Of a stretch of 64,000 nucleotides of DNA, positions 1 through 64,000 are shown one piece after another; position 1 is the first letter of the stretch, and every line of letters begins with the position of its first letter. The stretch lies in the NCBI GenBank assembly GCA_946482005.1, contig CAMLPV010000004.1:62001-126000 (forward strand). The letters run 5' to 3'. This stretch comes from an uncultured Gilliamella sp. GTDB taxonomy: Bacteria; Pseudomonadota; Gammaproteobacteria; Enterobacterales; Orbaceae. The translations under genes were made by a program, and so were the position numbers. The notes beneath the pieces are model-generated. The model was not told the DNA's origin, ran no database searches, and worked only from the letters and a program-made list of their open reading frames with translations.

Positions 1-1
1 T

Positions 2-325
2 TATAATCAAACCGATGATATATTTGAATTAGCTTCTGTTTTAATTGAAAGTATTGTTTTGAACCATTGTTTTGCTAATGGAAATAAAAGAACTGCATTT
101 GTTGCAGGGTATATATTTCTATTACTCAATGGTTACGAACTTACCGCGCCATCAGAAGATGTCATAGAGATGATGGTTGGTGTTGCGGAAAAAACTTTTG
201 ATGCGGCGGATTTGGAGCGATGGCTTGCATATTGGTCAAGAGATTTTGATGCTAGAATTTTGTGCACTCCAGTAGAGGAATTTCCACTAGATTTTATTAA
301 GGATTTAAATGCCAACAGGGCATAA
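2..325 (+). CDS. Doc/Fic-family toxin, 5' end outside the window
   Basis: The frame is open from base 2, so the true start lies upstream. The visible part has the Fic/Doc core HxFxNGNKRT (HCFANGNKRTA, from about base 61) followed by the helix typical of Doc 'death-on-curing' proteins (FLLLNGYEL, later MMVGVAEK). Doc proteins phosphorylate EF-Tu and are held in check by a small Phd antitoxin, which would be expected just upstream. The Gly-Asn-Lys-Arg core is intact in the visible part, so the toxin could be active. A terminator follows directly. Family assignment is firm; activity and partner are not visible. Confidence 0.85.
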   Translation, partial: YNQTDDIFELASVLIESIVLNHCFANGNKRTAFVAGYIFLLLNGYELTAPSEDVIEMMVGVAEKTFDAADLERWLAYWSRDFDARILCTPVEEFPLDFIKDLNANRA

Positions 326-335
326 ACTTTTACTA

Positions 336-364
336 AACCACCGCCTAAATGGCGGTTTTTTTGT
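336..364 (+). terminator. Rho-independent terminator after the Doc-like gene
   Basis: Hairpin CCGCC/GGCGG (341-345 with 351-355, extended by flanking A-T pairs) followed by a run of seven T. It begins 11 bases after the stop codon. The core closely resembles the terminator after the primase gene at 7274-7297. Confidence 0.8.
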
Positions 365-403
365 GCCTAAAATTCATAAACATTCAATTTTAGAAAATCT
401 CAA

Positions 404-486
404 TTAGAAATGAGTTTTAGAGGGTATCAGGTGGTTATCATGGTTTCACCTCGGTTCATCCCTGTGTGACTAGAACTCATTTCTAA
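404..486. repeat. Long inverted repeat enclosing a second hairpin
   Basis: TTAGAAATGAGTT (404-416) is a perfect reverse complement of AACTCATTTCTAA (474-486), and the pairing continues about three bases inward after one mismatch. Inside it AGGTG (about 430) pairs with CACCT (about 447). AAGGGA (485-490) looks like a ribosome binding site for an 11-codon reading frame at 498-533, which would be a leader peptide if it is translated. The whole could be a structured leader or small RNA of the mobile island. No family is recognised. Confidence 0.5.
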
Positions 487-533
487 GGGAGAAAACAATG
501 GAATTAGTTTTAGAAATTATTGAACAGGACTAA

Positions 534-737
534 TACATTGAAAAAGTACAATAAAGCACCTCTGCCATTTCAAGGGCAGAAACGCAACTATTTAAAAATA
601 TTTAATCGGGAACTGCAAAAATTATGTAGTTTCGTTAAATTAAAACAGTTATCATTCATAATGAAGACAACTCACAAATCCCTTTCATGGGGTTGAATTT
701 AAAAATATCACTTCAATAATTTGAAGTAAGTTAGAAA
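534..737. other. Intergenic stretch with one copy of a 20-bp direct repeat
   Basis: AT-rich with no credible reading frame. The 20-mer CATGGGGTTGAATTTAAAAA occurs at 686-705 and again, exactly, at 3683-3702. The two copies bracket the AlpA/AntA part of the island. They may be recombination scars or a repeated leader element. Confidence 0.4.
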
Positions 738-941
738 ATGAATAAAGCAGAAAAGAAAAAGATAAATCGCTATTTTCATGGTGTTCCCAAAATAAGACTA
801 ATCGTATCGATTGAATAATCAATAGTTGATGAAATAGACGACCTTATTAAACATGATAGATGTCATCCAGCCAGTAAAAACCGTTCGGAGTTTGTAAGAT
901 TGTCGATAATGGATAAGCTGGATAGGAGTAAGAGAAAATGA
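738..941 (+). pseudogene. Ribbon-helix-helix (CopG/HicB-tail type) regulator with an in-frame TAA
   Basis: From ATG 738 the frame reads MNKAEKKKINRYF..., then a strand of the type IRLIVSIE, then TAA at 816-818. It continues in the same frame as SIVDEIDDLIK...SKNRSEFVRLSIMDKLDR to TGA at 939-941. The combined sequence has the ribbon-helix-helix pattern: a basic beta strand, the helix 'xxVDEIDxLI' and the helix 'SRSEFIRxAI'. Only the in-frame TAA breaks it. The final codons overlap the next gene as ATGA, the usual sign of translational coupling. It is either a recent nonsense mutation or a sequencing error. By position it may have been the regulator or antitoxin of the following membrane protein. 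Confidence 0.7.
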
Positions 942-1651
942 ACACAAAAAAGAAAGATAATATTATTGTAAGTATCATTATAACCGTTTTATTGTTTTCA
1001 GCTATTTTAGGTTTGATTTGGTTATATAGTCCTGATGCGTTTAAGCATGTAAAAGAAATGAGATTCAATGATTGGGGCGATTTTTTAGGTGGTACTTTTG
1101 GTACTGTAGCTTTGTTTTGGCTCATATTGGGCTATATGCTTCAAAAGCAAGAATTACAGCAAAACACTGAAGCTTTAAAGCTTCAAGCTGAAGAATTAAA
1201 AAATACTGTTGAAGAATATAGGCATATGGTTGAAGTAAATAATCAGCAGTTTTTATTGTATAAAAAAGAGCTAGATATTTTAAATTCACCTAATCTAATA
1301 ATTGATTTGACTTACTCTTATCATTATGACCAAGAACATATGTTAAGTTTAGTTGAGTTACATATTAATATCAAAAATGTTGGAGGAGAGGCTCAGAATA
1401 TTAAAATCAAGATAAAGAATGTAGACGGAGAATGTGAAATCGGTAATTTAAAATGAGGAGAGAATATATTAAGATCCACTTGTATTGAATTTGAAAAATT
1501 ACATTTAAGCAATGAGTTATTTATTTCACGAGCTTTAATTGAATATAGTTATTTGATGGATAATCGAATTGAAAATATAAAAATAATGGAAGATATAAAA
1601 CTAGATAATTCAGTTTTAGAATACTTAGAAATTGTTAATAGTATAGTATAG
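938..1651 (+). pseudogene. Two-TM coiled-coil membrane protein (AbiC-like), interrupted by in-frame TGA
   Basis: The open part (938-1456, 172 residues) has a basic N-terminus, a TM helix at about residues 9-30, the motif NDWGDFLGG, a second TM helix at about 50-67 and then a long coiled coil (QKQELQQNTEALK...). This is the layout of the putative phage abortive-infection AbiC group and related two-TM defence effectors. TGA at 1454-1456 ends the frame, but the same frame stays open for 64 more codons to TAG 1649-1651, with protein-like composition (IEFEKLHLSNELFISRALIEY). The full product would be about 236 residues. The upstream coupled gene also carries an in-frame stop, so decay of the pair is likelier than programmed readthrough. 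The AbiC relation is inferred from architecture only. Confidence 0.6.
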
Positions 1652-2155
1652 AGCTAATTTCATGTATGAAAATTTACAATATATAGTAATACATAATTAA
1701 AATTTACTACTATATGTAGTAAATTTTAATATCAACCGATTAAAAAACAAGCAAACAAACCAAGAGGAGAAAAATATTTTTTAAGAGCACTTTTTCACTG
1801 GTTGATTCATTACAAAATTAAGGCGATTATACAAATCTGATCATAAACTGAATTACTTGAAATTTAATTTATTTAAAAATCATAGAGTTAAAAATAATGT
1901 TTATTAAAATCAGATCGTAAATCAAATGACAGCATTTTTACGGCGTTACTAAAGTTAAATAATACATAGCAACCAAAATTGTATTTAAAGGGCTTAGAGC
2001 GCTCATTTTTCGCCTTATTTTGGATATTTATTATTTAGTATGCTTTATTTTTCAAAATACTTTGATAAAATACTAGTTAAATCGATTACTTGGTTATTTA
2101 TACAGGTAGTTAATTGAAAAGCTATTAATGAGGAGTATCTAAGTTGATAGTTTTA
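1652..2155. other. Long AT-rich intergenic region of the island
   Basis: No convincing gene on either strand. It contains a strong AT hairpin at 1698-1728 and leads into the structured RNA candidate at 2140-2215. In P4-like elements this is where the immunity and leader region lies, upstream of the replication genes. Confidence 0.4.
1698..1728. repeat. Perfect 13-bp inverted repeat
   Basis: TAAAATTTACTAC (1698-1710) and GTAGTAAATTTTA (1716-1728) with the 5-base loop TATAT. It could end transcripts of the interrupted membrane gene or be an operator. It has no GC core or T-run, so terminator function is doubtful. Confidence 0.5.
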
Positions 2156-2215
2156 AGGGGAGTTGGTTCACGGTCGCCAAACTTAGAAGCCAGATCCCCT
2201 AGTGCGAAGAAATTA
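2140..2215 (+). ncRNA. Candidate C4/CI-type antisense RNA of a P4-like element
   Basis: AGGGGA (2156-2161) pairs with TCCCCT (2195-2200). The enclosed segment carries GGTTCACGGTCGCCAAAC, GC-rich against very AT-rich surroundings. C4-type RNAs, including the P4 immunity RNA, sit upstream of alpA and replication genes and regulate them by pairing with the leader; the position here, about 200 bases upstream of an AlpA-like gene, fits. The assignment rests on location, hairpin and resemblance from memory. A covariance-model search was not possible. Confidence 0.45.
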
Positions 2216-2400
2216 AACATGATACGGATAGAAATGTAACAAATTGTTTAACAACCTCAGTTATATATTGTCTTATCTACCAAAAGTAGTCAATGCCAAT
2301 ATCAACTAACTGTTCATTTATTAATCAATTTATATTTTTCCCTTTCCCCTATATCATTGTTTAATTCTTTTTAATTAGTAATTTAAAAAGAGATTTTCAT

Positions 2401-2610
2401 ATGAAAGAAATTTTAAACAATAAAGATAGCCTTATCCCATTAAAAGATTTTATTGCCTTAATTGGTTATAAAAGCACATCCTCATATTATCAAATGCTCA
2501 AGAACGACAAAACCGCACCTAAACCAATAAAATTATTTGGTCGAAAAGTTTTTTTATCTAGTCAAGAAGTTAATAGCTGGATCGAATCAAAAAAAGCGGC
2601 AAGGAGGTAA
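2401..2610 (+). CDS. AlpA-like helix-turn-helix regulator
   Basis: 69 residues, a small winged-helix/MerR-like DNA-binding protein of the AlpA phage-regulator type. The first helix pair (LIPLKDFIALIGYKSTSSYYQMLKN) is the DNA-reading unit, and APKPIKLFGRKVFLSSQEVNSWIESKKAAR is the typical 'P.KLG.R..rW...ev..Wi' wing and tail. In P4-like satellites such proteins activate excision or replication genes. It follows the RNA candidate at 2140-2215 and opens the run of island genes. A Shine-Dalgarno-like AAGAGA lies about 8 bases upstream of the ATG. Confidence 0.8.
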   Translation: MKEILNNKDSLIPLKDFIALIGYKSTSSYYQMLKNDKTAPKPIKLFGRKVFLSSQEVNSWIESKKAARR

Positions 2611-2613
2611 TTT

Positions 2614-2667
2614 ATGCAAATTGAAAACCCTCTATATCGCGTTAAGTGTCTAGCTAAAAAATACTGA
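2614..2667 (+). CDS. 17-codon reading frame with strong RBS
   Basis: AAGGAGG (2601-2607), overlapping the end of the AlpA-like gene, stands 6 bases before ATG 2614. The product would be MQIENPLYRVKCLAKKY, short and basic. Small leader or killer peptides are common at this place in P4-like islands, but no family can be named. A hairpin at 2715-2742 follows. The RBS makes translation plausible; function is unknown. Confidence 0.35.
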   Translation: MQIENPLYRVKCLAKKY

Positions 2668-2714
2668 ATTAACTAATTGATTTTAAAGAAAAACGAAAAA
2701 ATTCGTTACGGTCA

Positions 2715-2750
2715 CCCCTTGCCTAAATTTAGCTAAAAGGGGGGCTTTTC
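2715..2750 (+). terminator. Hairpin before the AntA gene (terminator or attenuator)
   Basis: CCCCTT (2715-2720) pairs with AAGGGG (2737-2742), followed by GGCTTTTC. The T-run is short, so it may only attenuate. The adjacent motif CTGACACGTTAGGA (2750-2763) is echoed as CCGACACGTTAGGG near 3618-3631, each shortly after a GTTACGG motif. This suggests a duplicated control module. Confidence 0.45.
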
Positions 2751-2772
2751 TGACACGTTAGGAGTAATACTT

Positions 2773-3525
2773 ATGACAGATTTTAATAATTTAGTACCAG
2801 TAACAGAAACTCAATTCAACAGTAAATTACAGCAAACAGTTAGCGCCAAAGCATTACATTCTTACTTAAAAGTAGGAAATGATTTTTCCACATGGATAAA
2901 GGGAAGAATAAAAGAATATAACCTAATTAAAGATGATGATTTTTTAATCTTTGATTCATTAGAATTCAGGAATCAAAGTACAAATAATGAACAGTGGACA
3001 ACTAAGCGAGGCGGAGACCGTAAAAGCACTGATTATATTCTCACAATTGGAACCGCTAAAGAATTAGCAATGATTGAAAACAATGAACATGGGAGAGCCA
3101 TCAGAAAATACTTTATTCGTTGTGAAGAACTCCTTAAGAACATTGCACCCGCCATCCAAAAGAAAGAGCTAAAACGCTTAAAGGCACGAAATGAAGTTGC
3201 AAACTATAGCCGTCCTATGTGTGATGCATTAACTCTACACAGGCTATCACTTGGCAAAGAGACAAAACCTCATAACTATACCAACGAATTTAATATGATT
3301 AACGGTATTGTACTAGGTATGACAGCTAAATCTTTCCGAAAAACTCATAATATAACTGGTGATATCCGCGATTACCTTAATGAAGAACAACTAAGCCAAA
3401 TAGCCTACCTTGAGCGTTCTAATATTACCTTACTTGATTTGGGGTGGAGTTATGAGCAAAGGAAAGATGAACTAATCAAGCTATCACAAAGCTACATCAC
3501 TAGATTAATCAGTAAAGAGGCTTAA
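2773..3525 (+). CDS. AntA/AntB-type phage antirepressor
   Basis: 250 residues. Residues ~20-115 form an AntA/AntB domain: VSAKALHSYLKVGNDFSTWIKGRI...DFLIFDSLEF...STDYILTIGTAKELAMIENNEHGRAIRKYFIRCEE. Such proteins bind and inactivate phage repressors. The C-terminal part (about 140-250) has a second helical region (NMINGIVLGMTAKSFRK...LLDLGWSYEQRKDELIKLS) of the kind that varies among antirepressors. TTAGGAG lies 8 bases before the ATG. It is probably an anti-immunity factor of the satellite element; its likely target is a repressor such as the ribbon-helix-helix protein at 3821-3979, though that pairing is only inferred. Confidence 0.85.
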   Translation: MTDFNNLVPVTETQFNSKLQQTVSAKALHSYLKVGNDFSTWIKGRIKEYNLIKDDDFLIFDSLEFRNQSTNNEQWTTKRGGDRKSTDYILTIGTAKELAMIENNEHGRAIRKYFIRCEELLKNIAPAIQKKELKRLKARNEVANYSRPMCDALTLHRLSLGKETKPHNYTNEFNMINGIVLGMTAKSFRKTHNITGDIRDYLNEEQLSQIAYLERSNITLLDLGWSYEQRKDELIKLSQSYITRLISKEA

Positions 3526-3820
3526 TCATGACTACAAGCTCATATAATAACCTAGCAATACAGATGTATATCCAAACATTAAATAATCTCCCTGTGAAGC
3601 GTTACGGCGCAATTTTCCGACACGTTAGGGAAGATTTTATTGATATCACTACGAGCGCGCGTATGAGTTGGAAAACTTATTGCATGGGGTTGAATTTAAA
3701 AAGTTGGTTTTGCATGTCCATAAAAAGAGAAAGCAGAATACTAATAACTTGGTTTTGTCAGTCCATAAAAAGGAAACCAAGAAAACAAATACCACTTTTT
3801 GGTGGTATTAAGCTAATGCA
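3526..3820. other. Region of broken frames and short direct repeats
   Basis: A forward frame opens at ATG 3528 right after the antirepressor and runs on to 4523. Its first 215 codons cover a minus-strand gene and a promoter, so it is unlikely to be one protein; at most a short peptide begins at 3528. The stretch holds the second copy of the 20-bp repeat (3683-3702). It also holds two copies of TTGGTTTTG-NNN-GTCCATAAAAAG (3704-3727 and 3759-3782) that differ only in the three central bases. Confidence 0.5.
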
Positions 3821-3979
3821 TTATTTCTTGTTTGGTTTGTTTAATTTTTCGCGACAAGCATCAATAACCCAAGCAGAAAAGTTGGTATTCTCCTTTTTGG
3901 ATTGCTCGTCTATTTTTGCTATTAGTTCATGTGGAAAGCGGATATCTTTACGTTTTGACTTACTAGTTTCATTTGCCAT
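3821..3979 (-). CDS. Small ribbon-helix-helix DNA-binding protein, likely repressor
   Basis: 52 residues on the minus strand, ATG at 3979-3977, TAA at 3823-3821. The sequence has a basic strand KRKDIRFP, helix HELIAKIDEQSKKEN and helix NFSAWVIDACREKLN: a complete Arc/MetJ-type fold with the conserved 'xFSxWV..A.re.l' second helix. It is divergent from the gene at 4173. The interval carries three copies of a CGGACA motif (4001-4080), one of them inside a strong forward promoter. By position this is the repressor of the replication genes and of itself. It lies wholly inside an antisense open frame that should not be annotated. Confidence 0.75.
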   Translation of the reverse strand: MANETSKSKRKDIRFPHELIAKIDEQSKKENTNFSAWVIDACREKLNKPNKK

Positions 3980-4000
3980 ATTGGATATTCATAAGTTATT

Positions 4001-4080
4001 AGTACGGACAATATACACTAAAGTAAAGAATAAAAATAGTGTTGACATGTGCGGACAAAATAAAATATATTGTACGGACA
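4001..4080 (+). promoter_or_regulatory. Divergent control region: promoter with three CGGACA repeats
   Basis: Repeats AGTACGGACA (4001-4010), TGTGCGGACA (4048-4057) and TGTACGGACA (4071-4080) are in the same orientation. TTGACA (4042-4047), an 18-base spacer and TATATT (4066-4071) form a near-consensus sigma-70 promoter facing the replication genes. Repeat 2 lies in its spacer and repeat 3 at the expected start point. Binding there would block transcription, so these are likely operators for the divergent ribbon-helix-helix gene. Confidence 0.65.
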
Positions 4081-4172
4081 TATTAAATTTTAACATTTTA
4101 ATAAAAACAATAGCCCAAAGAGTTCGCACCTCAATGAGCTATCTAACCACAAACATTAAACGGAGTAATGCT

Positions 4173-4523
4173 ATGGCTAATAGTAATGATACCCTATGCC
4201 CTAAAAATGGGCAATATGACCTACCTAACCTTTTATCTGTTTTGAATTTATATCAGGCTGATATCCAACCACAAAACTTATTACACGCAAAAGCACACTT
4301 AGAGGAACTCAGACAATCAATTCTATGGGGAATCGGTGCTATTGGTAATTTGTTATTTTGGGCTTCTGAATGTGAAGAATATGAGGAACAACAATTTAAA
4401 GACGATATACGCGATATTGGTTACTTGTTAGCACAATTAAAAAACGTTGCTTGCTTTGCTTCCAATCAAATTAATTTACTTGACGATAAACTTAATGATA
4501 AGGAAATTAACGATAATAAATAA
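4173..4523 (+). CDS. Unknown P4-like island protein
   Basis: 116 residues from ATG 4173, chosen because CGGAG sits 7 bases upstream and the strong promoter at 4042-4071 lies just before it. The same frame extends much further upstream, but only as an artefact across the minus-strand gene. The product is acidic and helical (LLHAKAHLEELRQSILWGIGAIGNLLFWASECEEYEEQQFKDDIRDIGYLLAQLKNVA). The pattern resembles small proteins that precede the primase in prophage islands. No function is recognised. Its end overlaps the next reading frame. Confidence 0.6.
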   Translation: MANSNDTLCPKNGQYDLPNLLSVLNLYQADIQPQNLLHAKAHLEELRQSILWGIGAIGNLLFWASECEEYEEQQFKDDIRDIGYLLAQLKNVACFASNQINLLDDKLNDKEINDNK

Positions 4524-4890
4524 TAACCCAAAAATAACCGCAATTCACCATATCATCGTTGATTCAGTTATGGCAATAGTAGCAAGTTTGTTTTTAATTG
4601 AGCAGATTAACAAAAATGATAGTCAAGTATTTATTCATGAGGGTACTAAAATTGATATTAATAAAGATTTAATTGTACTAGGGTTAAAAATCAACCTTAA
4701 GCAATACCTGATTGAGAATTTCGGCGAAAGCGAGGGATTAAATCGCACTTATGGCGCGTTAAAAGACATGTACACAGAAAGCGCAGATAAACCTATTTCA
4801 TTAACCCCATTAGGGCAAGAATTACTTTCAACATTGTTTATTGGTTTAGTCGAAGATATCAAAGCTGAATCTAACGCGACAGTCCATTAA
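4495..4890 (+). CDS. Unknown island protein upstream of the primase
   Basis: About 131 residues from ATG 4495. ATG 4570 (MAIVASLFLIEQ) is the alternative and would give 106 residues. No start has a convincing ribosome binding site, although AAGGAAATT near 4500 may serve a non-standard one. The core reads DSVMAIVASLFLIEQINKN...IDINKDLIVLGLKINLKQYLIENFGE...ADKPISLTPLGQELLSTLFIGLVEDI. No catalytic motif is seen. It lies 10 bases before the primase-helicase and is probably co-transcribed with it. Confidence 0.55.
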   Translation: MIRKLTIINNNPKITAIHHIIVDSVMAIVASLFLIEQINKNDSQVFIHEGTKIDINKDLIVLGLKINLKQYLIENFGESEGLNRTYGALKDMYTESADKPISLTPLGQELLSTLFIGLVEDIKAESNATVH

Positions 4891-4900
4891 GGGGGCAGTA

Positions 4901-7246
4901 ATGAGAATAAACGAAATTACAGCCGAAGCGGTGGGTAAATGGCAATCAATCTTTAGTTCATTAGACATTGAGGTGGGTAATGGCAAACATTGCCCCTGTC
5001 CCGTCTGCGGTGGTAAAGATAGATTTAGATTTGATAATAAAGATGGGCGCGGTACTTATATCTGCAATCAATGTGGTAGCGGTGACGGCTTAAATCTTAT
5101 CAAAAACTATTATCATTGTGATGCTAAAGAAGCGAGCAATAAAGTAGCAGAATGTTTAAATTTAAATAATCATGTAGCCACAAGCTCGGATTTCAAGTCC
5201 GACCTACAGAGTAAACCCATATTTAAAAAGGTTGAATATTTATTATCTAAAACAATATTAGGTCAATCGGATTACCTCACTGAAAAAGGGTTAACGTTCG
5301 ACTTACCCTTGCTAGATAACGGGCGTATTTTTGTGCCTGTTATCAATATCAACGGTGAATATACAGGCGGTCAATTTATCGAGCTAGACGGAAGCAAGCA
5401 CATAATGAAAGGCTCGAATAAAAAAGGTGCTTTTATATGGGTCTGCCCAAATTTGGGCAAGCCTGACGAGGTAAAAAAAGAATTGCTCACAGCTACCGAG
5501 ATTATTATTTGTGAGGGATTAGCCACAGGTATATCGATAGCGGTATTCCGCCATCGGTCAATGGTGATATCTGCTATTGATGCAGGCAACCTTATTCATG
5601 TGGCTAACGCTATTCGTGAGGTTAATACTACCGTAAATATTATTATTGCGGGTGATAATGATATAGGTAGTCATAGAAACACAGGTAAAGAAAAAGCGAT
5701 AGAAGCGGCTAAAGCGGTAAATGGTTATTACACAATCCCTGACACTGATTATAAATGTGATTGGGATGATTATAGACAACAATTTGGGCTTCAGAAAACT
5801 TCAGCTTTATTCGATAAAAACTTATCAAAAATTAACGTTCAAACCTTAACAAATACTAACAACCAAAACTTGAAAAAACTTGAAACCCAAAACATGAATT
5901 TATCACAAATGGCATCAAATCAGCGCGCCGAATTGCTAAATGAGCATTATAACCATAACCTTGCTATTAATCTTACTACCGATGAAATCTATCACTATCA
6001 AGATAATGCATGGCAACCCATTAGCGATAAAGTCTTAATGCGAACACTAGCCGATTTATTCACCCAATCAGGCGAACCATTTAACCCTATGCGAATTAGC
6101 TCAGCGGTTGAATCGCTCAGATTATCACTGCCTATAATGGGAACACCTCAGAAAGATTTAATCTGCTTTAAAAATGGTGTTTATGAGCTGAAGACACAAA
6201 CTTTCAGGCCACACAATAAGCAAGATTGGTTATTGGTAAGTAATGATATTGATTATTACCCTGCCAAAGAAAATGAATCTTTCGAAACTCACGCACCTAA
6301 CTTTGCTAAATGGCTAAAAAGAGCATCAGGCAATCAAGATAAGGCTAAAAATATCTTAGCTGCGCTATATATGATATTGGCTAATCGCCATGACTGGCAA
6401 TTATTCTTAGAGGTTACAGGCGCAGGCGGTAGCGGTAAAAGTGTATTTGCTGAAATCGCAACTATGTTATCAGGCAAGAATAATACTGTTATAGGCACAA
6501 TGGAATCACTGGAAAAAGCAAGAGATAGAGCCTTAGTAGTTGGTTACTCTCTTATCATTTTACCAGACCAACCGCGATATATGGGCAGTGGTGCAGGTTT
6601 AAAAGCGATTACTGGCGGTGATGAAGTAGCAATTGACCCTAAACACAAGCAGCCCTATTCCTGTAAGATTCCAGCGGTAGTGTTAGTAATCAACAACGAA
6701 GCCATGCGATTTAATGAGCGCAACGGGGGCATATCAAGGCGAAGAGTAATATTTCACTTTGGCGAGGTTATACCAGAAAAAGAGCGAGATTTAAACTTGG
6801 TTAGCAAAATAGAGCAAGAACTCCCCTCAATTGTGAGGTTGCTATTAAATGAGTTTACCAGTCCAGCAGAAGCCAAAGAAAGACTACACCAGCAACAACA
6901 ATCAGACGAAGCGACGGCGATTAAACGCGAATCTGACCACTTGGTAGATTTTTGTAGTTATCTTGATGTGCTGGATCATCCCAATGGTATGCTTATGGGT
7001 AATTTAGGCATAATACCATTTAACCCTAAAAAATATTTATATCATGCTTATATTGAGTATGTGCGAAATACAGGGCTTAATAATCCATTGTCCTTGAGTG
7101 GGTTCGGTTTATCATTAAATTACGCCATAAAAGAAAATAGAAAGGCGTACATTAAAAAACGAACTAATATAGGGGTAAAAACTAATTTAGAAATAAACCC
7201 AGATATGTGTAAAGATTGGCTACCTAAAGCCGAAGATCCTAACTAG
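4901..7246 (+). CDS. P4 alpha-like primase-helicase
   Basis: 781 residues, close to the usual ~780 of phage P4 alpha. The N-terminal zinc ribbon uses C33/C36...C55/C58 (CPVCGGKDRFRF...YICNQCG). A Toprim-like section follows at about residues 180-290 (TEIIICEGLATGISIA, IIIAGDND, the family's catalytic acidic motifs). A C-terminal superfamily 3-type helicase has Walker A GAGGSGKS near residues 507-514 and Walker B-like LIILPDQPR. Such proteins start satellite replication at a cis origin. GGGGG lies 6 bases before the ATG, and a terminator follows. This is the best marker that 400-7300 is a P4-like element. Confidence 0.92.
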   Translation: MRINEITAEAVGKWQSIFSSLDIEVGNGKHCPCPVCGGKDRFRFDNKDGRGTYICNQCGSGDGLNLIKNYYHCDAKEASNKVAECLNLNNHVATSSDFKSDLQSKPIFKKVEYLLSKTILGQSDYLTEKGLTFDLPLLDNGRIFVPVININGEYTGGQFIELDGSKHIMKGSNKKGAFIWVCPNLGKPDEVKKELLTATEIIICEGLATGISIAVFRHRSMVISAIDAGNLIHVANAIREVNTTVNIIIAGDNDIGSHRNTGKEKAIEAAKAVNGYYTIPDTDYKCDWDDYRQQFGLQKTSALFDKNLSKINVQTLTNTNNQNLKKLETQNMNLSQMASNQRAELLNEHYNHNLAINLTTDEIYHYQDNAWQPISDKVLMRTLADLFTQSGEPFNPMRISSAVESLRLSLPIMGTPQKDLICFKNGVYELKTQTFRPHNKQDWLLVSNDIDYYPAKENESFETHAPNFAKWLKRASGNQDKAKNILAALYMILANRHDWQLFLEVTGAGGSGKSVFAEIATMLSGKNNTVIGTMESLEKARDRALVVGYSLIILPDQPRYMGSGAGLKAITGGDEVAIDPKHKQPYSCKIPAVVLVINNEAMRFNERNGGISRRRVIFHFGEVIPEKERDLNLVSKIEQELPSIVRLLLNEFTSPAEAKERLHQQQQSDEATAIKRESDHLVDFCSYLDVLDHPNGMLMGNLGIIPFNPKKYLYHAYIEYVRNTGLNNPLSLSGFGLSLNYAIKENRKAYIKKRTNIGVKTNLEINPDMCKDWLPKAEDPN

Positions 7247-7273
7247 TAGCTCAAATTGAAGCACTAAAATAAG

Positions 7274-7297
7274 ACCGCCCTAATTGGCGGTTTTTTA
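7274..7297 (+). terminator. Terminator after the primase-helicase
   Basis: ACCGCC (7274-7279) pairs with GGCGGT (7286-7291), followed by T6. It ends the island operon. Confidence 0.85.
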
Positions 7298-7314
7298 TTG
7301 AGTGAATACCTAAA

Positions 7315-7351
7315 GTGTATACTTGTGAATAGTAAACATTCAAGTATACAC
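7315..7351. repeat. GTATAC-centred inverted repeat
   Basis: GTGTATACTTG (7315-7325) and CAAGTATACAC (7341-7351) are perfect reverse complements separated by 15 bases. Each arm contains the palindrome GTATAC, which also recurs in the tandem repeats at 7575-7598. Confidence 0.6.
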
Positions 7352-7574
7352 CACTCAAACCCTTTTAGAATAAGGCTTCAAGCAGGTAGTGAACACCGTG
7401 CATACTTTTTTATAAAATTTTATTTTTATGGGGGGGAGGTATAAAAAATCTAAAACATAATTAACGGATACCGCTCACCTAGATAAATTTTTACACCGTC
7501 AAAATTCTAAAACCAATTTTTAACCTTTCAATTTGGCAAGATTAAAATACCTAATATTGGGGGGCACTTTTTGT

Positions 7575-7598
7575 TTTAGGTATACGTTTAGGTATACG
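7575..7598. repeat. Tandem 12-bp repeat TTTAGGTATACG
   Basis: Two exact copies (7575-7586 and 7587-7598), with a third copy carrying one change at 7797-7808. They are possible protein-binding sites, for example integrase arms. Confidence 0.6.
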
Positions 7599-8227
7599 AT
7601 TCGATTTTTAAAAGTTAATCTTCCAGTATTTTCAGTGTGTTTATCTATATGATTCTGTTTCCCTTGGCCCACCAATTCAATAAACAGTAACATTCTTTTA
7701 AACCCTTTAAAACACATCAAACCCAACAAACACAAGGCTTAAAGTCTATTTTATTATTCATTAAGCACCAGTAAGATATATTTACAACCAGAATTTTTAG
7801 GTATATGTTGAGTCATACTGACAGTATTTCTTTAAAAAATATATCATTCTATAAATAATGGTTGTGCTTAAATTAAATATAAAACTAAATTAGCGGTGCA
7901 TAAACTGAAATTTACACGTAGTGTATTTAACAAACAAAATTTTGCGGTCAATCTTATTAAATTTATGTTATTCGACACAAAAACTAATAATGTTAGTAAT
8001 TTTATAATTGAGTTACTTATTTGAAGTAACGGTGTAGTATATTTGTTGCTGTTATTATTATATTGAACAAGCCAAAAATTATATTGTGGATAAAATAAAT
8101 GAACTTTGTTTCTTGAAATTAATTTAATTGAAAATTATGGACTAATTAAACTTTAGTAATAAATTTTTAGAGATAACATACCATCACTATCGCTACAATA
8201 TTAATAACTATCTAAAGGTTAAATGTC

Positions 8228-8542
8228 ATGGAATATAACTCTACCCGATCACCTAAACAATGTTATGATATGAATGATATTCGTACTGAGATCGATAAAA
8301 TTGATCATACTGTTATTAAACTATTTGCTACTCGTTTTGAGTATGTCAAAGCGGCCAGTAAATTTAAGAAAAATGCTAATGACGTACAAGCAAAAGCCCG
8401 TTTTGACAGTATGCTTGAACAACGAAAGCTTTGGGCAAATGAGTTAGGGCTAAATGGTGATGTGATTAAAGAGTTGTATGCTAATTTGGTTCGTTATTTT
8501 ATTGATGAAGAATTAAAACAATTTAATAATAATGAAAAATAA
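8228..8542 (+). CDS. Chorismate mutase family protein, PchB-like
   Basis: 104 residues of the AroQ-type helical fold. The signature runs DIRTEIDKIDHTVIKLFATRFEYVKAASKFKKN...ARFDSMLEQRKLWANELGLNGDVIKELYANLVRYFIDEELKQ. The Arg after 'LFATR', the Lys in 'YVKAASKFK' and the C-terminal helix match isochorismate pyruvate lyase PchB better than AroQ mutase domains. PchB makes salicylate for siderophores, but no other salicylate or siderophore gene is nearby, so the substrate is uncertain. It is followed, probably in the same transcript, by a ClbS/DfsB-type gene. Confidence 0.8.
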   Translation: MEYNSTRSPKQCYDMNDIRTEIDKIDHTVIKLFATRFEYVKAASKFKKNANDVQAKARFDSMLEQRKLWANELGLNGDVIKELYANLVRYFIDEELKQFNNNEK

Positions 8543-8555
8543 GGATAGTTTCTGT

Positions 8556-9071
8556 ATGGCTTATGCAAGTAAACAACAGTTATTGGATGAAATAAATAAA
8601 ACCGCCAAGCTATTTATCAATGAATTTACTGATTTATCAGAATCTGAAAAAGATCTTTTAATTGATGGTGTTGATCGTACACCTGCCCAAATGATTGCTT
8701 ATCAGTTAGGTTGGTTAAAATTAGTTAAATTTTGGGATGATGACGAACTAGCAGGAAAAACACCCGAGTTACCTGCACCTGGGTATAAATGGAATCGTTT
8801 AGGCAGTTTATATCAAACATTCTATGATACCTATCAAGATCTTCCTCTATCAGAATTAATCCAATCATTTAACCAACAAATTGCGATCTGGAACAGTTGG
8901 ATTGAGTCTTTAAGTGATGATACCTTATTTATTAAAGATGTTCGTAATTGGACTAAACCTTATCCTGAATCTTGGACAGTCGCTCGTTTTATTCACATCA
9001 ATTCTGTTGCGCCATTTAAATCGTTTAGATCGAAAATCAGAAAGTGGAAAAAACTCAACAATCCAGTTTAA
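8556..9071 (+). CDS. ClbS/DfsB family four-helix protein
   Basis: 171 residues from ATG 8556, preferred over the in-frame ATG at 8532 because AAGGATAG precedes it with good spacing and 'MAYASKQQLLDEI' matches the family start. The fold is the DinB-like bundle of the DUF1706/ClbS group: KQQLLDEINKTAKLF, PAQMIAYQLGWLKLVKFWDDDE, PAPGYKWNRLGSLYQTFY, NWTKPYPESWTVARFIHINSVAPFKSFRSKIRKWKK. ClbS itself is a colibactin self-protection cyclopropane hydrolase, but most members have unknown roles. The 5' end of the longer frame overlaps the PchB-like gene. Confidence 0.8.
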   Translation: MAYASKQQLLDEINKTAKLFINEFTDLSESEKDLLIDGVDRTPAQMIAYQLGWLKLVKFWDDDELAGKTPELPAPGYKWNRLGSLYQTFYDTYQDLPLSELIQSFNQQIAIWNSWIESLSDDTLFIKDVRNWTKPYPESWTVARFIHINSVAPFKSFRSKIRKWKKLNNPV

Positions 9072-9092
9072 AAGTAACTTAATATTAAATAT

Positions 9093-9140
9093 AACTATAT
9101 AACTATATAACTATATAACTATATAACTATATAACTATAT
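9093..9140. repeat. Six tandem copies of the 8-bp unit AACTATAT
   Basis: Exact copies start at 9093, 9101, 9109, 9117, 9125 and 9133. The block ends 17 bases before the start of the next gene, in its promoter or leader. Gain or loss of units would move promoter elements or change the leader, as in phase-variable simple repeats. Confidence 0.9.
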
Positions 9141-9157
9141 AACCTAATAGGATGAAT

Positions 9158-9394
9158 ATGGCTTTTTCAGAAACCGAACGCCAGCAATTATTAGAACTAA
9201 AATTTGTTGGCACTAAAATTATTGAAAGACTTGAAGAAATGCAACTTGATTCTTTCGATAAATTACGCAATGCTTCTTTGGATGAAATTCTTAACAAAGG
9301 CGCATTATTAACAGGCTCAACTTGTTGGAAAAACAGCCATCAAGCAAAAACTGCAATACTCAATATTTTGCATTTAGTACAAAAAAATAGCTAA
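9158..9394 (+). CDS. Small helix-hairpin-helix protein
   Basis: 78 residues from ATG 9158. AGGA at 9149-9152 is correctly spaced for this ATG and too close for the ATG at 9152. ELKFVGTKIIERLEEMQLDSFDKLRNASLDEILN is a helix-hairpin-helix unit of the kind used for sequence-independent DNA contacts. The tail GSTCWKNSHQAKTAILNILHLV is shared with small uncharacterised relatives. It stands directly behind the octanucleotide repeat, which may tune its expression. No specific function is known. Confidence 0.7.
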   Translation: MAFSETERQQLLELKFVGTKIIERLEEMQLDSFDKLRNASLDEILNKGALLTGSTCWKNSHQAKTAILNILHLVQKNS

Positions 9395-9453
9395 AATATT
9401 TATAGTTATAAGATAAAATGAAAAAATAATCATTCTAGTTGAGAAGCCCTGAT

Positions 9454-10530
9454 ATGAAAAAAATGTTCTTATTACTGTTATTGATGACAATTAGTATCGT
9501 TTGCCATGCTGAAGAGTCCTGTACCAATAAAACCTCTGTTAAAGATTATCAATTTGATATTAACAATCAACCTTATAAATTTACATCTTACTTTTGTGAA
9601 GATGAAGATCAAGATAGAGTTTTTCCATATCCCGCTATATTAGAAATACACGGCAAAAATTTTAATAAAACGCTTAAAAATGTTATAGGAATGGCAGGTA
9701 AGATTGGCGTCATGTTTTCAAACTGGGATGATAAAAATACACCTGTATTCCATTATACTTTCAAATCACCAAAAAATGTTGAGGCTTATATTCCCATAAT
9801 CATTGATGATAATAATGTAATGGTTGAATGTTCATACATGGATAAGACATTAACAACTGGAATAAAAGTTAAATATTCTTATTGTGGTGATTTGCAAATT
9901 GTTGAAGATGGCTTTGGAGAAGTTGAAGAGGGATTTGACAATTTACTTCCTGAGTTTTATTTAGAATTAATATATGATTTTTCAGATTTTATTGAGAATA
10001 AGAAGAGTCTGAAATACAAAAATTTTGATGTTTTTATCGGCAAAATCGATGATATCAGTTTTTACCGTCGCTATTCATCTATAAAAGATTATAAATTGAA
10101 TAAATATATGGTTGTTATAGCAAACAAAGAAAAAGAATACCAATTTAAACAAGAAGATGAAATTTATCAACGTATGGGTAATCCTTTTATTCCAGAACGT
10201 TTTATTGGTCTGGATATTGTTGACTCTAAAGGGAATATAAAGTTTTATGATAAAAATTCCTTATCGGCATTATTAAACGAATCGACAATAAAAAGAAACA
10301 TCAAATCTTATATACAGAATGATAAAAAAACACAACTTTATAATCAACCCGATGATAACTCGGCAACAAATACTTACCTAGTCAAACACGATTTTGTCAC
10401 AATTTTAGATGAGATTTTGAATAAATACCAAGACGATATTCTTTGGTACAAAATTAGTTATAAAAGTAAAGAACACGGTAACATAACTAAATGGATTAAA
10501 GGAAAACCGTTTACCTCTAATTTTGATTAG
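9454..10530 (+). CDS. Secreted protein of unknown function with SH3-like C-terminus
   Basis: 358 residues from ATG 9454. Residues 1-18 (MKKMFLLLLLMTISIVCHA) form a signal peptide cleaved near CHA-EES, giving a periplasmic or exported protein. The middle is beta-rich with no known motif. The last ~65 residues (TQLYNQPDDNSATNTYLVKHDFVTILDE...WYKISYKSKEHGNITKWIKGKPF) have the layout of a bacterial SH3 domain. A piece of a second copy of this C-terminus follows at 10547-10636, so the gene was once duplicated or recombined with a relative. Confidence 0.65.
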   Translation: MKKMFLLLLLMTISIVCHAEESCTNKTSVKDYQFDINNQPYKFTSYFCEDEDQDRVFPYPAILEIHGKNFNKTLKNVIGMAGKIGVMFSNWDDKNTPVFHYTFKSPKNVEAYIPIIIDDNNVMVECSYMDKTLTTGIKVKYSYCGDLQIVEDGFGEVEEGFDNLLPEFYLELIYDFSDFIENKKSLKYKNFDVFIGKIDDISFYRRYSSIKDYKLNKYMVVIANKEKEYQFKQEDEIYQRMGNPFIPERFIGLDIVDSKGNIKFYDKNSLSALLNESTIKRNIKSYIQNDKKTQLYNQPDDNSATNTYLVKHDFVTILDEILNKYQDDILWYKISYKSKEHGNITKWIKGKPFTSNFD

Positions 10531-10546
10531 TTTGAATTCGAATATT

Positions 10547-10636
10547 TGGCATAAAACAAGTTATCACAGTAACAAGCGCAGTAAAATAATTAAATGGATT
10601 AAAGAAGAATCATTTAACTTTAAGAGAAATGATTAA
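10547..10636 (+). pseudogene. Remnant of a paralogous C-terminus
   Basis: A 29-codon open stretch ending in TAA reads WHKTSYHSNKRSKIIKWIKE... It aligns without gaps to the end of the preceding protein (WYKISYKSKEHGNITKWIKG...), sharing W-K-SY-S and KWIK. It has no start or RBS. It looks like the leftover end of a second gene copy, as seen where C-terminal cassettes are exchanged. Confidence 0.6.
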
Positions 10637-11400
10637 CGATAACACTTAATTAAATAAATCAGAATGTATATTGATTAACCAGATAGAGTAAACAATATAG
10701 CTGAATTACAATTCTTAATATTATTGTTATTTTGTCAAAAAGTTTGAGGAGACGGGTATGTTTCAGTATAAAACTAAGAAAAAAATTGGTAGCGTTTTTA
10801 ATTGATTATTTTAATTATTTAATAAGTGGTTATAATTAAATTGTTTCTTATCCCTATATATAGTGATAAATCGATACTATACCAATACAAGCTTATAAAC
10901 GTTTAGTGTTTCCTATATACATAAAGTTAAATTTGTCTGCTAAGGAGCAAATCAATTTTAGTTACCTTTACTGGTAAATAAATTTATTATTTAAAGGCGA
11001 TACAGTAATACATATGATTTTTAATACTATTCTTTAATAAATTCATTAAATCTAAAAGTTGACCTATTTATTTTATGGATAGAATATCTATTTTTAATCC
11101 TCACACTTATTAGTAATTAAACTTATCCCTCATTTTGATGAATTTAATGTGATCAAAAACACAATTTTACTATTATTGCTGAGTTTATACACAAAAAAGT
11201 TAATGCGGATAACCTTTTGAGAATGATAAGATAGCTTATAGCAAAAGGTTTTATGACTTTAGCTTTTTATACTATGATGTATTTACAAATTAAAAATTGT
11301 AGTTTTATATCATGTTCTTTACAAAAGAATATTTGTCAAATAATTAAATTGTTGTAAAGTAGGCAGTCTTTTTTTAGTAGTCAATGGATTAAGGATTTTT
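10637..11400. other. 760-base non-coding region
   Basis: Very AT-rich, with no long reading frame. A 15-codon frame MFQYKTKKKIGSVFN (10758-10805) has GAGGAGACGGGT just before it and might be a remnant start. TTGTCA (11334-11339) with a downstream TGTAAAG could be a promoter for the gene at 11401. Confidence 0.35.
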
Positions 11401-12117
11401 ATGAAAACATGGCAGCGAGTTTTAGCTTGTTTTTTGGGTGGTTGTTTGATTATTGGCGCATTTTGGTTTTTTACACAAACTCCATTAAGTGATGGTGATA
11501 ATCAGATAGAAAAAGAAAAAAAAGCGATCATTTCTGAGTTTAATTCAAATAAAGAGAATATTTTTACACAAATTAACCGGTTAATCTCTGAAGAAAAATA
11601 TGATGAAGCGATTTCTTTAGCCAGTAAATATCAGGTTACAGAAGACGAAGCATTGTTAAAATTGAAAGATCAGGCTCAAGCAGAGTTAACAAAAGTTAAC
11701 ACCCAGAAACAAATTACAGATCTGTCAAATGAGCTTAATGCAACCCCTGAATCTGAATTACAGAAACGATTTGATTTATACAGTAAACTATTAGAACTCG
11801 TTCCTGATAATTCGGAATATAAAACTAAACACGCTGAGTTAAAGCCAATAGTAGAAAGACTACAAATGATAAGCTCTCAATTTACGGGTGAAAATGGTGC
11901 TCATCGTAAACTTGAAAAATTTATAAAATTTAAAATGAAAGATGTAAGTACTTATAAACATCTTGAAACTAAATATGTTGAAAATGACGATAATACGTTA
12001 ACAATTACCACCACGTTTGATGGTAAAAAGGGTGATAGTGGTAAGATTACTAAAAATACTGTCACAGCGATTGTTGATTCAAATGGCAATCCAATTCGTA
12101 TTGTAAGTTGGAAATAA
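11401..12117 (+). CDS. Membrane-anchored protein of unknown function
   Basis: 238 residues. Residues ~7-24 are a single TM segment or uncleaved signal (VLACFLGGCLIIGAFWFF). It contains 'GGC', but the surrounding context is not a clean lipobox. The periplasmic part is a charged, mostly helical stretch (residues ~35-150, KEKKAIISEFNSNKENIF...), then a beta-rich end (TYKHLETKYVENDDNTLTITTTFDGKKGDSGKITKNTVTAIVDSNGNPIRIVSWK). No family is recognised. It is monocistronic, with a strong terminator directly after the stop. Confidence 0.6.
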   Translation: MKTWQRVLACFLGGCLIIGAFWFFTQTPLSDGDNQIEKEKKAIISEFNSNKENIFTQINRLISEEKYDEAISLASKYQVTEDEALLKLKDQAQAELTKVNTQKQITDLSNELNATPESELQKRFDLYSKLLELVPDNSEYKTKHAELKPIVERLQMISSQFTGENGAHRKLEKFIKFKMKDVSTYKHLETKYVENDDNTLTITTTFDGKKGDSGKITKNTVTAIVDSNGNPIRIVSWK

Positions 12118-12138
12118 AAGGAGCAATAGCTCCTTTTT
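12116..12138 (+). terminator. Terminator after the anchored protein
   Basis: AAAGGAGC (12117-12124), loop AATA, GCTCCTTT (12129-12136) and a T-run. The A-tract on its left arm means it could also serve the minus-strand cas3 transcript arriving from the other side. Confidence 0.85.
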
Positions 12139-12277
12139 TAAAGTTATTAAATATGTGGTAACACTGCATAATAATGCGATATTTTTTCACTTTCTGCTTG
12201 TTCACCTATTTTTTATTGCATCTCATCTCTAATTTAAATCGGTTAATTTTCCTTAAATTTAATAGTTACTGTTTCGA

Positions 12278-14992
12278 TCAGTTAGCATAAAAACCTAATG
12301 ATTTTGAGTAAAAAGATGAATCTTTCCCTTTTTCAAGTAAAACAATGATGGCTTGCGGTTTATGCAGTTGCTGTCTAATTTTTTCTGAACTTTTTTCATC
12401 AAGTTGTTTAATGCTATTTTCTATTTTTTTCCATTTTGATAGGCTGATTGGCACTCGGCTTTGTTCCCATGCATATTCACTGTTAACACTGTAAGGGATT
12501 ATTTTGTTTTCTTCATTAGAATAAGCTAAATATAGATCGATATTATCTTTAGATAATCGGGTGGACAATTCAACATCTTCATCCCAATAGCTATCGGAGC
12601 CTCGTCTATAACCACTGTTAATATCTAATACACTCTGATTGGCAATAGAAGAGTGACTAAGCGACTTTCCTTTTTCCTTATAGTAAACTTCTGATAACCC
12701 TGACGGAGGCTCAATATCTTCAGCATAAACAGAATCAATCAATAAACGTGCCTCTTGAGGCATTTTGATATATGTTTGCTTACGTAGGATTTTTTGAGTG
12801 AGCCATAAATAAGCGTGATTAGGGTATACATAACTGGTATTGCGAAAAGCAGGATTATCCAGCCAATCTTTTTGCGGCTCATCTTGCCAAGGTGGCGCAA
12901 ACACAGTAAGAACAGGCGGATCTCGCTCATCTTTTGATAGATTTTCTTTATTATCAGGTTTGATATTGCCGTATTTATCTCTTACATGTCGTTGTAAACG
13001 ACCGGCACGTTGTATCAATAGATCGATAGGGGCTATGTCACTTATCATTTCGTCAAAATCAAGATCTAAAGATTGTTCTATGACTTGGGTTGCAATGATC
13101 ACTTTTGCTTGACGAATTTCACTATTTGAGGATTTTCCTGCCCATGTTAAGGCTTTTTCTTCAATTTCCAGTCGATCACAAAAAGCAAATCGACTATGAA
13201 AAAGTAAAATATGATCAGTGTCTATATTTAAGGTAAGTTGTAGTTGCTGATATAAGTCAATGGCATCAATTACACTATTTTTAATCCAACAGATAATTTT
13301 ACCTTGTTTTATTGATTGTTCAATTTTACTTATACCAGTTTCAATATCGGCAATCCATGCTATTTCAACCTGACGTTTTACTTCTTCTCGGGTATCTATT
13401 GGTTGTTCAGTCAGACCATGATAATTAAGTCTCGTTATAAGCGGAAACGGTAATGACTGATTTAAAGATAATGTTTGCTGCTTATTTATTAAGCCATTAT
13501 TAAATGCATTAAGTAACTTTTCACGTAAAAAAATAGGTAATGTGGCAGTTAGAATAATGGCGCTTCCGCCTTGTGTGGCGTGATAATTAAGTAATACTTC
13601 TAGCAGCTTTACCATGTAGCTGTCATAAGCATGAACCTCATCTAATATAAGTAATTTATGTCGCAGACCTAATAAGCGCAATGATTGATGTTTAAATGGC
13701 ATAATAGCCATTAAAACCTGATCGAGTGTACCTACGCCAACTTCTGCTAATAAGGCTTTTTTACGAGTATCAACAAACCATTCGTTACATTCAGCACTGA
13801 CAGATTGTTCACCATTAGAATATTTTTGTTGGCTGATATGATCGTTCGTTAAAATGGATTGGGTAAAATTTGGATTCATATAGCTAGCGCCGTGAGTCAA
13901 TACTAATGATGGATGACTGCCTGTTTGATATAATTTTTCGTAGACATTTGCGGTGCGTTGATAAATGGCATTAGCTGTTGCCATAGTTGGTAGACCAATA
14001 TAAATTCCTTGTACTTTTTGGGCTGACATTAATCGACTTGCTAAAATCATTGATGCTTCGGTCTTTCCAGCGCCGGTTACATCTTCCATAATAAACAATT
14101 CAGGGTTCTTATCAGATAATTGACAGGATAATGCGTACTCTTGTAGTGGTGTTGGTTTTTCAATAAAGGGAAAGAGATTTTTAATGTTCTTAAATTGAGC
14201 AACAGAAGATAATTTGGGAAGAGTTGCTATGGCATTTTCTGCTTGAATGATTGCATGATTTTGCCAATATTCCGATAATGGCATCACTTGCCAATTAAAT
14301 GAGAATAACTGCTCATTTGATCCTAACCAATCGCTGATAACAGTTAAACCAGCAATCAACCAACTTATTTGGTTCAGTTTTTCTTGATGTGTTTTATTGA
14401 TAAAAAATTTTAGATAATGTTGTAATTTATTATCTTTAATAAAAAGCTGATAAATTGCTTGAATATAATCGGATGCACTTTCTTTATCTTGTTCATTAAA
14501 TGCTAACTTACCTTTTATATCTTTTAGTAGTTTAGGAGGCTTTCCATGATGCCCAGTCATGATTAGTAACCAAATATTATATAAATTCTTAATTTTTTGA
14601 TTATATTGGTCTAGCTGAATTTCTGGTTTGAGTGATAAGGATTCACGCCATAACCACCAACCCAGTGAGTCATGTCTTGATAAATATTCTTTTGAGGGAT
14701 CAGCGGCAACAAGTTGTGGGTTATTGTGCTTAAATAGTTTTTGAAATCCATTAGCAAATTTACCAATATCATGCCAAGCTAAAAAATAGGCAAACCAAAG
14801 TGCAGCTTGTTCTTTATCATTTGAAGAAAAGCCTATTTGTTCAAATAATTCAAAAGAATTGAAATAATTGTGTTTGACTATCTGATAACCGCATGCCGCT
14901 ACATCTAAATTGTGATAAGCAAGTAAATGATAGGAAGAATTATCGGCATTTTGTCGACATTTTCCCCAATATTGATAAAAAGATTCCACCAT
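12278..14992 (-). CDS. cas3: CRISPR-associated helicase-nuclease Cas3 (type I-E)
   Basis: 904 residues, usual length for I-E Cas3. The N-terminal HD nuclease shows YHNLDVAACG, WHDIGKFANGFQ and GHHGKPP. The helicase has Walker A DVTGAGKTEAS, DEVH (LILDEVHAYDSYM), ILTATLP and the motif VI region QVIEQSLDLDFDEMISDIAPIDLLIQRAGRLQRH. Cas3 is recruited by Cascade to unwind and degrade target DNA. All key residues look intact. Unlike the E. coli arrangement, it lies 9 kb from cse1 and on the opposite strand, behind the yej operon and frdCD, so it must have its own promoter (15000-15200). AAGGG precedes the ATG on the minus strand. Confidence 0.95.
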   Translation of the reverse strand: MVESFYQYWGKCRQNADNSSYHLLAYHNLDVAACGYQIVKHNYFNSFELFEQIGFSSNDKEQAALWFAYFLAWHDIGKFANGFQKLFKHNNPQLVAADPSKEYLSRHDSLGWWLWRESLSLKPEIQLDQYNQKIKNLYNIWLLIMTGHHGKPPKLLKDIKGKLAFNEQDKESASDYIQAIYQLFIKDNKLQHYLKFFINKTHQEKLNQISWLIAGLTVISDWLGSNEQLFSFNWQVMPLSEYWQNHAIIQAENAIATLPKLSSVAQFKNIKNLFPFIEKPTPLQEYALSCQLSDKNPELFIMEDVTGAGKTEASMILASRLMSAQKVQGIYIGLPTMATANAIYQRTANVYEKLYQTGSHPSLVLTHGASYMNPNFTQSILTNDHISQQKYSNGEQSVSAECNEWFVDTRKKALLAEVGVGTLDQVLMAIMPFKHQSLRLLGLRHKLLILDEVHAYDSYMVKLLEVLLNYHATQGGSAIILTATLPIFLREKLLNAFNNGLINKQQTLSLNQSLPFPLITRLNYHGLTEQPIDTREEVKRQVEIAWIADIETGISKIEQSIKQGKIICWIKNSVIDAIDLYQQLQLTLNIDTDHILLFHSRFAFCDRLEIEEKALTWAGKSSNSEIRQAKVIIATQVIEQSLDLDFDEMISDIAPIDLLIQRAGRLQRHVRDKYGNIKPDNKENLSKDERDPPVLTVFAPPWQDEPQKDWLDNPAFRNTSYVYPNHAYLWLTQKILRKQTYIKMPQEARLLIDSVYAEDIEPPSGLSEVYYKEKGKSLSHSSIANQSVLDINSGYRRGSDSYWDEDVELSTRLSKDNIDLYLAYSNEENKIIPYSVNSEYAWEQSRVPISLSKWKKIENSIKQLDEKSSEKIRQQLHKPQAIIVLLEKGKDSSFYSKSLGFYAN

Positions 14993-15580
14993 TATAATTA
15001 TTATCCCTTTTTAATTGTCGATAGATTGATTCATATTTTTATTGGATAACAAAGTGAACGATATAAAAATAAATAATTTCATATAATTAACTTTATTATC
15101 TGTCCTATCATTGTGCTAAATAGATATTGTGTAGTAAATCGATTTTTTGTCGTTAATTATTTTGTTAAGGTTGTTTACTAATCTATTTAGATTCTAATGA
15201 ATAGAAAGCTTATAATTTGTTCTGATACTAATATAACTGGTTTAATATAAAAATACAGATAATAATTTAGAGTTTTATACTGAAACGTTATGTTAACCTG
15301 AAACTTTTTTACAAAAAACTTGTTTTTTTAAAAGGCTAAATGGATTAAGTGTTATGTTTATCTACTCATAAAGACAGCTATTAATAAATGTAATATCGGT
15401 ATTAATGTTAACGTTTGTATTTATTCTTGAGTTTATGAATTAGGTTTTGCTCATTTAGTTGAAGTTTGGCAAAATAGATGACCTATTATAGGTGGAATAG
15501 TTGTTTGGAATTATGATGACAATAATTTCAATACTACTCATCAATATTGATATGAGTAATTAAACAGGAATAACATTAGG
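14993..15580. other. Divergent intergenic region between cas3 and yejA
   Basis: About 590 bases holding the promoters of two divergent units. No complete gene. The stretch 15380-15555 can be read in one frame as ...YELGFAHLVEVWQNR(stop)PIIGGIVVWNYDDN..., broken only by TGA codons. It could be the residue of a lost gene, but this is weak. No pseudo-spacer match of the type seen at 23632-23675 was found here by eye. Confidence 0.35.
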
Positions 15581-17542
15581 ATGATTAACCAAATCAAACA
15601 AAAAATAAACGCAATACTTATAACAAGCTGTATAAGTGGGTTAGTTATTTGTTCTATGACGGTTAATGCTCAAGAAACTCAGCCAGAACAATCACCATCA
15701 GCAATAGAGGTTAAAACTGATACTGATTTATCAAATCAACCATTAATAAATGATGAAGCTAATTTTGTTGGTCCTGTTCAAGTTACTGAAAAAATCTATC
15801 ATAAAACTACTTTTTCTTTATTAGGTGAGCCTAAATATCCTAAAGATTTTGATCATCTTGATTATGTAAACCCAAAAGCACCAAAAGGTGGAACGATTAA
15901 ACTTGCCGAAATAGGCACTTTTGATAATTTTAATCGCTATGCAAGCCGAGGTGCGCCAGAAAAGAACTCAGGATCATTATACGACACTCTTTTTACTAAC
16001 TTAGCCGATGATATTACCAGTTTTTATCCACTAATTGCGACATCCGTTACCTATTCTGATAATTATCGTTGGGCGGAAGTTGCCATTAATCCCAATGCCC
16101 GTTTTCAAGATGGTAAACCGATTACGGCACATGATGTTGAATTTACCTTTCAAAAATTTATGACTGAAGGTGTTCCTCAATATCGTGTCTATAATCAGGG
16201 TATTACTGTTAAAGCGCTGGATGATTACCATGTGCGCATTGATTTACCTGAAACAGATCGAGAAAAGTTATTATCCTTTATTGGTAATATGCCTGTTATA
16301 CCTCAACATTTTTGGCAAAATCATAATTTTGCAGAGCCAATTGCTACACCACCTGTGGGCAGCGGACCTTATTATATCAGTAATTATAAAATGGGACATT
16401 ATGTGGTTTATCGACGCAATCCTAACTATTGGGCAAGTAATTTACCCGTTAATAAAGGGATGAATAATTTCGATGAAAAACGCATTGAATACTATATGGA
16501 TAGTAGTATTTCGCTAGAAGCTTTTAAAGCGGGTGAATATGATCTTCGTGGTGAGGGACAGCCTAAAAACTGGTTTACTCAATATCAAGGCCAATATTTT
16601 GATTCAAATAATATTATCAAACAGGAAAAACCGATTCAAACGGCTGTAGATACCAAATGGTTAGCGTTTAACTTGCAAAAAGATTTGTTTAATGATGTTA
16701 AAGTTCGTGAAGCAATTACTTTAGCGTTTGATTTTCAATGGTTAAATCACGCTTTTTATTATGATAGTTACAAAAGACCTTACAGTTTTTTTGAAAACAC
16801 CATTTATGCGGCGATAGGTACGCCAAGTGAACAAGAGTTAAAATGGCTTAATCAATATAAAGATATTATTCCTGAACGGGCGTTTGATAATGCCTTTTAC
16901 ATTCCTAAAAGTGATGGTCTTGGATTTAATCGTGATAATTTATTAAAAGCGACTGATTTACTTCAACAAGCTGGATGGATTATTAAAGAAGGTAAACTCG
17001 TTAATGCTAAAACCAATCAACCTTTTGAATTTGAACTTGTTACATATCTTGGGGATGATATTAAATATGCGATACCTTTTCAGCAAAACTTAGCTCGTCT
17101 AGGTATCACCATGAAAATCGTGTCACTTGATTATGCTCAGTTTACACGCCGTTTGCGTGAGCGTGATTATGATATGATGCCACGTACTTATGGTGCTGAA
17201 AATTATCCCTCATCAGACTTAATGATCCTTTGGGGAAGTAACTATCTTAATTCATCATGGAATGCTTCAGGATTACATAATCCAGCAATTGACGGAATTA
17301 TCGCTGAAATTACTAAAAATTTAGATAATCAAGCTCAGCTTATTCCTCTTGGGCGCGCTCTTGATCGCATCTTAACTCAAGAATATCCTATGATTCCAAT
17401 GTGGTATAACAGCAATACCTACTATGCATATTGGAACAAATTTGGGCAGCCAGCTGTTCAACCCGCTTACGCTATTGGCGTAGATAGTTGGTGGTATGAT
17501 GCAGATAAAGCAGCTAGCCTGACTAAAAATCGGAAACATTAA
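15581..17542 (+). CDS. yejA: Peptide ABC transporter substrate-binding protein YejA
   Basis: 653 residues with a signal peptide (cleaved near residue 30, VNAQET) and a polar linker of about 40 residues not typical of E. coli YejA (~604). The mature part is a type 5 (peptide/Opp) solute-binding protein: [51 protein letters not shown] and [28 protein letters not shown]. It catches peptides in the periplasm and delivers them to YejBE/F. In other enterics Yej imports microcin C-like peptides and affects resistance to antimicrobial peptides. First gene of a tight four-gene operon. Confidence 0.95.
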
Positions 17543-17543
17543 T

Positions 17544-18632
17544 ATGCTTAATTATCTTATTCGACGATTATTACTCATTATTCCTACGCTGTTTGTTATT
17601 TTAACGATTAACTTCTTTATTGTACAAGTAGCGCCAGGTGGCCCAGTTGATCAAGCATTAGCACTGATTGAAAATGGTCCAGAAGCAGGACAAGCTATTT
17701 TGCCGGGAGGTGATAATAGCGCTGTAAAATTGCAGCAACCTAAAAATGAGTCAACTTATCGAGGATCGCGCGGGCTTGATCCACAGATTGTGGCTATGAT
17801 CGAAAAACAGTACGGTTTTGATAAACCAATAATAGAACGTTATTTTGAAACATTAAAAAAATATGTCATGTTCGATTTTGGTAATAGCTTTTTTAAAAGT
17901 GAATCTGTAATAGGTTTAATTATTAAAAGTTTACCTGTTTCGATTTCACTCGGCCTTTGGAGTACCCTCATTGTCTATCTTATTTCGATTCCTTTAGGGA
18001 TCCGCAAAGCAGTTAAAGATGGATCAGCTTTTGATTTTTGGTCAAGTACGTTAATCATTATTGGCTATGCGATACCCGCTTTTTTATTGGCGGTGTTACT
18101 CATTGTGCTGTTTGCGGGTGGAAGTTATTGGGATATTTTCCCATTACGAGGATTAGTATCCAACCATTTTGAGCAGCTCGATTTTTGGGGTAAGGTAAAA
18201 GATTATGCTTGGCATATCTGTTTACCGACTATTGCAATGGTGATCAGTGGTTTTGCATCGTTAACCATGCTAACCAAAAATTCATTTTTAGATGAAATCC
18301 GTAAACAATATGTCATAACCGCTAGAGCCAAAGGTCTAAGCGAACGACAAATTCTTTATAAACATGTATTTCGTAATGCAACTTTACTTATTGTATCCGG
18401 CTTTCCTGCTGCATTTGTCGGTATCTTATTTACCGGTTCGTTACTGATAGAAATTATTTTTTCACTCAATGGGCTTGGGCTATTGGGGTATGAGGCGATC
18501 ATTCAACGAGATTACCCGATTATTTTTGGCTCGTTGTATATTTTTACGTTAATCGGACTAATTGCTAAACTATTATCCGATTTATCTTATATGATAATTG
18601 ACCCACGCATAGACTTTGAGGCTCGCAATTGA
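17544..18632 (+). CDS. yejB: Peptide ABC transporter permease YejB
   Basis: 362 residues, one base after yejA. First TM at about residues 8-30 ([29 protein letters not shown], the usual OppB-type start). The permease core is at about 130-350, with the EAA loop [31 protein letters not shown] that contacts the ATPase. Forms the inner-membrane channel with YejE. Confidence 0.95.
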
Positions 18633-19663
18633 TGACTAGTAATTACTCTATTAATCAGCAACGTTGGCAACGATTTAAACACAATCGGCGTGGATATTAT
18701 TCACTTTGGTTGTTCATGATTTTTTTTGTAATTAGCCTATTTTCTGATTTTATTGCTAACGATAAACCGATTTTTATTAAATATCAGGATAATTACTATT
18801 TACCTATTTTTCATTTTTATCCTGAAAGTGAATTCGGTGGACAATTTGATACTCAAACTAATTTTTTAGATCCGGCTGTGCAACATAAAATAGAAGCAGA
18901 TGGTTGGATTTTATGGCCTCTATTTCGTTATAGCTATAATACGTTAATTTATGATACGCCAAGCACTTTTCCAACTTCACCATCACTTTCTCATTGGTTA
19001 GGTACGACCGATGCTGGTTTTGATGTATTGGCAAATATATTATATGGCTTTCGTATCTCTATGTTCTTTGCCATTTTATTAACACTCTTTACCACGATTA
19101 TCTCAGTTATTATCGGTGCTGTTCAAGGTTATTATGGTGGCAAAGTTGATTTGATTGGACAACGTTTTATCGAAATTTGGTGTGGATTACCTGAGCTATT
19201 TGTGATTATTTTACTGGCGAGTATTTTACCCCTTGATTTTTGGTGGTTACTTGGAATAACAGTATTATTTGGTTGGATGGCTTTATCTGGAATTGTGCGT
19301 ACTGAATTTTTGCGTACCCGTAATTTTGATTATATCCGTGCCGCCAAAGCAATGGGTGTCGGCGACAGCAAAATTATGTTTCGTCATATTTTACCGAATG
19401 CAATGGTTGCAACATTAACATTTTTACCTTTTATTTTATGTGGTTCAATTACGACATTAACTTCTCTGGATTTTCTAGGTTTTGGTTTACCTATTGATTC
19501 GCCATCTCTTGGTCGTTTGTTGCTACAAGGTAAAAATAATTTGCAAGCACCTTGGCTTGGTATTAGTTCATTTTTAATTATTGCAACTTTGCTATCATTG
19601 CTCATTTTTATTGGTGAAGCAATCAGAGATGCTTTCGATCCAAACAAGGGAGTGTATCGATGA
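18632..19663 (+). CDS. yejE: Peptide ABC transporter permease YejE
   Basis: 343 residues from ATG 18632, which overlaps the yejB stop as TGATG; this is preferred to an upstream TTG. OppC-type permease: TM1 at about residues 22-40 followed by a large periplasmic loop. The core has the EAA motif RTRNFDYIRAAKAMGVGDSKIMFRHILPNAM. The end (EAIRDAFDPNKGVYR) is the family signature. Overlaps yejF by ATGA. Confidence 0.95.
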   Translation: MTSNYSINQQRWQRFKHNRRGYYSLWLFMIFFVISLFSDFIANDKPIFIKYQDNYYLPIFHFYPESEFGGQFDTQTNFLDPAVQHKIEADGWILWPLFRYSYNTLIYDTPSTFPTSPSLSHWLGTTDAGFDVLANILYGFRISMFFAILLTLFTTIISVIIGAVQGYYGGKVDLIGQRFIEIWCGLPELFVIILLASILPLDFWWLLGITVLFGWMALSGIVRTEFLRTRNFDYIRAAKAMGVGDSKIMFRHILPNAMVATLTFLPFILCGSITTLTSLDFLGFGLPIDSPSLGRLLLQGKNNLQAPWLGISSFLIIATLLSLLIFIGEAIRDAFDPNKGVYR

Positions 19664-21393
19664 GTTCTACTTTATTATCTGTTGAGGATTTAAGTATTGC
19701 TTTCAAACGTGATACACATTCACAATCGCGTGTTGTAAGCAATGTTAGTTTTAATATTGATGAACAAGAAACACTTGCTTTGGTTGGTGAGTCAGGTTCA
19801 GGCAAAAGCGTAACTGCGTTATCCATTTTACGTTTATTACGTAAAGAACAGGTGAGTTACCCAACGGGTGATATTTTATTTGAAGGGCAATCCTTGCTGC
19901 ATGCACCCGATAAAGAGCTTCGTAAAATTCGTGGTAATCAAATTAGTATGATTTTCCAAGAACCGATGGTATCGCTCAATCCATTACATACCGTTGAAAA
20001 GCAGCTTTATGAAGTACTTTCATTGCATCGTGGTATGCGGCCTAATGCTGCCCGTAGCGAAATTTTGCAATATCTTGATCGTGTTGGAATTAAAGAGCCT
20101 AAAAATAAATTATCTGCTTTTCCTCATCAGCTATCGGGTGGGGAGCGACAGCGAGTCATGATTGCCATGGCAATTCTAACTCATCCTAAATTATTAATTG
20201 CTGATGAACCTACCACCGCTTTAGATGTATCCGTACAAGCACAGATTATTCAATTACTTAAAGAGCTTAAAAATGAATTGAATATGAGTTTGTTATTTAT
20301 TTCGCATAACCTTGGTATTGTCAAAAAGTTAGCTGATAAAGTGGCCGTTATGCAACAAGGTAAAATTGTTGAATATAATAGTAAACAACGTATCTTTTTG
20401 CGTCCTGAACATGAATATACTCAAACTTTGCTAAATTCCGAACCAAGTGGTGATCCGGTTGTTTTGCCTCAAACGCCAGGAATATTGCTTAGCGTTAACC
20501 ATCTTAATGTTGATGTAATAACTAAAAAAAGGCTGTTTAGTCACGAACAAAAAAGAATTGTTGATAATGTAGGTTTGACGATACACCAAGGTGAAACAGT
20601 GGGTATTGTCGGTGAGTCGGGTTCAGGAAAAAGTACAACAGCTTTGGCTATTTTACGATTGATTAAATCTCAAGGTGAAATCTTATTTGATAGCCACCCA
20701 ATACAGAATTTAACGGGTAAAAAACTGTTACCATTTAGAAGCCGAATCCAAGTTGTGTTCCAAGATCCGTTTTCGTCACTCAATCCTCGTTTTAATGTTG
20801 AGCAAATTATTAGCGAAGGTTTAGTTACTCATAAAAAACTGAGTAAAAATGAACGTGAAAAAGCGGTAATTGAAATCATGCAAGAAGTCGGTCTCGATCC
20901 TGATTTACGTTTTCGTTATCCAACCGAATTTTCTGGGGGACAACGGCAACGTATTGCTATCGCTCGAGCATTAATTTTACAACCAGAATTATTGATTTTA
21001 GATGAACCAACTTCATCTTTAGATCATACTATTCAAAAGCAAATCATTGAGTTACTCAAATCTCTACAGGAAAAATATCAGCTTAGTTATCTCTTTATTA
21101 GTCATGATTTAGCACTAATATATTCAATATGTCATCAAGTCATTGTTATGAAAGATGCACAAATTGTCGAGCAAGGTTCACGAGAAAAGATCTTTTATTC
21201 TTGCGAACATGAATACACCAAAGCGTTACTGTCATTTTTAGATAAACCTCATCGCAGAGGAAGCAGAACCCTCATTCATGCTGATAAAGCTGAAAAAATA
21301 GAAAAGGGTGATCACAAAAATGATAATTCACAAAATCAAAAACAAGAAAAAAAGGTCGATTGGGAAAATGCGTTATTAATGCGCAAAAAATAG
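19660..21393 (+). CDS. yejF: Peptide ABC transporter ATPase YejF (two ABC domains)
   Basis: 577 residues with two complete ATPase domains. Domain 1: Walker A GESGSGKS near residue 43, signature LSGGERQRV, Walker B LLIADEPTTALD. Domain 2: GESGSGKST near residue 322, signature FSGGQRQRI, LLILDEPTSSLD. This corresponds to OppD and OppF fused. The C-terminus has a polar lysine-rich tail (about 545-577) beyond the usual end. It powers import by YejABE; start overlaps yejE. Confidence 0.95.
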   Translation: MSSTLLSVEDLSIAFKRDTHSQSRVVSNVSFNIDEQETLALVGESGSGKSVTALSILRLLRKEQVSYPTGDILFEGQSLLHAPDKELRKIRGNQISMIFQEPMVSLNPLHTVEKQLYEVLSLHRGMRPNAARSEILQYLDRVGIKEPKNKLSAFPHQLSGGERQRVMIAMAILTHPKLLIADEPTTALDVSVQAQIIQLLKELKNELNMSLLFISHNLGIVKKLADKVAVMQQGKIVEYNSKQRIFLRPEHEYTQTLLNSEPSGDPVVLPQTPGILLSVNHLNVDVITKKRLFSHEQKRIVDNVGLTIHQGETVGIVGESGSGKSTTALAILRLIKSQGEILFDSHPIQNLTGKKLLPFRSRIQVVFQDPFSSLNPRFNVEQIISEGLVTHKKLSKNEREKAVIEIMQEVGLDPDLRFRYPTEFSGGQRQRIAIARALILQPELLILDEPTSSLDHTIQKQIIELLKSLQEKYQLSYLFISHDLALIYSICHQVIVMKDAQIVEQGSREKIFYSCEHEYTKALLSFLDKPHRRGSRTLIHADKAEKIEKGDHKNDNSQNQKQEKKVDWENALLMRKK

Positions 21394-21471
21394 TTGTACG
21401 TAAAGCTATGGTTGAATTTAGTTCACTGTTTGCCAATGGATGAATATTTATCTCTATTTATTAGGTTAGTT

Positions 21472-22329
21472 ATGAAAAAACAAACATTACCTTGTTCTAT
21501 AACACTTTGCACATTGTTACTTTCACCAACTGTAATGGCGTTAAGTTGTAGTGAAAATCTTACTCAAAATAGGGTTCAAGCAAATAATTATATTTTTCAA
21601 ATTTTGGATTTTATTGATTTACCCGCTCAAGGAATTAAACAAGAAGTTAGAACATCAACAACAATAATTAATAATCGTAATGAGTCAACAGCTAAACAGA
21701 TTCTCAATTATGATGAAAATGGATTAATTACTCAAAGCCAATATATTTTGTTCTCGGATGATAATAAACGTGTTTATTCCGAAAATTTGCAAAAAACAAC
21801 CGCCGGTTGGGAAAACTTTATTGAAGATCTGGAATATAAAACAAGCAGTATCATTCAATTTAAAACCGATGAACAAGGTAGAATCGTTGAGTCACAACAA
21901 GCAAAAAAAGCGTTAGACTTTATCTTCACTGAAACGGATAGTTACCAATATGATAGTAACAACTGTCTGATTAGCAAACAGGTACAATGGAAAGTTAAAG
22001 GGGTTGATGATGAGGGTAAATTTACCGGTGTTGATCAAAATGGTGCGTCATCTTATACCTTTAATTATCAACAACAGCAATTAGCTAAAGTTTTATATCA
22101 GTTCAGTAATAATACCCAAAATGAAACTAACTTTTCATATCAATACGATAATCAATATCGCTTAACTGCAATACAATCAGCTTATCTATCGGCAAACAAA
22201 GATGAAGTGAATTATACCACTCAATTCTTAACCTTTGATGGCAAAAACGATTGGCTCACCGCGACTAAAATAAGACACGATCAAAAAAATAAACAAACTA
22301 ATATTGTTAGAGAAATGACATATTACTGA
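21472..22329 (+). CDS. Secreted protein of unknown function with YD-like repeats
   Basis: 285 residues from ATG 21472, chosen because it gives a clean signal peptide (MKKQTLPCSITLCTLLLSPTVMA); the frame is open further upstream without one. The mature part is beta-rich, with recurring tyrosine-aspartate units (SYQYDSNNCLISKQVQW, FSYQYDNQYRLTAIQS) that resemble YD/RHS-type repeats. Probably periplasmic or surface-exposed. It follows yejF closely and may share its transcript; a terminator ends it. Confidence 0.6.
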   Translation: MKKQTLPCSITLCTLLLSPTVMALSCSENLTQNRVQANNYIFQILDFIDLPAQGIKQEVRTSTTIINNRNESTAKQILNYDENGLITQSQYILFSDDNKRVYSENLQKTTAGWENFIEDLEYKTSSIIQFKTDEQGRIVESQQAKKALDFIFTETDSYQYDSNNCLISKQVQWKVKGVDDEGKFTGVDQNGASSYTFNYQQQQLAKVLYQFSNNTQNETNFSYQYDNQYRLTAIQSAYLSANKDEVNYTTQFLTFDGKNDWLTATKIRHDQKNKQTNIVREMTYY

Positions 22330-22344
22330 TGTTTAACATTAATC

Positions 22345-22372
22345 AGCGTTATCCAACTGGATAACGCTTTTT
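22345..22372 (+). terminator. Strong terminator
   Basis: AGCGTTATCC (22345-22354), loop AACT, GGATAACGCT (22359-22368), then TTTT. Separates the yej unit from the convergent frd genes. Confidence 0.9.
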
Positions 22373-22402
22373 ATCGATTAATTATATCAAACTCTATTTT
22401 AG

Positions 22403-22759
22403 TTAACTTCGGACAAACAAAATATAAACGGCATGCATAGTCCATGCAAGGGCTAGCGCAACGGTAAGTATTTTTTCCCGTTTTGGATGGATATTATGCT
22501 GATGCAAAATAGTAATAATCTTCTGTAATGCGCACCAAATCGGCAATGAAATCATTAAAAATAAAAATAATTTACCAGTTTCTGTATTTGCTACTTTAAG
22601 TATATAAGAACGCGTTGTTGCATTACCAAAAGGAATAATGAATGCAATTATTATCATGATGGCTGGCAAAAATATCGCAGCCCATGTGCCACCTAAAACA
22701 AATAATCCTTTTGCAAGACTTCCCTTTGAATGTGTAGTTTGAATTTCTTGATTTTTCAT
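22403..22759 (-). CDS. frdD: Fumarate reductase membrane anchor subunit D
   Basis: 118 residues from the ATG at 22759 (E. coli FrdD: 119). Three TM helices: GLFVLGGTWAAIFLPAIMIIIAFIIPFG, LFLFLMISLPIWCALQKI and ILTVALALAWTMHAVYILFV. The GGTWAAIFLP and LPIWCAL...HQHNIHP motifs match FrdD. With FrdC it anchors the catalytic FrdAB dimer and binds menaquinol. A longer in-frame start exists but overlaps frdC; the internal ATG gives the family length. frdA and frdB are absent from the window. Confidence 0.85.
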   Translation of the reverse strand: MKNQEIQTTHSKGSLAKGLFVLGGTWAAIFLPAIMIIIAFIIPFGNATTRSYILKVANTETGKLFLFLMISLPIWCALQKIITILHQHNIHPKREKILTVALALAWTMHAVYILFVRS

Positions 22760-22773
22760 CGGATAAATACCAT

Positions 22774-23205
22774 CTATTTTAAAACAAATAACACTAAGCA
22801 AATTGAAATAGCTATTGTCACTAACCATAAACCGATAGTGAATAAATAATCTTGTGCTCTCTTATTTGATCTTGTTGAAAAAATAACTTTAGGGACTAAA
22901 TTAAACCAACTTATTGAATGACAAATAGCAACCAATAATGCTAGGCAATTGAGCACAACAACAAAAGGACTACGTAAAAAGAAGATAAAGCGGTAAAACT
23001 CATCTTGTCCCATATTATTGGTATACATGCATATTACGCCATACATTAACATTAAACTGCCCCAAAGTATCGCAAAGGGGATTAGTTTATTGATGATTGA
23101 CCAAAACCGAGATTGCTTTTGTGGCAAATCACTATATTCGGACTGATTACTGATATTACTTATATTGTTATATAATTGATAATTATCATTATTTTTTTTA
23201 ATCAT
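22774..23205 (-). CDS. frdC: Fumarate reductase membrane anchor subunit C
   Basis: 143 residues (E. coli FrdC: 131), the extra being a polar N-terminus. Three TM helices: FAILWGSLMLMYGVICMY, FLRSPFVVVLNCLALLVAICHSISWFNLVPK and FTIGLWLVTIAISICLVLFVL. The second carries the family pattern 'FLxxPxVVxxNxxxLxxAxxHxxxWFxLxPK'. It is first in its two-gene unit. Upstream is 640 bases of non-coding DNA where frdAB would normally be, so the catalytic subunits must be elsewhere or lost. Confidence 0.85.
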   Translation of the reverse strand: MIKKNNDNYQLYNNISNISNQSEYSDLPQKQSRFWSIINKLIPFAILWGSLMLMYGVICMYTNNMGQDEFYRFIFFLRSPFVVVLNCLALLVAICHSISWFNLVPKVIFSTRSNKRAQDYLFTIGLWLVTIAISICLVLFVLK

Positions 23206-23509
23206 AACTTTCTCAATGTGGGTAACATTTTTAGGTAATTAACGTTTTTAGAGTTTAATTAAGTATTATAAACACTAAGCTATCCAAATCGTCAAATTAA
23301 AGTCGCACATAATATCGGTTTTTGACCTAACAACACTAGGCAGAAAGTGCGTTAAAGGTCAATAGCCATAACATTAAAATATCGAGTTATCAGATAAATA
23401 GAAAGAGTAGATAAAAAAACAAAAAATTTAAAAAAAGAAGCTAAGCTCACATTTTTTAAGATTGATATTCGTTAAACTAATAATAATGTTTTATCTATTT
23501 AACTTTGAG
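23206..23509. other. Non-coding region upstream of frdC
   Basis: About 300 bases holding the frdCD promoter region. No remnant of frdB is recognisable by eye. Confidence 0.4.
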
Positions 23510-23588
23510 ATGAAAATCCCCACGAGAGTGGGGAACTGATTTTAATTATTACTTGCTATAGGTTTATCCCTATCAAGATAAGGAACAT
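23510..23588 (-). ncRNA. Mini-CRISPR: two degenerate I-E repeats and a 21-nt pseudo-spacer (crRNA-like guide)
   Basis: Read on the minus strand. Repeat 1 (23588-23560) is 29 nt with stem CCTTAT/ATAGGG, loop CTTG and 3' handle ATAAACCT. Repeat 2 (23538-23510) has stem CCCCAC/GTGGGG, loop TCTC. The array repeat at 30073 has CCCTGT/ACAGGG, loop ATAC, handle ATAAACCG. All three keep the 5+6+4+6+8 layout and all stems still pair, so both could be cut by Cas6e. The intervening 21 nt (23559-23539) start ATAGC and would be the guide. The processed RNA would be about 50 nt against 61 for a normal crRNA. Repeat 2 has lost its handle, as expected if only one guide is made. The guide matches two sites at 23632-23675. 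Transcription of this strand is not proven. Confidence 0.75.
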
Positions 23589-23631
23589 TGATTACAAATA
23601 ACAGTAGGATTGTAACATAAATAAATTTATT

Positions 23632-23678
23632 ATCATAATTATCACTAGCTATCTTATATAATTATTAATAGCTATCTT
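23632..23678 (+). promoter_or_regulatory. Tandem self-target sites of the crRNA-like guide over the cas-side promoter
   Basis: On the minus strand, site A (23652-23632) matches the guide at 17/21 (mismatches 6, 10, 18, 19). Site B (23675-23655) matches at 16/21 (mismatches 6, 8, 18, 20, 21). Each is preceded 5' by AAG (plus-strand CTT at 23653-23655 and 23676-23678), the classic I-E PAM. Site A contains CATAAT (23634-23639), 18 bases after TTGTAA (23610-23615). Site B contains a perfect TATAAT (23657-23662). Both -10 boxes face the 56-residue ORF and the Cascade genes, so Cascade bound here would block transcription. Two further TAGCTA motifs (23723, 23737) lack a usable PAM. Confidence 0.65.
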
Positions 23679-23841
23679 GCCTTTTTTGTTGTTAATTAGA
23701 AAATTTTATGTTAAATTAAAAATAGCTAAAACATACTAGCTATACATTATCAGCATTGCATGAAATAACTATCGATATAAGTACTCATTGAGTATACAGC
23801 ATCGCTAATATTTTCCAATTTTTTTATAAGGAGAAAGTTTT

Positions 23842-24012
23842 ATGTTTTTATTAAAAAAATTATTATCAATATGTAATTCTCTAGGAAATATGTTTAATTA
23901 CCGAAAAAATCGATGGGCAATTGAATTAATGCATATAACAAATGATCAAAAAATTCGATCGTATACTTTAAGTTTTGAAATCAATAAATCAGCTTCATAT
24001 AGAATTAAATGA
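23842..24012 (+). CDS. 56-residue ORF between the mini-CRISPR and cse1
   Basis: ATG 23842 follows AAGGAG (23828-23833) at good spacing. The product starts MFLLKKLLSICNSLGNMF, a short basic amphipathic segment, and then has a hydrophilic part (NRWAIELMHITNDQKIRSYTLSFEINKS). No family is recognised. It is the first reading frame behind the promoter that the crRNA-like guide appears to target and lies 69 bases before cse1. That position fits either a leader gene of the cas operon or a small toxin kept silent by Cascade (CreT-like). Coding is supported by the RBS and position only. Confidence 0.5.
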   Translation: MFLLKKLLSICNSLGNMFNYRKNRWAIELMHITNDQKIRSYTLSFEINKSASYRIK

Positions 24013-24027
24013 TTTAAGCTTAAACCG

Positions 24028-24056
24028 ATAAGCGGAATAATTTATATTTCGCTTAT
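24028..24056 (+). repeat. Hairpin between the 56-residue ORF and cse1
   Basis: ATAAGCGGAA (24028-24037) pairs with TTTCGCTTAT (24047-24056) with one G-U pair and a 9-base loop. It ends 14 bases before the cse1 ribosome binding site. It may be an RNA processing or attenuation element. No T-run follows. Confidence 0.6.
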
Positions 24057-24081
24057 TTCAAACTGGAAAAAGGAGTATAAA

Positions 24082-25608
24082 TTGCCTACTTTATCATTGT
24101 TAGACCATGAATGGATTCCTGTAAGACATTTTAATGGTCAGATAAGTAAAATTAAGCCCAGTCAGTTAATTGATGAAACCATTTCTGATTTAGCCTATTT
24201 TAGACCTGATTTTCAAGGTGCTGCATACCAATTTCTTATTGGTTTACTGCAAACTGCTTTTTACCCCAAAAATGATGATGAATGGTTAGACTATTGGGAT
24301 GAGGGTATACCCCAATCACAGCTAGATAAAGCATTTGAACAAATTAAACCAGCAATGCAATTTGGTGCTACTAAACCTGCTTTTATGCAAGACTTTACAC
24401 CATTAAATGGTAATAAAGTACCAATATCGGGTTTATTGGTTGAGGCACCTGGTGAAAATGCTTTAAAGAGAAATACAGATCATTTTATTAAGCGGGATTT
24501 TGTTAAGGCTATCTGCCCACATTGTGCAGTTATGGCATTATTTACTTTACAAACTAATGCCCCAGCAGGTGGACAAGGGCATCGAGTCGGTTTGCGAGGC
24601 GGAGGACCAATTACCACGTTAATAATGCCTGAGCTGAACTCGCCAACACCATTATGGAAAAAGTTATGGTTAAATGTAGTACCACTTAATGGTGATGAAA
24701 AACCACAACGCTATGATGAAACTGTCTTTCCATGGTTAAACAAAACCATAACCAGTGAACCGCCAAAAAATTTAAGTGTATATCCTGAACAAGCTAATTT
24801 TTGTCAAGCTTTTTGGGGCATGCCTCGCCGAATTGAGCTAGATTTTGACAATATAACGCAAGGCCATTGTGATCTTTGTGGTGAGGAGTCGTCTGAGCTT
24901 ATTAGCTATTATCAAACTAAAAATTATGGTGTTCAATATCAAAACTGGCGGCATCCTTTATCCCCTTATCGAACGGACAGTAAAACGGGAGCACCGATTG
25001 CCATCAAAGGTCAGCCTGGGGGGTTAATTTATCGCGATTGGTTAGGAATGGTTACTACTAATGATGATAACCAATCAGCTCAAGTTGTTAACGTTCATGA
25101 TTATCGTGACTTGGAATCTCACCAAGAATATCACCTTTGGTGTTTTGGTTATGATTTTGACAATATGAAAGCTCGCTGCTGGTATGAACATAACTTTCCG
25201 GTCTATCCAATATTTGCTGACCCAGATAGTGATATTAAAGAGTTAATTGCACTAGCACTTGAGTTTAGTAATGAAACTTTAAAAATACTACGTAAGGCCT
25301 TGGCTAGTATCAATAAACAATCAAGTTCCGTTGATATTGCTTATTGGAAAGAAACTGAAATACCTTTTTATGAATTTGTTACACAACTTATTGAACAAAA
25401 AGATAACCCAAATGGTCGCTTTCATTTTTTGTTAGGTTGGACAAATACCTTGTTAAAATATATCACCCAAATTTACGATAAAGCTGCTTTTTCAGATCCA
25501 GATCAACAGATGATCAATTCTGAAAAAATTAGTACAAGAGTAAAATTACTTAAAGATTTTAACAAACTTAAAAATATCAAAAAGATTAAAAATAATAAAC
25601 CGTCTTGA
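24082..25608 (+). CDS. casA: Cascade large subunit Cse1 (CasA, Cas8e)
   Basis: 508 residues from TTG 24082, preceded by AAGGAG at 24070-24075. N-terminus SLLDHEWIPVRHFNGQISKIKPSQLI is the family start. A zinc-site pattern appears twice (CPHC, residues about 149-152, and CDLCGEE near 265). RVGLRGGGPITTLI is the glycine-rich loop region linked to PAM recognition in this family. Cse1 reads the PAM, positions target DNA and recruits Cas3. First cas gene of the operon. Confidence 0.95.
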   Translation: MPTLSLLDHEWIPVRHFNGQISKIKPSQLIDETISDLAYFRPDFQGAAYQFLIGLLQTAFYPKNDDEWLDYWDEGIPQSQLDKAFEQIKPAMQFGATKPAFMQDFTPLNGNKVPISGLLVEAPGENALKRNTDHFIKRDFVKAICPHCAVMALFTLQTNAPAGGQGHRVGLRGGGPITTLIMPELNSPTPLWKKLWLNVVPLNGDEKPQRYDETVFPWLNKTITSEPPKNLSVYPEQANFCQAFWGMPRRIELDFDNITQGHCDLCGEESSELISYYQTKNYGVQYQNWRHPLSPYRTDSKTGAPIAIKGQPGGLIYRDWLGMVTTNDDNQSAQVVNVHDYRDLESHQEYHLWCFGYDFDNMKARCWYEHNFPVYPIFADPDSDIKELIALALEFSNETLKILRKALASINKQSSSVDIAYWKETEIPFYEFVTQLIEQKDNPNGRFHFLLGWTNTLLKYITQIYDKAAFSDPDQQMINSEKISTRVKLLKDFNKLKNIKKIKNNKPS

Positions 25609-25628
25609 TAGCATGTAGGGAGAACAAC

Positions 25629-26258
25629 ATGTCAGATACTACCCCAAAAGAGCTGATAATCTTAAATGATAACCATAAAAAGATTATTGATGAATGGTTT
25701 TCTATGTTGCAGCAACGGCAAGGTAAATTCAATGGTATTACTTATAATGGACGCAAATTGCGGGCTGAATTACGTCGAAATTCATTATATGAATTAATAT
25801 GTTCACAAGCTGGCTACAGGATTTTAGCTGATAAACTTATTAATAACGACAGTAAATTAGCTAAAACAGAAGTTCATTATTATGCATTACGGATATTTGC
25901 CAATGTAGCAGCTTTTGCAGAAAAGAATAATGATAAATCGCCATTTGCTACACAATTGAGTGAAAAAATTAATGGAGGCGAACGTAATTATTTAACTGAA
26001 CTGCGATTTGAACGCCTTCTTGCCAGTGAAAACCCTGATGAATTTTGTCAACGTTTAATTCGTGCTGTTAAGTTGCGAGGTGAAAAAGGGGTTAATCTAA
26101 CTTCCCTTGCTGATGGCATCTTTTTATGGATGCAAGAGTGGGATGCACGTGAACATGGTTGGCCAGCTGATACTAACCCATTTAAACGCCTTTCTGTTCG
26201 TTGGGAAATGGACTACTTTTCAATTAAAAATAATACTAATACTAATACTAAGGAATAA
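25629..26258 (+). CDS. casB: Cascade small subunit Cse2 (CasB, Cas11)
   Basis: 209 residues from ATG 25629 (GGGAG upstream), preferred to an upstream start overlapping cse1. All-helical, basic. Typical blocks: YNGRKLRAELRRNSLYE and LTELRFERLLASENPDEFCQRLIRAVKLRGEKGVNLTSLADGIFLW. It forms the dimer along the Cascade belly that steadies the R-loop. Confidence 0.93.
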   Translation: MSDTTPKELIILNDNHKKIIDEWFSMLQQRQGKFNGITYNGRKLRAELRRNSLYELICSQAGYRILADKLINNDSKLAKTEVHYYALRIFANVAAFAEKNNDKSPFATQLSEKINGGERNYLTELRFERLLASENPDEFCQRLIRAVKLRGEKGVNLTSLADGIFLWMQEWDAREHGWPADTNPFKRLSVRWEMDYFSIKNNTNTNTKE

Positions 26259-26263
26259 TCATC

Positions 26264-27328
26264 ATGACTACATTTATTCAATTACATTTATTAACCGCTT
26301 ATGCTCCCTCAAACTTAAACCGTGATGATTTAGGTCGACCAAAAACCGCTAAAATGGGTAATACTGACCGTTTACGCATTTCGTCACAAAGCTTGAAAAG
26401 AGCTTGGCGAACCTCTGACTTTTTTTATCAATCATTGAGCGATCATATTGGCGCTCGTTCTCGTCGCTTTGCTCGAGATTGGGTATATAAGCCAATGATT
26501 GATAATGGCATATCTGAAAAAATAGCTAAAGAAAGTGCAATTAAAATAGCCGGTCAGTTTGGTAAAGTAAAAAATGAAAAATCACCAAAAGATCCATTGA
26601 GTAATTTAGAAATCGAACAATTAGTACATATTAGTAATTATGAACAACAAGCAATTAAACAATTAGTTGATTTATTAATTAGTGAAAAACGTGAGCCTAC
26701 CGATAATGAAGTTAAGTTATTGCGTAAAGAAAATAGTAGTATTGATATTGCATTATTCGGACGAATGTTAGCAGATAGCCCGGCATTTAATATTGAAGCT
26801 GCGTGTCAAGTTTCTCATGCATTAGGGGTAAGTACCGTAACCATTGAGGATGATTTTTTTACTGCTGTTGATGATTTAAATAATAATGATGTTGATGCTG
26901 GCTCAGCACATTTGGGCGAGCGTGGATTTGCCTCTGCACTGTTTTATACTTATGTCTGTATCAGCCGTGATTTATTATTAGAAAATTTAAATGGTGATGA
27001 AGTATTGGTTGAAAAAACCTTAAAAGCTTTAACTGAATCAGCAGCCAAAGTAGCACCAACTGGTATGCAAAATAGTTTCGCTTCACGGGCATATACTTCC
27101 TACTTATTGATAGAAAAAGGGAGTCAACAACCTCGCTCTTTAGCGGTAGCTTATTTTAATCCAATTCGTAGTCAAGATCTGGTTAATGATGCCATTACCC
27201 GTTTAGAAGAACAACGTGATAAATTTGATAAAGTTTATGGCCAATGCGCTGATAGTCGCTATGTTCTCAATAGTGAAACAGGAGAAGGAACCCTTAGTGC
27301 TGCATTAGATTTTGTTGCACAAAAATAG
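26264..27328 (+). CDS. casC: Cascade backbone subunit Cas7 (CasC, Cse4)
   Basis: 354 residues. IQLHLLTAYAPSNLNRDDLGRPKTAKMGNTDRLRISSQSLKRAWRTS is the characteristic start of the I-E Cas7/DevR family. Six copies wrap the crRNA, each flipping out one base in every six, which matters for reading the mismatch pattern at 23632-23675. AAGGAATAATCATC precedes the ATG. Confidence 0.96.
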   Translation: MTTFIQLHLLTAYAPSNLNRDDLGRPKTAKMGNTDRLRISSQSLKRAWRTSDFFYQSLSDHIGARSRRFARDWVYKPMIDNGISEKIAKESAIKIAGQFGKVKNEKSPKDPLSNLEIEQLVHISNYEQQAIKQLVDLLISEKREPTDNEVKLLRKENSSIDIALFGRMLADSPAFNIEAACQVSHALGVSTVTIEDDFFTAVDDLNNNDVDAGSAHLGERGFASALFYTYVCISRDLLLENLNGDEVLVEKTLKALTESAAKVAPTGMQNSFASRAYTSYLLIEKGSQQPRSLAVAYFNPIRSQDLVNDAITRLEEQRDKFDKVYGQCADSRYVLNSETGEGTLSAALDFVAQK

Positions 27329-27341
27329 GAGAGCTGACAAG

Positions 27342-28085
27342 ATGATCAACCATCTTATTTTTCAGATTTATGCCCCTTTTACCTCTTGGGGCGAACCTGC
27401 TGTTGGTGAAGTTCGCCACAGCAATATTATTCCCTCTCGCTCTGCTTTATTGGGATTAGCCTCAGCTGCACTTGGCATTCGCCGTGATGATAATCAAATT
27501 GATAATTTTAATCAGCATTATCATTTTGCGATTCGTCCTTTTATTGCTAATAATAGCTGGTTTAGAGATTTTCATACTGTTCAAGTTCCGAGAGCTAACA
27601 AAAAGAAAGTCTGGTATACGCGCTTTGATGAAATCCGACAAAACCCCCTTGAGCTGGAAACTTTATTATCACAGCGTGAATATTATAATGATGTTTACTA
27701 TCAAATTATAATGTCTGAAACTGAAAATGCACCCTATAGTTTAACCCAAATACAACAAGCATTACTCAACCCCATTTTCCCATTATACGCAGGAAGGAAA
27801 AACTCACCTTTATCGTTGCCTTTGTCACCTATCTTGTATCAAGGAACATTGCGTGATGCTTTTATTTTTGCAGATAAACATTATCAAGAGTGTCATCGTC
27901 AAAATCCAGTTATCATTAAATTATTAAAAAGTACTGCTGATGAATATTATTGGGAACAGGTCAATCAAGAAGATCACTTTAAGGTAATTAAAATTCAGCT
28001 TCGTCAAGATCAACCAGTAAGTCGTGATCGCTGGCAATTTAGTTATCGTCAGCAGTTTTCAGGCAATTTGAAAGGGAGTGAATAA
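27342..28085 (+). CDS. casD: Cascade subunit Cas5 (CasD)
   Basis: 247 residues from ATG 27342, AGGAG upstream. The N-terminal ferredoxin-like fold is seen in LIFQIYAPFTSWGEPAVGEVRHSNIIPSRSALLGLASAALGIRRDD. Cas5e caps the 5' handle (ATAAACCG) of the crRNA. The handle of the mini-CRISPR keeps 7 of these 8 bases. Confidence 0.95.
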   Translation: MINHLIFQIYAPFTSWGEPAVGEVRHSNIIPSRSALLGLASAALGIRRDDNQIDNFNQHYHFAIRPFIANNSWFRDFHTVQVPRANKKKVWYTRFDEIRQNPLELETLLSQREYYNDVYYQIIMSETENAPYSLTQIQQALLNPIFPLYAGRKNSPLSLPLSPILYQGTLRDAFIFADKHYQECHRQNPVIIKLLKSTADEYYWEQVNQEDHFKVIKIQLRQDQPVSRDRWQFSYRQQFSGNLKGSE

Positions 28086-28763
28086 ATGTATTTTTCTCGA
28101 GTTACTTTAAAACTAAATCAACTTCCTTATGTTATGCAACAGAAAATGCGAAATTCGGGACCTTATGCAATTCATCAATGGTTATGGCAACTCTTTCCTA
28201 ATCAAGAAAAACGTACTTTTTTATTTCGTGAAGAGCGAATTGATAAAGGTTATCAATATTATCTATTATCGGAAGTCGCACCACTCTCAAATCATCAGTT
28301 TTTTTTAATAGAAACTAAACCGTATCAACCAAAATTAACAGCTGGAATGAGATTGTTTTTTTTACTACGGGCGAATCCAGTAGTGTTTAAAAATGGTAAG
28401 CGTAGTGATGTGTTGATGGACGCTAAATATCCGATTAAAAAACAAAGGTTAAAAATAAAGACTAATGAGATAAAAACTCGCCAAAATGAAGCTGCAATAA
28501 ATTGGTTAATTAAACAGAGTGAAACCAGAGGATTTTCATTATCAACGACTAACGATCAACAAGTAAATTGTGCAGTAATTAGTTATGTCCAACAGCAATT
28601 TATTAAAAAAAGTGATCTTAAACCAATTATTTACAGTAGCGTTGATTATCAAGGCGTGTTGACAGTGACGGATGCTGAATTGTTTTTAAATACCATCTAT
28701 CAAGGAATAGGCAAAAGTAAAGGATTTGGTTGTGGTTTATTCTTGATAAAACATTATCAATAG
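28086..28763 (+). CDS. casE: crRNA endonuclease Cas6e (CasE, Cse3)
   Basis: 225 residues, immediately after cas5. YFSRVTLKL opens the first ferredoxin fold. AIHQWLWQLFPNQ holds the histidine that corresponds to the catalytic His of E. coli Cas6e. GIGKSKGFGCGLFLIK is the family's glycine-rich loop. It cuts the repeat at the 3' base of the hairpin and stays bound. Confidence 0.95.
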   Translation: MYFSRVTLKLNQLPYVMQQKMRNSGPYAIHQWLWQLFPNQEKRTFLFREERIDKGYQYYLLSEVAPLSNHQFFLIETKPYQPKLTAGMRLFFLLRANPVVFKNGKRSDVLMDAKYPIKKQRLKIKTNEIKTRQNEAAINWLIKQSETRGFSLSTTNDQQVNCAVISYVQQQFIKKSDLKPIIYSSVDYQGVLTVTDAELFLNTIYQGIGKSKGFGCGLFLIKHYQ

Positions 28764-28774
28764 GATAAACGGTT

Positions 28775-29988
<1,214 letters not shown>

Positions 29989-30072
29989 GTTAAAGTTCTT
30001 TAAAAATATGAAAAAATTGGTAGATTTTTTGGTTGCCAATAAATCTAAATAAAACAATTATATATATTTAGA
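29989..30072 (+). promoter_or_regulatory. CRISPR leader
   Basis: 84 AT-rich bases between cas2 and the first repeat. By position it should hold the array promoter and the site where IHF assists spacer integration. No perfect IHF site could be fixed by eye. Confidence 0.6.
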
Positions 30073-30348
30073 GTGTTCCCTGTATACACAGGGATAAACC
30101 GCGATAAAAAAATAATTTATCGTTTTCTTTTTTGTGTTCCCTGTATACACAGGGATAAACCGCCCTTTTTAGGGCTTCATATACAATTATTGCAGTGTTC
30201 CCTGTATACACAGGGATAAACCGCTATAATAATGGTACACACAGCTAATGCGTACGTGTGTTCCCTGTATGTACAGGGATAAACCAGTTATATATTTGTG
30301 CCAAGTTCCGCCGTTCAGTAAGTTCCCTGTATACACAGGGATATAGTT
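30073..30348 (+). CRISPR. Type I-E CRISPR array, 5 repeats and 4 spacers
   Basis: 29-bp repeats at 30073-30101, 30134-30162, 30195-30223, 30258-30286 and 30320-30348. Repeats 1-3 are identical, with stem CCCTGT/ACAGGG and handle ATAAACCG. Repeat 4 has a changed stem arm (TATGTACA) and ends CCA. Repeat 5 is altered at both ends, marking the leader-distal end. Spacers are 32, 32, 34 and 33 nt. Spacer 1, the newest, contains an inverted repeat followed by a T-tract. The short array next to intact cas1/cas2 suggests low recent acquisition or loss of spacers. Confidence 0.97.
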
Positions 30349-30646
30349 AGATTAATTAGGTAAAGTAATGAAAGGCTTTTAGCTACAGGGTTATAAGCAT
30401 ATACTCTCCTTAAAGTCTTAATAACGTTTTAACTTTATTTCTTTACTAATATAGGCATATATTCACTTTTATATTTTTATGAATATAAAAAATCGAATGA
30501 GATTTATTAAAAATCTTAAATAGTTATGAAGTTCATTTTAAAACATGAAAATTGAAAGTAACTGTTAACTAAACTAATAATCAAAAATAGCGTACAATAG
30601 TGCGTTATTAAACATATGATCATCATAAATAGTTTAGGAATTTAGC
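30349..30646. other. Intergenic region between the array and tmk
   Basis: About 300 AT-rich bases with no gene. It contains the promoter region of tmk. AGGA lies about 9 bases before the tmk start. Confidence 0.5.
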
Positions 30647-31288
30647 ATGACAGGCAAATTTATTGTCATTGAAGGTCTTGAAGGTGCGGGTAAAACGACA
30701 GCAGTTAATACCGTTGCTCGTATTTTGAATCAATATAACATTGGCGATTTACAATTTACTCGTGAACCAGGTGGTACACCCATTGCTGAAGCATTACGCA
30801 ATCTTATTAAAAATGGTTTGGATGATGAACCTTTGACGGATAAAGCCGAATTGTTGATGTTATATGCCGCTCGTATTCAATTGATTGATAATGTGATTAA
30901 GCCTGCTCTTAATGCTGGTAAATGGGTCATTGGTGATCGGCATGATTTATCAACGCAAGCTTATCAAGGCGGTGGTCGCCAGTTAGATAAAGTTTTTATC
31001 ACCACATTAAAAGAGCAAGTTTTAGGTAATTTTAAGCCGGATTTAACTTTATATTTAGATATTGAACCACAAATTGGTTTAATGCGTGCTAAAGCAAGAG
31101 GTGAACTCGATCGTATTGAACAACAGTCATTACCCTTTTTTGAGCGAATTCGTCAACGTTATTTAGAGTTGGCAAATCAAGATGAAACCATTTTTACCAT
31201 TGATGCATCTAAATCAATCAATCAGGTGACAATGCAAATTGAACAGATCCTAACAACATGGTTAACACAACAGGTTACTAATGTATGA
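30647..31288 (+). CDS. tmk: Thymidylate kinase
   Basis: 213 residues. P-loop GLEGAGKTT (about residues 9-17), DR(H/Y) motif [19 protein letters not shown] and LID-type region [10 protein letters not shown]. Converts dTMP to dTDP. Overlaps holB, the same pairing as in E. coli, but mltG (yceG), usually upstream, is replaced by the CRISPR array. Confidence 0.97.
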
Positions 31289-32271
31289 TTTTAAATGATT
31301 ATCCTTGGCTGATATCGCCTTATCAACAATTTGCTGAAGGAATTATACATAAAAAGACTCATCATGCGTTATTGATTAATTACCTGCAAGGAAGTGGTGA
31401 AGATGAGTTCATTAATATGGTGGCTAATCGTTTATTATGTTTGTCTGCAGAGCAATTAGAACCTTGTTCAAGTTGCCACAGTTGTAAGTTATTTCTGTCC
31501 CATCATCACCCGGATTTTTACATCATAACGAATGAACAAGATAAACAATCTATTGGTATTGATCAAATTCGAAAAATTACCACTAAAGTGTACGAAAAAT
31601 CCCAACAAGGTGGCAATAAAGTTATTTGGATTAAGCGGGCCGCTTTAATGACAGAAGCCGCAGCTAATGCATTACTTAAAACATTAGAAGAGCCTCCAGA
31701 AAATACCTACTTTATTTTAAGTGATGAGCATAATAGCCATTTATTACCAACAATTCATAGTCGTTGTTTTTCTTATTTTTTATCTGTACCTAAATTGGAG
31801 CAATCCATTGAGTGGTTAAAAAAGAGACATAATCAGCAAAGTAGCGATAATGAGCTTGCCTCTGCGCTGTTATTGAGCGAAAATGCGCCATTAGCTGCAC
31901 TAGCTTTATTAAAACCAGAAAAGTGGCAGCAAAGAAAAGCATTTTGTGACCATTTATTACGTGTTGTACCTCATAATGATTATTGGCAACTTGCAAAAAC
32001 ATTTGATAATGAAGAATTTATTGAATGTATTATTTGGTTTTGTGCTTTATTAAGCGATGCATTAAAGGCAAAACAAAAAGCTGGTCGTTTTATTGTTAAT
32101 CGTGATCAAGTACCATTAGTAAGATTATTAGCAACTAAAAGCAATGAAAAAATTTCTGCACTGTATGAATTATGGCTGCAGGCTAGGCGTTTATTATTGT
32201 CTGTAACAGGGCTAAATAAAGAATTAATTGTTTATAATGTGCTAGCTCAGTCTGAGATGATTAGTGATTAA
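31285..32271 (+). CDS. holB: DNA polymerase III subunit delta'
   Basis: 328 residues, clamp-loader AAA+ fold. The P-loop position reads [11 protein letters not shown] and lacks the Walker lysine, normal for delta'. Zinc module [18 protein letters not shown]. Sensor 1 region [22 protein letters not shown] and arginine-finger SRC (HSRCF). Start overlaps tmk by four bases. Confidence 0.96.
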
Positions 32272-32331
32272 GGCGTTAATATACTTTCTAAAGAACTTTC
32301 AGGTTCGATATATGTTTATAAAAGGAATGCA

Positions 32332-33732
32332 GTGAGTTATTTATCTATTGAATTTGGACTAATCTTTATCGTTTTTTTTGCGTTATATTGGCGGTATCGT
32401 CTTTTTCCTAAATTACAAAATAAATTACTTTTAGTTTCAAGTTATCTTATTGTGGCCAGTTTTAGCTTGCAGTTTGCGCTAATTCTTTTTATTTATACCT
32501 GTGTAATATATTTTTTCTCAATTATGATTGCCCGGTCAGATGAAAATGGTAATCGGTGGTTAATCTTGGCATTATGTTTATCAATAGCTAATTTGTCGCT
32601 GTTTAAATATTTTGATTTCTTCCGTTATGAGTTACAGGCCTTATTTAATTTCCTCCATATACCAATCGCACTACCTGTTGTAACAGTACTTATTCCTATT
32701 GGAATATCATTTTATACTCTTCATTCAGTTAGCTATATTGTCTCTGTTAAAAAAAGTGAATTACCTGTAGCTAAATTTTGGGATTTTGCACTGTTTTTAT
32801 CTTTTTTTCCGAGTGTTATAGCGGGTCCAGTTAATCGTGCTAAAAATTTTTTACCTCAAATAACTACCCGTCATCCCCGCAAGATTTTACAACCTTTTAG
32901 AGCTTTTACTTTAATAATTTTATCTGTAATTAAAGTCTATTGTTTAGGCGGAATTATAAGTGAAAACTGGGTTACGCCAATTTTTGCTAATCCTTTAGAA
33001 TTTAGTGTTATTGATTTGTTAGTAGGACTTTATGGTTATGCAATTCAAATTTACTTAAATTTTTCAGGCTATACCGATTTAGTTACTGGTATTGCTCTTC
33101 TATTAGGATTCCGTTTACCAAATAATTTTAACTTCCCTTATTTAGCCTGTAATCTGCGAGAATTTTGGAGCCGTTGGCATATTAGTTTATCGCACTGGAT
33201 TCGTGATTATATCTATATTCCTCTTGGTGGTAATCGAAAAGGGCTTATTCGTACGCAAATTAATGTGATGTTGGCGATGTTAATATCGGGTTTATGGCAT
33301 GGTGCTGGGATTAATTTTATTATTTGGGGCGCATGTCACGGAGTTGGTATTATAGCGCTTAATATTAGTGAACATTATTTTGGTCGAGGTTGGGTAACTG
33401 AACGTTCTCCTACATTAGCAAGGTTTCTCACTTGGCATTACGTGTGTTTTTCATGGTTATTTTTTAATTGTGAAAGTTTGCCTGATGCATTAGATTATTT
33501 AACCGCATTAACACACAACTTTTTGATTGAACCAAAATATATTGTAACTTTTTTAATTATCTATGTAGTATTTTTTATTTATCCGATATTAAAAAATATT
33601 CCAAATTGGTTTACTTTACTGATAAGTAGAATAAATCTGATTTACTTACCTATCATTTTTATTTCAGTATTGTGGTTGACAATATATATTGCACCATCTG
33701 GTGTGCCAAACTTTATTTATGCTAACTTTTGA
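32332..33732 (+). CDS. MBOAT-family O-acyltransferase
   Basis: 466 residues from GTG 32332 (AAAGGA upstream). Multi-pass inner-membrane protein with about ten TM helices. MBOAT signatures: NLREFWSRWHISLSHWIRDYIYIPLGGNRKG near residue 275 and the active-site histidine in LISGLWHGAGINFIIWG near residue 322. Such proteins (AlgI, PatA, DltB) pass acyl groups across the membrane to a periplasmic partner. Two SGNH-type genes follow directly, the arrangement of peptidoglycan or polysaccharide O-acetylation systems (PatA/PatB/Ape). The substrate here is unknown. Confidence 0.88.
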   Translation: MSYLSIEFGLIFIVFFALYWRYRLFPKLQNKLLLVSSYLIVASFSLQFALILFIYTCVIYFFSIMIARSDENGNRWLILALCLSIANLSLFKYFDFFRYELQALFNFLHIPIALPVVTVLIPIGISFYTLHSVSYIVSVKKSELPVAKFWDFALFLSFFPSVIAGPVNRAKNFLPQITTRHPRKILQPFRAFTLIILSVIKVYCLGGIISENWVTPIFANPLEFSVIDLLVGLYGYAIQIYLNFSGYTDLVTGIALLLGFRLPNNFNFPYLACNLREFWSRWHISLSHWIRDYIYIPLGGNRKGLIRTQINVMLAMLISGLWHGAGINFIIWGACHGVGIIALNISEHYFGRGWVTERSPTLARFLTWHYVCFSWLFFNCESLPDALDYLTALTHNFLIEPKYIVTFLIIYVVFFIYPILKNIPNWFTLLISRINLIYLPIIFISVLWLTIYIAPSGVPNFIYANF

Positions 33733-33750
33733 TTATGATGATAAATTATT

Positions 33751-35232
33751 ATGGAATTTAAAAAATCGGTTATGAAAAATAAGAAAAAAACTTATTTGAA
33801 TCTGAAATGGCAATCTCCTAATACATTGAATAAAGTTGCTTTCAAGCGTTCAAGAAAATTTGTTAAAAATAATGTTATTTCTGAAATTGTAAGAAGTACT
33901 TTATCTGCTCGATATATTTGTGTAATTTTACTTTTGACAGCGGTTGTTTTGATGTCAATTTATTACAAATCAATACTAATTTATTGGCAACAAACTTATC
34001 ATTCAGATCTATTGGATTCTGATACGCTTACTGAAGATCCCCCACCTGAAGAGTTGGAAAAAGATACAAGCGAAAGCATTATTGCACCTCAAGATGATTT
34101 AGACTCCAATGCAAAAGTGGATTCTGATGAAAAAGAGGTTACTGATGAATCTGAGCAAACTGAACAAACTGATGACGTGCCTGAACCTATCGAGGCTATT
34201 GAAGAAAATCGATCCGAATCAAAAGAAAATAAACTTGAAACAAAAGAAGATATTCTAAGATTATTTGCAAGGGATGAATCACTTGATGATGAATCACTAG
34301 AAGATGAATCACCTAAATTAGAGATTATTGATTCAGACACTAAGTCAGAAACTACAAAACAAACAACGCAAGAAACAATAAATAATACTGAAGATAAAGT
34401 TGAAGTTAAAGAGAAAACTGAAGTTAAGGCTGAAGCTGAAGATAAAGTTGATGAGAAAGTTCAACAAACATCTACGGAAGTTAAAGCAATAGAAACGCAA
34501 ATAACTCCGATAGATCAAAATGAGCAACCAGAGGTTTTGTCTGATGATGCATCATTAGTTGATGAATCAATACCAATTGTATTGACTCAAAATGATAAAG
34601 TTTTTTTTGCTGGTGACTCTTTAATGCAAGGTGTTGCACCATATGTTAAAAAAATGTTATTCAAACAATATAGAATTGAAAGCATTGATTTAAGCAAACG
34701 TAGTACTGGACTAAGTTATCCAAAAGCTTTTGATTGGCCAAAAACGATTAATGATAAACTATCTGAAGATCCTTCAATTAAATTACTTGTCGTTTTTTTA
34801 GGTGCTAACGATCCATGGGATTTTCCTGTTAAAGGTTATGCAACAAATGTAAGATTTAAATCTAAACTATGGGAAAAACATTATCGTTTACGTATTGCCA
34901 GTATTTTAGAACATGTCCAAAAACATCGTGTTCAAGTCCTTTGGCTTGCACCACCTTGTATGCGTAAGAAAAAACTAAATGATGGTATGGTTTATCTTAA
35001 TAAATTATATCAGTCAGAGCTTGAAAAAACTCAACAACATTTTCTAACAACTAATGAATTACTCGGTTGTTCATACGAAAAATTTAATAGTTTTGTTGAG
35101 ACGAATAAAGAGAAAATCAGGGTAAGGGTTGATGATGGGGTTCACTTTACACCTTCAGGTCAAAAAATTCTGGCAAAAGCTATTATGGAAAAAATAATTT
35201 TCAAAAAATTAGAGGATGTCCATAGTGAATAA
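33751..35232 (+). CDS. Membrane-anchored SGNH (DUF459-like) protein with long acidic linker
   Basis: 493 residues. A basic cytoplasmic start is followed by one TM helix at about 55-75 (YICVILLLTAVVLMSIYY). About 190 residues of low-complexity E/D/K/S/T linker follow (about 90-280). The SGNH hydrolase domain has GDS block FFAGDSLMQG (near 285), VVFLGANDPWDF and the His/Asp block VDDGVHFTPSGQ (near 460). The linker could span the periplasm or peptidoglycan. With the MBOAT gene it is the likely acyl acceptor/transferase (PatB or AlgX-like role). The start has an alternative ATG eight codons in. Confidence 0.82.
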   Translation: MEFKKSVMKNKKKTYLNLKWQSPNTLNKVAFKRSRKFVKNNVISEIVRSTLSARYICVILLLTAVVLMSIYYKSILIYWQQTYHSDLLDSDTLTEDPPPEELEKDTSESIIAPQDDLDSNAKVDSDEKEVTDESEQTEQTDDVPEPIEAIEENRSESKENKLETKEDILRLFARDESLDDESLEDESPKLEIIDSDTKSETTKQTTQETINNTEDKVEVKEKTEVKAEAEDKVDEKVQQTSTEVKAIETQITPIDQNEQPEVLSDDASLVDESIPIVLTQNDKVFFAGDSLMQGVAPYVKKMLFKQYRIESIDLSKRSTGLSYPKAFDWPKTINDKLSEDPSIKLLVVFLGANDPWDFPVKGYATNVRFKSKLWEKHYRLRIASILEHVQKHRVQVLWLAPPCMRKKKLNDGMVYLNKLYQSELEKTQQHFLTTNELLGCSYEKFNSFVETNKEKIRVRVDDGVHFTPSGQKILAKAIMEKIIFKKLEDVHSE

Positions 35233-36397
35233 GTTTTTAAAGTCTTTTCTGACTGTTATTTTGGTTACTTTCACTTTTGGATATGGTGTGACTGAAAGTG
35301 AAGCTGTTACGGGGTCCGGAATTATTGATTTTGGTGATCCAAATGCGAAACAATTTGCTACCCGATTGAAATCATTAATGACCAATAAAAGAGCAAATAA
35401 TGTTGTTAATATCACTCAATTTGGTGATTCGCATACCGCAGCAGATTTTTTTACTGGTGAATTTAGAACATTGATGCAGGGAAAATATGGTGATGCAGGT
35501 ATTGGCTGGATAACACCAATAGCCATAAAAGGTCAAAGTCATGCAGCAGTGACTTGGAAAAGTAAAAATTGGGATGTGTTAAGTAGTAGAACCTTGAGTA
35601 ATAGAGATTTTCCTATGGGTGGCTTTATTGCTAGACCTAACCAAAATTCTGCGGTATTACAGATTCAACCCAAATCAGATTATAATGCGGATTGGCGGGT
35701 TCAGTTAATTTTTAAACCATTAAAAAATACGTCTAATTTATTTGGTCTTTATGATAATAATAATAAAAGAATTAAATTTGACTATGTCCCTAAAGCTAAT
35801 GTTTGGCAAAGTGTATCTGTGGTTGCTAAAATGCCACTAAAAATAACAGGACAAAGTACCGTTGAACTTGGGGGCATTTGGTTAACTCGTTACCAGCAAC
35901 CTGGCGTTATTGTCTCAGCAATTGCTACAAATGGGGCAAGGCAGGCTATATGGCAGAAATGGAGTCCAAGTTGGTTTAAAGAACTATCTTTATCAAAAAG
36001 TGATTTAATTATACTCGAGTATGGAACCAATGAAAGTTTTGATGAAACTTTAGATCTCAATGCATACCGAAAAAATTTGATTAATAATATACGGCTCATT
36101 CGTAAATCATTACCCAATGCCGCTATCTTAATAATGACGCCACCTGATACAATGGTTAATCAAAAAGATATACCTAAATCATTTTCGGCAATAATGAATA
36201 TTCAAAAACAAGTAGCTAGAACTGAAAAAACATTATTTTGGGATTGGCAAAAGGCTATGGGGGGTAAATTTGCTATTAAAGAATGGCGTAAACGCGGTTT
36301 AGCTCGCCCAGATTTAGTTCATCAAACTTTGAAAGGTTATAAAGAAAGCGCACGAATATTTTATAACGATTTAAATGAATTTGTACAAAAAAGATAG
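35225..36397 (+). CDS. Exported SGNH/GDSL hydrolase
   Basis: 390 residues from GTG 35225, chosen because AGAGGA ends 8 bases upstream; an ATG at 35216 overlaps that site. Signal peptide NKFLKSFLTVILVTFTFGYGVTESEA. The catalytic serine block ITQFGDSHTAADF, the ILEYGTNES block and the DLVH block near the end give the SGNH triad. Overlaps the previous gene by eight bases. It probably removes or transfers acyl groups in the same envelope pathway as the MBOAT protein. Confidence 0.82.
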   Translation: MNKFLKSFLTVILVTFTFGYGVTESEAVTGSGIIDFGDPNAKQFATRLKSLMTNKRANNVVNITQFGDSHTAADFFTGEFRTLMQGKYGDAGIGWITPIAIKGQSHAAVTWKSKNWDVLSSRTLSNRDFPMGGFIARPNQNSAVLQIQPKSDYNADWRVQLIFKPLKNTSNLFGLYDNNNKRIKFDYVPKANVWQSVSVVAKMPLKITGQSTVELGGIWLTRYQQPGVIVSAIATNGARQAIWQKWSPSWFKELSLSKSDLIILEYGTNESFDETLDLNAYRKNLINNIRLIRKSLPNAAILIMTPPDTMVNQKDIPKSFSAIMNIQKQVARTEKTLFWDWQKAMGGKFAIKEWRKRGLARPDLVHQTLKGYKESARIFYNDLNEFVQKR

Positions 36398-36431
36398 ATA
36401 AAATTTAAGATAAAAAAGGGATAAATGAGTT

Positions 36432-37136
36432 ATGTCATCACCAATTATTGTTGCTGTTGATTTTGCTGATGTTAAGTCAGCTTGGAATTTTATTGATCGG
36501 GTTGATCCGAAAGATTGTCGTTTAAAAATTGGTAAGGAATTGTTTACTCATGCTGGTCCTGAATTTATAAAACAAATTATGAATAAAGGCTTTGAAATTT
36601 TTTTAGATCTTAAATTTCATGATATTCCAAATACCGTGGCTAAGGCAGTAGCAGCGGCGGCTGATTTAGGTGTTTGGATGACTAATGTTCATGCTAGTGG
36701 CGGAATTCGTATGATGGAAGCTGCAAAAGATGCACTTTATCCTTATGGTAAAGATGCACCACTTTTAATTGCGGTAACAGTATTAACGAGTATGGAAGCG
36801 GCTGATCTTAAAGAGATTGGTATTAATGTTTCACCTTTAGAACAAGCAACCAAATTAGCTATACTCGCGAAAAATTGTGGGCTTGACGGAGTGGTTTGCT
36901 CCGCTAAAGAAGTACAAAGTTTTAGAACTAGACTTGGTAGTAATTTTAAATTGGTCACGCCTGGTATTCGTCCTGTAGATTCAGGGCCTGATGATCAGCG
37001 TCGTATCATGACACCACAACGTGCTCAAGCGGCCGGTTCCGATTATTTAGTCATTGGTAGGCCAATTACGAGAGCAGAAGATCCTGCTAAAGCATTACAA
37101 TCTATTTTATCTACCCTTGATTTAAGTAAGAGTTAA
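36432..37136 (+). CDS. pyrF: Orotidine 5'-phosphate decarboxylase
   Basis: 234 residues, TIM barrel. [24 protein letters not shown], catalytic [11 protein letters not shown] and the phosphate-binding VTPGIRP plus [14 protein letters not shown]. Last step of UMP synthesis. Paired with yciH as in E. coli. Confidence 0.97.
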
Positions 37137-37143
37137 TTTAATT

Positions 37144-37464
37144 ATGTCCGATAATCCTCTTGTTTATTCGACCGATCAAGGACGAATTAAACCAATAGAA
37201 GAAAAATTATCTCGCCCTAAAGGTGATGGTATTATACGTATTCAACGACAGACTTCGGGGCGTAAAGGGAAAGGCGTATGTGTTATTTCTGGTTTTGATT
37301 TGGATGATAATCAATTGTCTAAATTAGCAGGAGAACTAAAAAAACGTTGTGGATGTGGCGGCTCTATTAAAGATGGAACGATTGAAATTCAAGGCGATAA
37401 AAGAGATTTGCTAAAGTCGTTGTTAGAAGATAAAGGCTTTAAAGTTAAACTTGCTGGCGGATGA
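37144..37464 (+). CDS. yciH: SUI1/eIF1-family protein YciH
   Basis: 106 residues. RIQRQTSGRKGKGVCVISGFDLDD and KKRCGCGGSIKDGTIEIQGDKRDLLKSLLEDKGFKVKLAGG are the eIF1/SUI1 signature. In E. coli it affects initiation fidelity under stress. Seven bases after pyrF. Confidence 0.96.
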   Translation: MSDNPLVYSTDQGRIKPIEEKLSRPKGDGIIRIQRQTSGRKGKGVCVISGFDLDDNQLSKLAGELKKRCGCGGSIKDGTIEIQGDKRDLLKSLLEDKGFKVKLAGG

Positions 37465-37480
37465 TTTAACTGATAAAACA

Positions 37481-37510
37481 TAACTCCCATATATAAAATT
37501 ATGGGAGTTA
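37481..37510. terminator. Shared inverted repeat between convergent yciH and tmaR
   Basis: TAACTCCCAT (37481-37490) and ATGGGAGTTA (37501-37510) with an AT-rich loop; a bidirectional terminator by position, though T-runs are weak. Confidence 0.6.
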
Positions 37511-37522
37511 CATATTCAAAAA

Positions 37523-37843
37523 TTAATTTGAACGATAAGTGCGCATTTTTTTACTGATATCGCGACGTTCTTTAGATATTTCAGCATTTTTAATAATATA
37601 ATCATCAACTCGATCATCATAATCGCTTTTCATATTAGCAATAATAGCTTGAAGTTCTTCATACGTCATATTTGGTTTAATGTATTCACTTAGGTTTTCA
37701 AGTAAGAGTACACGTTTTTGGTTATCGCGAATTTTTTTCTCATTATCTGAAATTTCGCGTTTTAATTTATTTAAACGACGTGATAGGCGAATGTATTCTA
37801 ATACATCTTGAAACGATGGTGCACTTGCTTTTTCCTTGTCCAT
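37523..37843 (-). CDS. tmaR: Pole-localizer protein TmaR (YeeX, DUF496)
   Basis: 106 residues, nearly all coiled coil. [48 protein letters not shown] and [26 protein letters not shown] match E. coli YeeX/TmaR closely. TmaR holds enzyme I of the PTS at the cell pole and so moderates sugar uptake. Own promoter. Confidence 0.95.
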
Positions 37844-38163
37844 CTAAAACCCCTTAATTGTAAAAAATTGAAAAATAAACCTTGTCTAATTATATACTAA
37901 TAATTTTTTAAGGTCATATTAATTATATTTTTAAATATCATCAGATTTTGTTGGAAAATTCAATAATTAATTGCCTTATTATGATTTATTTATCGGCATT
38001 TGGCATTATTGTTGAATTTAGTCATTAATTTTATACTTAAACGTATGCACTTCCTCAAATTTTTTTACAAAAAAGAGAAAAATTAAAACAACTATTAAGA
38101 ATTATTACAAAATATTATACAATAGCCCAATATTTCTAAAGAGTATCTAATGAGAGAATCATA
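37844..38163. other. Divergent intergenic region tmaR/accD
   Basis: 320 AT-rich bases, no gene. TATACAAT near 38116-38123, about 40 bases before accD, is a likely -10 for the accD operon. Confidence 0.4.
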
Positions 38164-39054
38164 ATGAGCTGGATTGAGAAAATTCTAAGTAAAAATAATA
38201 TATCGTCAGATCATAAAAAGGCGAATATTCCCGGTGGGGTTTGGACCAAATGTAGTAATTGTGAACAGGTCATTTATCAAGCTGAACTAGATCGTAATTT
38301 AGAGGTGTGTCCGAAATGTGATCACCATATGCATATTGCTGCAAGAGTAAGATTATACCGATTTTTAGATGAAGGTTCGGATGTTGAAATCGGTGCAGAA
38401 CTTGCTCCAAAAGATATCTTAAAATTTAAAGATACTAAAAAATATAAAGATCGGTTAACCGCTGCTCAAAAAGATACCCGTGAAAAAGAAGCCATGGTGG
38501 TTATGAAAGGCACACTACTTGGTATTCCTGTTGTGGTCGCTTGTTTTGAGTTTGCATTTATTGGCGGCTCAATGTCCTCAGTTGTTGGCGCATTATTTAC
38601 TCGTGCTGCTGAACAAGCTATTGCCGATAAGTGTCCATTAATCTGTTTTTCAACTAGTGGTGGTGCACGAATGCAAGAAGCTCTATTTTCATTAATGCAA
38701 ATGGCAAAAACGAGCGCTATTTTGGCTAAAATGCAAGATGAAGGTTTACCTTATATTTCAGTTATGACTGACCCTACAATGGGCGGTGTATCAGCAAGTT
38801 TAGCTATGCTTGGTGATATTAATATCGCTGAACCAAAAGCATTAATAGGTTTTGCAGGTCCTCGTGTTATTCAACAAACCGTTCGAGAAACGTTACCCGA
38901 AGGCTTTCAACGTAGTGAGTTTCTGCTAGAAAAAGGCGCACTTGATATGATTATCCATCGTAAAGATATGCGGCCAAAAATTGCTGGTTTGATCGCGAAA
39001 TTAATGAAACTTCCAGCCCCTTTTTATGATGCCACCAATAATGAAACAATGTAA
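38164..39054 (+). CDS. accD: Acetyl-CoA carboxylase carboxyltransferase subunit beta
   Basis: 296 residues. N-terminal zinc ribbon CSNC...CPKC (about residues 26-49) and crotonase-type core [26 protein letters not shown]. Transfers carboxyl to acetyl-CoA with AccA. Head of the accD-folC-dedD-cvpA-purF cluster. Confidence 0.97.
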
Positions 39055-39060
39055 CTAATC

Positions 39061-40332
39061 ATGCAAGTTGAAAAACCTAATGCCTTGTCTGATCTATCAG
39101 CGTGGCTTTGTTATCTAGAACAACTACATCCCTCGACAATTGATCTCGGTTTGGAGCGTGTCAAAACTGTTGCTCAGCGCCTTAATTTATTGCAACCAGC
39201 GCCTTATATATTTACGGTTGCTGGTACTAATGGTAAAGGAACAACTTGTAAAACACTTGAGATGATATTACTTGCGGCCAATTTACATGTTGGTGTTTAT
39301 AGTTCTCCTCATTTATTACGTTTTACAGAACGAGTGCGAATTGATAATCAAGAATCAACAGAGCAAGAAACGATAAATGCATTTACACAAATTGAGGATG
39401 CGCGCGGTGAGATCTCACTTACCTATTTTGAATATGCTACTCTCGCTGCTCTGTATCAATTCAAACAAGCTAAATTAGATGTTGTTATTTTAGAGGTCGG
39501 ATTAGGCGGTAGGCTTGATGCAACTAATATTGTCGATGCTGATGTTGCAATTGTGACAACTATAGGTATTGATCATGTTGATTATTTAGGTAGTACACGT
39601 GAAAGTATAGGTCGAGAAAAGGCAGGTATCTTTAAGTCTAAAAGTATTGCTATCGTGGGTGAACCAGATATTCCTATGTCAATTTTAGATGTAGCTAAGT
39701 CCGTCAATTGTCCTATTCATAGCATTAATCATGATTGGTTTTATGAGCAAAAAAGTAGCGATAAATGGGATTTTTATTCTAGTCAATGTCAATATCAATC
39801 TTTACCAATTCCTAAAGTCCCTTTAGCTAACGCTGCAACAGCAATTGCCGCTTTAAGTTATTCATCAATCCAAATTGAAACAAGACAAATAAGTGAAGGT
39901 TTATTGAATTCAAGTCTGGTTGGACGATTTCAGACAATAAATACAGAACCACTAGTAATAATCGACGTCGCTCATAACCCCCATGCAGCAGGCTACCTAA
40001 CAAAACAATTAGCATTATTGCGAACAGAAAAAAAATATTTAGGTAAAGTTAGATTTGTTATTGCTATGCTTAAAGATAAAGACATTAAAAGTACTTTGTC
40101 TATATTGAAAGGGGATGTTTGGTATTGTGCCTCACTTTATGGTGAACGTGGATGCCGTAGTGAAGTATTGAAACAATATTTAATAGAGGATAATAAGTTT
40201 AATGTATCAACATTCGATAACGTTTTAGATGCTTATCAAATGGCTCTACAAGATGCTAAAAAAGATGATATTATAGTGGTATGTGGTTCGTTTCATACGG
40301 TATCTGATGTTTTAGCTAATTTAGCGGATTAA
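39061..40332 (+). CDS. folC: Dihydrofolate/folylpolyglutamate synthase
   Basis: 423 residues. P-loop VAGTNGKGTTCKTLE, the family motif SPHLLRFTERVRI, LEVGLGGRLDATN and later IIDVAHNPHAAGYL. Six bases after accD. Confidence 0.96.
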   Translation: MQVEKPNALSDLSAWLCYLEQLHPSTIDLGLERVKTVAQRLNLLQPAPYIFTVAGTNGKGTTCKTLEMILLAANLHVGVYSSPHLLRFTERVRIDNQESTEQETINAFTQIEDARGEISLTYFEYATLAALYQFKQAKLDVVILEVGLGGRLDATNIVDADVAIVTTIGIDHVDYLGSTRESIGREKAGIFKSKSIAIVGEPDIPMSILDVAKSVNCPIHSINHDWFYEQKSSDKWDFYSSQCQYQSLPIPKVPLANAATAIAALSYSSIQIETRQISEGLLNSSLVGRFQTINTEPLVIIDVAHNPHAAGYLTKQLALLRTEKKYLGKVRFVIAMLKDKDIKSTLSILKGDVWYCASLYGERGCRSEVLKQYLIEDNKFNVSTFDNVLDAYQMALQDAKKDDIIVVCGSFHTVSDVLANLAD

Positions 40333-40344
40333 GTTTAATTAATC

Positions 40345-40926
40345 ATGATGAAAAATAAAAAAAGTAGCAGCAATAATCAAAATAGAATAAGAAATCAACT
40401 TGTTGGTTTTGCAACATTATTGTTAATTTTAGCTGTAATAGCGCCATGGATCCTAATAGATAAATCTAATCAACGAACTTTAGCTACTCCAATTTTACAA
40501 CCAGAAATAGTTAATCAACAAAATCAACTCATAAATTCACCTAATGAATCAGGGGGTGATTTTGACAATACTAGTAATATACCTAATACTTCGTATATTT
40601 CGGGTGTAGATCAAAATTCAAGCCCATTGACGTTACAAGATATTTCCGAAAATGACGAGTCAGATTCGAAAGTTTCAGTTTCAGGACAAGAAACCAAAAC
40701 ATTTATGATCCAACTAACAGCGTTAAAAAATAAACAAAAAATTGAAGAACTCGTTGCATTATTGAGATTAAATAATTATAACGTGAGGCTCATACCTAAA
40801 AATCCAGAACCGAATCAAGTAATTAAATTACAAGTTGGTCCATATGCAAAAAAGGAACAAGCAGAACAAATTATTACTAATTTAAATAATTTGACAAAAT
40901 TGAAAGGGATTATTGTAGCCAATTAA
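40345..40926 (+). CDS. dedD: SPOR-domain protein DedD
   Basis: 193 residues. One TM segment (LVGFATLLLILAVIAPWILI, about 17-36), a polar linker and the C-terminal SPOR domain (KTFMIQLTALKNKQKIEELVALLRLNNYNVRLI...VIKLQVGPYAKKEQAEQIITNL). It binds denuded septal peptidoglycan and aids division. Confidence 0.92.
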   Translation: MMKNKKSSSNNQNRIRNQLVGFATLLLILAVIAPWILIDKSNQRTLATPILQPEIVNQQNQLINSPNESGGDFDNTSNIPNTSYISGVDQNSSPLTLQDISENDESDSKVSVSGQETKTFMIQLTALKNKQKIEELVALLRLNNYNVRLIPKNPEPNQVIKLQVGPYAKKEQAEQIITNLNNLTKLKGIIVAN

Positions 40927-41044
40927 GAATTATTTTTTTATATCAAAGATAATTCTTAATTTATAACTTTACAAGTTTACATATAGTATTATTTACGATA
41001 ATTAGCGGTAAAAAATATTTTTAAACATAAAATAGCGGATTATT

Positions 41045-41533
41045 ATGATGAATTGGGTTGATATTACAATTATAAGTATTATTGCTTTTTCAGCTTCAGT
41101 TAGTATCGTTCGGGGTTTTATAAGAGAAGCTTTATCTCTTGTTAGTTGGGGATTAGCTTTTTTTATAGCGGGTCATTTTTATACTTACATCACGCCATAC
41201 TTGACCTACTTTGATAGCGACATCATTCGTATTGCAGTAGCAATTACTATCCTTTTTTTTGCTACATTATTAGTATGCTCTGTTGTTTCTTATGTTATTG
41301 GCCAATTAGTTCAAAAAACTGGCTTATCCGGTACTGACCGAGTTTTAGGTATCTGTTTTGGAATATTACGTGGTATTTTAGTTGTTGCAGCATTACTCTT
41401 TTTCATTGATACCTTTACGCCATTATCAAAATCACCTTATTGGACCCAGTCACAACTTATTCCTCATTTTCATTTTATTATTCGTTGGTTTTTTGATTAT
41501 ATCCAAAATTCATCATCTTTTTTAGTTCATTAA
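41045..41533 (+). CDS. cvpA: CvpA family membrane protein
   Basis: 162 residues, four TM helices. WVDITIISIIAFSASVSIVRGFIREALSLVSWGLAFFIA and GLSGTDRVLGICFGILRGILVVAALLF are CvpA signatures. Linked in E. coli to colicin V export and envelope stress tolerance. Upstream of purF as usual. Confidence 0.94.
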   Translation: MMNWVDITIISIIAFSASVSIVRGFIREALSLVSWGLAFFIAGHFYTYITPYLTYFDSDIIRIAVAITILFFATLLVCSVVSYVIGQLVQKTGLSGTDRVLGICFGILRGILVVAALLFFIDTFTPLSKSPYWTQSQLIPHFHFIIRWFFDYIQNSSSFLVH

Positions 41534-41551
41534 GTTTGAGGTAGTCATTAT

Positions 41552-43069
41552 ATGTGTGGTGTTGTAGGTATTGTAGGAAGTGGTACAGTCAACCAATCAA
41601 TTTATGATGCATTGACTGTGTTGCAACATCGGGGACAAGATGCTGCAGGTATTGTTACAATTGATAATCAAAATCGCTTTCGTATGCGTAAAGCTAATGG
41701 TCTAGTTAAAGATGTATTCCAAGAACATCATATGCAGCGTTTACAAGGTAATTTAGGAATTGGCCATATACGTTATCCAACAGCTGGAAGCTCCAGTCCC
41801 TCGGAAGCACAACCGTTTTATGTCAATTCACCGTATGGCATTGCTCTTGCTCATAATGGTAATTTAACTAATACCGATAAACTGCGTAATAAAGTTTTTG
41901 AGTTAGCTAGGCGTCATATCAATACTAATTCCGATTCAGAAGTTTTACTTAACATTTTTGCCAGCGAACTCGATAAATTTCCAACTTACCCTCTTAGCCC
42001 AGATAATATTTTTACCGCAATTCATAATGTACATACGATTATTAAGGGGGCCTATGCTTGTGTAGCAATGATTATAGGACATGGTTTGGTTGCTTTTCGA
42101 GATCCTTATGGAATCCGTCCGTTAGTTATTGGTAGAAGAGTTTTAGAAAATCAAAAAATCGAATATATGGTTGCCTCAGAAAGTGTGGCATTAGATATTC
42201 TTGATTTTGAGTTTATGCGTGATGTTGATCCTGGCGAAGCGATTTATATCACTCAAGATGGGCGATTATATTCACAGCAATGTTCAGATAATCCTCAATA
42301 TTATCCATGTATTTTTGAATATGTTTATTTTGCAAGACCGGATTCATTGATGAATGGTGTATCTGTTTATCAATCTCGCATTTTAATGGGGCAAAAACTA
42401 GGGCAAAAAATAGCAAAGGAATGGAAGAATGTTGATATTGATGTTGTCATACCTATTCCAGAAACATCGTGTGATGCAGCGCTTGAAATAGCAAGAATAT
42501 TAAATAAGCCTTATCGACAAGGATTTGTTAAAAATCGTTATGTTGGACGAACATTTATTATGCCGGGACAAACGGCACGTAAACTTTCCGTAAGAAGAAA
42601 ACTCAATGCAAATCGTATTGAATTTGAAGGTAAAAATGTTCTCTTAGTTGATGATTCAATCGTACGAGGTACTACATCAGAAAAGATTCTTGAAATGGTT
42701 CGCTCGTGTGGTGCGAAGAAAATTTATTTGGCTTCTGCCGCACCAGAAATAAGGTATCCTAATGTTTACGGTATTGATATGCCTGTTGCAAGCGAATTAA
42801 TTGCATATAATCGAACCGTTGATGAGATAGCTAAAGATATTGGTGCTGATAAACTTATTTTCCAAAACCTTTCTGATTTAATTGATTCAATTAAAATCCT
42901 CAATCCAAACATAACCCATTTAGAATGCTCTGTTTTTAATGGGAAATATATTACCGAAGATATTGACGATGAATATTTGTCTTCGTTAGAAATAAACAGA
43001 AGTGATAAGATTAAGTTAACACTATCTAAAGAATCAGAAAATCTAGAAATTTATAATGAAGGTCAATAA
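41552..43069 (+). CDS. purF: Amidophosphoribosyltransferase
   Basis: 505 residues. Cys2 nucleophile after Met (MCGVVGIVG), glutaminase motifs [10 protein letters not shown] and LAHNGNLTN, and the PRPP-binding site [14 protein letters not shown]. First committed step of purine synthesis. A terminator follows. Confidence 0.97.
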
Positions 43070-43095
43070 AAAAACATCTAAAATGAAAAAATGTT

Positions 43096-43134
43096 AAAAA
43101 CAGATGAATTATTAGACGGTTTATCTGTTTTTTA
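43096..43134 (+). terminator. Terminator after purF
   Basis: AAAAACAGAT (43096-43105) pairs with ATCTGTTTTT (43123-43132); the T-run is part of the right arm. Confidence 0.75.
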
Positions 43135-43544
43135 TTATCCAATCAATTTGTCACACACTTCCAATCATAACAAAAAAGTAATTTTGAATTAATTATTACA
43201 ACGTTTATTAAGTTAAACAATTAGTTTACTAAAGTCACATTATTATTCTTTTCATTTAACACAATGAAAAATAATAAATTTATCTTTATTTACAAAAATA
43301 AAACAAAATTAATGTAAATTTATTTTGATTTATGACAATTTTGTAATATCATTCCTCCCGTATAAAGGGTTTAAAATAATTTTAAAATCCTTAAAAGAAA
43401 ACATGGAAAGAAAACAAATTTGAAGCATTTTTTATCAGAATAAATTGACAATAAAAATTTAATGGTAGATGGCTTTATTAACAAATAAAAAAAGAACTTG
43501 TTACTGCGTAGCATTGTGTCGGTGAAATATAAGGAATAATTAAG
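43135..43544. other. Non-coding region upstream of the adhesin
   Basis: About 410 AT-rich bases with no gene. It must contain the promoter of the adhesin pair. AAGGAATAATTAAG precedes its ATG. Confidence 0.45.
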
Positions 43545-46244
43545 ATGAGAAATAATCTTAATTTAAAAGTTATCTCTACACTAATTATCATGGCTTTAGG
43601 CTGCCAGATGAGTTGGGCAGCCGATGGTACTGTTTCTGAAACAGTAACAGCTGTTGATAGTAATAAAGTGATCGAGTTAAAAGATGGTACCAAAGTACGT
43701 GAAATGGTTAATAACCAACAACGTAGCTTATATCAAATAGCACTTTTAAGTGGCGTCTCTGTCTCAGAATTAAGAGAGATGAATGCTGGGCGTTATGACA
43801 AAAAAGATATGGTAGAAGTCGGAGAGCGTTTAGTGCTCCCTGAGAATTCTCCAATATTGCCTGCACTGAAAAAATCAGATTCTGATACTCAAGATAAATA
43901 TGCTCATTTACCTAAATTAGGTTCGGATGATAATTATGACGTTAAAGCTGATAAAGATGCTTTAGCAAGTCAAGTTGCATCAACTTTACAGACTTTAGCT
44001 ACTCAAGATTGGAAACAAATTACCTCTTCTGAAAATGGTGGCATCTCTGGGCATGTAAAAAATAAAGCAAAAGATTATGCTGAAAATTATGTCCGTAATA
44101 GTGTAAGAAACCAAGTTGTTGATCCACTAAAAGGTGCTGCACAAGATTTTTTAGGGCAATTTGGTACAGCGCAATTACAGTTTGATATAAGTGACACCGG
44201 TTCATTTAATAATATCAATGCTAAATTATTTAGCCCATGGTACGACACCGAAGATACTTTGATCTTTACTCAATTATCGTTTCAAGAATATGAGCATAAT
44301 CGACGTATTGGTAACTTCGGTATTGGACAACGTTGGGATGTAGCTGATAAAACATGGTTATTAGGCTATAACGTATTTTTAGACCACGATTTTCAACGCT
44401 CTCATAACCGTTTGGGTATTGGTGCTGAAGCTTGGACAGACTATATGAAGTTTGCCATTAACTATTATCACCCTTTATCTGATTGGAAAAACTCAAGGGA
44501 TTTTGATGATTATTTAGAACGTGCAGCAAGAGGTTTTGATGTGCGTTTCCAAGGGTACTTACCACAATACCCACACTTAGGTGGTTCATTGATGTATGAA
44601 CAATACTATGGTGATAAAGTAGCATTATTTGGTAAAGATAATTTACAAAAGGATCCTAGAGCTATAACTGCGGGTATTGATTATACACCAGTCCCTCTAT
44701 TTACGGTAAAAGCTGAACATAAACGCGGTCAAGATAGTAATAAAGAAACTAAAGCAGAATTGACCATGAACTACCGTATCGGAATGCCTTTAAAAGACCA
44801 ATTAGATCCTGATATGGTTCAAGCCGCTCGATCAGTTAAAGGTAGTCGTTATGATCTTGTCGATCGTAATAATTACATTGTTCTTGAATATAAAGAAAAG
44901 AAAATGAGTGTTGATTTGGGACTTGAATCACTGCAATTATTGGAAGGTGAGTCTTATGATGTCAGCATTGGCGTTCATAATGCTAAAGGTATACGCAGTG
45001 TCTCATGGTCTGGTGATATGATGGAAATTGATGCGGGCGGTGGTTTCTTTTGTTTTGCAACAGGAACCTGTGGTTCTTCTAACTGGTTAACGCCTAATGC
45101 CAATATTAACAATTGGAAAATTGTCGCACCTAATTATGTTGATTCTAATGGTCAACGTCGTCCTATAAGTACCAAGGGTAAATATACGTTAGCCGTAACA
45201 GTTACAGACGAAAAAGGTAAATCTGCAACATCTAACTCGATTTCATTTGAAGTATTACCAAATCTAAATACGCGTAAAGTTGGGGTTTGGGTAGTAGATG
45301 AAAACGGAAATAAGGCTTCAATGGCTAGCAGACCTGCGGATGGCCAAAGCGCAATTACTATTTTTGCAACATTAGTTAAGCCTAAAGTAGACATCGGTTC
45401 TATTACTTCTGAAAACGACGTAGATGGTTTTAGTGATGAAGAAGTAATGGATAGCATACCTGATAATTTTGCATCAGTATTAAAAGGGTGGTCAGCTACA
45501 AGCAATGGTAAAAAAGTAGCTTTAATTGACGGTACATCAGGTAATGTGAATGCCTGTCCATCACAGGAACCTTGTGTCATTGTAAAAGGTTTTGAAAAAG
45601 TTAAGATGGGACATAAAGTATCTTCTAATGCTGCAACGGCTGCTGATATAGAAGTAGTTGGGGATAGCTACATTTTAGATGTTGCTTCTAATCTCGCTGG
45701 TGCTGTTGATTTTGCAATTACCGTTGATAGATTTGGAACTTCCTTTAATAAAGCTACCGTTAATTTTACGGGTGGACAAGCTAATACCATTAAAGTTTAC
45801 CAAGAGGGTGGTGTATTAGTGGCTACAAGCACAGGTAATTCATTGCAGTTTGATCCAAATGCTATTAAAGAATGGAAAGTTGATAGTAAATATCATGTGA
45901 AAGGTTATGATGTTAATGGTCAGGAACTTAAAGATCCGTTTGTTGTTTGGTCACTTGTTGGATCCAATGAAGAGGCTTGTCCGGGCAGTGCTGCAACTTC
46001 TCCGTTACCAGGTCATGCACAAAATCCAAATGGTCCTTGGTTTAATGTTGCTATGGGACCTAATGCAAATTACAAGATAAGAAGTAAGAAAACGTTGAGT
46101 TATGCATCAGCAGGTAAAGGTATTGATGCTGTTGCTAATGCACCTGCTCATTTGGATTTACAACCATCGGTTATACCTTCACCATTAGCATGTGCGGGGG
46201 ATCAAGGTTTTAAATTGCAAGTAACGATTACAGATTATAACTAA
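43545..46244 (+). CDS. Inverse autotransporter adhesin, SinH/intimin-like
   Basis: 899 residues. Signal peptide (about 1-25, MSWA-ADG). LysM-like domain at about 45-105 (SLYQIALLSGVSVSELREMNAGRYDKKDMVEVGERLVLP). Linker/plug helix, then an inverse-autotransporter barrel at about 195-440 (LFSPWYDTEDTLIFTQLSFQEYEHNRRIGNFGIGQRWDV, LGYNVFLDHDFQRSHNRLGIGAEAW). Ig-like passenger segments follow. The barrel places the N-terminus inside and exports the passenger to the surface, where it likely mediates attachment to host tissue or other cells. A SinI-like gene follows at 46402, as in Salmonella sinH-sinI. Confidence 0.9.
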   Translation: MRNNLNLKVISTLIIMALGCQMSWAADGTVSETVTAVDSNKVIELKDGTKVREMVNNQQRSLYQIALLSGVSVSELREMNAGRYDKKDMVEVGERLVLPENSPILPALKKSDSDTQDKYAHLPKLGSDDNYDVKADKDALASQVASTLQTLATQDWKQITSSENGGISGHVKNKAKDYAENYVRNSVRNQVVDPLKGAAQDFLGQFGTAQLQFDISDTGSFNNINAKLFSPWYDTEDTLIFTQLSFQEYEHNRRIGNFGIGQRWDVADKTWLLGYNVFLDHDFQRSHNRLGIGAEAWTDYMKFAINYYHPLSDWKNSRDFDDYLERAARGFDVRFQGYLPQYPHLGGSLMYEQYYGDKVALFGKDNLQKDPRAITAGIDYTPVPLFTVKAEHKRGQDSNKETKAELTMNYRIGMPLKDQLDPDMVQAARSVKGSRYDLVDRNNYIVLEYKEKKMSVDLGLESLQLLEGESYDVSIGVHNAKGIRSVSWSGDMMEIDAGGGFFCFATGTCGSSNWLTPNANINNWKIVAPNYVDSNGQRRPISTKGKYTLAVTVTDEKGKSATSNSISFEVLPNLNTRKVGVWVVDENGNKASMASRPADGQSAITIFATLVKPKVDIGSITSENDVDGFSDEEVMDSIPDNFASVLKGWSATSNGKKVALIDGTSGNVNACPSQEPCVIVKGFEKVKMGHKVSSNAATAADIEVVGDSYILDVASNLAGAVDFAITVDRFGTSFNKATVNFTGGQANTIKVYQEGGVLVATSTGNSLQFDPNAIKEWKVDSKYHVKGYDVNGQELKDPFVVWSLVGSNEEACPGSAATSPLPGHAQNPNGPWFNVAMGPNANYKIRSKKTLSYASAGKGIDAVANAPAHLDLQPSVIPSPLACAGDQGFKLQVTITDYN

Positions 46245-46343
46245 TTAGTTAGTGTGTATTGTTCAGGTGATATAAAAGTATGGTTATAGGTTTTAGGCTA
46301 ACGAATGATTTCGGTGGTCTATATTTGGGAACACCAACAAAAG

Positions 46344-46367
46344 TGTTGTATTCAAATCAATACAACA
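46344..46367 (+). repeat. Hairpin between the adhesin and its partner
   Basis: TGTTGTATT (46344-46352) and AATACAACA (46359-46367), 9 bp perfect, 6-base loop. No T-run, so possibly a processing or stability element setting the adhesin/partner ratio. Confidence 0.55.
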
Positions 46368-46401
46368 TATTTAATTTAAAAATAAAAATAGGAAGTTAAA
46401 C

Positions 46402-47439
46402 ATGAAAAATTTAACAATCAAAAAAATTGCATTTGGCTTGTTATTAGCAGGTTATGCATCAAGTAGCGCTTTTGCAACATTAACTGCAACAACTAACGAT
46501 ACAATACAAGGTAGTGCACCTGTACTTTCCAAATTAAATGGTGACGTTACCGCTCAAACTGTCACTGTAACATTTACTACTGATTCTGATGGTAACACTG
46601 AAATTGGAGCAAATGACAACGTTAAAGTCGGCGACTGGATGAAAATTTCATATCGTTTGCTCGACAAAGATGGTGATATTGATACTAAAAGTATCCAAGA
46701 ATCACTTACTGTTTTTAAAAGAACTAAAGATGCTTCTGGCAATTATGGCGCATGGGAAGGTTTAAAGGCTGATAAACTTAAATCTATTACCACTAAATCT
46801 GAAGCAAATACAGAGGGTGTACAACTAGGTTATATTATATTTCAAATTGATGATCAATTCGCGGGTGTAGATCAAATTGGTTTTAAATTACAAGAAAGTA
46901 CTGACTTTGGTGCACCTAGCAAAAACCATTGGTTAAATGTTTCTGATGTTTGGTCATCAGCTGCCCCAGTTACAACTGAAAACGGTACTGAACCAACTGA
47001 ACCACCTTCAACACCAGCAGGTCCAGGTGATCAAGCACCAGGTAAAGGTCCAATTGTTAGTGATACCTTTAAAGTTGGTATCTTCAAATACGACGCGCAG
47101 GGTAACTTAGATACTAAAGTTGATTATGCTGCAGCTGGTGCAACTAACCCTAAATATGGTGATAAATTCGGTGCTGTAGTATGGAATGATGCTGATAAAA
47201 ACGGCAGTATTGATGATGGTGAGTTGATTAAAACTTCGGCATACACATTTAAATGGACACTTGACGGTAATTATGAAGGAGTTGCTGCTACTGAGGATGT
47301 GTTAGAAGCAACTAAAACAACAGCTGATGGTGATACTATTTACTTAGGTAGCGAAACAGCAAATCATAACTCAATTTATAACACAACTTATAAAGCTGGT
47401 GCTCAAGGTTATAGATTGAAAGTTACAACTAACGAGTAA
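46402..47439 (+). CDS. SinI-family autotransporter-associated protein
   Basis: 345 residues. Signal peptide MKNLTIKKIAFGLLLAGYASSSAFA. Two beta-rich halves (about 30-190 and 225-345) joined by a Pro/Thr/Glu/Gly linker near 195-220 (TEPTEPPSTPAGPGDQAPGKG). VKVGDWMKISYRLLDKDGDIDTKSI and VWNDADKNGSIDDGELI resemble calcium-binding-like Asp loops. Position behind an inverse autotransporter and the overall layout match SinI. It may be secreted with the adhesin or bind its passenger. Confidence 0.75.
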   Translation: MKNLTIKKIAFGLLLAGYASSSAFATLTATTNDTIQGSAPVLSKLNGDVTAQTVTVTFTTDSDGNTEIGANDNVKVGDWMKISYRLLDKDGDIDTKSIQESLTVFKRTKDASGNYGAWEGLKADKLKSITTKSEANTEGVQLGYIIFQIDDQFAGVDQIGFKLQESTDFGAPSKNHWLNVSDVWSSAAPVTTENGTEPTEPPSTPAGPGDQAPGKGPIVSDTFKVGIFKYDAQGNLDTKVDYAAAGATNPKYGDKFGAVVWNDADKNGSIDDGELIKTSAYTFKWTLDGNYEGVAATEDVLEATKTTADGDTIYLGSETANHNSIYNTTYKAGAQGYRLKVTTNE

Positions 47440-47489
47440 ATATAAGTTGGTATTTTTATAAGTAATAATAATTACTTAAAATATTGTTA

Positions 47490-47516
47490 AAACCACTCAT
47501 ACGAGTGGTTTTTCTT
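47490..47516 (+). terminator. Terminator after the SinI-like gene
   Basis: AACCACTC (47491-47498), loop ATAC, GAGTGGTT (47503-47510) and a T-run. Confidence 0.9.
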
Positions 47517-47762
47517 TATTACTAAAAAATATTTATTCATGTATGGTTTATGTAAATCATTTGAATAAAAATAAATCGGTACATTATAATGTTATGAATG
47601 ATAAAAACTTATATTTTTAGTTTTTAAGATAGTTTATATAACTTTATTATATGATTTAACCTCACGATTATTAGTCAAATAAAATTAAAAAGTGAAATGA
47701 TTCTTCTTATTTTTAAATGGATGCTTTAGAATGCTAATAATCCCAAATAATATTAATTTATC
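47517..47762. other. AT-rich spacer upstream of yheU
   Basis: No gene seen. No clear ribosome binding site is visible just before the yheU ATG. Confidence 0.4.
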
Positions 47763-47969
47763 ATGATTATTCCTTGGCAAAATCTTAATCCACAAACGTT
47801 AGATAACATAATTGAATCCTTTGTGTTACGTGAAGGTACCGATTATGGTTTACAAGAAAAATCCCTCCAAGAAAAGGTTACTCAAGTAAAATCTCAGTTA
47901 CTTGATGGAACTGTGGCAATTTTTTGGTCTGAGTTACACCAAACAGTTGATATTAGACTTGTTAAATAA
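47763..47969 (+). CDS. yheU: YheU family (UPF0270) protein
   Basis: 68 residues. [46 protein letters not shown] matches YheU throughout. Function unknown; in E. coli it lies in the same neighbourhood as crp. Confidence 0.92.
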
Positions 47970-48058
47970 TGGCTAAAATCCTTATTGCTTAGTATATGAT
48001 TTATTGTTCAACTTTGTTATAGTGTGTAAGTTGTAAATTGAATGGAGAGGAAGGAATA

Positions 48059-48688
48059 ATGATTGGTAAACAGCAAACGGATACAACATTAGAGTGGTTT
48101 TTATCTCATTGCCATATTCATAAGTATCCAGCTAAAAGTACCCTTATTCATCAAGGTGAGAAAGCAGAAACTCTCTATTATATTGTAAAAGGCTCTGTAG
48201 CCGTATTGATTAAAGATGATGAAGGTAATGAAATGATATTATCTTATTTAAATCAAAATCAATTTTTAGGAGAATTAGGTCTTTTTGAAGAAGGAACAGA
48301 GCGAAGCGCTTGGGTTAAAGCAAAAACAAGTTGTGAAGTTGCTGAAATCTCTTACAAAAAATTTAAGCAACTTGTTCAAGTCAATCCCGATATTTTAATG
48401 AAACTTGCGAGCCAAATGGCTAGCAGATTACAAGTAACATCAGAAAAAGTCAGCAATTTAGCCTTTCTTGATGTTGCTGGTCGTATTGCACAAACCTTAT
48501 TAAATCTGGCTAAACAACCGGATGCCATGACACATCCTGATGGCATGCAAATTAAAATTACCCGTCAGGAAATAGGTCAGATTGTTGGATGTTCTCGTGA
48601 GACTGTTGGCCGAATTTTAAAAATGCTTGAGGATCAACATTTAATTTCTGCTCATGGTAAAACTATTGTTGTTTACGGAACACGCTAA
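48059..48688 (+). CDS. crp: cAMP receptor protein
   Basis: 209 residues from ATG 48059 (GAGAGGAAGG upstream). Nearly E. coli-identical in the cAMP pocket ([21 protein letters not shown]) and in the recognition helix ([25 protein letters not shown]), so it should bind the standard TGTGA-N6-TCACA site. Global carbon regulator. Confidence 0.98.
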
Positions 48689-48749
48689 GTGATTAAACAA
48701 ATATTTAATGACAAGTTGATAAAATGATTTATATGACACGGCATATTTC

Positions 48750-49481
48750 ATGATTCAAGAAAGATACATTCCTAACCATGTAGCGATTATTATGGATGGA
48801 AATGGTCGCTGGGCACAGCAACGAAAACAGTTACGCGCAGTTGGGCATAGAGCCGGTTTAAAAGCCGTACGTAAAATTGTTACCTATGCTGCAACTCTTG
48901 GTATAAAAGTTTTAACGCTATATGCTTTTAGTAGTGAAAATTGGAAACGCCCAGCGAATGAAGTTTCTGCTTTAATTTCTTTGTTTATTTATGCTTTGAA
49001 TCGTGAAATGAAAAGTTTACATAAAAATAATGTTCGATTAAATATTATTGGTGATATTTCCCAATTTAATGATGATTTGCAAAATATGATTATTAATGCA
49101 GAACAATTAACAAAAGATAATTCTGGATTAGTTTTGAATGTTGCTGCTAATTATGGTGGTCGTTGGGACATTTTACAGTCAACTAAAAAAATGGCTAAAC
49201 AAGTCTTTGATGGAAAAATAACGTTAGATGATATTACTGAAGAACGATTTAACTCGGAAATGAGTATGCATGAGTTTCCTGAAGTGGATTTAGTTATTCG
49301 CACTGGTGGTGAATATCGAATCAGTAATTTTTTATTATGGCAGATCGCTTATTCTGAACTTTACTTTACTGATGTTTTATGGCCAGACTTCAATCAAACG
49401 TTATTTGACAAAGCAATTGATGTTTTTAATACCAGAGAGCGACGTTTTGGTGGTATACCTATAGAGGAACATTCATGTTAA
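48750..49481 (+). CDS. uppS: Undecaprenyl diphosphate synthase
   Basis: 243 residues. IIMDGNGRWAQQRKQLRAVGHRAGLKAV holds the catalytic Asp and FPP site, and VDLVIRTGGEYRISNFLLWQIAYSELYF is the C-terminal signature. Makes the lipid carrier for cell-wall and O-antigen synthesis. Overlaps cdsA. Confidence 0.97.
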   Translation: MIQERYIPNHVAIIMDGNGRWAQQRKQLRAVGHRAGLKAVRKIVTYAATLGIKVLTLYAFSSENWKRPANEVSALISLFIYALNREMKSLHKNNVRLNIIGDISQFNDDLQNMIINAEQLTKDNSGLVLNVAANYGGRWDILQSTKKMAKQVFDGKITLDDITEERFNSEMSMHEFPEVDLVIRTGGEYRISNFLLWQIAYSELYFTDVLWPDFNQTLFDKAIDVFNTRERRFGGIPIEEHSC

Positions 49482-50314
49482 TTCAACGATTACTTGCAGC
49501 AATTGTGCTGATTCCACTTGTGATTATTCTACTTTTTTTTACGCAACTGTCGATATTCGCTTGTATCATGATTGCTGTTGTCACTATAGCTGCATGGGAG
49601 TGGTCTCAGTTTTTACATATTACTAATAAGCATTCAAGATTAATGTTTGCTTTTTTTATTGCGATTATATTAGCTTTATTATATTTTATGCCAATCTCTT
49701 TGGAGCTAAAATCCAAGCTGTATAATATTATATTATCATTTTCAATTATCTGGTGGTTAGTTGCATTATTCTTAGTTATAAGTTATCCCAAAACCTTACA
49801 TTATTGGTCTAACGTTGCTGTAAAATTAATTTTTGCCTTTTTTACATTAGTTCCATTTTTCCTTAGTATGATAGAGTTAAGATCCATTAACTATCATTCA
49901 AATTGTTATACAGGCGCAATCTTGTTGTTATATGTATTTGTGCTAGTATGGGCAACAGATACTGGAGCTTACTTTGCTGGACGAACTTTTGGTAAACGAA
50001 AATTAGCCCCAAAAGTTTCCCCAGGTAAAACTGTAGAAGGTTTCATTGGTGGTGTTAGTGTCGCGATTTTAATTAGTTTGATTGTTTATTGTTCAAATCT
50101 ATTCAATATAAAATTTAACGTTTTTTTTATCAGTTCTTTTTTTGCTATCTTAGTCTCAGTATTAGGTGATTTAACTGAAAGTATGTTTAAACGCGAGGCA
50201 GGCATTAAAGATAGTGGTAATTTAATACCAGGACATGGCGGTATTTTAGATAGAATTGACAGTTTAACAGCCGCAGTTCCAATTTTTACAGTACTATCTT
50301 TATACTTATCATAG
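49475..50314 (+). CDS. cdsA: Phosphatidate cytidylyltransferase
   Basis: 279 residues, eight or so TM helices. Signature near residue 220-260: SVLGDLTESMFKREAGIKDSGNLIPGHGGILDRIDSL. Makes CDP-diacylglycerol. Operon with uppS and rseP. Confidence 0.97.
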   Translation: MLIQRLLAAIVLIPLVIILLFFTQLSIFACIMIAVVTIAAWEWSQFLHITNKHSRLMFAFFIAIILALLYFMPISLELKSKLYNIILSFSIIWWLVALFLVISYPKTLHYWSNVAVKLIFAFFTLVPFFLSMIELRSINYHSNCYTGAILLLYVFVLVWATDTGAYFAGRTFGKRKLAPKVSPGKTVEGFIGGVSVAILISLIVYCSNLFNIKFNVFFISSFFAILVSVLGDLTESMFKREAGIKDSGNLIPGHGGILDRIDSLTAAVPIFTVLSLYLS

Positions 50315-50328
50315 AGAGGTAATATATT

Positions 50329-51648
50329 TTGCTCTGGCCGTTGCTGCTATTTATCATTACTATGGGTATTTTAGTCACTGTACATGAATTTGGGCATTTT
50401 TTTATTGCTCGTTTATGTGGTGTTCATGTTGAATGCTTTTCAATTGGTTTTGGTAAAAAAATATGGTCACATAAATTTTCAAGTGGAACTGAATTCGTAA
50501 TTGCTATGATTCCTCTTGGTGGTTATGTTAGAATGCTCAATGAAGATACAAAAAAAACTTCAATCCATGATGAGAAATTTGCTTTTAATAGAAAAAAAAT
50601 CTGGCAAAAAATGGCAATTATATTCGCAGGACCTTTTGCCAACTTTGTTTTAGCTGCGATAATTTATTGGATCATTTTTTTAAATGGAGTAATGGTTTAT
50701 CCCGTAAAAGTAAAAGATACTATCGCCAATACTCCTGCTTCTACATTGTATATTCCTTACGGAGCAGAGTTAAAAAGTATTGATAATATTAATATTAAAA
50801 GCTGGAATGATGTAAATTTAGCCTTGGTATCTGTATTAGGTAAAAATAGTGTATCTTTATCTTATATTGATACAGATAATAATGGTAATCCGATAGAAGT
50901 AACAAAGAGTGTTGATATTAGCCATTGGAATTTTGATATAGAGAAAGAATCGTCCATTACGGCATTTGGTTTTCTTCCTAAAACGTTGGAAGTTTATCCA
51001 ATTGTAAGTAAAATTGTACCAAAATCGGCTGCAGAAAAAGCTGGGTTACAAGTAGGTGATGAAATTATCAGTTATAATAATCATCTTTATACAAATTGGA
51101 ATGATTTTTCTGCTGAAATAAAAAAAGCGAATGCAATGGTATTAAAGGTTAAGCGGGGTAATAGTGAAATTGATCTTGATTTGATACCAACAGTTCAGAA
51201 AAATGGAGAAGGTGTAGCTGGTTTATATCCTTCTTCAGAGGCAGTAGTTAAGCAATACGGTTTTTTAGAAGGACTAGGTAAAGGTATTGAGCAAACAGTA
51301 TTAACGACAAAAGTAACTGTAGGTTCACTATATCAATTAATAACAGGTGTTATTGGCCTTAAACATTTATCAGGGCCTATAACAATAGCAAAAAGCGCAG
51401 GGCAAACAGCAAGTTATGGTTTCACTCCTTACTTATATTTTTTAGCATTTATTAGTATAAGTTTGGGTGTTATCAATCTTGTACCATTACCAATATTAGA
51501 TGGTGGGCAACTCGTCTTTTTATTGCTTGAAAAGATAAAAGGGAAAGCCTTATCAGAACAAACCCAAGAACGATTATTTCGCATAGGGTTTTTTTTATTA
51601 ATATTAATAATGGGAATTGCACTATTTAACGATTTTTTACGATTGTGA
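50329..51648 (+). CDS. rseP: Intramembrane zinc protease RseP
   Basis: 439 residues from TTG 50329 (AGAGAGGT upstream). HEFGH at residues 19-23 and LPILDGGQL near 388 form the site-2 protease active site. PDZ region near 220-290 (VSKIVPKSAAEKAGLQVGDEIISYN). Cleaves RseA to release sigma-E. Confidence 0.96.
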   Translation: MLWPLLLFIITMGILVTVHEFGHFFIARLCGVHVECFSIGFGKKIWSHKFSSGTEFVIAMIPLGGYVRMLNEDTKKTSIHDEKFAFNRKKIWQKMAIIFAGPFANFVLAAIIYWIIFLNGVMVYPVKVKDTIANTPASTLYIPYGAELKSIDNINIKSWNDVNLALVSVLGKNSVSLSYIDTDNNGNPIEVTKSVDISHWNFDIEKESSITAFGFLPKTLEVYPIVSKIVPKSAAEKAGLQVGDEIISYNNHLYTNWNDFSAEIKKANAMVLKVKRGNSEIDLDLIPTVQKNGEGVAGLYPSSEAVVKQYGFLEGLGKGIEQTVLTTKVTVGSLYQLITGVIGLKHLSGPITIAKSAGQTASYGFTPYLYFLAFISISLGVINLVPLPILDGGQLVFLLLEKIKGKALSEQTQERLFRIGFFLLILIMGIALFNDFLRL

Positions 51649-51673
51649 TGGGATGAGGTTATAAACATTTACA

Positions 51674-54097
51674 ATGAAAATAAATAAATTACTTATAGCA
51701 TCTTTGCTGTTCAGTGGTACAGCAATGTATAGTTCCAACGCATTTTGTGTTGATGATTTTATAGTAAAAGATATTAAATTTGAAGGTTTGCAAAGAGTTA
51801 CTCCTGGTGCCGCATTGCTTGAAATGCCTGTTCAAGTTGGCGATTATGTCAATGAAGCGGATTTAGGGCGTATTATCAAATCCCTTTATGCTAGTGGTAA
51901 TTTTGATAATATCAGTGTTTCCCGAGATGGTAGTAAATTGATTGTCCATGTTCAAGAGCGACCAACTATTGCGAGTATTACTTTTTCTGGTAATAAATCA
52001 GTAAAAGATGATATGTTGAAAAAGAATTTAGATAGCTCTGGAATCCGGGAAGGTGAAGCATTAGATCGTACAATGCTTTCGGCAATTGAAAAAGGTTTAG
52101 AAGATTTTTACTATAGTGTTGGTAAGTATAATGCAAAAGTTAAAGCTGTAGTTACCCCATTATCTCGTAATCGTGCAGATTTAAAATTGGTCATTGCAGA
52201 GGGTAAATCGGCATTGATTGATCAAATCAATATTGTTGGTGCTAAAGCATTTTCTTCAGAAGAACTTATTTCACGTTTTTCACTACGTGATGAAGTTCCA
52301 TGGTGGAATATGCTTGGTGATCGAAAATATCAGAAACAAAAATTGGCTAATGATTTAGATGAATTACAAAGTTTTTATCTAAATCGTGGTTATGCTCGTT
52401 TTAATATTGATTCCACACAAGTTAGTTTAACACCAGATAAAAAAGGAATTTACGTAACAATTAATATCCATGAAGGTGAACAATACAAGTTATCTGGTCT
52501 TGATTTCAAAGGAAAATTTGCTGGACATAAAGATGCGATCGCCAAAATAGCTAATGAGCGCGTATCAGTTGGAGATTTATATAATGGTAAGAAAATAACC
52601 GATATCGAAGATAATGTTAAACGCTTACTTGCTAATTTTGGTTATGCTTACCCTAGAGTCATTATTCAACCAGAAATGGATGATTCTAAACATACTGTAA
52701 AACTTATCGTTATGGTTGATGTCGGACAGCGTTATTATGTTCGTAATATTAAGATTGTTGGTAATACAGTAACAAGTGAAAGTGTTATCCGCCGTGAGCT
52801 TCGTCAAATGGAAGGCGCATGGTTAAGTAACGGGTTAGTTGAGTTAGGTAAGGAACGCTTAAATCGATTAGGTTTTTTTGATACTGTCGAAGCGAATACT
52901 GAACGAGTGCCAGGAATAGATGATCAAGTTGATATCATTTATAAAGTTTCTGAGCGTAATACTGGTAGTATTAAATTTGGTGTGGGTATCGGTTCGGATA
53001 GTGGTGTTAGTTTTAATGCCGGTATATCGCAAGATAACTGGTTAGGTACCGGTAATAGCGTATCATTTGATATTAACACTACTGATACGGATAAAACTGC
53101 CTCTGTTTCAATTGTTGATCCTTATTTTACTGTTGATGGCGTAAGCTTAGGTGGTAGTATTTACTATAATACTTATAAAGCAGATGATGATGATGAAGAG
53201 TCAGAATATTCAAGTAAAACATGGGGTGCATCAGCAAATTTAGGATTTCCAATTAGCGAAAATAATTTCATTCGCTTTGGTACTGAATATGCCAACCATA
53301 AGTTGTCTGATATGAAAGCTCAATATGGAATGTGGCGTTATTTTGAATCTATGGGCGAAAAGATGAAGAATAGACGTTCTATTTCTTTCGACACTAATGA
53401 TTTACTGCTAAATGCTTATTGGACGTATAATTCATTGGATCGAGGATTTTTCCCTACTGATGGTTTAAAAGTGACCGCTAGCGCAAAAGTAACTGCGCCT
53501 GTATTCGATAACCGATTCTACAAAGTAGTCACCGATGCTTCCTATTATTATCCATTTGATTCTGAACATCATTGGGTTTTCTTAGCTCGAGGTCGCTTCG
53601 GTTATGGTGATGGTTTTGGTGGAAAAGAGTTGCCATTCTATGAGAACTTCTATGCTGGTGGTTCAACTGTACTGCGTGGTTTTAAAGCCAATACTGTTGG
53701 TCCTAAAGCGGTTTATTTTAATAGTGATAATGGTTGTAGTGGTTTAGATAATACAAGTAAATGTAAAAGATCGAAAGATGCCGTTGGCGGTAATGCGTTA
53801 GCATTTGCAAGTACAGAATTGATTGTTCCTACTCCATTTGCTGGAGAAAAATATACAGATAGCATTCGTACTTCTGTATTTTTTGATGCAGGTACAGTAT
53901 GGGATACTGAGTGGAATTTTAAGAACAAGGATATTCCAGATTATAGTTCACCTTCTGACATAAGAATGTCAGCAGGATTGGCTGTTCAATGGATGTCACC
54001 ATTAGGTCCATTAGTCTTTTCTTATGCTCAACCTCTTAAGAAATATAATGGTGATTCAGCTCAACAATTCCAATTTAATATCGGTTCGACATGGTAA
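51674..54097 (+). CDS. bamA: Outer membrane protein assembly factor BamA
   Basis: 807 residues. Signal peptide (cleaved near ANAFCVDD, residue ~25), five POTRA repeats (about 25-425) and a 16-strand barrel ending in the usual aromatic-terminated strand (FQFNIGSTW). GGSTVLRGF is the conserved strand/loop 6 (VRGF-type) motif. Core of the BAM complex, which also inserts the adhesin above. Confidence 0.97.
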
Positions 54098-54136
54098 TTG
54101 CATGTCAAAATTAATAAATAGACATAGGTGAAGAAA

Positions 54137-54625
54137 GTGAAAAAAATTATATCTGTTCTTAGTATAAGTGCTGCATTACTGTTTACTGGTATAGCAAATG
54201 CAGAAGTTAAAATCGGTGTTATTGATGTAATGTCTGTATTACAAAATATGCCTCAACGAGAAGCGGTTGGGCAAGCTTTGAATAAAGAATTTGAAGCCAG
54301 AGAAAAATCATTGCGTGAAGAAGAAAAGAAAGCTAGCGATGCGGCAGCTCGTTTAAAGAAAGATGGTTTAACATTATCAGCGTCTGAAAAAACAAAGTTA
54401 AATAAAACAATTTCAGATTTTGAAAATAAAGCAAAAGCATTTACAACAGATTACCGCAAACGCGAATCAGAAGAAGTGGGTAAATTATTAACTAAAATCC
54501 AAGAAGCTGTTAAAAGTATTGTTACTACAGAAAAATACGATCTTATTTTAAAAGCAGAAGCTACATTATCAGCATCGGATGCGGTAGATATCACTAATAA
54601 AGTATTGGAAAAGGTTAAAAAATAA
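54137..54625 (+). CDS. skp: Periplasmic chaperone Skp
   Basis: 162 residues from GTG 54137, chosen because AGGTGA (54126-54131) is well spaced; GTG 54128 is the alternative. Signal peptide ending AIANA, then the long coiled-coil arms ([30 protein letters not shown]). Carries unfolded outer-membrane proteins to BamA. Confidence 0.93.
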
Positions 54626-55653
54626 TGTTTGCTTTCCGTTTAGAACAGTTGGCTAAACAACTTGATGCAAAGTTACATGGTGATGGTAATATCACTATCA
54701 CAGGTATTGCATCAATGAAAAGTGCAGTATCTGGTCAAATTACCTTTTTGTCTGATAAAAAATTGCAGAATAATTTATCAGAATGTAAAGCTTCTGCCGT
54801 AGTAATGACAGAAGAAAGTCTTAAGTATTGGCAAGGTGCTGCATTAATTGTAAAAGATCCTTATTTTACTTATGCAAAATTAGCTCAGTATCTTGATACA
54901 ACACCTGCACCAGCTAAAGATATAGCGGCATCAGCAGTAATTGATTCATCTGCTCAGTTAGGTAGTAATATTTCAATTGGAGCTAATGCTGTTATCGAAA
55001 GTGGTGTTACATTAGGTGATAATTGTGTTATTGGTGCGGGTTGCTTTATTGGTAAAGATACAAAAATAGGTGCAAATACAAAATTATGGGCTAATGTCAC
55101 GGTTTATCACAACTGTATTATTGGCGATAATTGCTTAGTGCAATCAGGAACGGTAATAGGAGCGGATGGATTTGGTTACGCTAATGATAAAGGAAACTGG
55201 ATTAAAATCCCTCAATTAGGACGTGTTGTCATTGGCAATAATGTAGAGATAGGTGCATCAACCACAATAGATAGAGGTGCGCTGGATGATACGGTTATAG
55301 GTAATGGTGTTATTATTGACAATCAATGTCAAATCGCTCATAACGATATAATTGGTGATCATACCGCAGTTGCGGGAGGCGTTATTATGGCTGGTAGCTT
55401 AACTATTGGTCGTCACTGTCTAATCGGTGGAGCAAGTGTTATTAATGGACATATGGAAATATGTGATCAAGTAACCGTTACTGGTATGGGAATGGTGATG
55501 CGTCCTATCACTGAACCTGGTGTATATTCATCTGGGATCCCACTACAAGAAAATAAAGTATGGCGAAAAACCGCTTCGTTAGTGTTACATATTGATGAAA
55601 TGAATAAACGTTTGAAAGCGCTTGAGAAGAAACTATTAAATGTCTCGACGTAG
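54625..55653 (+). CDS. lpxD: UDP-3-O-acylglucosamine N-acyltransferase LpxD
   Basis: 342 residues. N-terminal uridine-binding domain, then left-handed beta-helix hexapeptide repeats (about 100-280). Catalytic histidine in [19 protein letters not shown]. Lipid A synthesis. Overlaps the skp stop by one base. fabZ and lpxA, next in E. coli, are not here; tig follows. Confidence 0.97.
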
Positions 55654-55760
55654 ACGTTTACGGTCGGTATAATGCTCGCCTATTTTATAAATTTGTTGGC
55701 TCAATTATCAATTTAAAATAATCATGAGCAGATATTATTCAATAATTTCGAGGTATAAAG

Positions 55761-57062
55761 ATGCAAGTTTCGGTGGAAACAACAAAAGGTTTAGGTAGAC
55801 GTTTATCAATTACCATTAAATCAGAAGATATTAAAAAAGCAATTGATAAAGAACTGATTAATACTGCAAAAAAAGTAAGAATTGATGGTTTCCGCAAAGG
55901 AAAAGTACCTTTAAAAATTGTTGAACAACGCTATGGTGCGTCGATTTTACAAGATGCATTAAGTGACTTAATGCAACAAAATTTTATTGAAGCGATTGTT
56001 CAAGAAAAAATAAATCCAGTAGGTGCACCAACTTATACTCCAACAGAATATAAAGATGGAGAAGATTACACCTTTACTGTTGAATTTGAGGTTTATCCTG
56101 AAGTTAAAATCAAAGATCTAGATAAGATCGAAGTTGAAAAACCAGTAGCTGAAGTTGTTGATGCTGATGTTGAAACTATGATTGAAACATTACGTAAACA
56201 ACAAGGGACTTGGAAAGAAGTTGAACAGTCAGCTAAAGAACAAAATCGTGTAACTTTAGATTTTGTTGGTCAAGTTGATGGCGAAGAATTCGAAGGCGGT
56301 AAAGCTAATGATTTTGTATTAGTATTAGGTCAAGGTAGAATGATTCCTGGGTTTGAAGATGCTATTTTAGAGCATAAAGCTAATGACCAATTTGATATTA
56401 ACGTAACATTCCCAGAAGATTATCATGCCGAAAATTTAAAAGGTAAGCCTGCAGTATTTTCTGCAACATTGAAAAAAGTGGAAGAGCTTGAACTTCCAGA
56501 GCTTACTGAAGATGTCATTAAACGGTTTGGTATCGCAGATGGTACAGTTGAAAGCTTACGTATTGAAGTACGAAAAAATATGTCGCGCGAACTTAATGCA
56601 ACTATTCGTAATAAAATTAAATCACAAGTTATTGATGGTTTAGTTAAGAATAATGAAATTGATGTTCCTTCTGCATTAGTAGAACGCGAAATTGATGTAC
56701 TACGTCAACAGGCTGTATCACGATTTGGTGGAAACATAAAGCAACCAATCGACCTTCCGAAAGAATTATTCGAAGCTGAAGCTAAACGCCGTGTATCAGT
56801 TGGTTTATTATTTAGCGAAATTATTGAAAGCAATAAGATTAAAGCTGATGATGCAAAAGTTAAATCATTAATTGATGAAATTGCCTCTGCTTACGAAGAT
56901 CCTAAAGAAGTTTTAGAATATTACAGTAAAGATAAGAAAGCGATGGATAACATTCGATCTGTAGCGATTGAAGATCAAGTAGTTGATTTATTATTAGCTA
57001 GTGCTAAAGTAACCGATAAAAACTACTCGTTTTCTGAATTAATGAATCAGCAAGTGGCTTAA
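55761..57062 (+). CDS. tig: Trigger factor
   Basis: 433 residues. Ribosome-binding loop GFRKGKVP (about 44-51), FKBP-type domain (about 155-240, [40 protein letters not shown]) and C-terminal helical arms. First chaperone met by nascent chains. Upstream of clpPX as in E. coli. Confidence 0.97.
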
Positions 57063-57102
57063 TATCTATACACTGCTTCATTAAATAAAAAGATTACTTT
57101 TA

Positions 57103-57136
57103 AGCCCAAATAAGAATTATCTGTTTGGGCTATTTT
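57103..57136 (+). terminator. Terminator between tig and clpP
   Basis: AGCCCAAA (57103-57110) and TTTGGGCT (57124-57131) then ATTTTG. Confidence 0.75.
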
Positions 57137-57155
57137 GTTTAATTAGGAGATAAAA

Positions 57156-57758
57156 ATGCCTTTAGAACCATATATGGGTGTGATTCCAATGGTTGTTGAG
57201 CAAAGCTCTCGTGGAGAAAGAGCTTACGATATATATTCACGGTTATTAAAAGAGCGAATCATCTTTTTAACAGGACAAGTTGAAGATAATATGGCTAACT
57301 TAATTATCGCTCAAATGTTATTTCTAGAAGCTGAAAATCCTGAAAAAGATATCCATTTATATATAAATTCACCAGGTGGTGTTGTTACAGCCGGACTGGC
57401 CATTTATGATACTATGCAATTTATAAAACCCGATGTTAGCACAATTTGTTTGGGACAAGCATGTTCAATGGGATCATTGCTTTTGACTGCCGGAACAAAA
57501 GGTAAACGATATTGCTTACCTAACGCTAGGGTAATGATTCATCAACCATTAGGCGGTTTTCAAGGACAAGCTTCCGATATTCAAATACATGCACAAGAAA
57601 TCTTACAAGTAAAAAGCCGTTTAAATAATATTTTGGCAATGCATACTGGTCAAGATATTAGTGTAATTGAAAAAGATACAGATCGTGATAACTTTATGTC
57701 TGCCGAAAAAGCAGTTGAATATGGTTTAGTGGATGCCATATATAGTAAACGTTCATAA
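57156..57758 (+). CDS. clpP: ATP-dependent Clp protease proteolytic subunit
   Basis: 200 residues. Catalytic Ser in [14 protein letters not shown], His in [12 protein letters not shown], Asp in [15 protein letters not shown]. AGGAG upstream of the ATG. Forms the degradation chamber with ClpX. Confidence 0.97.
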
Positions 57759-57779
57759 TAAATTAGCTAGGTGGTAAAA

Positions 57780-59045
57780 GTGAATAATGAAAGCTCAGAA
57801 AAATTACTCTATTGTACTTTTTGTGGTAAAAGTGAACATGAAGTTCGCAAACTAATTGCAGGACCATCATCTATTTATATTTGTAATGAGTGTATTGGGC
57901 TATGCAATGATATTTTAAAAGAAGAGACAAAAAGTTTTCTCTCACATGAAGAATTTAATAGTAAACCATTACCAACTCCTCATGAAATTCGAAACCATCT
58001 TGATGAATATGTTATTGGTCAAGAAAAAGCAAAAAAAGTATTATCTGTAGCTGTTTATAATCATTATAAACGTTTACGTAATTATGCAAGTCATAATGAT
58101 GTCGAATTAGGTAAAAGTAATATTTTATTAATTGGTCCAACTGGTAGTGGTAAAACATTATTAGCCGAAACTTTAGCTCGCTTTTTAGATGTTCCTTTTG
58201 CGATGGCAGATGCAACAACATTAACAGAAGCAGGGTATGTCGGTGAAGATGTTGAAAATATCATTCAAAAATTATTACAAAGTTGTGATTATGATATTGA
58301 AAAAGCACAACGTGGTATAATTTACATTGATGAAATAGACAAGATTTCAAGAAAATCAGATAATCCTTCAATCACAAGAGATGTGTCTGGAGAAGGTGTA
58401 CAACAAGCCTTATTAAAAATTATTGAAGGTACTATTGCCTCTGTGCCTCCCAAAGGCGGACGTAAACATCCTCAGCAAGAATTTTTACAGGTAGATACCT
58501 CAAAGATTCTGTTTATTTGTGGTGGGGCGTTTAGTGGCTTGAATAAAGTAGTAGAAAATCGAGTATCTGTTAATACTGGTATTGGCTTTGGAGCTGATGT
58601 TAAAAGCAGTAAAAATAAGGCAACGGAGTCTGAGTTACTCGCTCAAGTTGAAGCTGAAGATTTAGTAAAATTTGGTTTGATTCCTGAATTTATTGGTCGA
58701 TTACCCGTAATCGGTACATTATCAGAATTAGACAAAAATGCCTTAATTAGTATTTTAACTGAACCTAAAAACGCTTTAACTAAGCAGTTTGAAACATTAT
58801 TTAGGTTAGATGGAGTTGAATTAGAGTTTACTGAAGATGCATTAAACGCTATTGCAATAAAAGCGTTGCATCGTAAAACAGGAGCTCGAGGTTTACGTTC
58901 TATTGTTGAAAATATTTTATTAGATACAATGTATGATTTACCATCTATGAAGAATATTAAAAAAGTTATTGTTGAACAAGAAACAGTAGAGAAAGCCCAA
59001 GCACCAGCTTTAATTTACCGAGAAGATGTTGAGTTGTCAGCTTAA
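57780..59045 (+). CDS. clpX: Clp protease ATP-binding subunit ClpX
   Basis: 421 residues from GTG 57780, because AGGTGG sits 6 bases before it; GTG 57771 is the alternative. Zinc module C-X2-C...C-X2-C (CTFCGK...CNECIGLC), Walker A GPTGSGKT, Walker [10 protein letters not shown], sensor region [10 protein letters not shown] and the IGF loop TGIGFGADV for ClpP docking. Confidence 0.97.
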
Positions 59046-59169
59046 CTATGAAGATGCTTGTTATTGTTGAAACTTTAACAAGCATGATCTAATTTATATT
59101 ATATCTAATTACATGTAGATATTGTCAAAATGTTTAAGGAATAGTATATATTTGACTCATAACAATAGG

Positions 59170-59195
59170 CTTGAATATCTAAAATCAATCCCAAT
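59170..59195 (+). promoter_or_regulatory. Putative sigma-32 heat-shock promoter of lon
   Basis: CTTGAA (59170-59175), 14-base spacer, CCCAAT (59190-59195), close to the sigma-32 consensus (CTTGAAA / CCCCAT). It lies about 40 bases before the lon ATG; lon is heat-shock controlled in E. coli. Confidence 0.65.
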
Positions 59196-59232
59196 ATCAA
59201 CATAATGGGTTTGTACTATTAGAGAGAAAAAA

Positions 59233-61668
59233 ATGAAAACAAAACAAACTAAACAAATGATTATGCCTATTTTACCATTACGTGATGTTGTGGTATTTCC
59301 ACATATGGTAATTCCTCTCTTTGTTGGTCGAAATAAATCGATACGTTGTCTTGAGAGCGCAATGGAAATGGATAAACAAGTTTTCCTTGTTACTCAAAAA
59401 AATCCATCACAAGATGATCCAGATGTTGATGATTTATACGAAACTGGGACTGTTGCCAATATTTTACAACTGCTTCAACTTCCAGATGGAACAGTAAAAG
59501 TTTTAGTTGAAGGTGTTGAACGAGCTAAAATTGTTGATATTTTAGAACAAAAAGAAGACGACTTTTTTATTGCCAATATCGAAACATTGCATGAAAAAAA
59601 CAAAAATGATGATTTAAATGAAGCTTTAATGCGAGTTGTACTTTCTAATTTTGATGATTATGCAAAACTGAATAAAAAGGTAACACAAGAAGTTGTTGAT
59701 TCAATTCGTTTGATTAAAGAGCCTTCACAACTGGCTGATTCTATTGCCGCTACATTATTTTTGAAAGTAGAACAAAAGCAAGAATTACTGGTTACAGCTA
59801 ATTTGGAAAAACGTTTTGAGTTACTCATTTCATTGATGGAATCTGAAATCGATTTATTGCAAGTTGAAAAAAATATTCGTCAGCGTGTTAAGCAACAAAT
59901 GGAAAAAGCGCAAAAAGAGTATTATCTTAATGAGCAAATAAAAGCAATTCATAAAGAATTGGGTGATATCGATAATAAACCAGATGAATATGAAGAGTTA
60001 AAAAATAAAATTACCAAAGCTAAAATGCCACAAGAGGCAACAGAAAAAGCTTTGGCTGAACTTAATAAACTCAAAATGATGCCTGCAATGTCTGCTGAAG
60101 CAACTGTAGTCAGAGGATATATTGATTGGATGATACAAATTCCGTGGCATAAACGTAGCAAAGTTAAAAAAGATATTGAGGGCGCTCAAAAAATTCTAGA
60201 TAAAGATCATTATGGTTTAGAAAGAGTTAAAGATCGTATATTGGAATATTTAGCTGTTCAAGGTCGAATTAATAAAGTCAAAGGACCTATATTATGTCTA
60301 GTTGGACCTCCAGGTGTAGGTAAAACGTCTCTAGGCCAGTCTATTGCTAAAGCAACAGGGCGTAAATATGTCCGAATGGCATTAGGTGGGGTTCGTGATG
60401 AGGCAGAAATTCGTGGACATAGAAGAACTTATATCGGCTCTATGCCAGGTAAATTGATTCAACGTATGGTAAAAGTTGGTGTCAAAAATCCATTATTTTT
60501 ATTGGATGAAATTGATAAGATGGCATCGGATATGCGAGGCGATCCTGCTTCTGCGTTGTTAGAAGTACTTGATCCTGAACAAAATAATGCTTTTAGTGAT
60601 CACTATCTTGAAGTTGATTATGATTTATCTGATGTAATGTTTGTTGCTACTGCTAATTCGATGAATATTCCAGCACCATTGTTAGATCGAATGGAAGTTA
60701 TTCGTCTTTCAGGCTATACAGAAGATGAAAAATTAAATATTGCTAAACAGCATCTTATTACTAAACAAATAGAGAATAATGGGTTAAAACCAAAAGAAAT
60801 TAGTATAGATGATTCAGCTATAATTGGAATTATTCGCTATTATACTCGAGAAGCAGGGGTTCGTAGCTTAGAGAGGGAAATAGCAAAAATTTGCCGTAAA
60901 GTTGTAAAACAATTAGCTTTAAATAGCAAGTTGAAAAAAGTGACGATAACTCAGGATAATTTAAAAGATTTCCTAGGAGTACAACGATTTGATTATGGTA
61001 AAACCGATAATGAAAATCGAATTGGGCAAGTTATTGGTCTTGCTTGGACTGAAGTAGGCGGTGATTTACTTACAATTGAATCAGTTAGTGTACCGGGTAA
61101 AGGTAAATTAACTTATACGGGTTCATTGGGTGATGTGATGCAAGAATCTATTCAAACCGCATTGACAGTGGTTCGTTCTCGTGCTGAAAAGTTAGGTATT
61201 AATGGTGATTTTTACGAAAAACGTGATATTCATGTCCATGTACCCGATGGGGCGACACCGAAAGATGGTCCAAGTGCAGGTATCGCTATGTGTACATCAT
61301 TAATTTCAACGTTAACAGGTAATCCTGTTCGTTCTGATGTTGCTATGACTGGCGAAATTACTTTAAGAGGGGAAGTATTACCTATTGGCGGTCTTAAAGA
61401 AAAATTACTTGCAGCACATAGAGGTGGAATTAAAACGGTTGTTATACCGATGGATAATGTGAAAGATCTAGAAGAAATTCCAGATAATGTTAAAGCTGAA
61501 ATTGATATTTGCCCAGTAAAATGGATTGATGAAGTAATAACAATTGCATTACAAAATAATCCGTTTGGTATAGAACTTGAACAAGATAAAATTAGTTTAA
61601 AACATGCAGCGAAAAAGGCAACTAAACAAATAAAATCTAAAATTCCAGTTCAGACACAATTAAATTAA
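59233..61668 (+). CDS. lon: ATP-dependent protease Lon
   Basis: 811 residues. N-terminal substrate domain (MPILPLRDVVVFPHMVIPLFVGR), AAA+ module with Walker A GPPGVGKTS and Walker B PLFLLDEIDK, and protease domain with Ser in PKDGPSAGIAM and Lys in the GGLKEKLLAAHRGG region. hupB, usually next, is missing. Confidence 0.97.
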   Translation: MKTKQTKQMIMPILPLRDVVVFPHMVIPLFVGRNKSIRCLESAMEMDKQVFLVTQKNPSQDDPDVDDLYETGTVANILQLLQLPDGTVKVLVEGVERAKIVDILEQKEDDFFIANIETLHEKNKNDDLNEALMRVVLSNFDDYAKLNKKVTQEVVDSIRLIKEPSQLADSIAATLFLKVEQKQELLVTANLEKRFELLISLMESEIDLLQVEKNIRQRVKQQMEKAQKEYYLNEQIKAIHKELGDIDNKPDEYEELKNKITKAKMPQEATEKALAELNKLKMMPAMSAEATVVRGYIDWMIQIPWHKRSKVKKDIEGAQKILDKDHYGLERVKDRILEYLAVQGRINKVKGPILCLVGPPGVGKTSLGQSIAKATGRKYVRMALGGVRDEAEIRGHRRTYIGSMPGKLIQRMVKVGVKNPLFLLDEIDKMASDMRGDPASALLEVLDPEQNNAFSDHYLEVDYDLSDVMFVATANSMNIPAPLLDRMEVIRLSGYTEDEKLNIAKQHLITKQIENNGLKPKEISIDDSAIIGIIRYYTREAGVRSLEREIAKICRKVVKQLALNSKLKKVTITQDNLKDFLGVQRFDYGKTDNENRIGQVIGLAWTEVGGDLLTIESVSVPGKGKLTYTGSLGDVMQESIQTALTVVRSRAEKLGINGDFYEKRDIHVHVPDGATPKDGPSAGIAMCTSLISTLTGNPVRSDVAMTGEITLRGEVLPIGGLKEKLLAAHRGGIKTVVIPMDNVKDLEEIPDNVKAEIDICPVKWIDEVITIALQNNPFGIELEQDKISLKHAAKKATKQIKSKIPVQTQLN

Positions 61669-61682
61669 TTGTATTTAATTTT

Positions 61683-61713
61683 AAAAAGATCAACTTAGTG
61701 TTGATCTTTTTTT
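61683..61713 (+). terminator. Terminator after lon
   Basis: AAAGATCAAC (61685-61694), loop TTAGT, GTTGATCTTT (61700-61709), then T-run. Confidence 0.9.
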
Positions 61714-61800
61714 ATCTCTTAACGTTCCGATAATAGCCAATTTAGGTAAATATGCTATACTTGCCGAATTAATCTTTAGATATATGGAGAATCGCAAGAA

Positions 61801-63660
61801 ATGATGGAGACAATCCGCACAGCTGCAAACCATATTGTAGTTAAAATTATTTTTGCAATAATTATTTTATCATTTATATTCACAGGGATAGGTTTCTTTG
61901 GGTTTGGGGGCGGTAATAATGCGCGTGATGCTCAACAATACATCGCAAAAGTTAATGGAGAAGGAATAAGTCGAGCACAATTTGAAGCTCAAGCAAGGGA
62001 AATTACTTCAAGTTCAGCGGGTGACCCTGCTTTTATCAAACAACTTCGCCGTAATGTATTATATTCACAAATTACGAATTTTCTATCTTATAAATTTGCC
62101 GAGCAGTTAAATGCAAATATTAGTAATGAAAGTGTCAAAGAATTTATCAAGAAACAACAGGTGTTTTTTGAAAATGGCAAATTTAGTAATAAAAAATATT
62201 TACAACTCATTTCTGAAAACGGCTACACACCTGATAGTTATGGTGAAACTTTGAAAACCTATTTGCAACAACAACAAGTCATTAATGCTTTAGTAAACTC
62301 AAGTTTTGTATTACCTATAGATTCAGAGTTATCGAATTTAAAAGATCAAACTAGAACAGTTTATACATCAACTTTGAGCCCTAAAGTGGTAAATATGGAT
62401 GATGTTAAAATTACTATTGAAGATGAAAAGAAATATTATGAAGAACATAAGAGCGAATTTTATCGAAAGGAAAGAGTTAAATTTAATTATATTTTAAATG
62501 AAAAATATAATTATATAGATAAAATTCGTGTAACTGATGAAGAAGTACAAAAACAATTTCAAAAAAATAAAAAAGATTATTCTTTCCCTGAAAGACAAGC
62601 TTACAGTGTAATTTATGTCACTGATAAAGAACAAGCAGATGATATTATGAAAGATCTATCATCTGGTGGTAATTTTGAGACTATTGTTAAAACGGTTAAT
62701 CAGGCCTCTAGTACCTCTCCGTATGGAAAGAATGGTTCATTGGGATGGTTTACTATGGATGATTCTTTACCTCAAGCATTTAAAGATGCTAATTTAAAAA
62801 AAGTTGGACAAATTTCTAAGCCGATAAAAGTTGATGATGGTTATGTTATCGTCAAATTAGATAATGTTCAAAAATCTAGAGTCATGGATTTTGATTATGC
62901 AAAACATATGATTACTTCAAAACTGCAAGATGAAAAACTAAATGCTATATTTTATTCTGTAGAAAATAAAATTCAGGCTGCGGTAAACAAAAATCCTAAT
63001 TCATTAGAAGCGATTGCAAAAGATTCTGATTTACATATAGTTAATTCAGATTGGTCTTATTACAATGATATCGCTACTATCTTACGATATCCTGAAGTTA
63101 GGGATGTTGCATTTGGTGATCAAATGATTGTTGATGGTCAAGCAACAGGTAACGTTTCGGAAATGATAACTGTTGGTCAAGGTATTGATATGATTGATTT
63201 TGTTATTCAAATTGTTGATTATCGTAAGGAAGGGATAGCACCTTTTGAAGAAGTCCAAGATGAAATTAATAAAAAACTCTATCAAAATATTGCTAATGAA
63301 CGTTTTACATCGACTGTAGATAATATATTAGCGCAATTAAACGAAACAGGTAGTTCGTCAAATGTAAACTTTGCTCAAAGTTATAAACTTACTCGGGATT
63401 CAAAAGTGCTGGATAAGAAAATTGTTGATATGGTTTTTGATTTGGTACCATCAGTTACATCTAAACGAGTTTTTGGTGTTCAATACTTAGATGATAAAAG
63501 TGCTGCTATTGTGGTATTAACCGGCGTAAAAACACCTAACGAACAGAAAGATATTTCGTCTGAATTATTACCATTATATATCAATAATATCTATTCTTCT
63601 CTTACTGAAGATATTCGTTCCAAAGCTAAAATTGAAATTATGCCAGATGCTAATTTGTGA
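61801..63660 (+). CDS. ppiD: Periplasmic folding chaperone PpiD
   Basis: 619 residues. TM anchor at about 15-35 (VVKIIFAIIILSFIFTGIGFFGFGG), SurA_N-like chaperone region (about 45-190) and a parvulin domain at about 255-360 (RQAYSVIYVTDKEQADDIMKDLSSGGNFETIVKTVNQ...GSLGWFTMDDSLPQAFKDA). It assists proteins leaving the Sec channel. Own transcript by the terminator upstream. Confidence 0.94.
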   Translation: MMETIRTAANHIVVKIIFAIIILSFIFTGIGFFGFGGGNNARDAQQYIAKVNGEGISRAQFEAQAREITSSSAGDPAFIKQLRRNVLYSQITNFLSYKFAEQLNANISNESVKEFIKKQQVFFENGKFSNKKYLQLISENGYTPDSYGETLKTYLQQQQVINALVNSSFVLPIDSELSNLKDQTRTVYTSTLSPKVVNMDDVKITIEDEKKYYEEHKSEFYRKERVKFNYILNEKYNYIDKIRVTDEEVQKQFQKNKKDYSFPERQAYSVIYVTDKEQADDIMKDLSSGGNFETIVKTVNQASSTSPYGKNGSLGWFTMDDSLPQAFKDANLKKVGQISKPIKVDDGYVIVKLDNVQKSRVMDFDYAKHMITSKLQDEKLNAIFYSVENKIQAAVNKNPNSLEAIAKDSDLHIVNSDWSYYNDIATILRYPEVRDVAFGDQMIVDGQATGNVSEMITVGQGIDMIDFVIQIVDYRKEGIAPFEEVQDEINKKLYQNIANERFTSTVDNILAQLNETGSSSNVNFAQSYKLTRDSKVLDKKIVDMVFDLVPSVTSKRVFGVQYLDDKSAAIVVLTGVKTPNEQKDISSELLPLYINNIYSSLTEDIRSKAKIEIMPDANL

Positions 63661-63696
63661 TCCAAATCATAAATTAATGCAAAATTCAGCAAAAAT

Positions 63697-63722
63697 GAAA
63701 AGTCACTTCGGTGACTTTTTTC
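63697..63722 (+). terminator. Terminator after ppiD
   Basis: GAAAAGTCAC / GTGACTTTTTTC around the loop TTCG (63707-63710), a classic UUCG-capped terminator. Confidence 0.9.
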
Positions 63723-63813
63723 ATTTATGAAATTAATAAACGTTTAATATTTGATTAAATGAGATAGTTAAAAAGCATATTAATTGCATAACTATTTTTA
63801 AGAGGTTAATCAA

Positions 63814-64000
63814 ATGAAACTATTTTCAATTTTTTGTATTTTATTATCAAGTATCACTTTTTCCGGATTAAGTTTTGCGGATAATTCATCTAATGAAGTA
63901 ACTAAAAATGAAGTAACTAGAAAAGATCAGCAACAAATTATACAAGTTAATATTAATACAGCTACAGCAGAAGAGTTAGCTAAAGTTTTAACAGGTATAG
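63814..64000 (+). CDS. ComEA-family helix-hairpin-helix protein, 3' end outside the window
   Basis: 62 residues visible. Signal peptide (MKLFSIFCILLSSITFSGLSFA), a polar stretch, then VNINTATAEELAKVLTGI, the start of the ComEA HhH domain. Corresponds to E. coli ybaV, which also follows ppiD. ComEA proteins bind incoming DNA in the periplasm during transformation. AAGAGG lies upstream of the ATG. Confidence 0.85.
   Translation, partial: MKLFSIFCILLSSITFSGLSFADNSSNEVTKNEVTRKDQQQIIQVNINTATAEELAKVLTGI

Follow-up and report, generated by a model that had tools for sequence, protein, structure and literature searches.

What two degenerate CRISPR repeats are doing directly upstream of a cas operon is the question raised by the type I-E locus of an uncultured Gilliamella sp. 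On the minus strand (23588-23510), upstream of cse1, two worn type I-E repeats are set around a 21-nt guide, and an initial annotation of the window, by which we mean the whole 64,000-nt stretch of DNA that was analysed, took this unit for a guide with which Cascade represses its own operon. Here we weigh that proposal, feature by feature, against the sequence of the locus, against its relatives within the genus and against cas loci of other genera.

A degenerate repeat pair beside the cas operon

Both repeats keep the 5+6+4+6+8 layout, the stem of repeat 1 still pairs (five Watson-Crick pairs and one G-U), and its handle agrees with that of the array repeat at seven of eight bases; on these three points the initial annotation was borne out. 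The element lies between cse1 on one side and a fumarate reductase subunit C-like gene on the other (Table 1). An ordinary CRISPR array would have near-identical repeats and spacers of ~32 nt, whereas here the repeats are divergent and a 21-nt spacer stands against an array period of 61 nt. Racr units are encoded by phages or mobile elements, whereas this element sits at the cas locus, as it does in 10 other Gilliamella genomes. What the sequence presents is a crRNA-like unit with repeat-derived handles adjoining the cas operon, in a genome with a complete type I-E gene set (NCBIfam) and hence a cognate Cas effector, both of which are expected of a CreR guide. A search of the window with Rfam at the gathering threshold gave no match. 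Other genes intervene between cas3 and the Cascade operon. Contigs C1, C5 and C20 of the same genome (G000) carry additional arrays whose repeats differ a little; in C1, for instance, the repeat ends in GGGATAGACC.

Table 1. Features of the cas locus, in window coordinates.
Feature	Position	Strand	Basis and description
cas3	12278..14992	-	NCBIfam; ~9 kb from cse1, opposite strand
Degenerate repeat 2	23510..23538	-	sequence; doubles as a terminator-like hairpin, then TTTT
Guide (pseudo-spacer), 21 nt	23539..23559	-	sequence; ATAGCAAGTAATAATTAAAAT
Degenerate repeat 1	23560..23588	-	ATGTT CCTTAT CTTG ATAGGG ATAAACCT; ATAAACCT is the source of the 8-nt 5' handle
Presumed guide promoter, -10-like box	23609..23614	-	consensus match, inferred; TACAAT with upstream TG
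Target site A	23632..23652	-	17/21 to guide; AAG at 23655-23653
Target site B	23655..23675	-	16/21 to guide; AAG at 23678-23676; tandem copy of A
Promoter-like block, presumed sORF-cas operon promoter	23686..23717	+	inferred, by eye; TTGTTG (23686-23691) ... TGTTAAATT (23709-23717)
sORF, 56 codons + stop	23842..24012	+	ORF reading; with ribosome-binding site
cse1 (cas8e), first cas gene of the operon	24082..25608	+	NCBIfam TIGR02547
cse2, cas7, cas5, cas6e, cas1, cas2 (type I-E)	25605..29988	+	NCBIfam
CRISPR array	30073..30350	+	sequence; 29-nt repeats GTGTTCCCTGTATACACAGGGATAAACCG, period 61 nt

The guide finds partial matches at two sites on the cse1 side of repeat 1. Their description in the initial annotation, as AAG-flanked matches of 17/21 and 16/21 that both miss at guide positions 6 and 18, was confirmed and lies above chance, with the correction that sites A and B are a 23-bp tandem duplication and therefore do not count as two independent matches. 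When "as good" is defined as an AAG, a seed of at least 9/10 and a match of at least 16/21, one such site arose in 2 of 20000 simulated regions (first-order Markov, 500 nt) and two such sites in 0 of 20000. The annotation had also pointed to a -10-like box in each site, facing cse1. The boxes are present, but the sequence there varies by species, and the promoter-like block common to relatives lies outside the targets, on the cse1 side. Judging from sequence, the sites probably do not act through these boxes.

That block we take for a promoter by resemblance only. By eye, TTGTTG occurs in 9 of the 11 Gilliamella loci that carry the element and TG.TAAATT exactly in 7 of the 11, and a consensus promoter scan of the region gave no excess, with 7 matches found and 8.0 expected. 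The guide's complementarity, partial and PAM-flanked, is to a presumptive cas promoter region, as would be expected of a CreR guide. Candidate promoter matches for the guide itself are likewise not above chance in the consensus scan, and by eye TATG followed by a TA.AAT-like box stands at the same place in 9 of the 11 loci. Between block and cse1 some further structure is seen: the leader of the small open reading frame (sORF), 23718-23841, has a conserved dyad or hairpin of 19 consensus pairs, of which 4 are changed in both arms, with a covariation term that is a little unfavourable; it also holds, at 23818-23791, a promoter-like match on the minus strand. An inverted repeat seen by eye, ATAAGCGGAA...TTTCGCTTAT, lies at 24015-24055 between the sORF and cse1, and similar pairs are seen by eye in relatives.

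Guide and target in Gilliamella and beyond

Co-variation of guide and target among relatives was the test that the initial annotation had set for itself, and the proposal came through it: the seed matches its own AAG site in all 11 Gilliamella loci with the element, and likewise in 11 loci outside the genus. In a search of 35 genomes of the genus, cas8e was matched in 23, at 24 places; the 20 of full length were used, and the four short ones (L029-L032) were left out. The element is present in 11 of these 20 genomes (L009, which is the window, L010, L011, L015, L017, L018, L019, L020, L021, L024 and L025). It was not found in the other 9 of the 20, and it would therefore seem dispensable, with the reservation that one of the nine, L013, is on a contig that ends 387 nt upstream of cse1, too early to judge. 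Two Gilliamella loci without the guide, L022 and L023, have a stop codon within the matched cas8e stretch, and it is possible that guide loss there is linked to decay of the CRISPR system.

Ten of the 11 loci fit one repeat pattern, and the more degenerate L019 was added by hand. In the ten pattern-parsed loci the guide is 21 nt long in nine and 20 nt in one, and without exception the 21-nt stretch from repeat 1 to cse1 that matches it best is flanked by AAG. The five-base seed of the guide is spelled by nine different words over the 11 loci and equals the first five bases of its own AAG site in every one of them, so that guide and target have changed together beside an invariant AAG. Scored over positions 1-5 and 7-11 at AAG, own pairs reach a mean of 9.55 out of 10 and swapped pairs 5.86, with 0 of 100000 permutations as high, even though near-relatives blur this swap test: the L009 guide scores 10 at the L010 site against 9 at its own site, and the guides of L017 and L020 are the same. 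At no locus do shuffled guides equal the AAG-seed score in more than 0.4% of 2000 trials, and they reach the whole-guide match in 0 to 5% of trials for ten loci (4-5% in L020, L021 and L025) and in 18% for L019; the strength of the case is in AAG, seed and cross-locus comparison, and not in any single whole-guide match. The target is duplicated in L009 and L010. When 394 order-level genomes were searched with an RNA model built on the Gilliamella element (R2), strong matches, of at least 65 bits, were confined to Gilliamella, and the model missed the elements that are described below for other genera; a weaker match, in G392, was read as non-CRISPR sequence.

The mismatches that do occur keep a rhythm of six. 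From guide position 1 to 21, the number of matching loci among the 11 is 11 11 11 11 11 5 11 10 9 10 10 4 11 10 10 5 8 1 5 7 5. Over positions 1-18, mismatches fill 23 of the 33 cells at positions 6, 12 and 18 and 16 of the 165 elsewhere (Fisher 2e-12), or 19 of 27 against 13 of 135 (1.4e-10) when the near-duplicates L010 and L020 are dropped, and since position 18 stands in the zone where the match fades, positions 1-15 alone make the cleaner test (4e-9); cells of related loci are not independent, so that all the Fisher values given here serve only as guides. Cascade leaves every sixth nucleotide unpaired (PMC13122317), and unless selection acted on pairing within Cascade, such a rhythm in the sequence would be difficult to account for.

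A similar layout exists outside Gilliamella. A Pectobacterium cas8e query (E 1e-60) matched 29 of the 394 order-level genomes, 15 of them outside Gilliamella; these 15, together with 12 of 13 named non-Gilliamella loci (L046-L057) and E. coli K-12, made up 28 regions. CasA of E. coli, used as a second query, matched 1 of 394 genomes of the order sample and 7 of 392 family genomes, and these 7 were scanned too, for a total of 35 regions, among which named and unnamed sets may overlap. In 11 of the 35 there is a repeat-like hairpin, a guide and an AAG site with a seed of 9 or 10 out of 10: L050 and L051 (Pectobacterium), L053 (Brenneria), L183, L184, L189, L204, L206, L207, L208 and E. coli K-12. 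The paired element was not found in the other 24, of which L048, L191 and L203 have something repeat-like without a target and 21 gave nothing by our filter. Position 6 had not counted in this initial ranking; the sites were therefore scored again with all positions treated alike, and over positions 1-17 with any PAM the AAG site is the best in 11 of 11, from 15/17 in L183 down to 11 in L206 and 10 in L208. The rhythm recurs as well, with mismatches in 16 of the 22 cells at positions 6 and 12 against 10 of the 143 at the other positions of 1-15 (Fisher 4e-11); these loci were chosen by seed match, which inflates the matching and affects less the contrast at position 12, a position unused in the choice and mismatched in 8 of 11. 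Taken over all 22 loci, the matches per position are 21 22 22 22 22 8 21 21 19 21 21 7 20 19 18 10 12 5 8 10 9. The distance to a second repeat-like hairpin, measured by eye, is ~20-21 nt in L050, L051, L053, L206 and L208 and ~26-32 nt in L183, L184, L189, L204, L207 and K-12.

E. coli K-12 deserves separate consideration. In its casA-cas3 gap (NC_000913.3, L193) a degenerate repeat at 8482-8510 is followed by the guide TTATTGGTCTTATTATCGTCA, the target of which lies at 8357-8377 after AAG and is mismatched at positions 6, 9 and from 17 on; none of 20000 Markov regions gave a match as good, and among 20000 shuffled guides 4 equalled it. The second repeat is hard to recognise. The gap region is present in 1126 of 5426 E. 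coli genomes, and positions 1-11 of guide and target are identical across the five variants of it that were compared. A divergent promoter in this gap, anti-Pcas, has been described with its role called unknown (PMC10011333), and the anti-Pcas RNA has been given as 150-200 nt long and predicted to be structured (PMC7074321). A promoter-like match at L193 8343-8372, on the right strand, would yield an RNA of this kind across the guide, but such matches are rarer here than in shuffles (1 against 3.3). From the sequence, the anti-Pcas transcript may contain such a guide, and the candidate makes the question of its role testable in a laboratory strain. The other I-E variant of E. coli (cas1 60-80% identical, 2669 records) has 97 bases from cas3 to casA in the three loci examined, and a scan upstream of cas3 in strain W, which carries this variant, gave nothing.

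A second target at cas3 was considered and rejected. The window has an AAG site matching at 15/21 upstream of cas3, but over the 11 guide-bearing genomes the own seed score there is 5.55 and the swapped score 5.54, for which reason the site is taken as chance. There is no signal at cas3 of the kind seen at the cas operon, and by sequence cas3 appears to lie outside the control of the guide.

The seed-AAG match in 11 of 11 loci, the mismatches at 6, 12 and 18 and the same pattern in 11 loci outside the genus lend support to the reading proposed in the initial annotation, and we would put at roughly 85% the probability that the element is a CreR-type, Cascade-guided autorepressor of the type I-E cas operon.

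A possible mechanism and its rivals

In the scheme that we favour, a minus-strand RNA would be made and would end at the repeat-2 hairpin; Cas6e would then cut repeat 1, leaving the 8-nt handle and a short guide; and Cascade, loaded with this guide, would bind its AAG-flanked target, single or duplicated, a short way upstream of the sORF-cse1 promoter and hinder RNA polymerase. The targets lie upstream of the promoter-like block, not across it, with their AAG end facing it, so that Cascade would perhaps press on the upstream edge of the promoter. Pairing that fades after ~15-17 bases, with position 12 usually open, might leave an R-loop too short for cleavage by Cas3. The fading of the match after position 17 and the Gilliamella guide of 20-21 nt would both fit binding without cutting, and in a type I-B system a 24-bp spacer has been reported to repress without interference (PMC10989794). 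Because guides outside Gilliamella can be longer, truncation cannot be the whole reason for the lack of a Cas3 cut, and there the mismatches would have to serve. A shortage of Cascade, its engagement with crRNAs or a block on it would release the operon. The promoter-like box of the guide lies on the other side of the target, which is 20-77 nt from repeat 1 across loci (43 in the window), and the guide could therefore dampen its own synthesis in some loci.

The rival that survives best, and against which we would nevertheless bet at some odds, is an addiction module in the manner of CreTA or CrePA, in which the guide mainly silences a toxin-like sORF peptide, production of which would follow loss or inhibition of Cascade, and the cas genes are co-regulated passengers. 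Of the cistrons that follow the target, the sORF indeed comes first. An intact copy is present in 9 of the 20 Gilliamella genomes, all of them guide-bearing, and was found in none of the 9 where the guide was not found, while the guide-bearing L015 and L019 have it broken or missing. Two cases of a lost sORF beside a retained guide, and none of the reverse, are what one would expect of a toxin, but one intergenic deletion removing both guide and sORF would produce this too. Also in favour of this rival, the guide label makes six changes on the Cas8e tree, at least five of them forced by well-supported branches, and the sORF dN/dS is 0.38-0.74 in five of six pairs, the sixth being without synonymous change; the label clusters no more strongly than shuffled labels do (193 of 500 as low). 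Before casA in L204, L206 and L207, at the same place as the sORF, there are very hydrophobic peptides (36-39 aa, 19-residue mean hydropathy 2.95-3.18) with ribosome-binding sites, which are toxin-like in build. The window's peptide, in contrast, is not hydrophobic (0.79), and searches of Pfam and NCBIfam with four members of its family, up to an E of 10, matched nothing. L015, without an intact sORF, keeps an intact-looking guide with a seed of 10/10, although an antitoxin may persist after its toxin is lost, and our filter found no sORF with a ribosome-binding site in E. coli K-12, L183 and L208, so that the guide does not need one. No stand-alone copies of the sORF were found: a search of 44 family genomes gave 12 matches below E 0.001, every one of them upstream of cas8e.

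A related unit also occurs in prophage-like DNA of a Gilliamella genome, and two viral contigs carry it (L122 6210-6299 in G002:C33, L125 ~9226-9310, L126 ~11710-11795). This mini-CRISPR has a spacer of 33 nt and a similar second repeat; by eye, it includes a stretch resembling a promoter (TTGACA...TATAAT), and the neighbouring ORFs look like tail genes. The unit adjoins a 363-aa protein (L122 6328-7419) resembling part of Cse1 with a Pfam E of 0.0028, below the cut-off. This unit could be an RNA anti-CRISPR accompanied by a Cse1 decoy. Its guide was tried against the upstream regions of the 20 Gilliamella cas loci, where the best seed was 9/10 in one (L010) and at most 8 in the others, which is unconvincing, and in a genome pattern search its matches were about as frequent as those of the control. 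The presence of this unit beside a Cse1-like gene, and the existence of RNA anti-CRISPRs made as solitary repeats (PMC10651486), invite the idea that the repeats at the cas locus act as RNA decoys, derived by domestication from a phage-type RNA anti-CRISPR, and sequester Cas proteins without directing them to the promoter. We consider this very improbable, as a decoy needs neither guide-target co-evolution nor AAG nor a six-base rhythm.

Slighter still is the prospect that the match reflects coincidence between AT-rich sequences, or that an array has decayed and its final spacer is by accident similar to DNA close by. In favour of this one can cite the AT-richness of the region, the tandem duplication that makes up the two targets and the fact that shuffled guides attain some of the single-locus whole-guide matches; against this are set the simulation, the swap control, the constant AAG, the rhythm and the replication outside Gilliamella, and the neutral drift of a decaying array would have spread its mismatches evenly. 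Just as little credence goes to tandem sites serving as operators for a protein regulator beside a hairpin that is merely a terminator, for although the 23-bp duplication, the terminator-like repeat 2 and the conserved dyad farther downstream might suggest it, the target varies between species in step with the guide, where an operator would be conserved.

If the Cascade-guided autorepressor reading is true, a gut symbiont controls its CRISPR system by the system's own effector, and the loci hold an evolutionary record of Cascade pairing, in which bases are kept where they are paired and drift at every sixth position. The six-base rhythm would then offer a sequence-only test for such guides. 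One could go further and suppose, speculatively and with more chance of being wrong than right by a good measure, that the element is a branch of an old I-E autorepressor of the order, present in E. coli K-12 too, that the anti-Pcas transcript is the guide RNA there, that the first cistron under its control in Gilliamella and several other genera is a small toxin-like peptide, and that an anti-CRISPR would free both the Cas proteins and this alarm peptide. Among the matches listed in our literature search, judged by title and the start of the abstract and with most subscription papers lying outside the search, none treats the element in Gilliamella or ties anti-Pcas to a guide, which is weak evidence of novelty.

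Relation to known Cas-guided regulators

The initial annotation had placed repression by CreR and CreA RNAs through Cas effectors in other CRISPR types. CreR autorepression is not limited to these: a review names types I-B, I-E and V-A (PMC13131331), and reports of it are found elsewhere too (PMC12737573, PMC12948488), so that the element, on the reading favoured here, would belong to a known kind. With CreR it shares a mini-CRISPR guide beside the cas operon and partial complementarity of this guide to the cas promoter region, as described in the same sources. It differs in that the evidence here is evolutionary, in the guide of 20-21 nt (10 loci), in the duplication of the target in L009 and L010, and in the sORF that often lies between promoter and cse1.

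The likeness to CreTA consists in two divergent degenerate repeats around a guide that partly matches a promoter, CreA genes being commonly found with two divergent repeats (PMC8501985). Unlike CreTA, in which the toxin CreT is an RNA, the locus has a protein-coding sORF with the cas genes directly after it. CrePA comes close in having a protein-coding gene behind the promoter that the guide would repress (PMC12737573); its toxin is a KilA-N protein, which CreA and the Cas effector keep repressed, whereas the sORF family, of 52-60 codons, has no KilA-N or other Pfam or NCBIfam match. Racr, the RNA anti-CRISPR of phages, finally, resembles the element in placing CRISPR repeats outside arrays, and a related unit does occur in Gilliamella prophage DNA. 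What sets the chromosomal element apart from Racr is a co-evolving target at its own cas operon.
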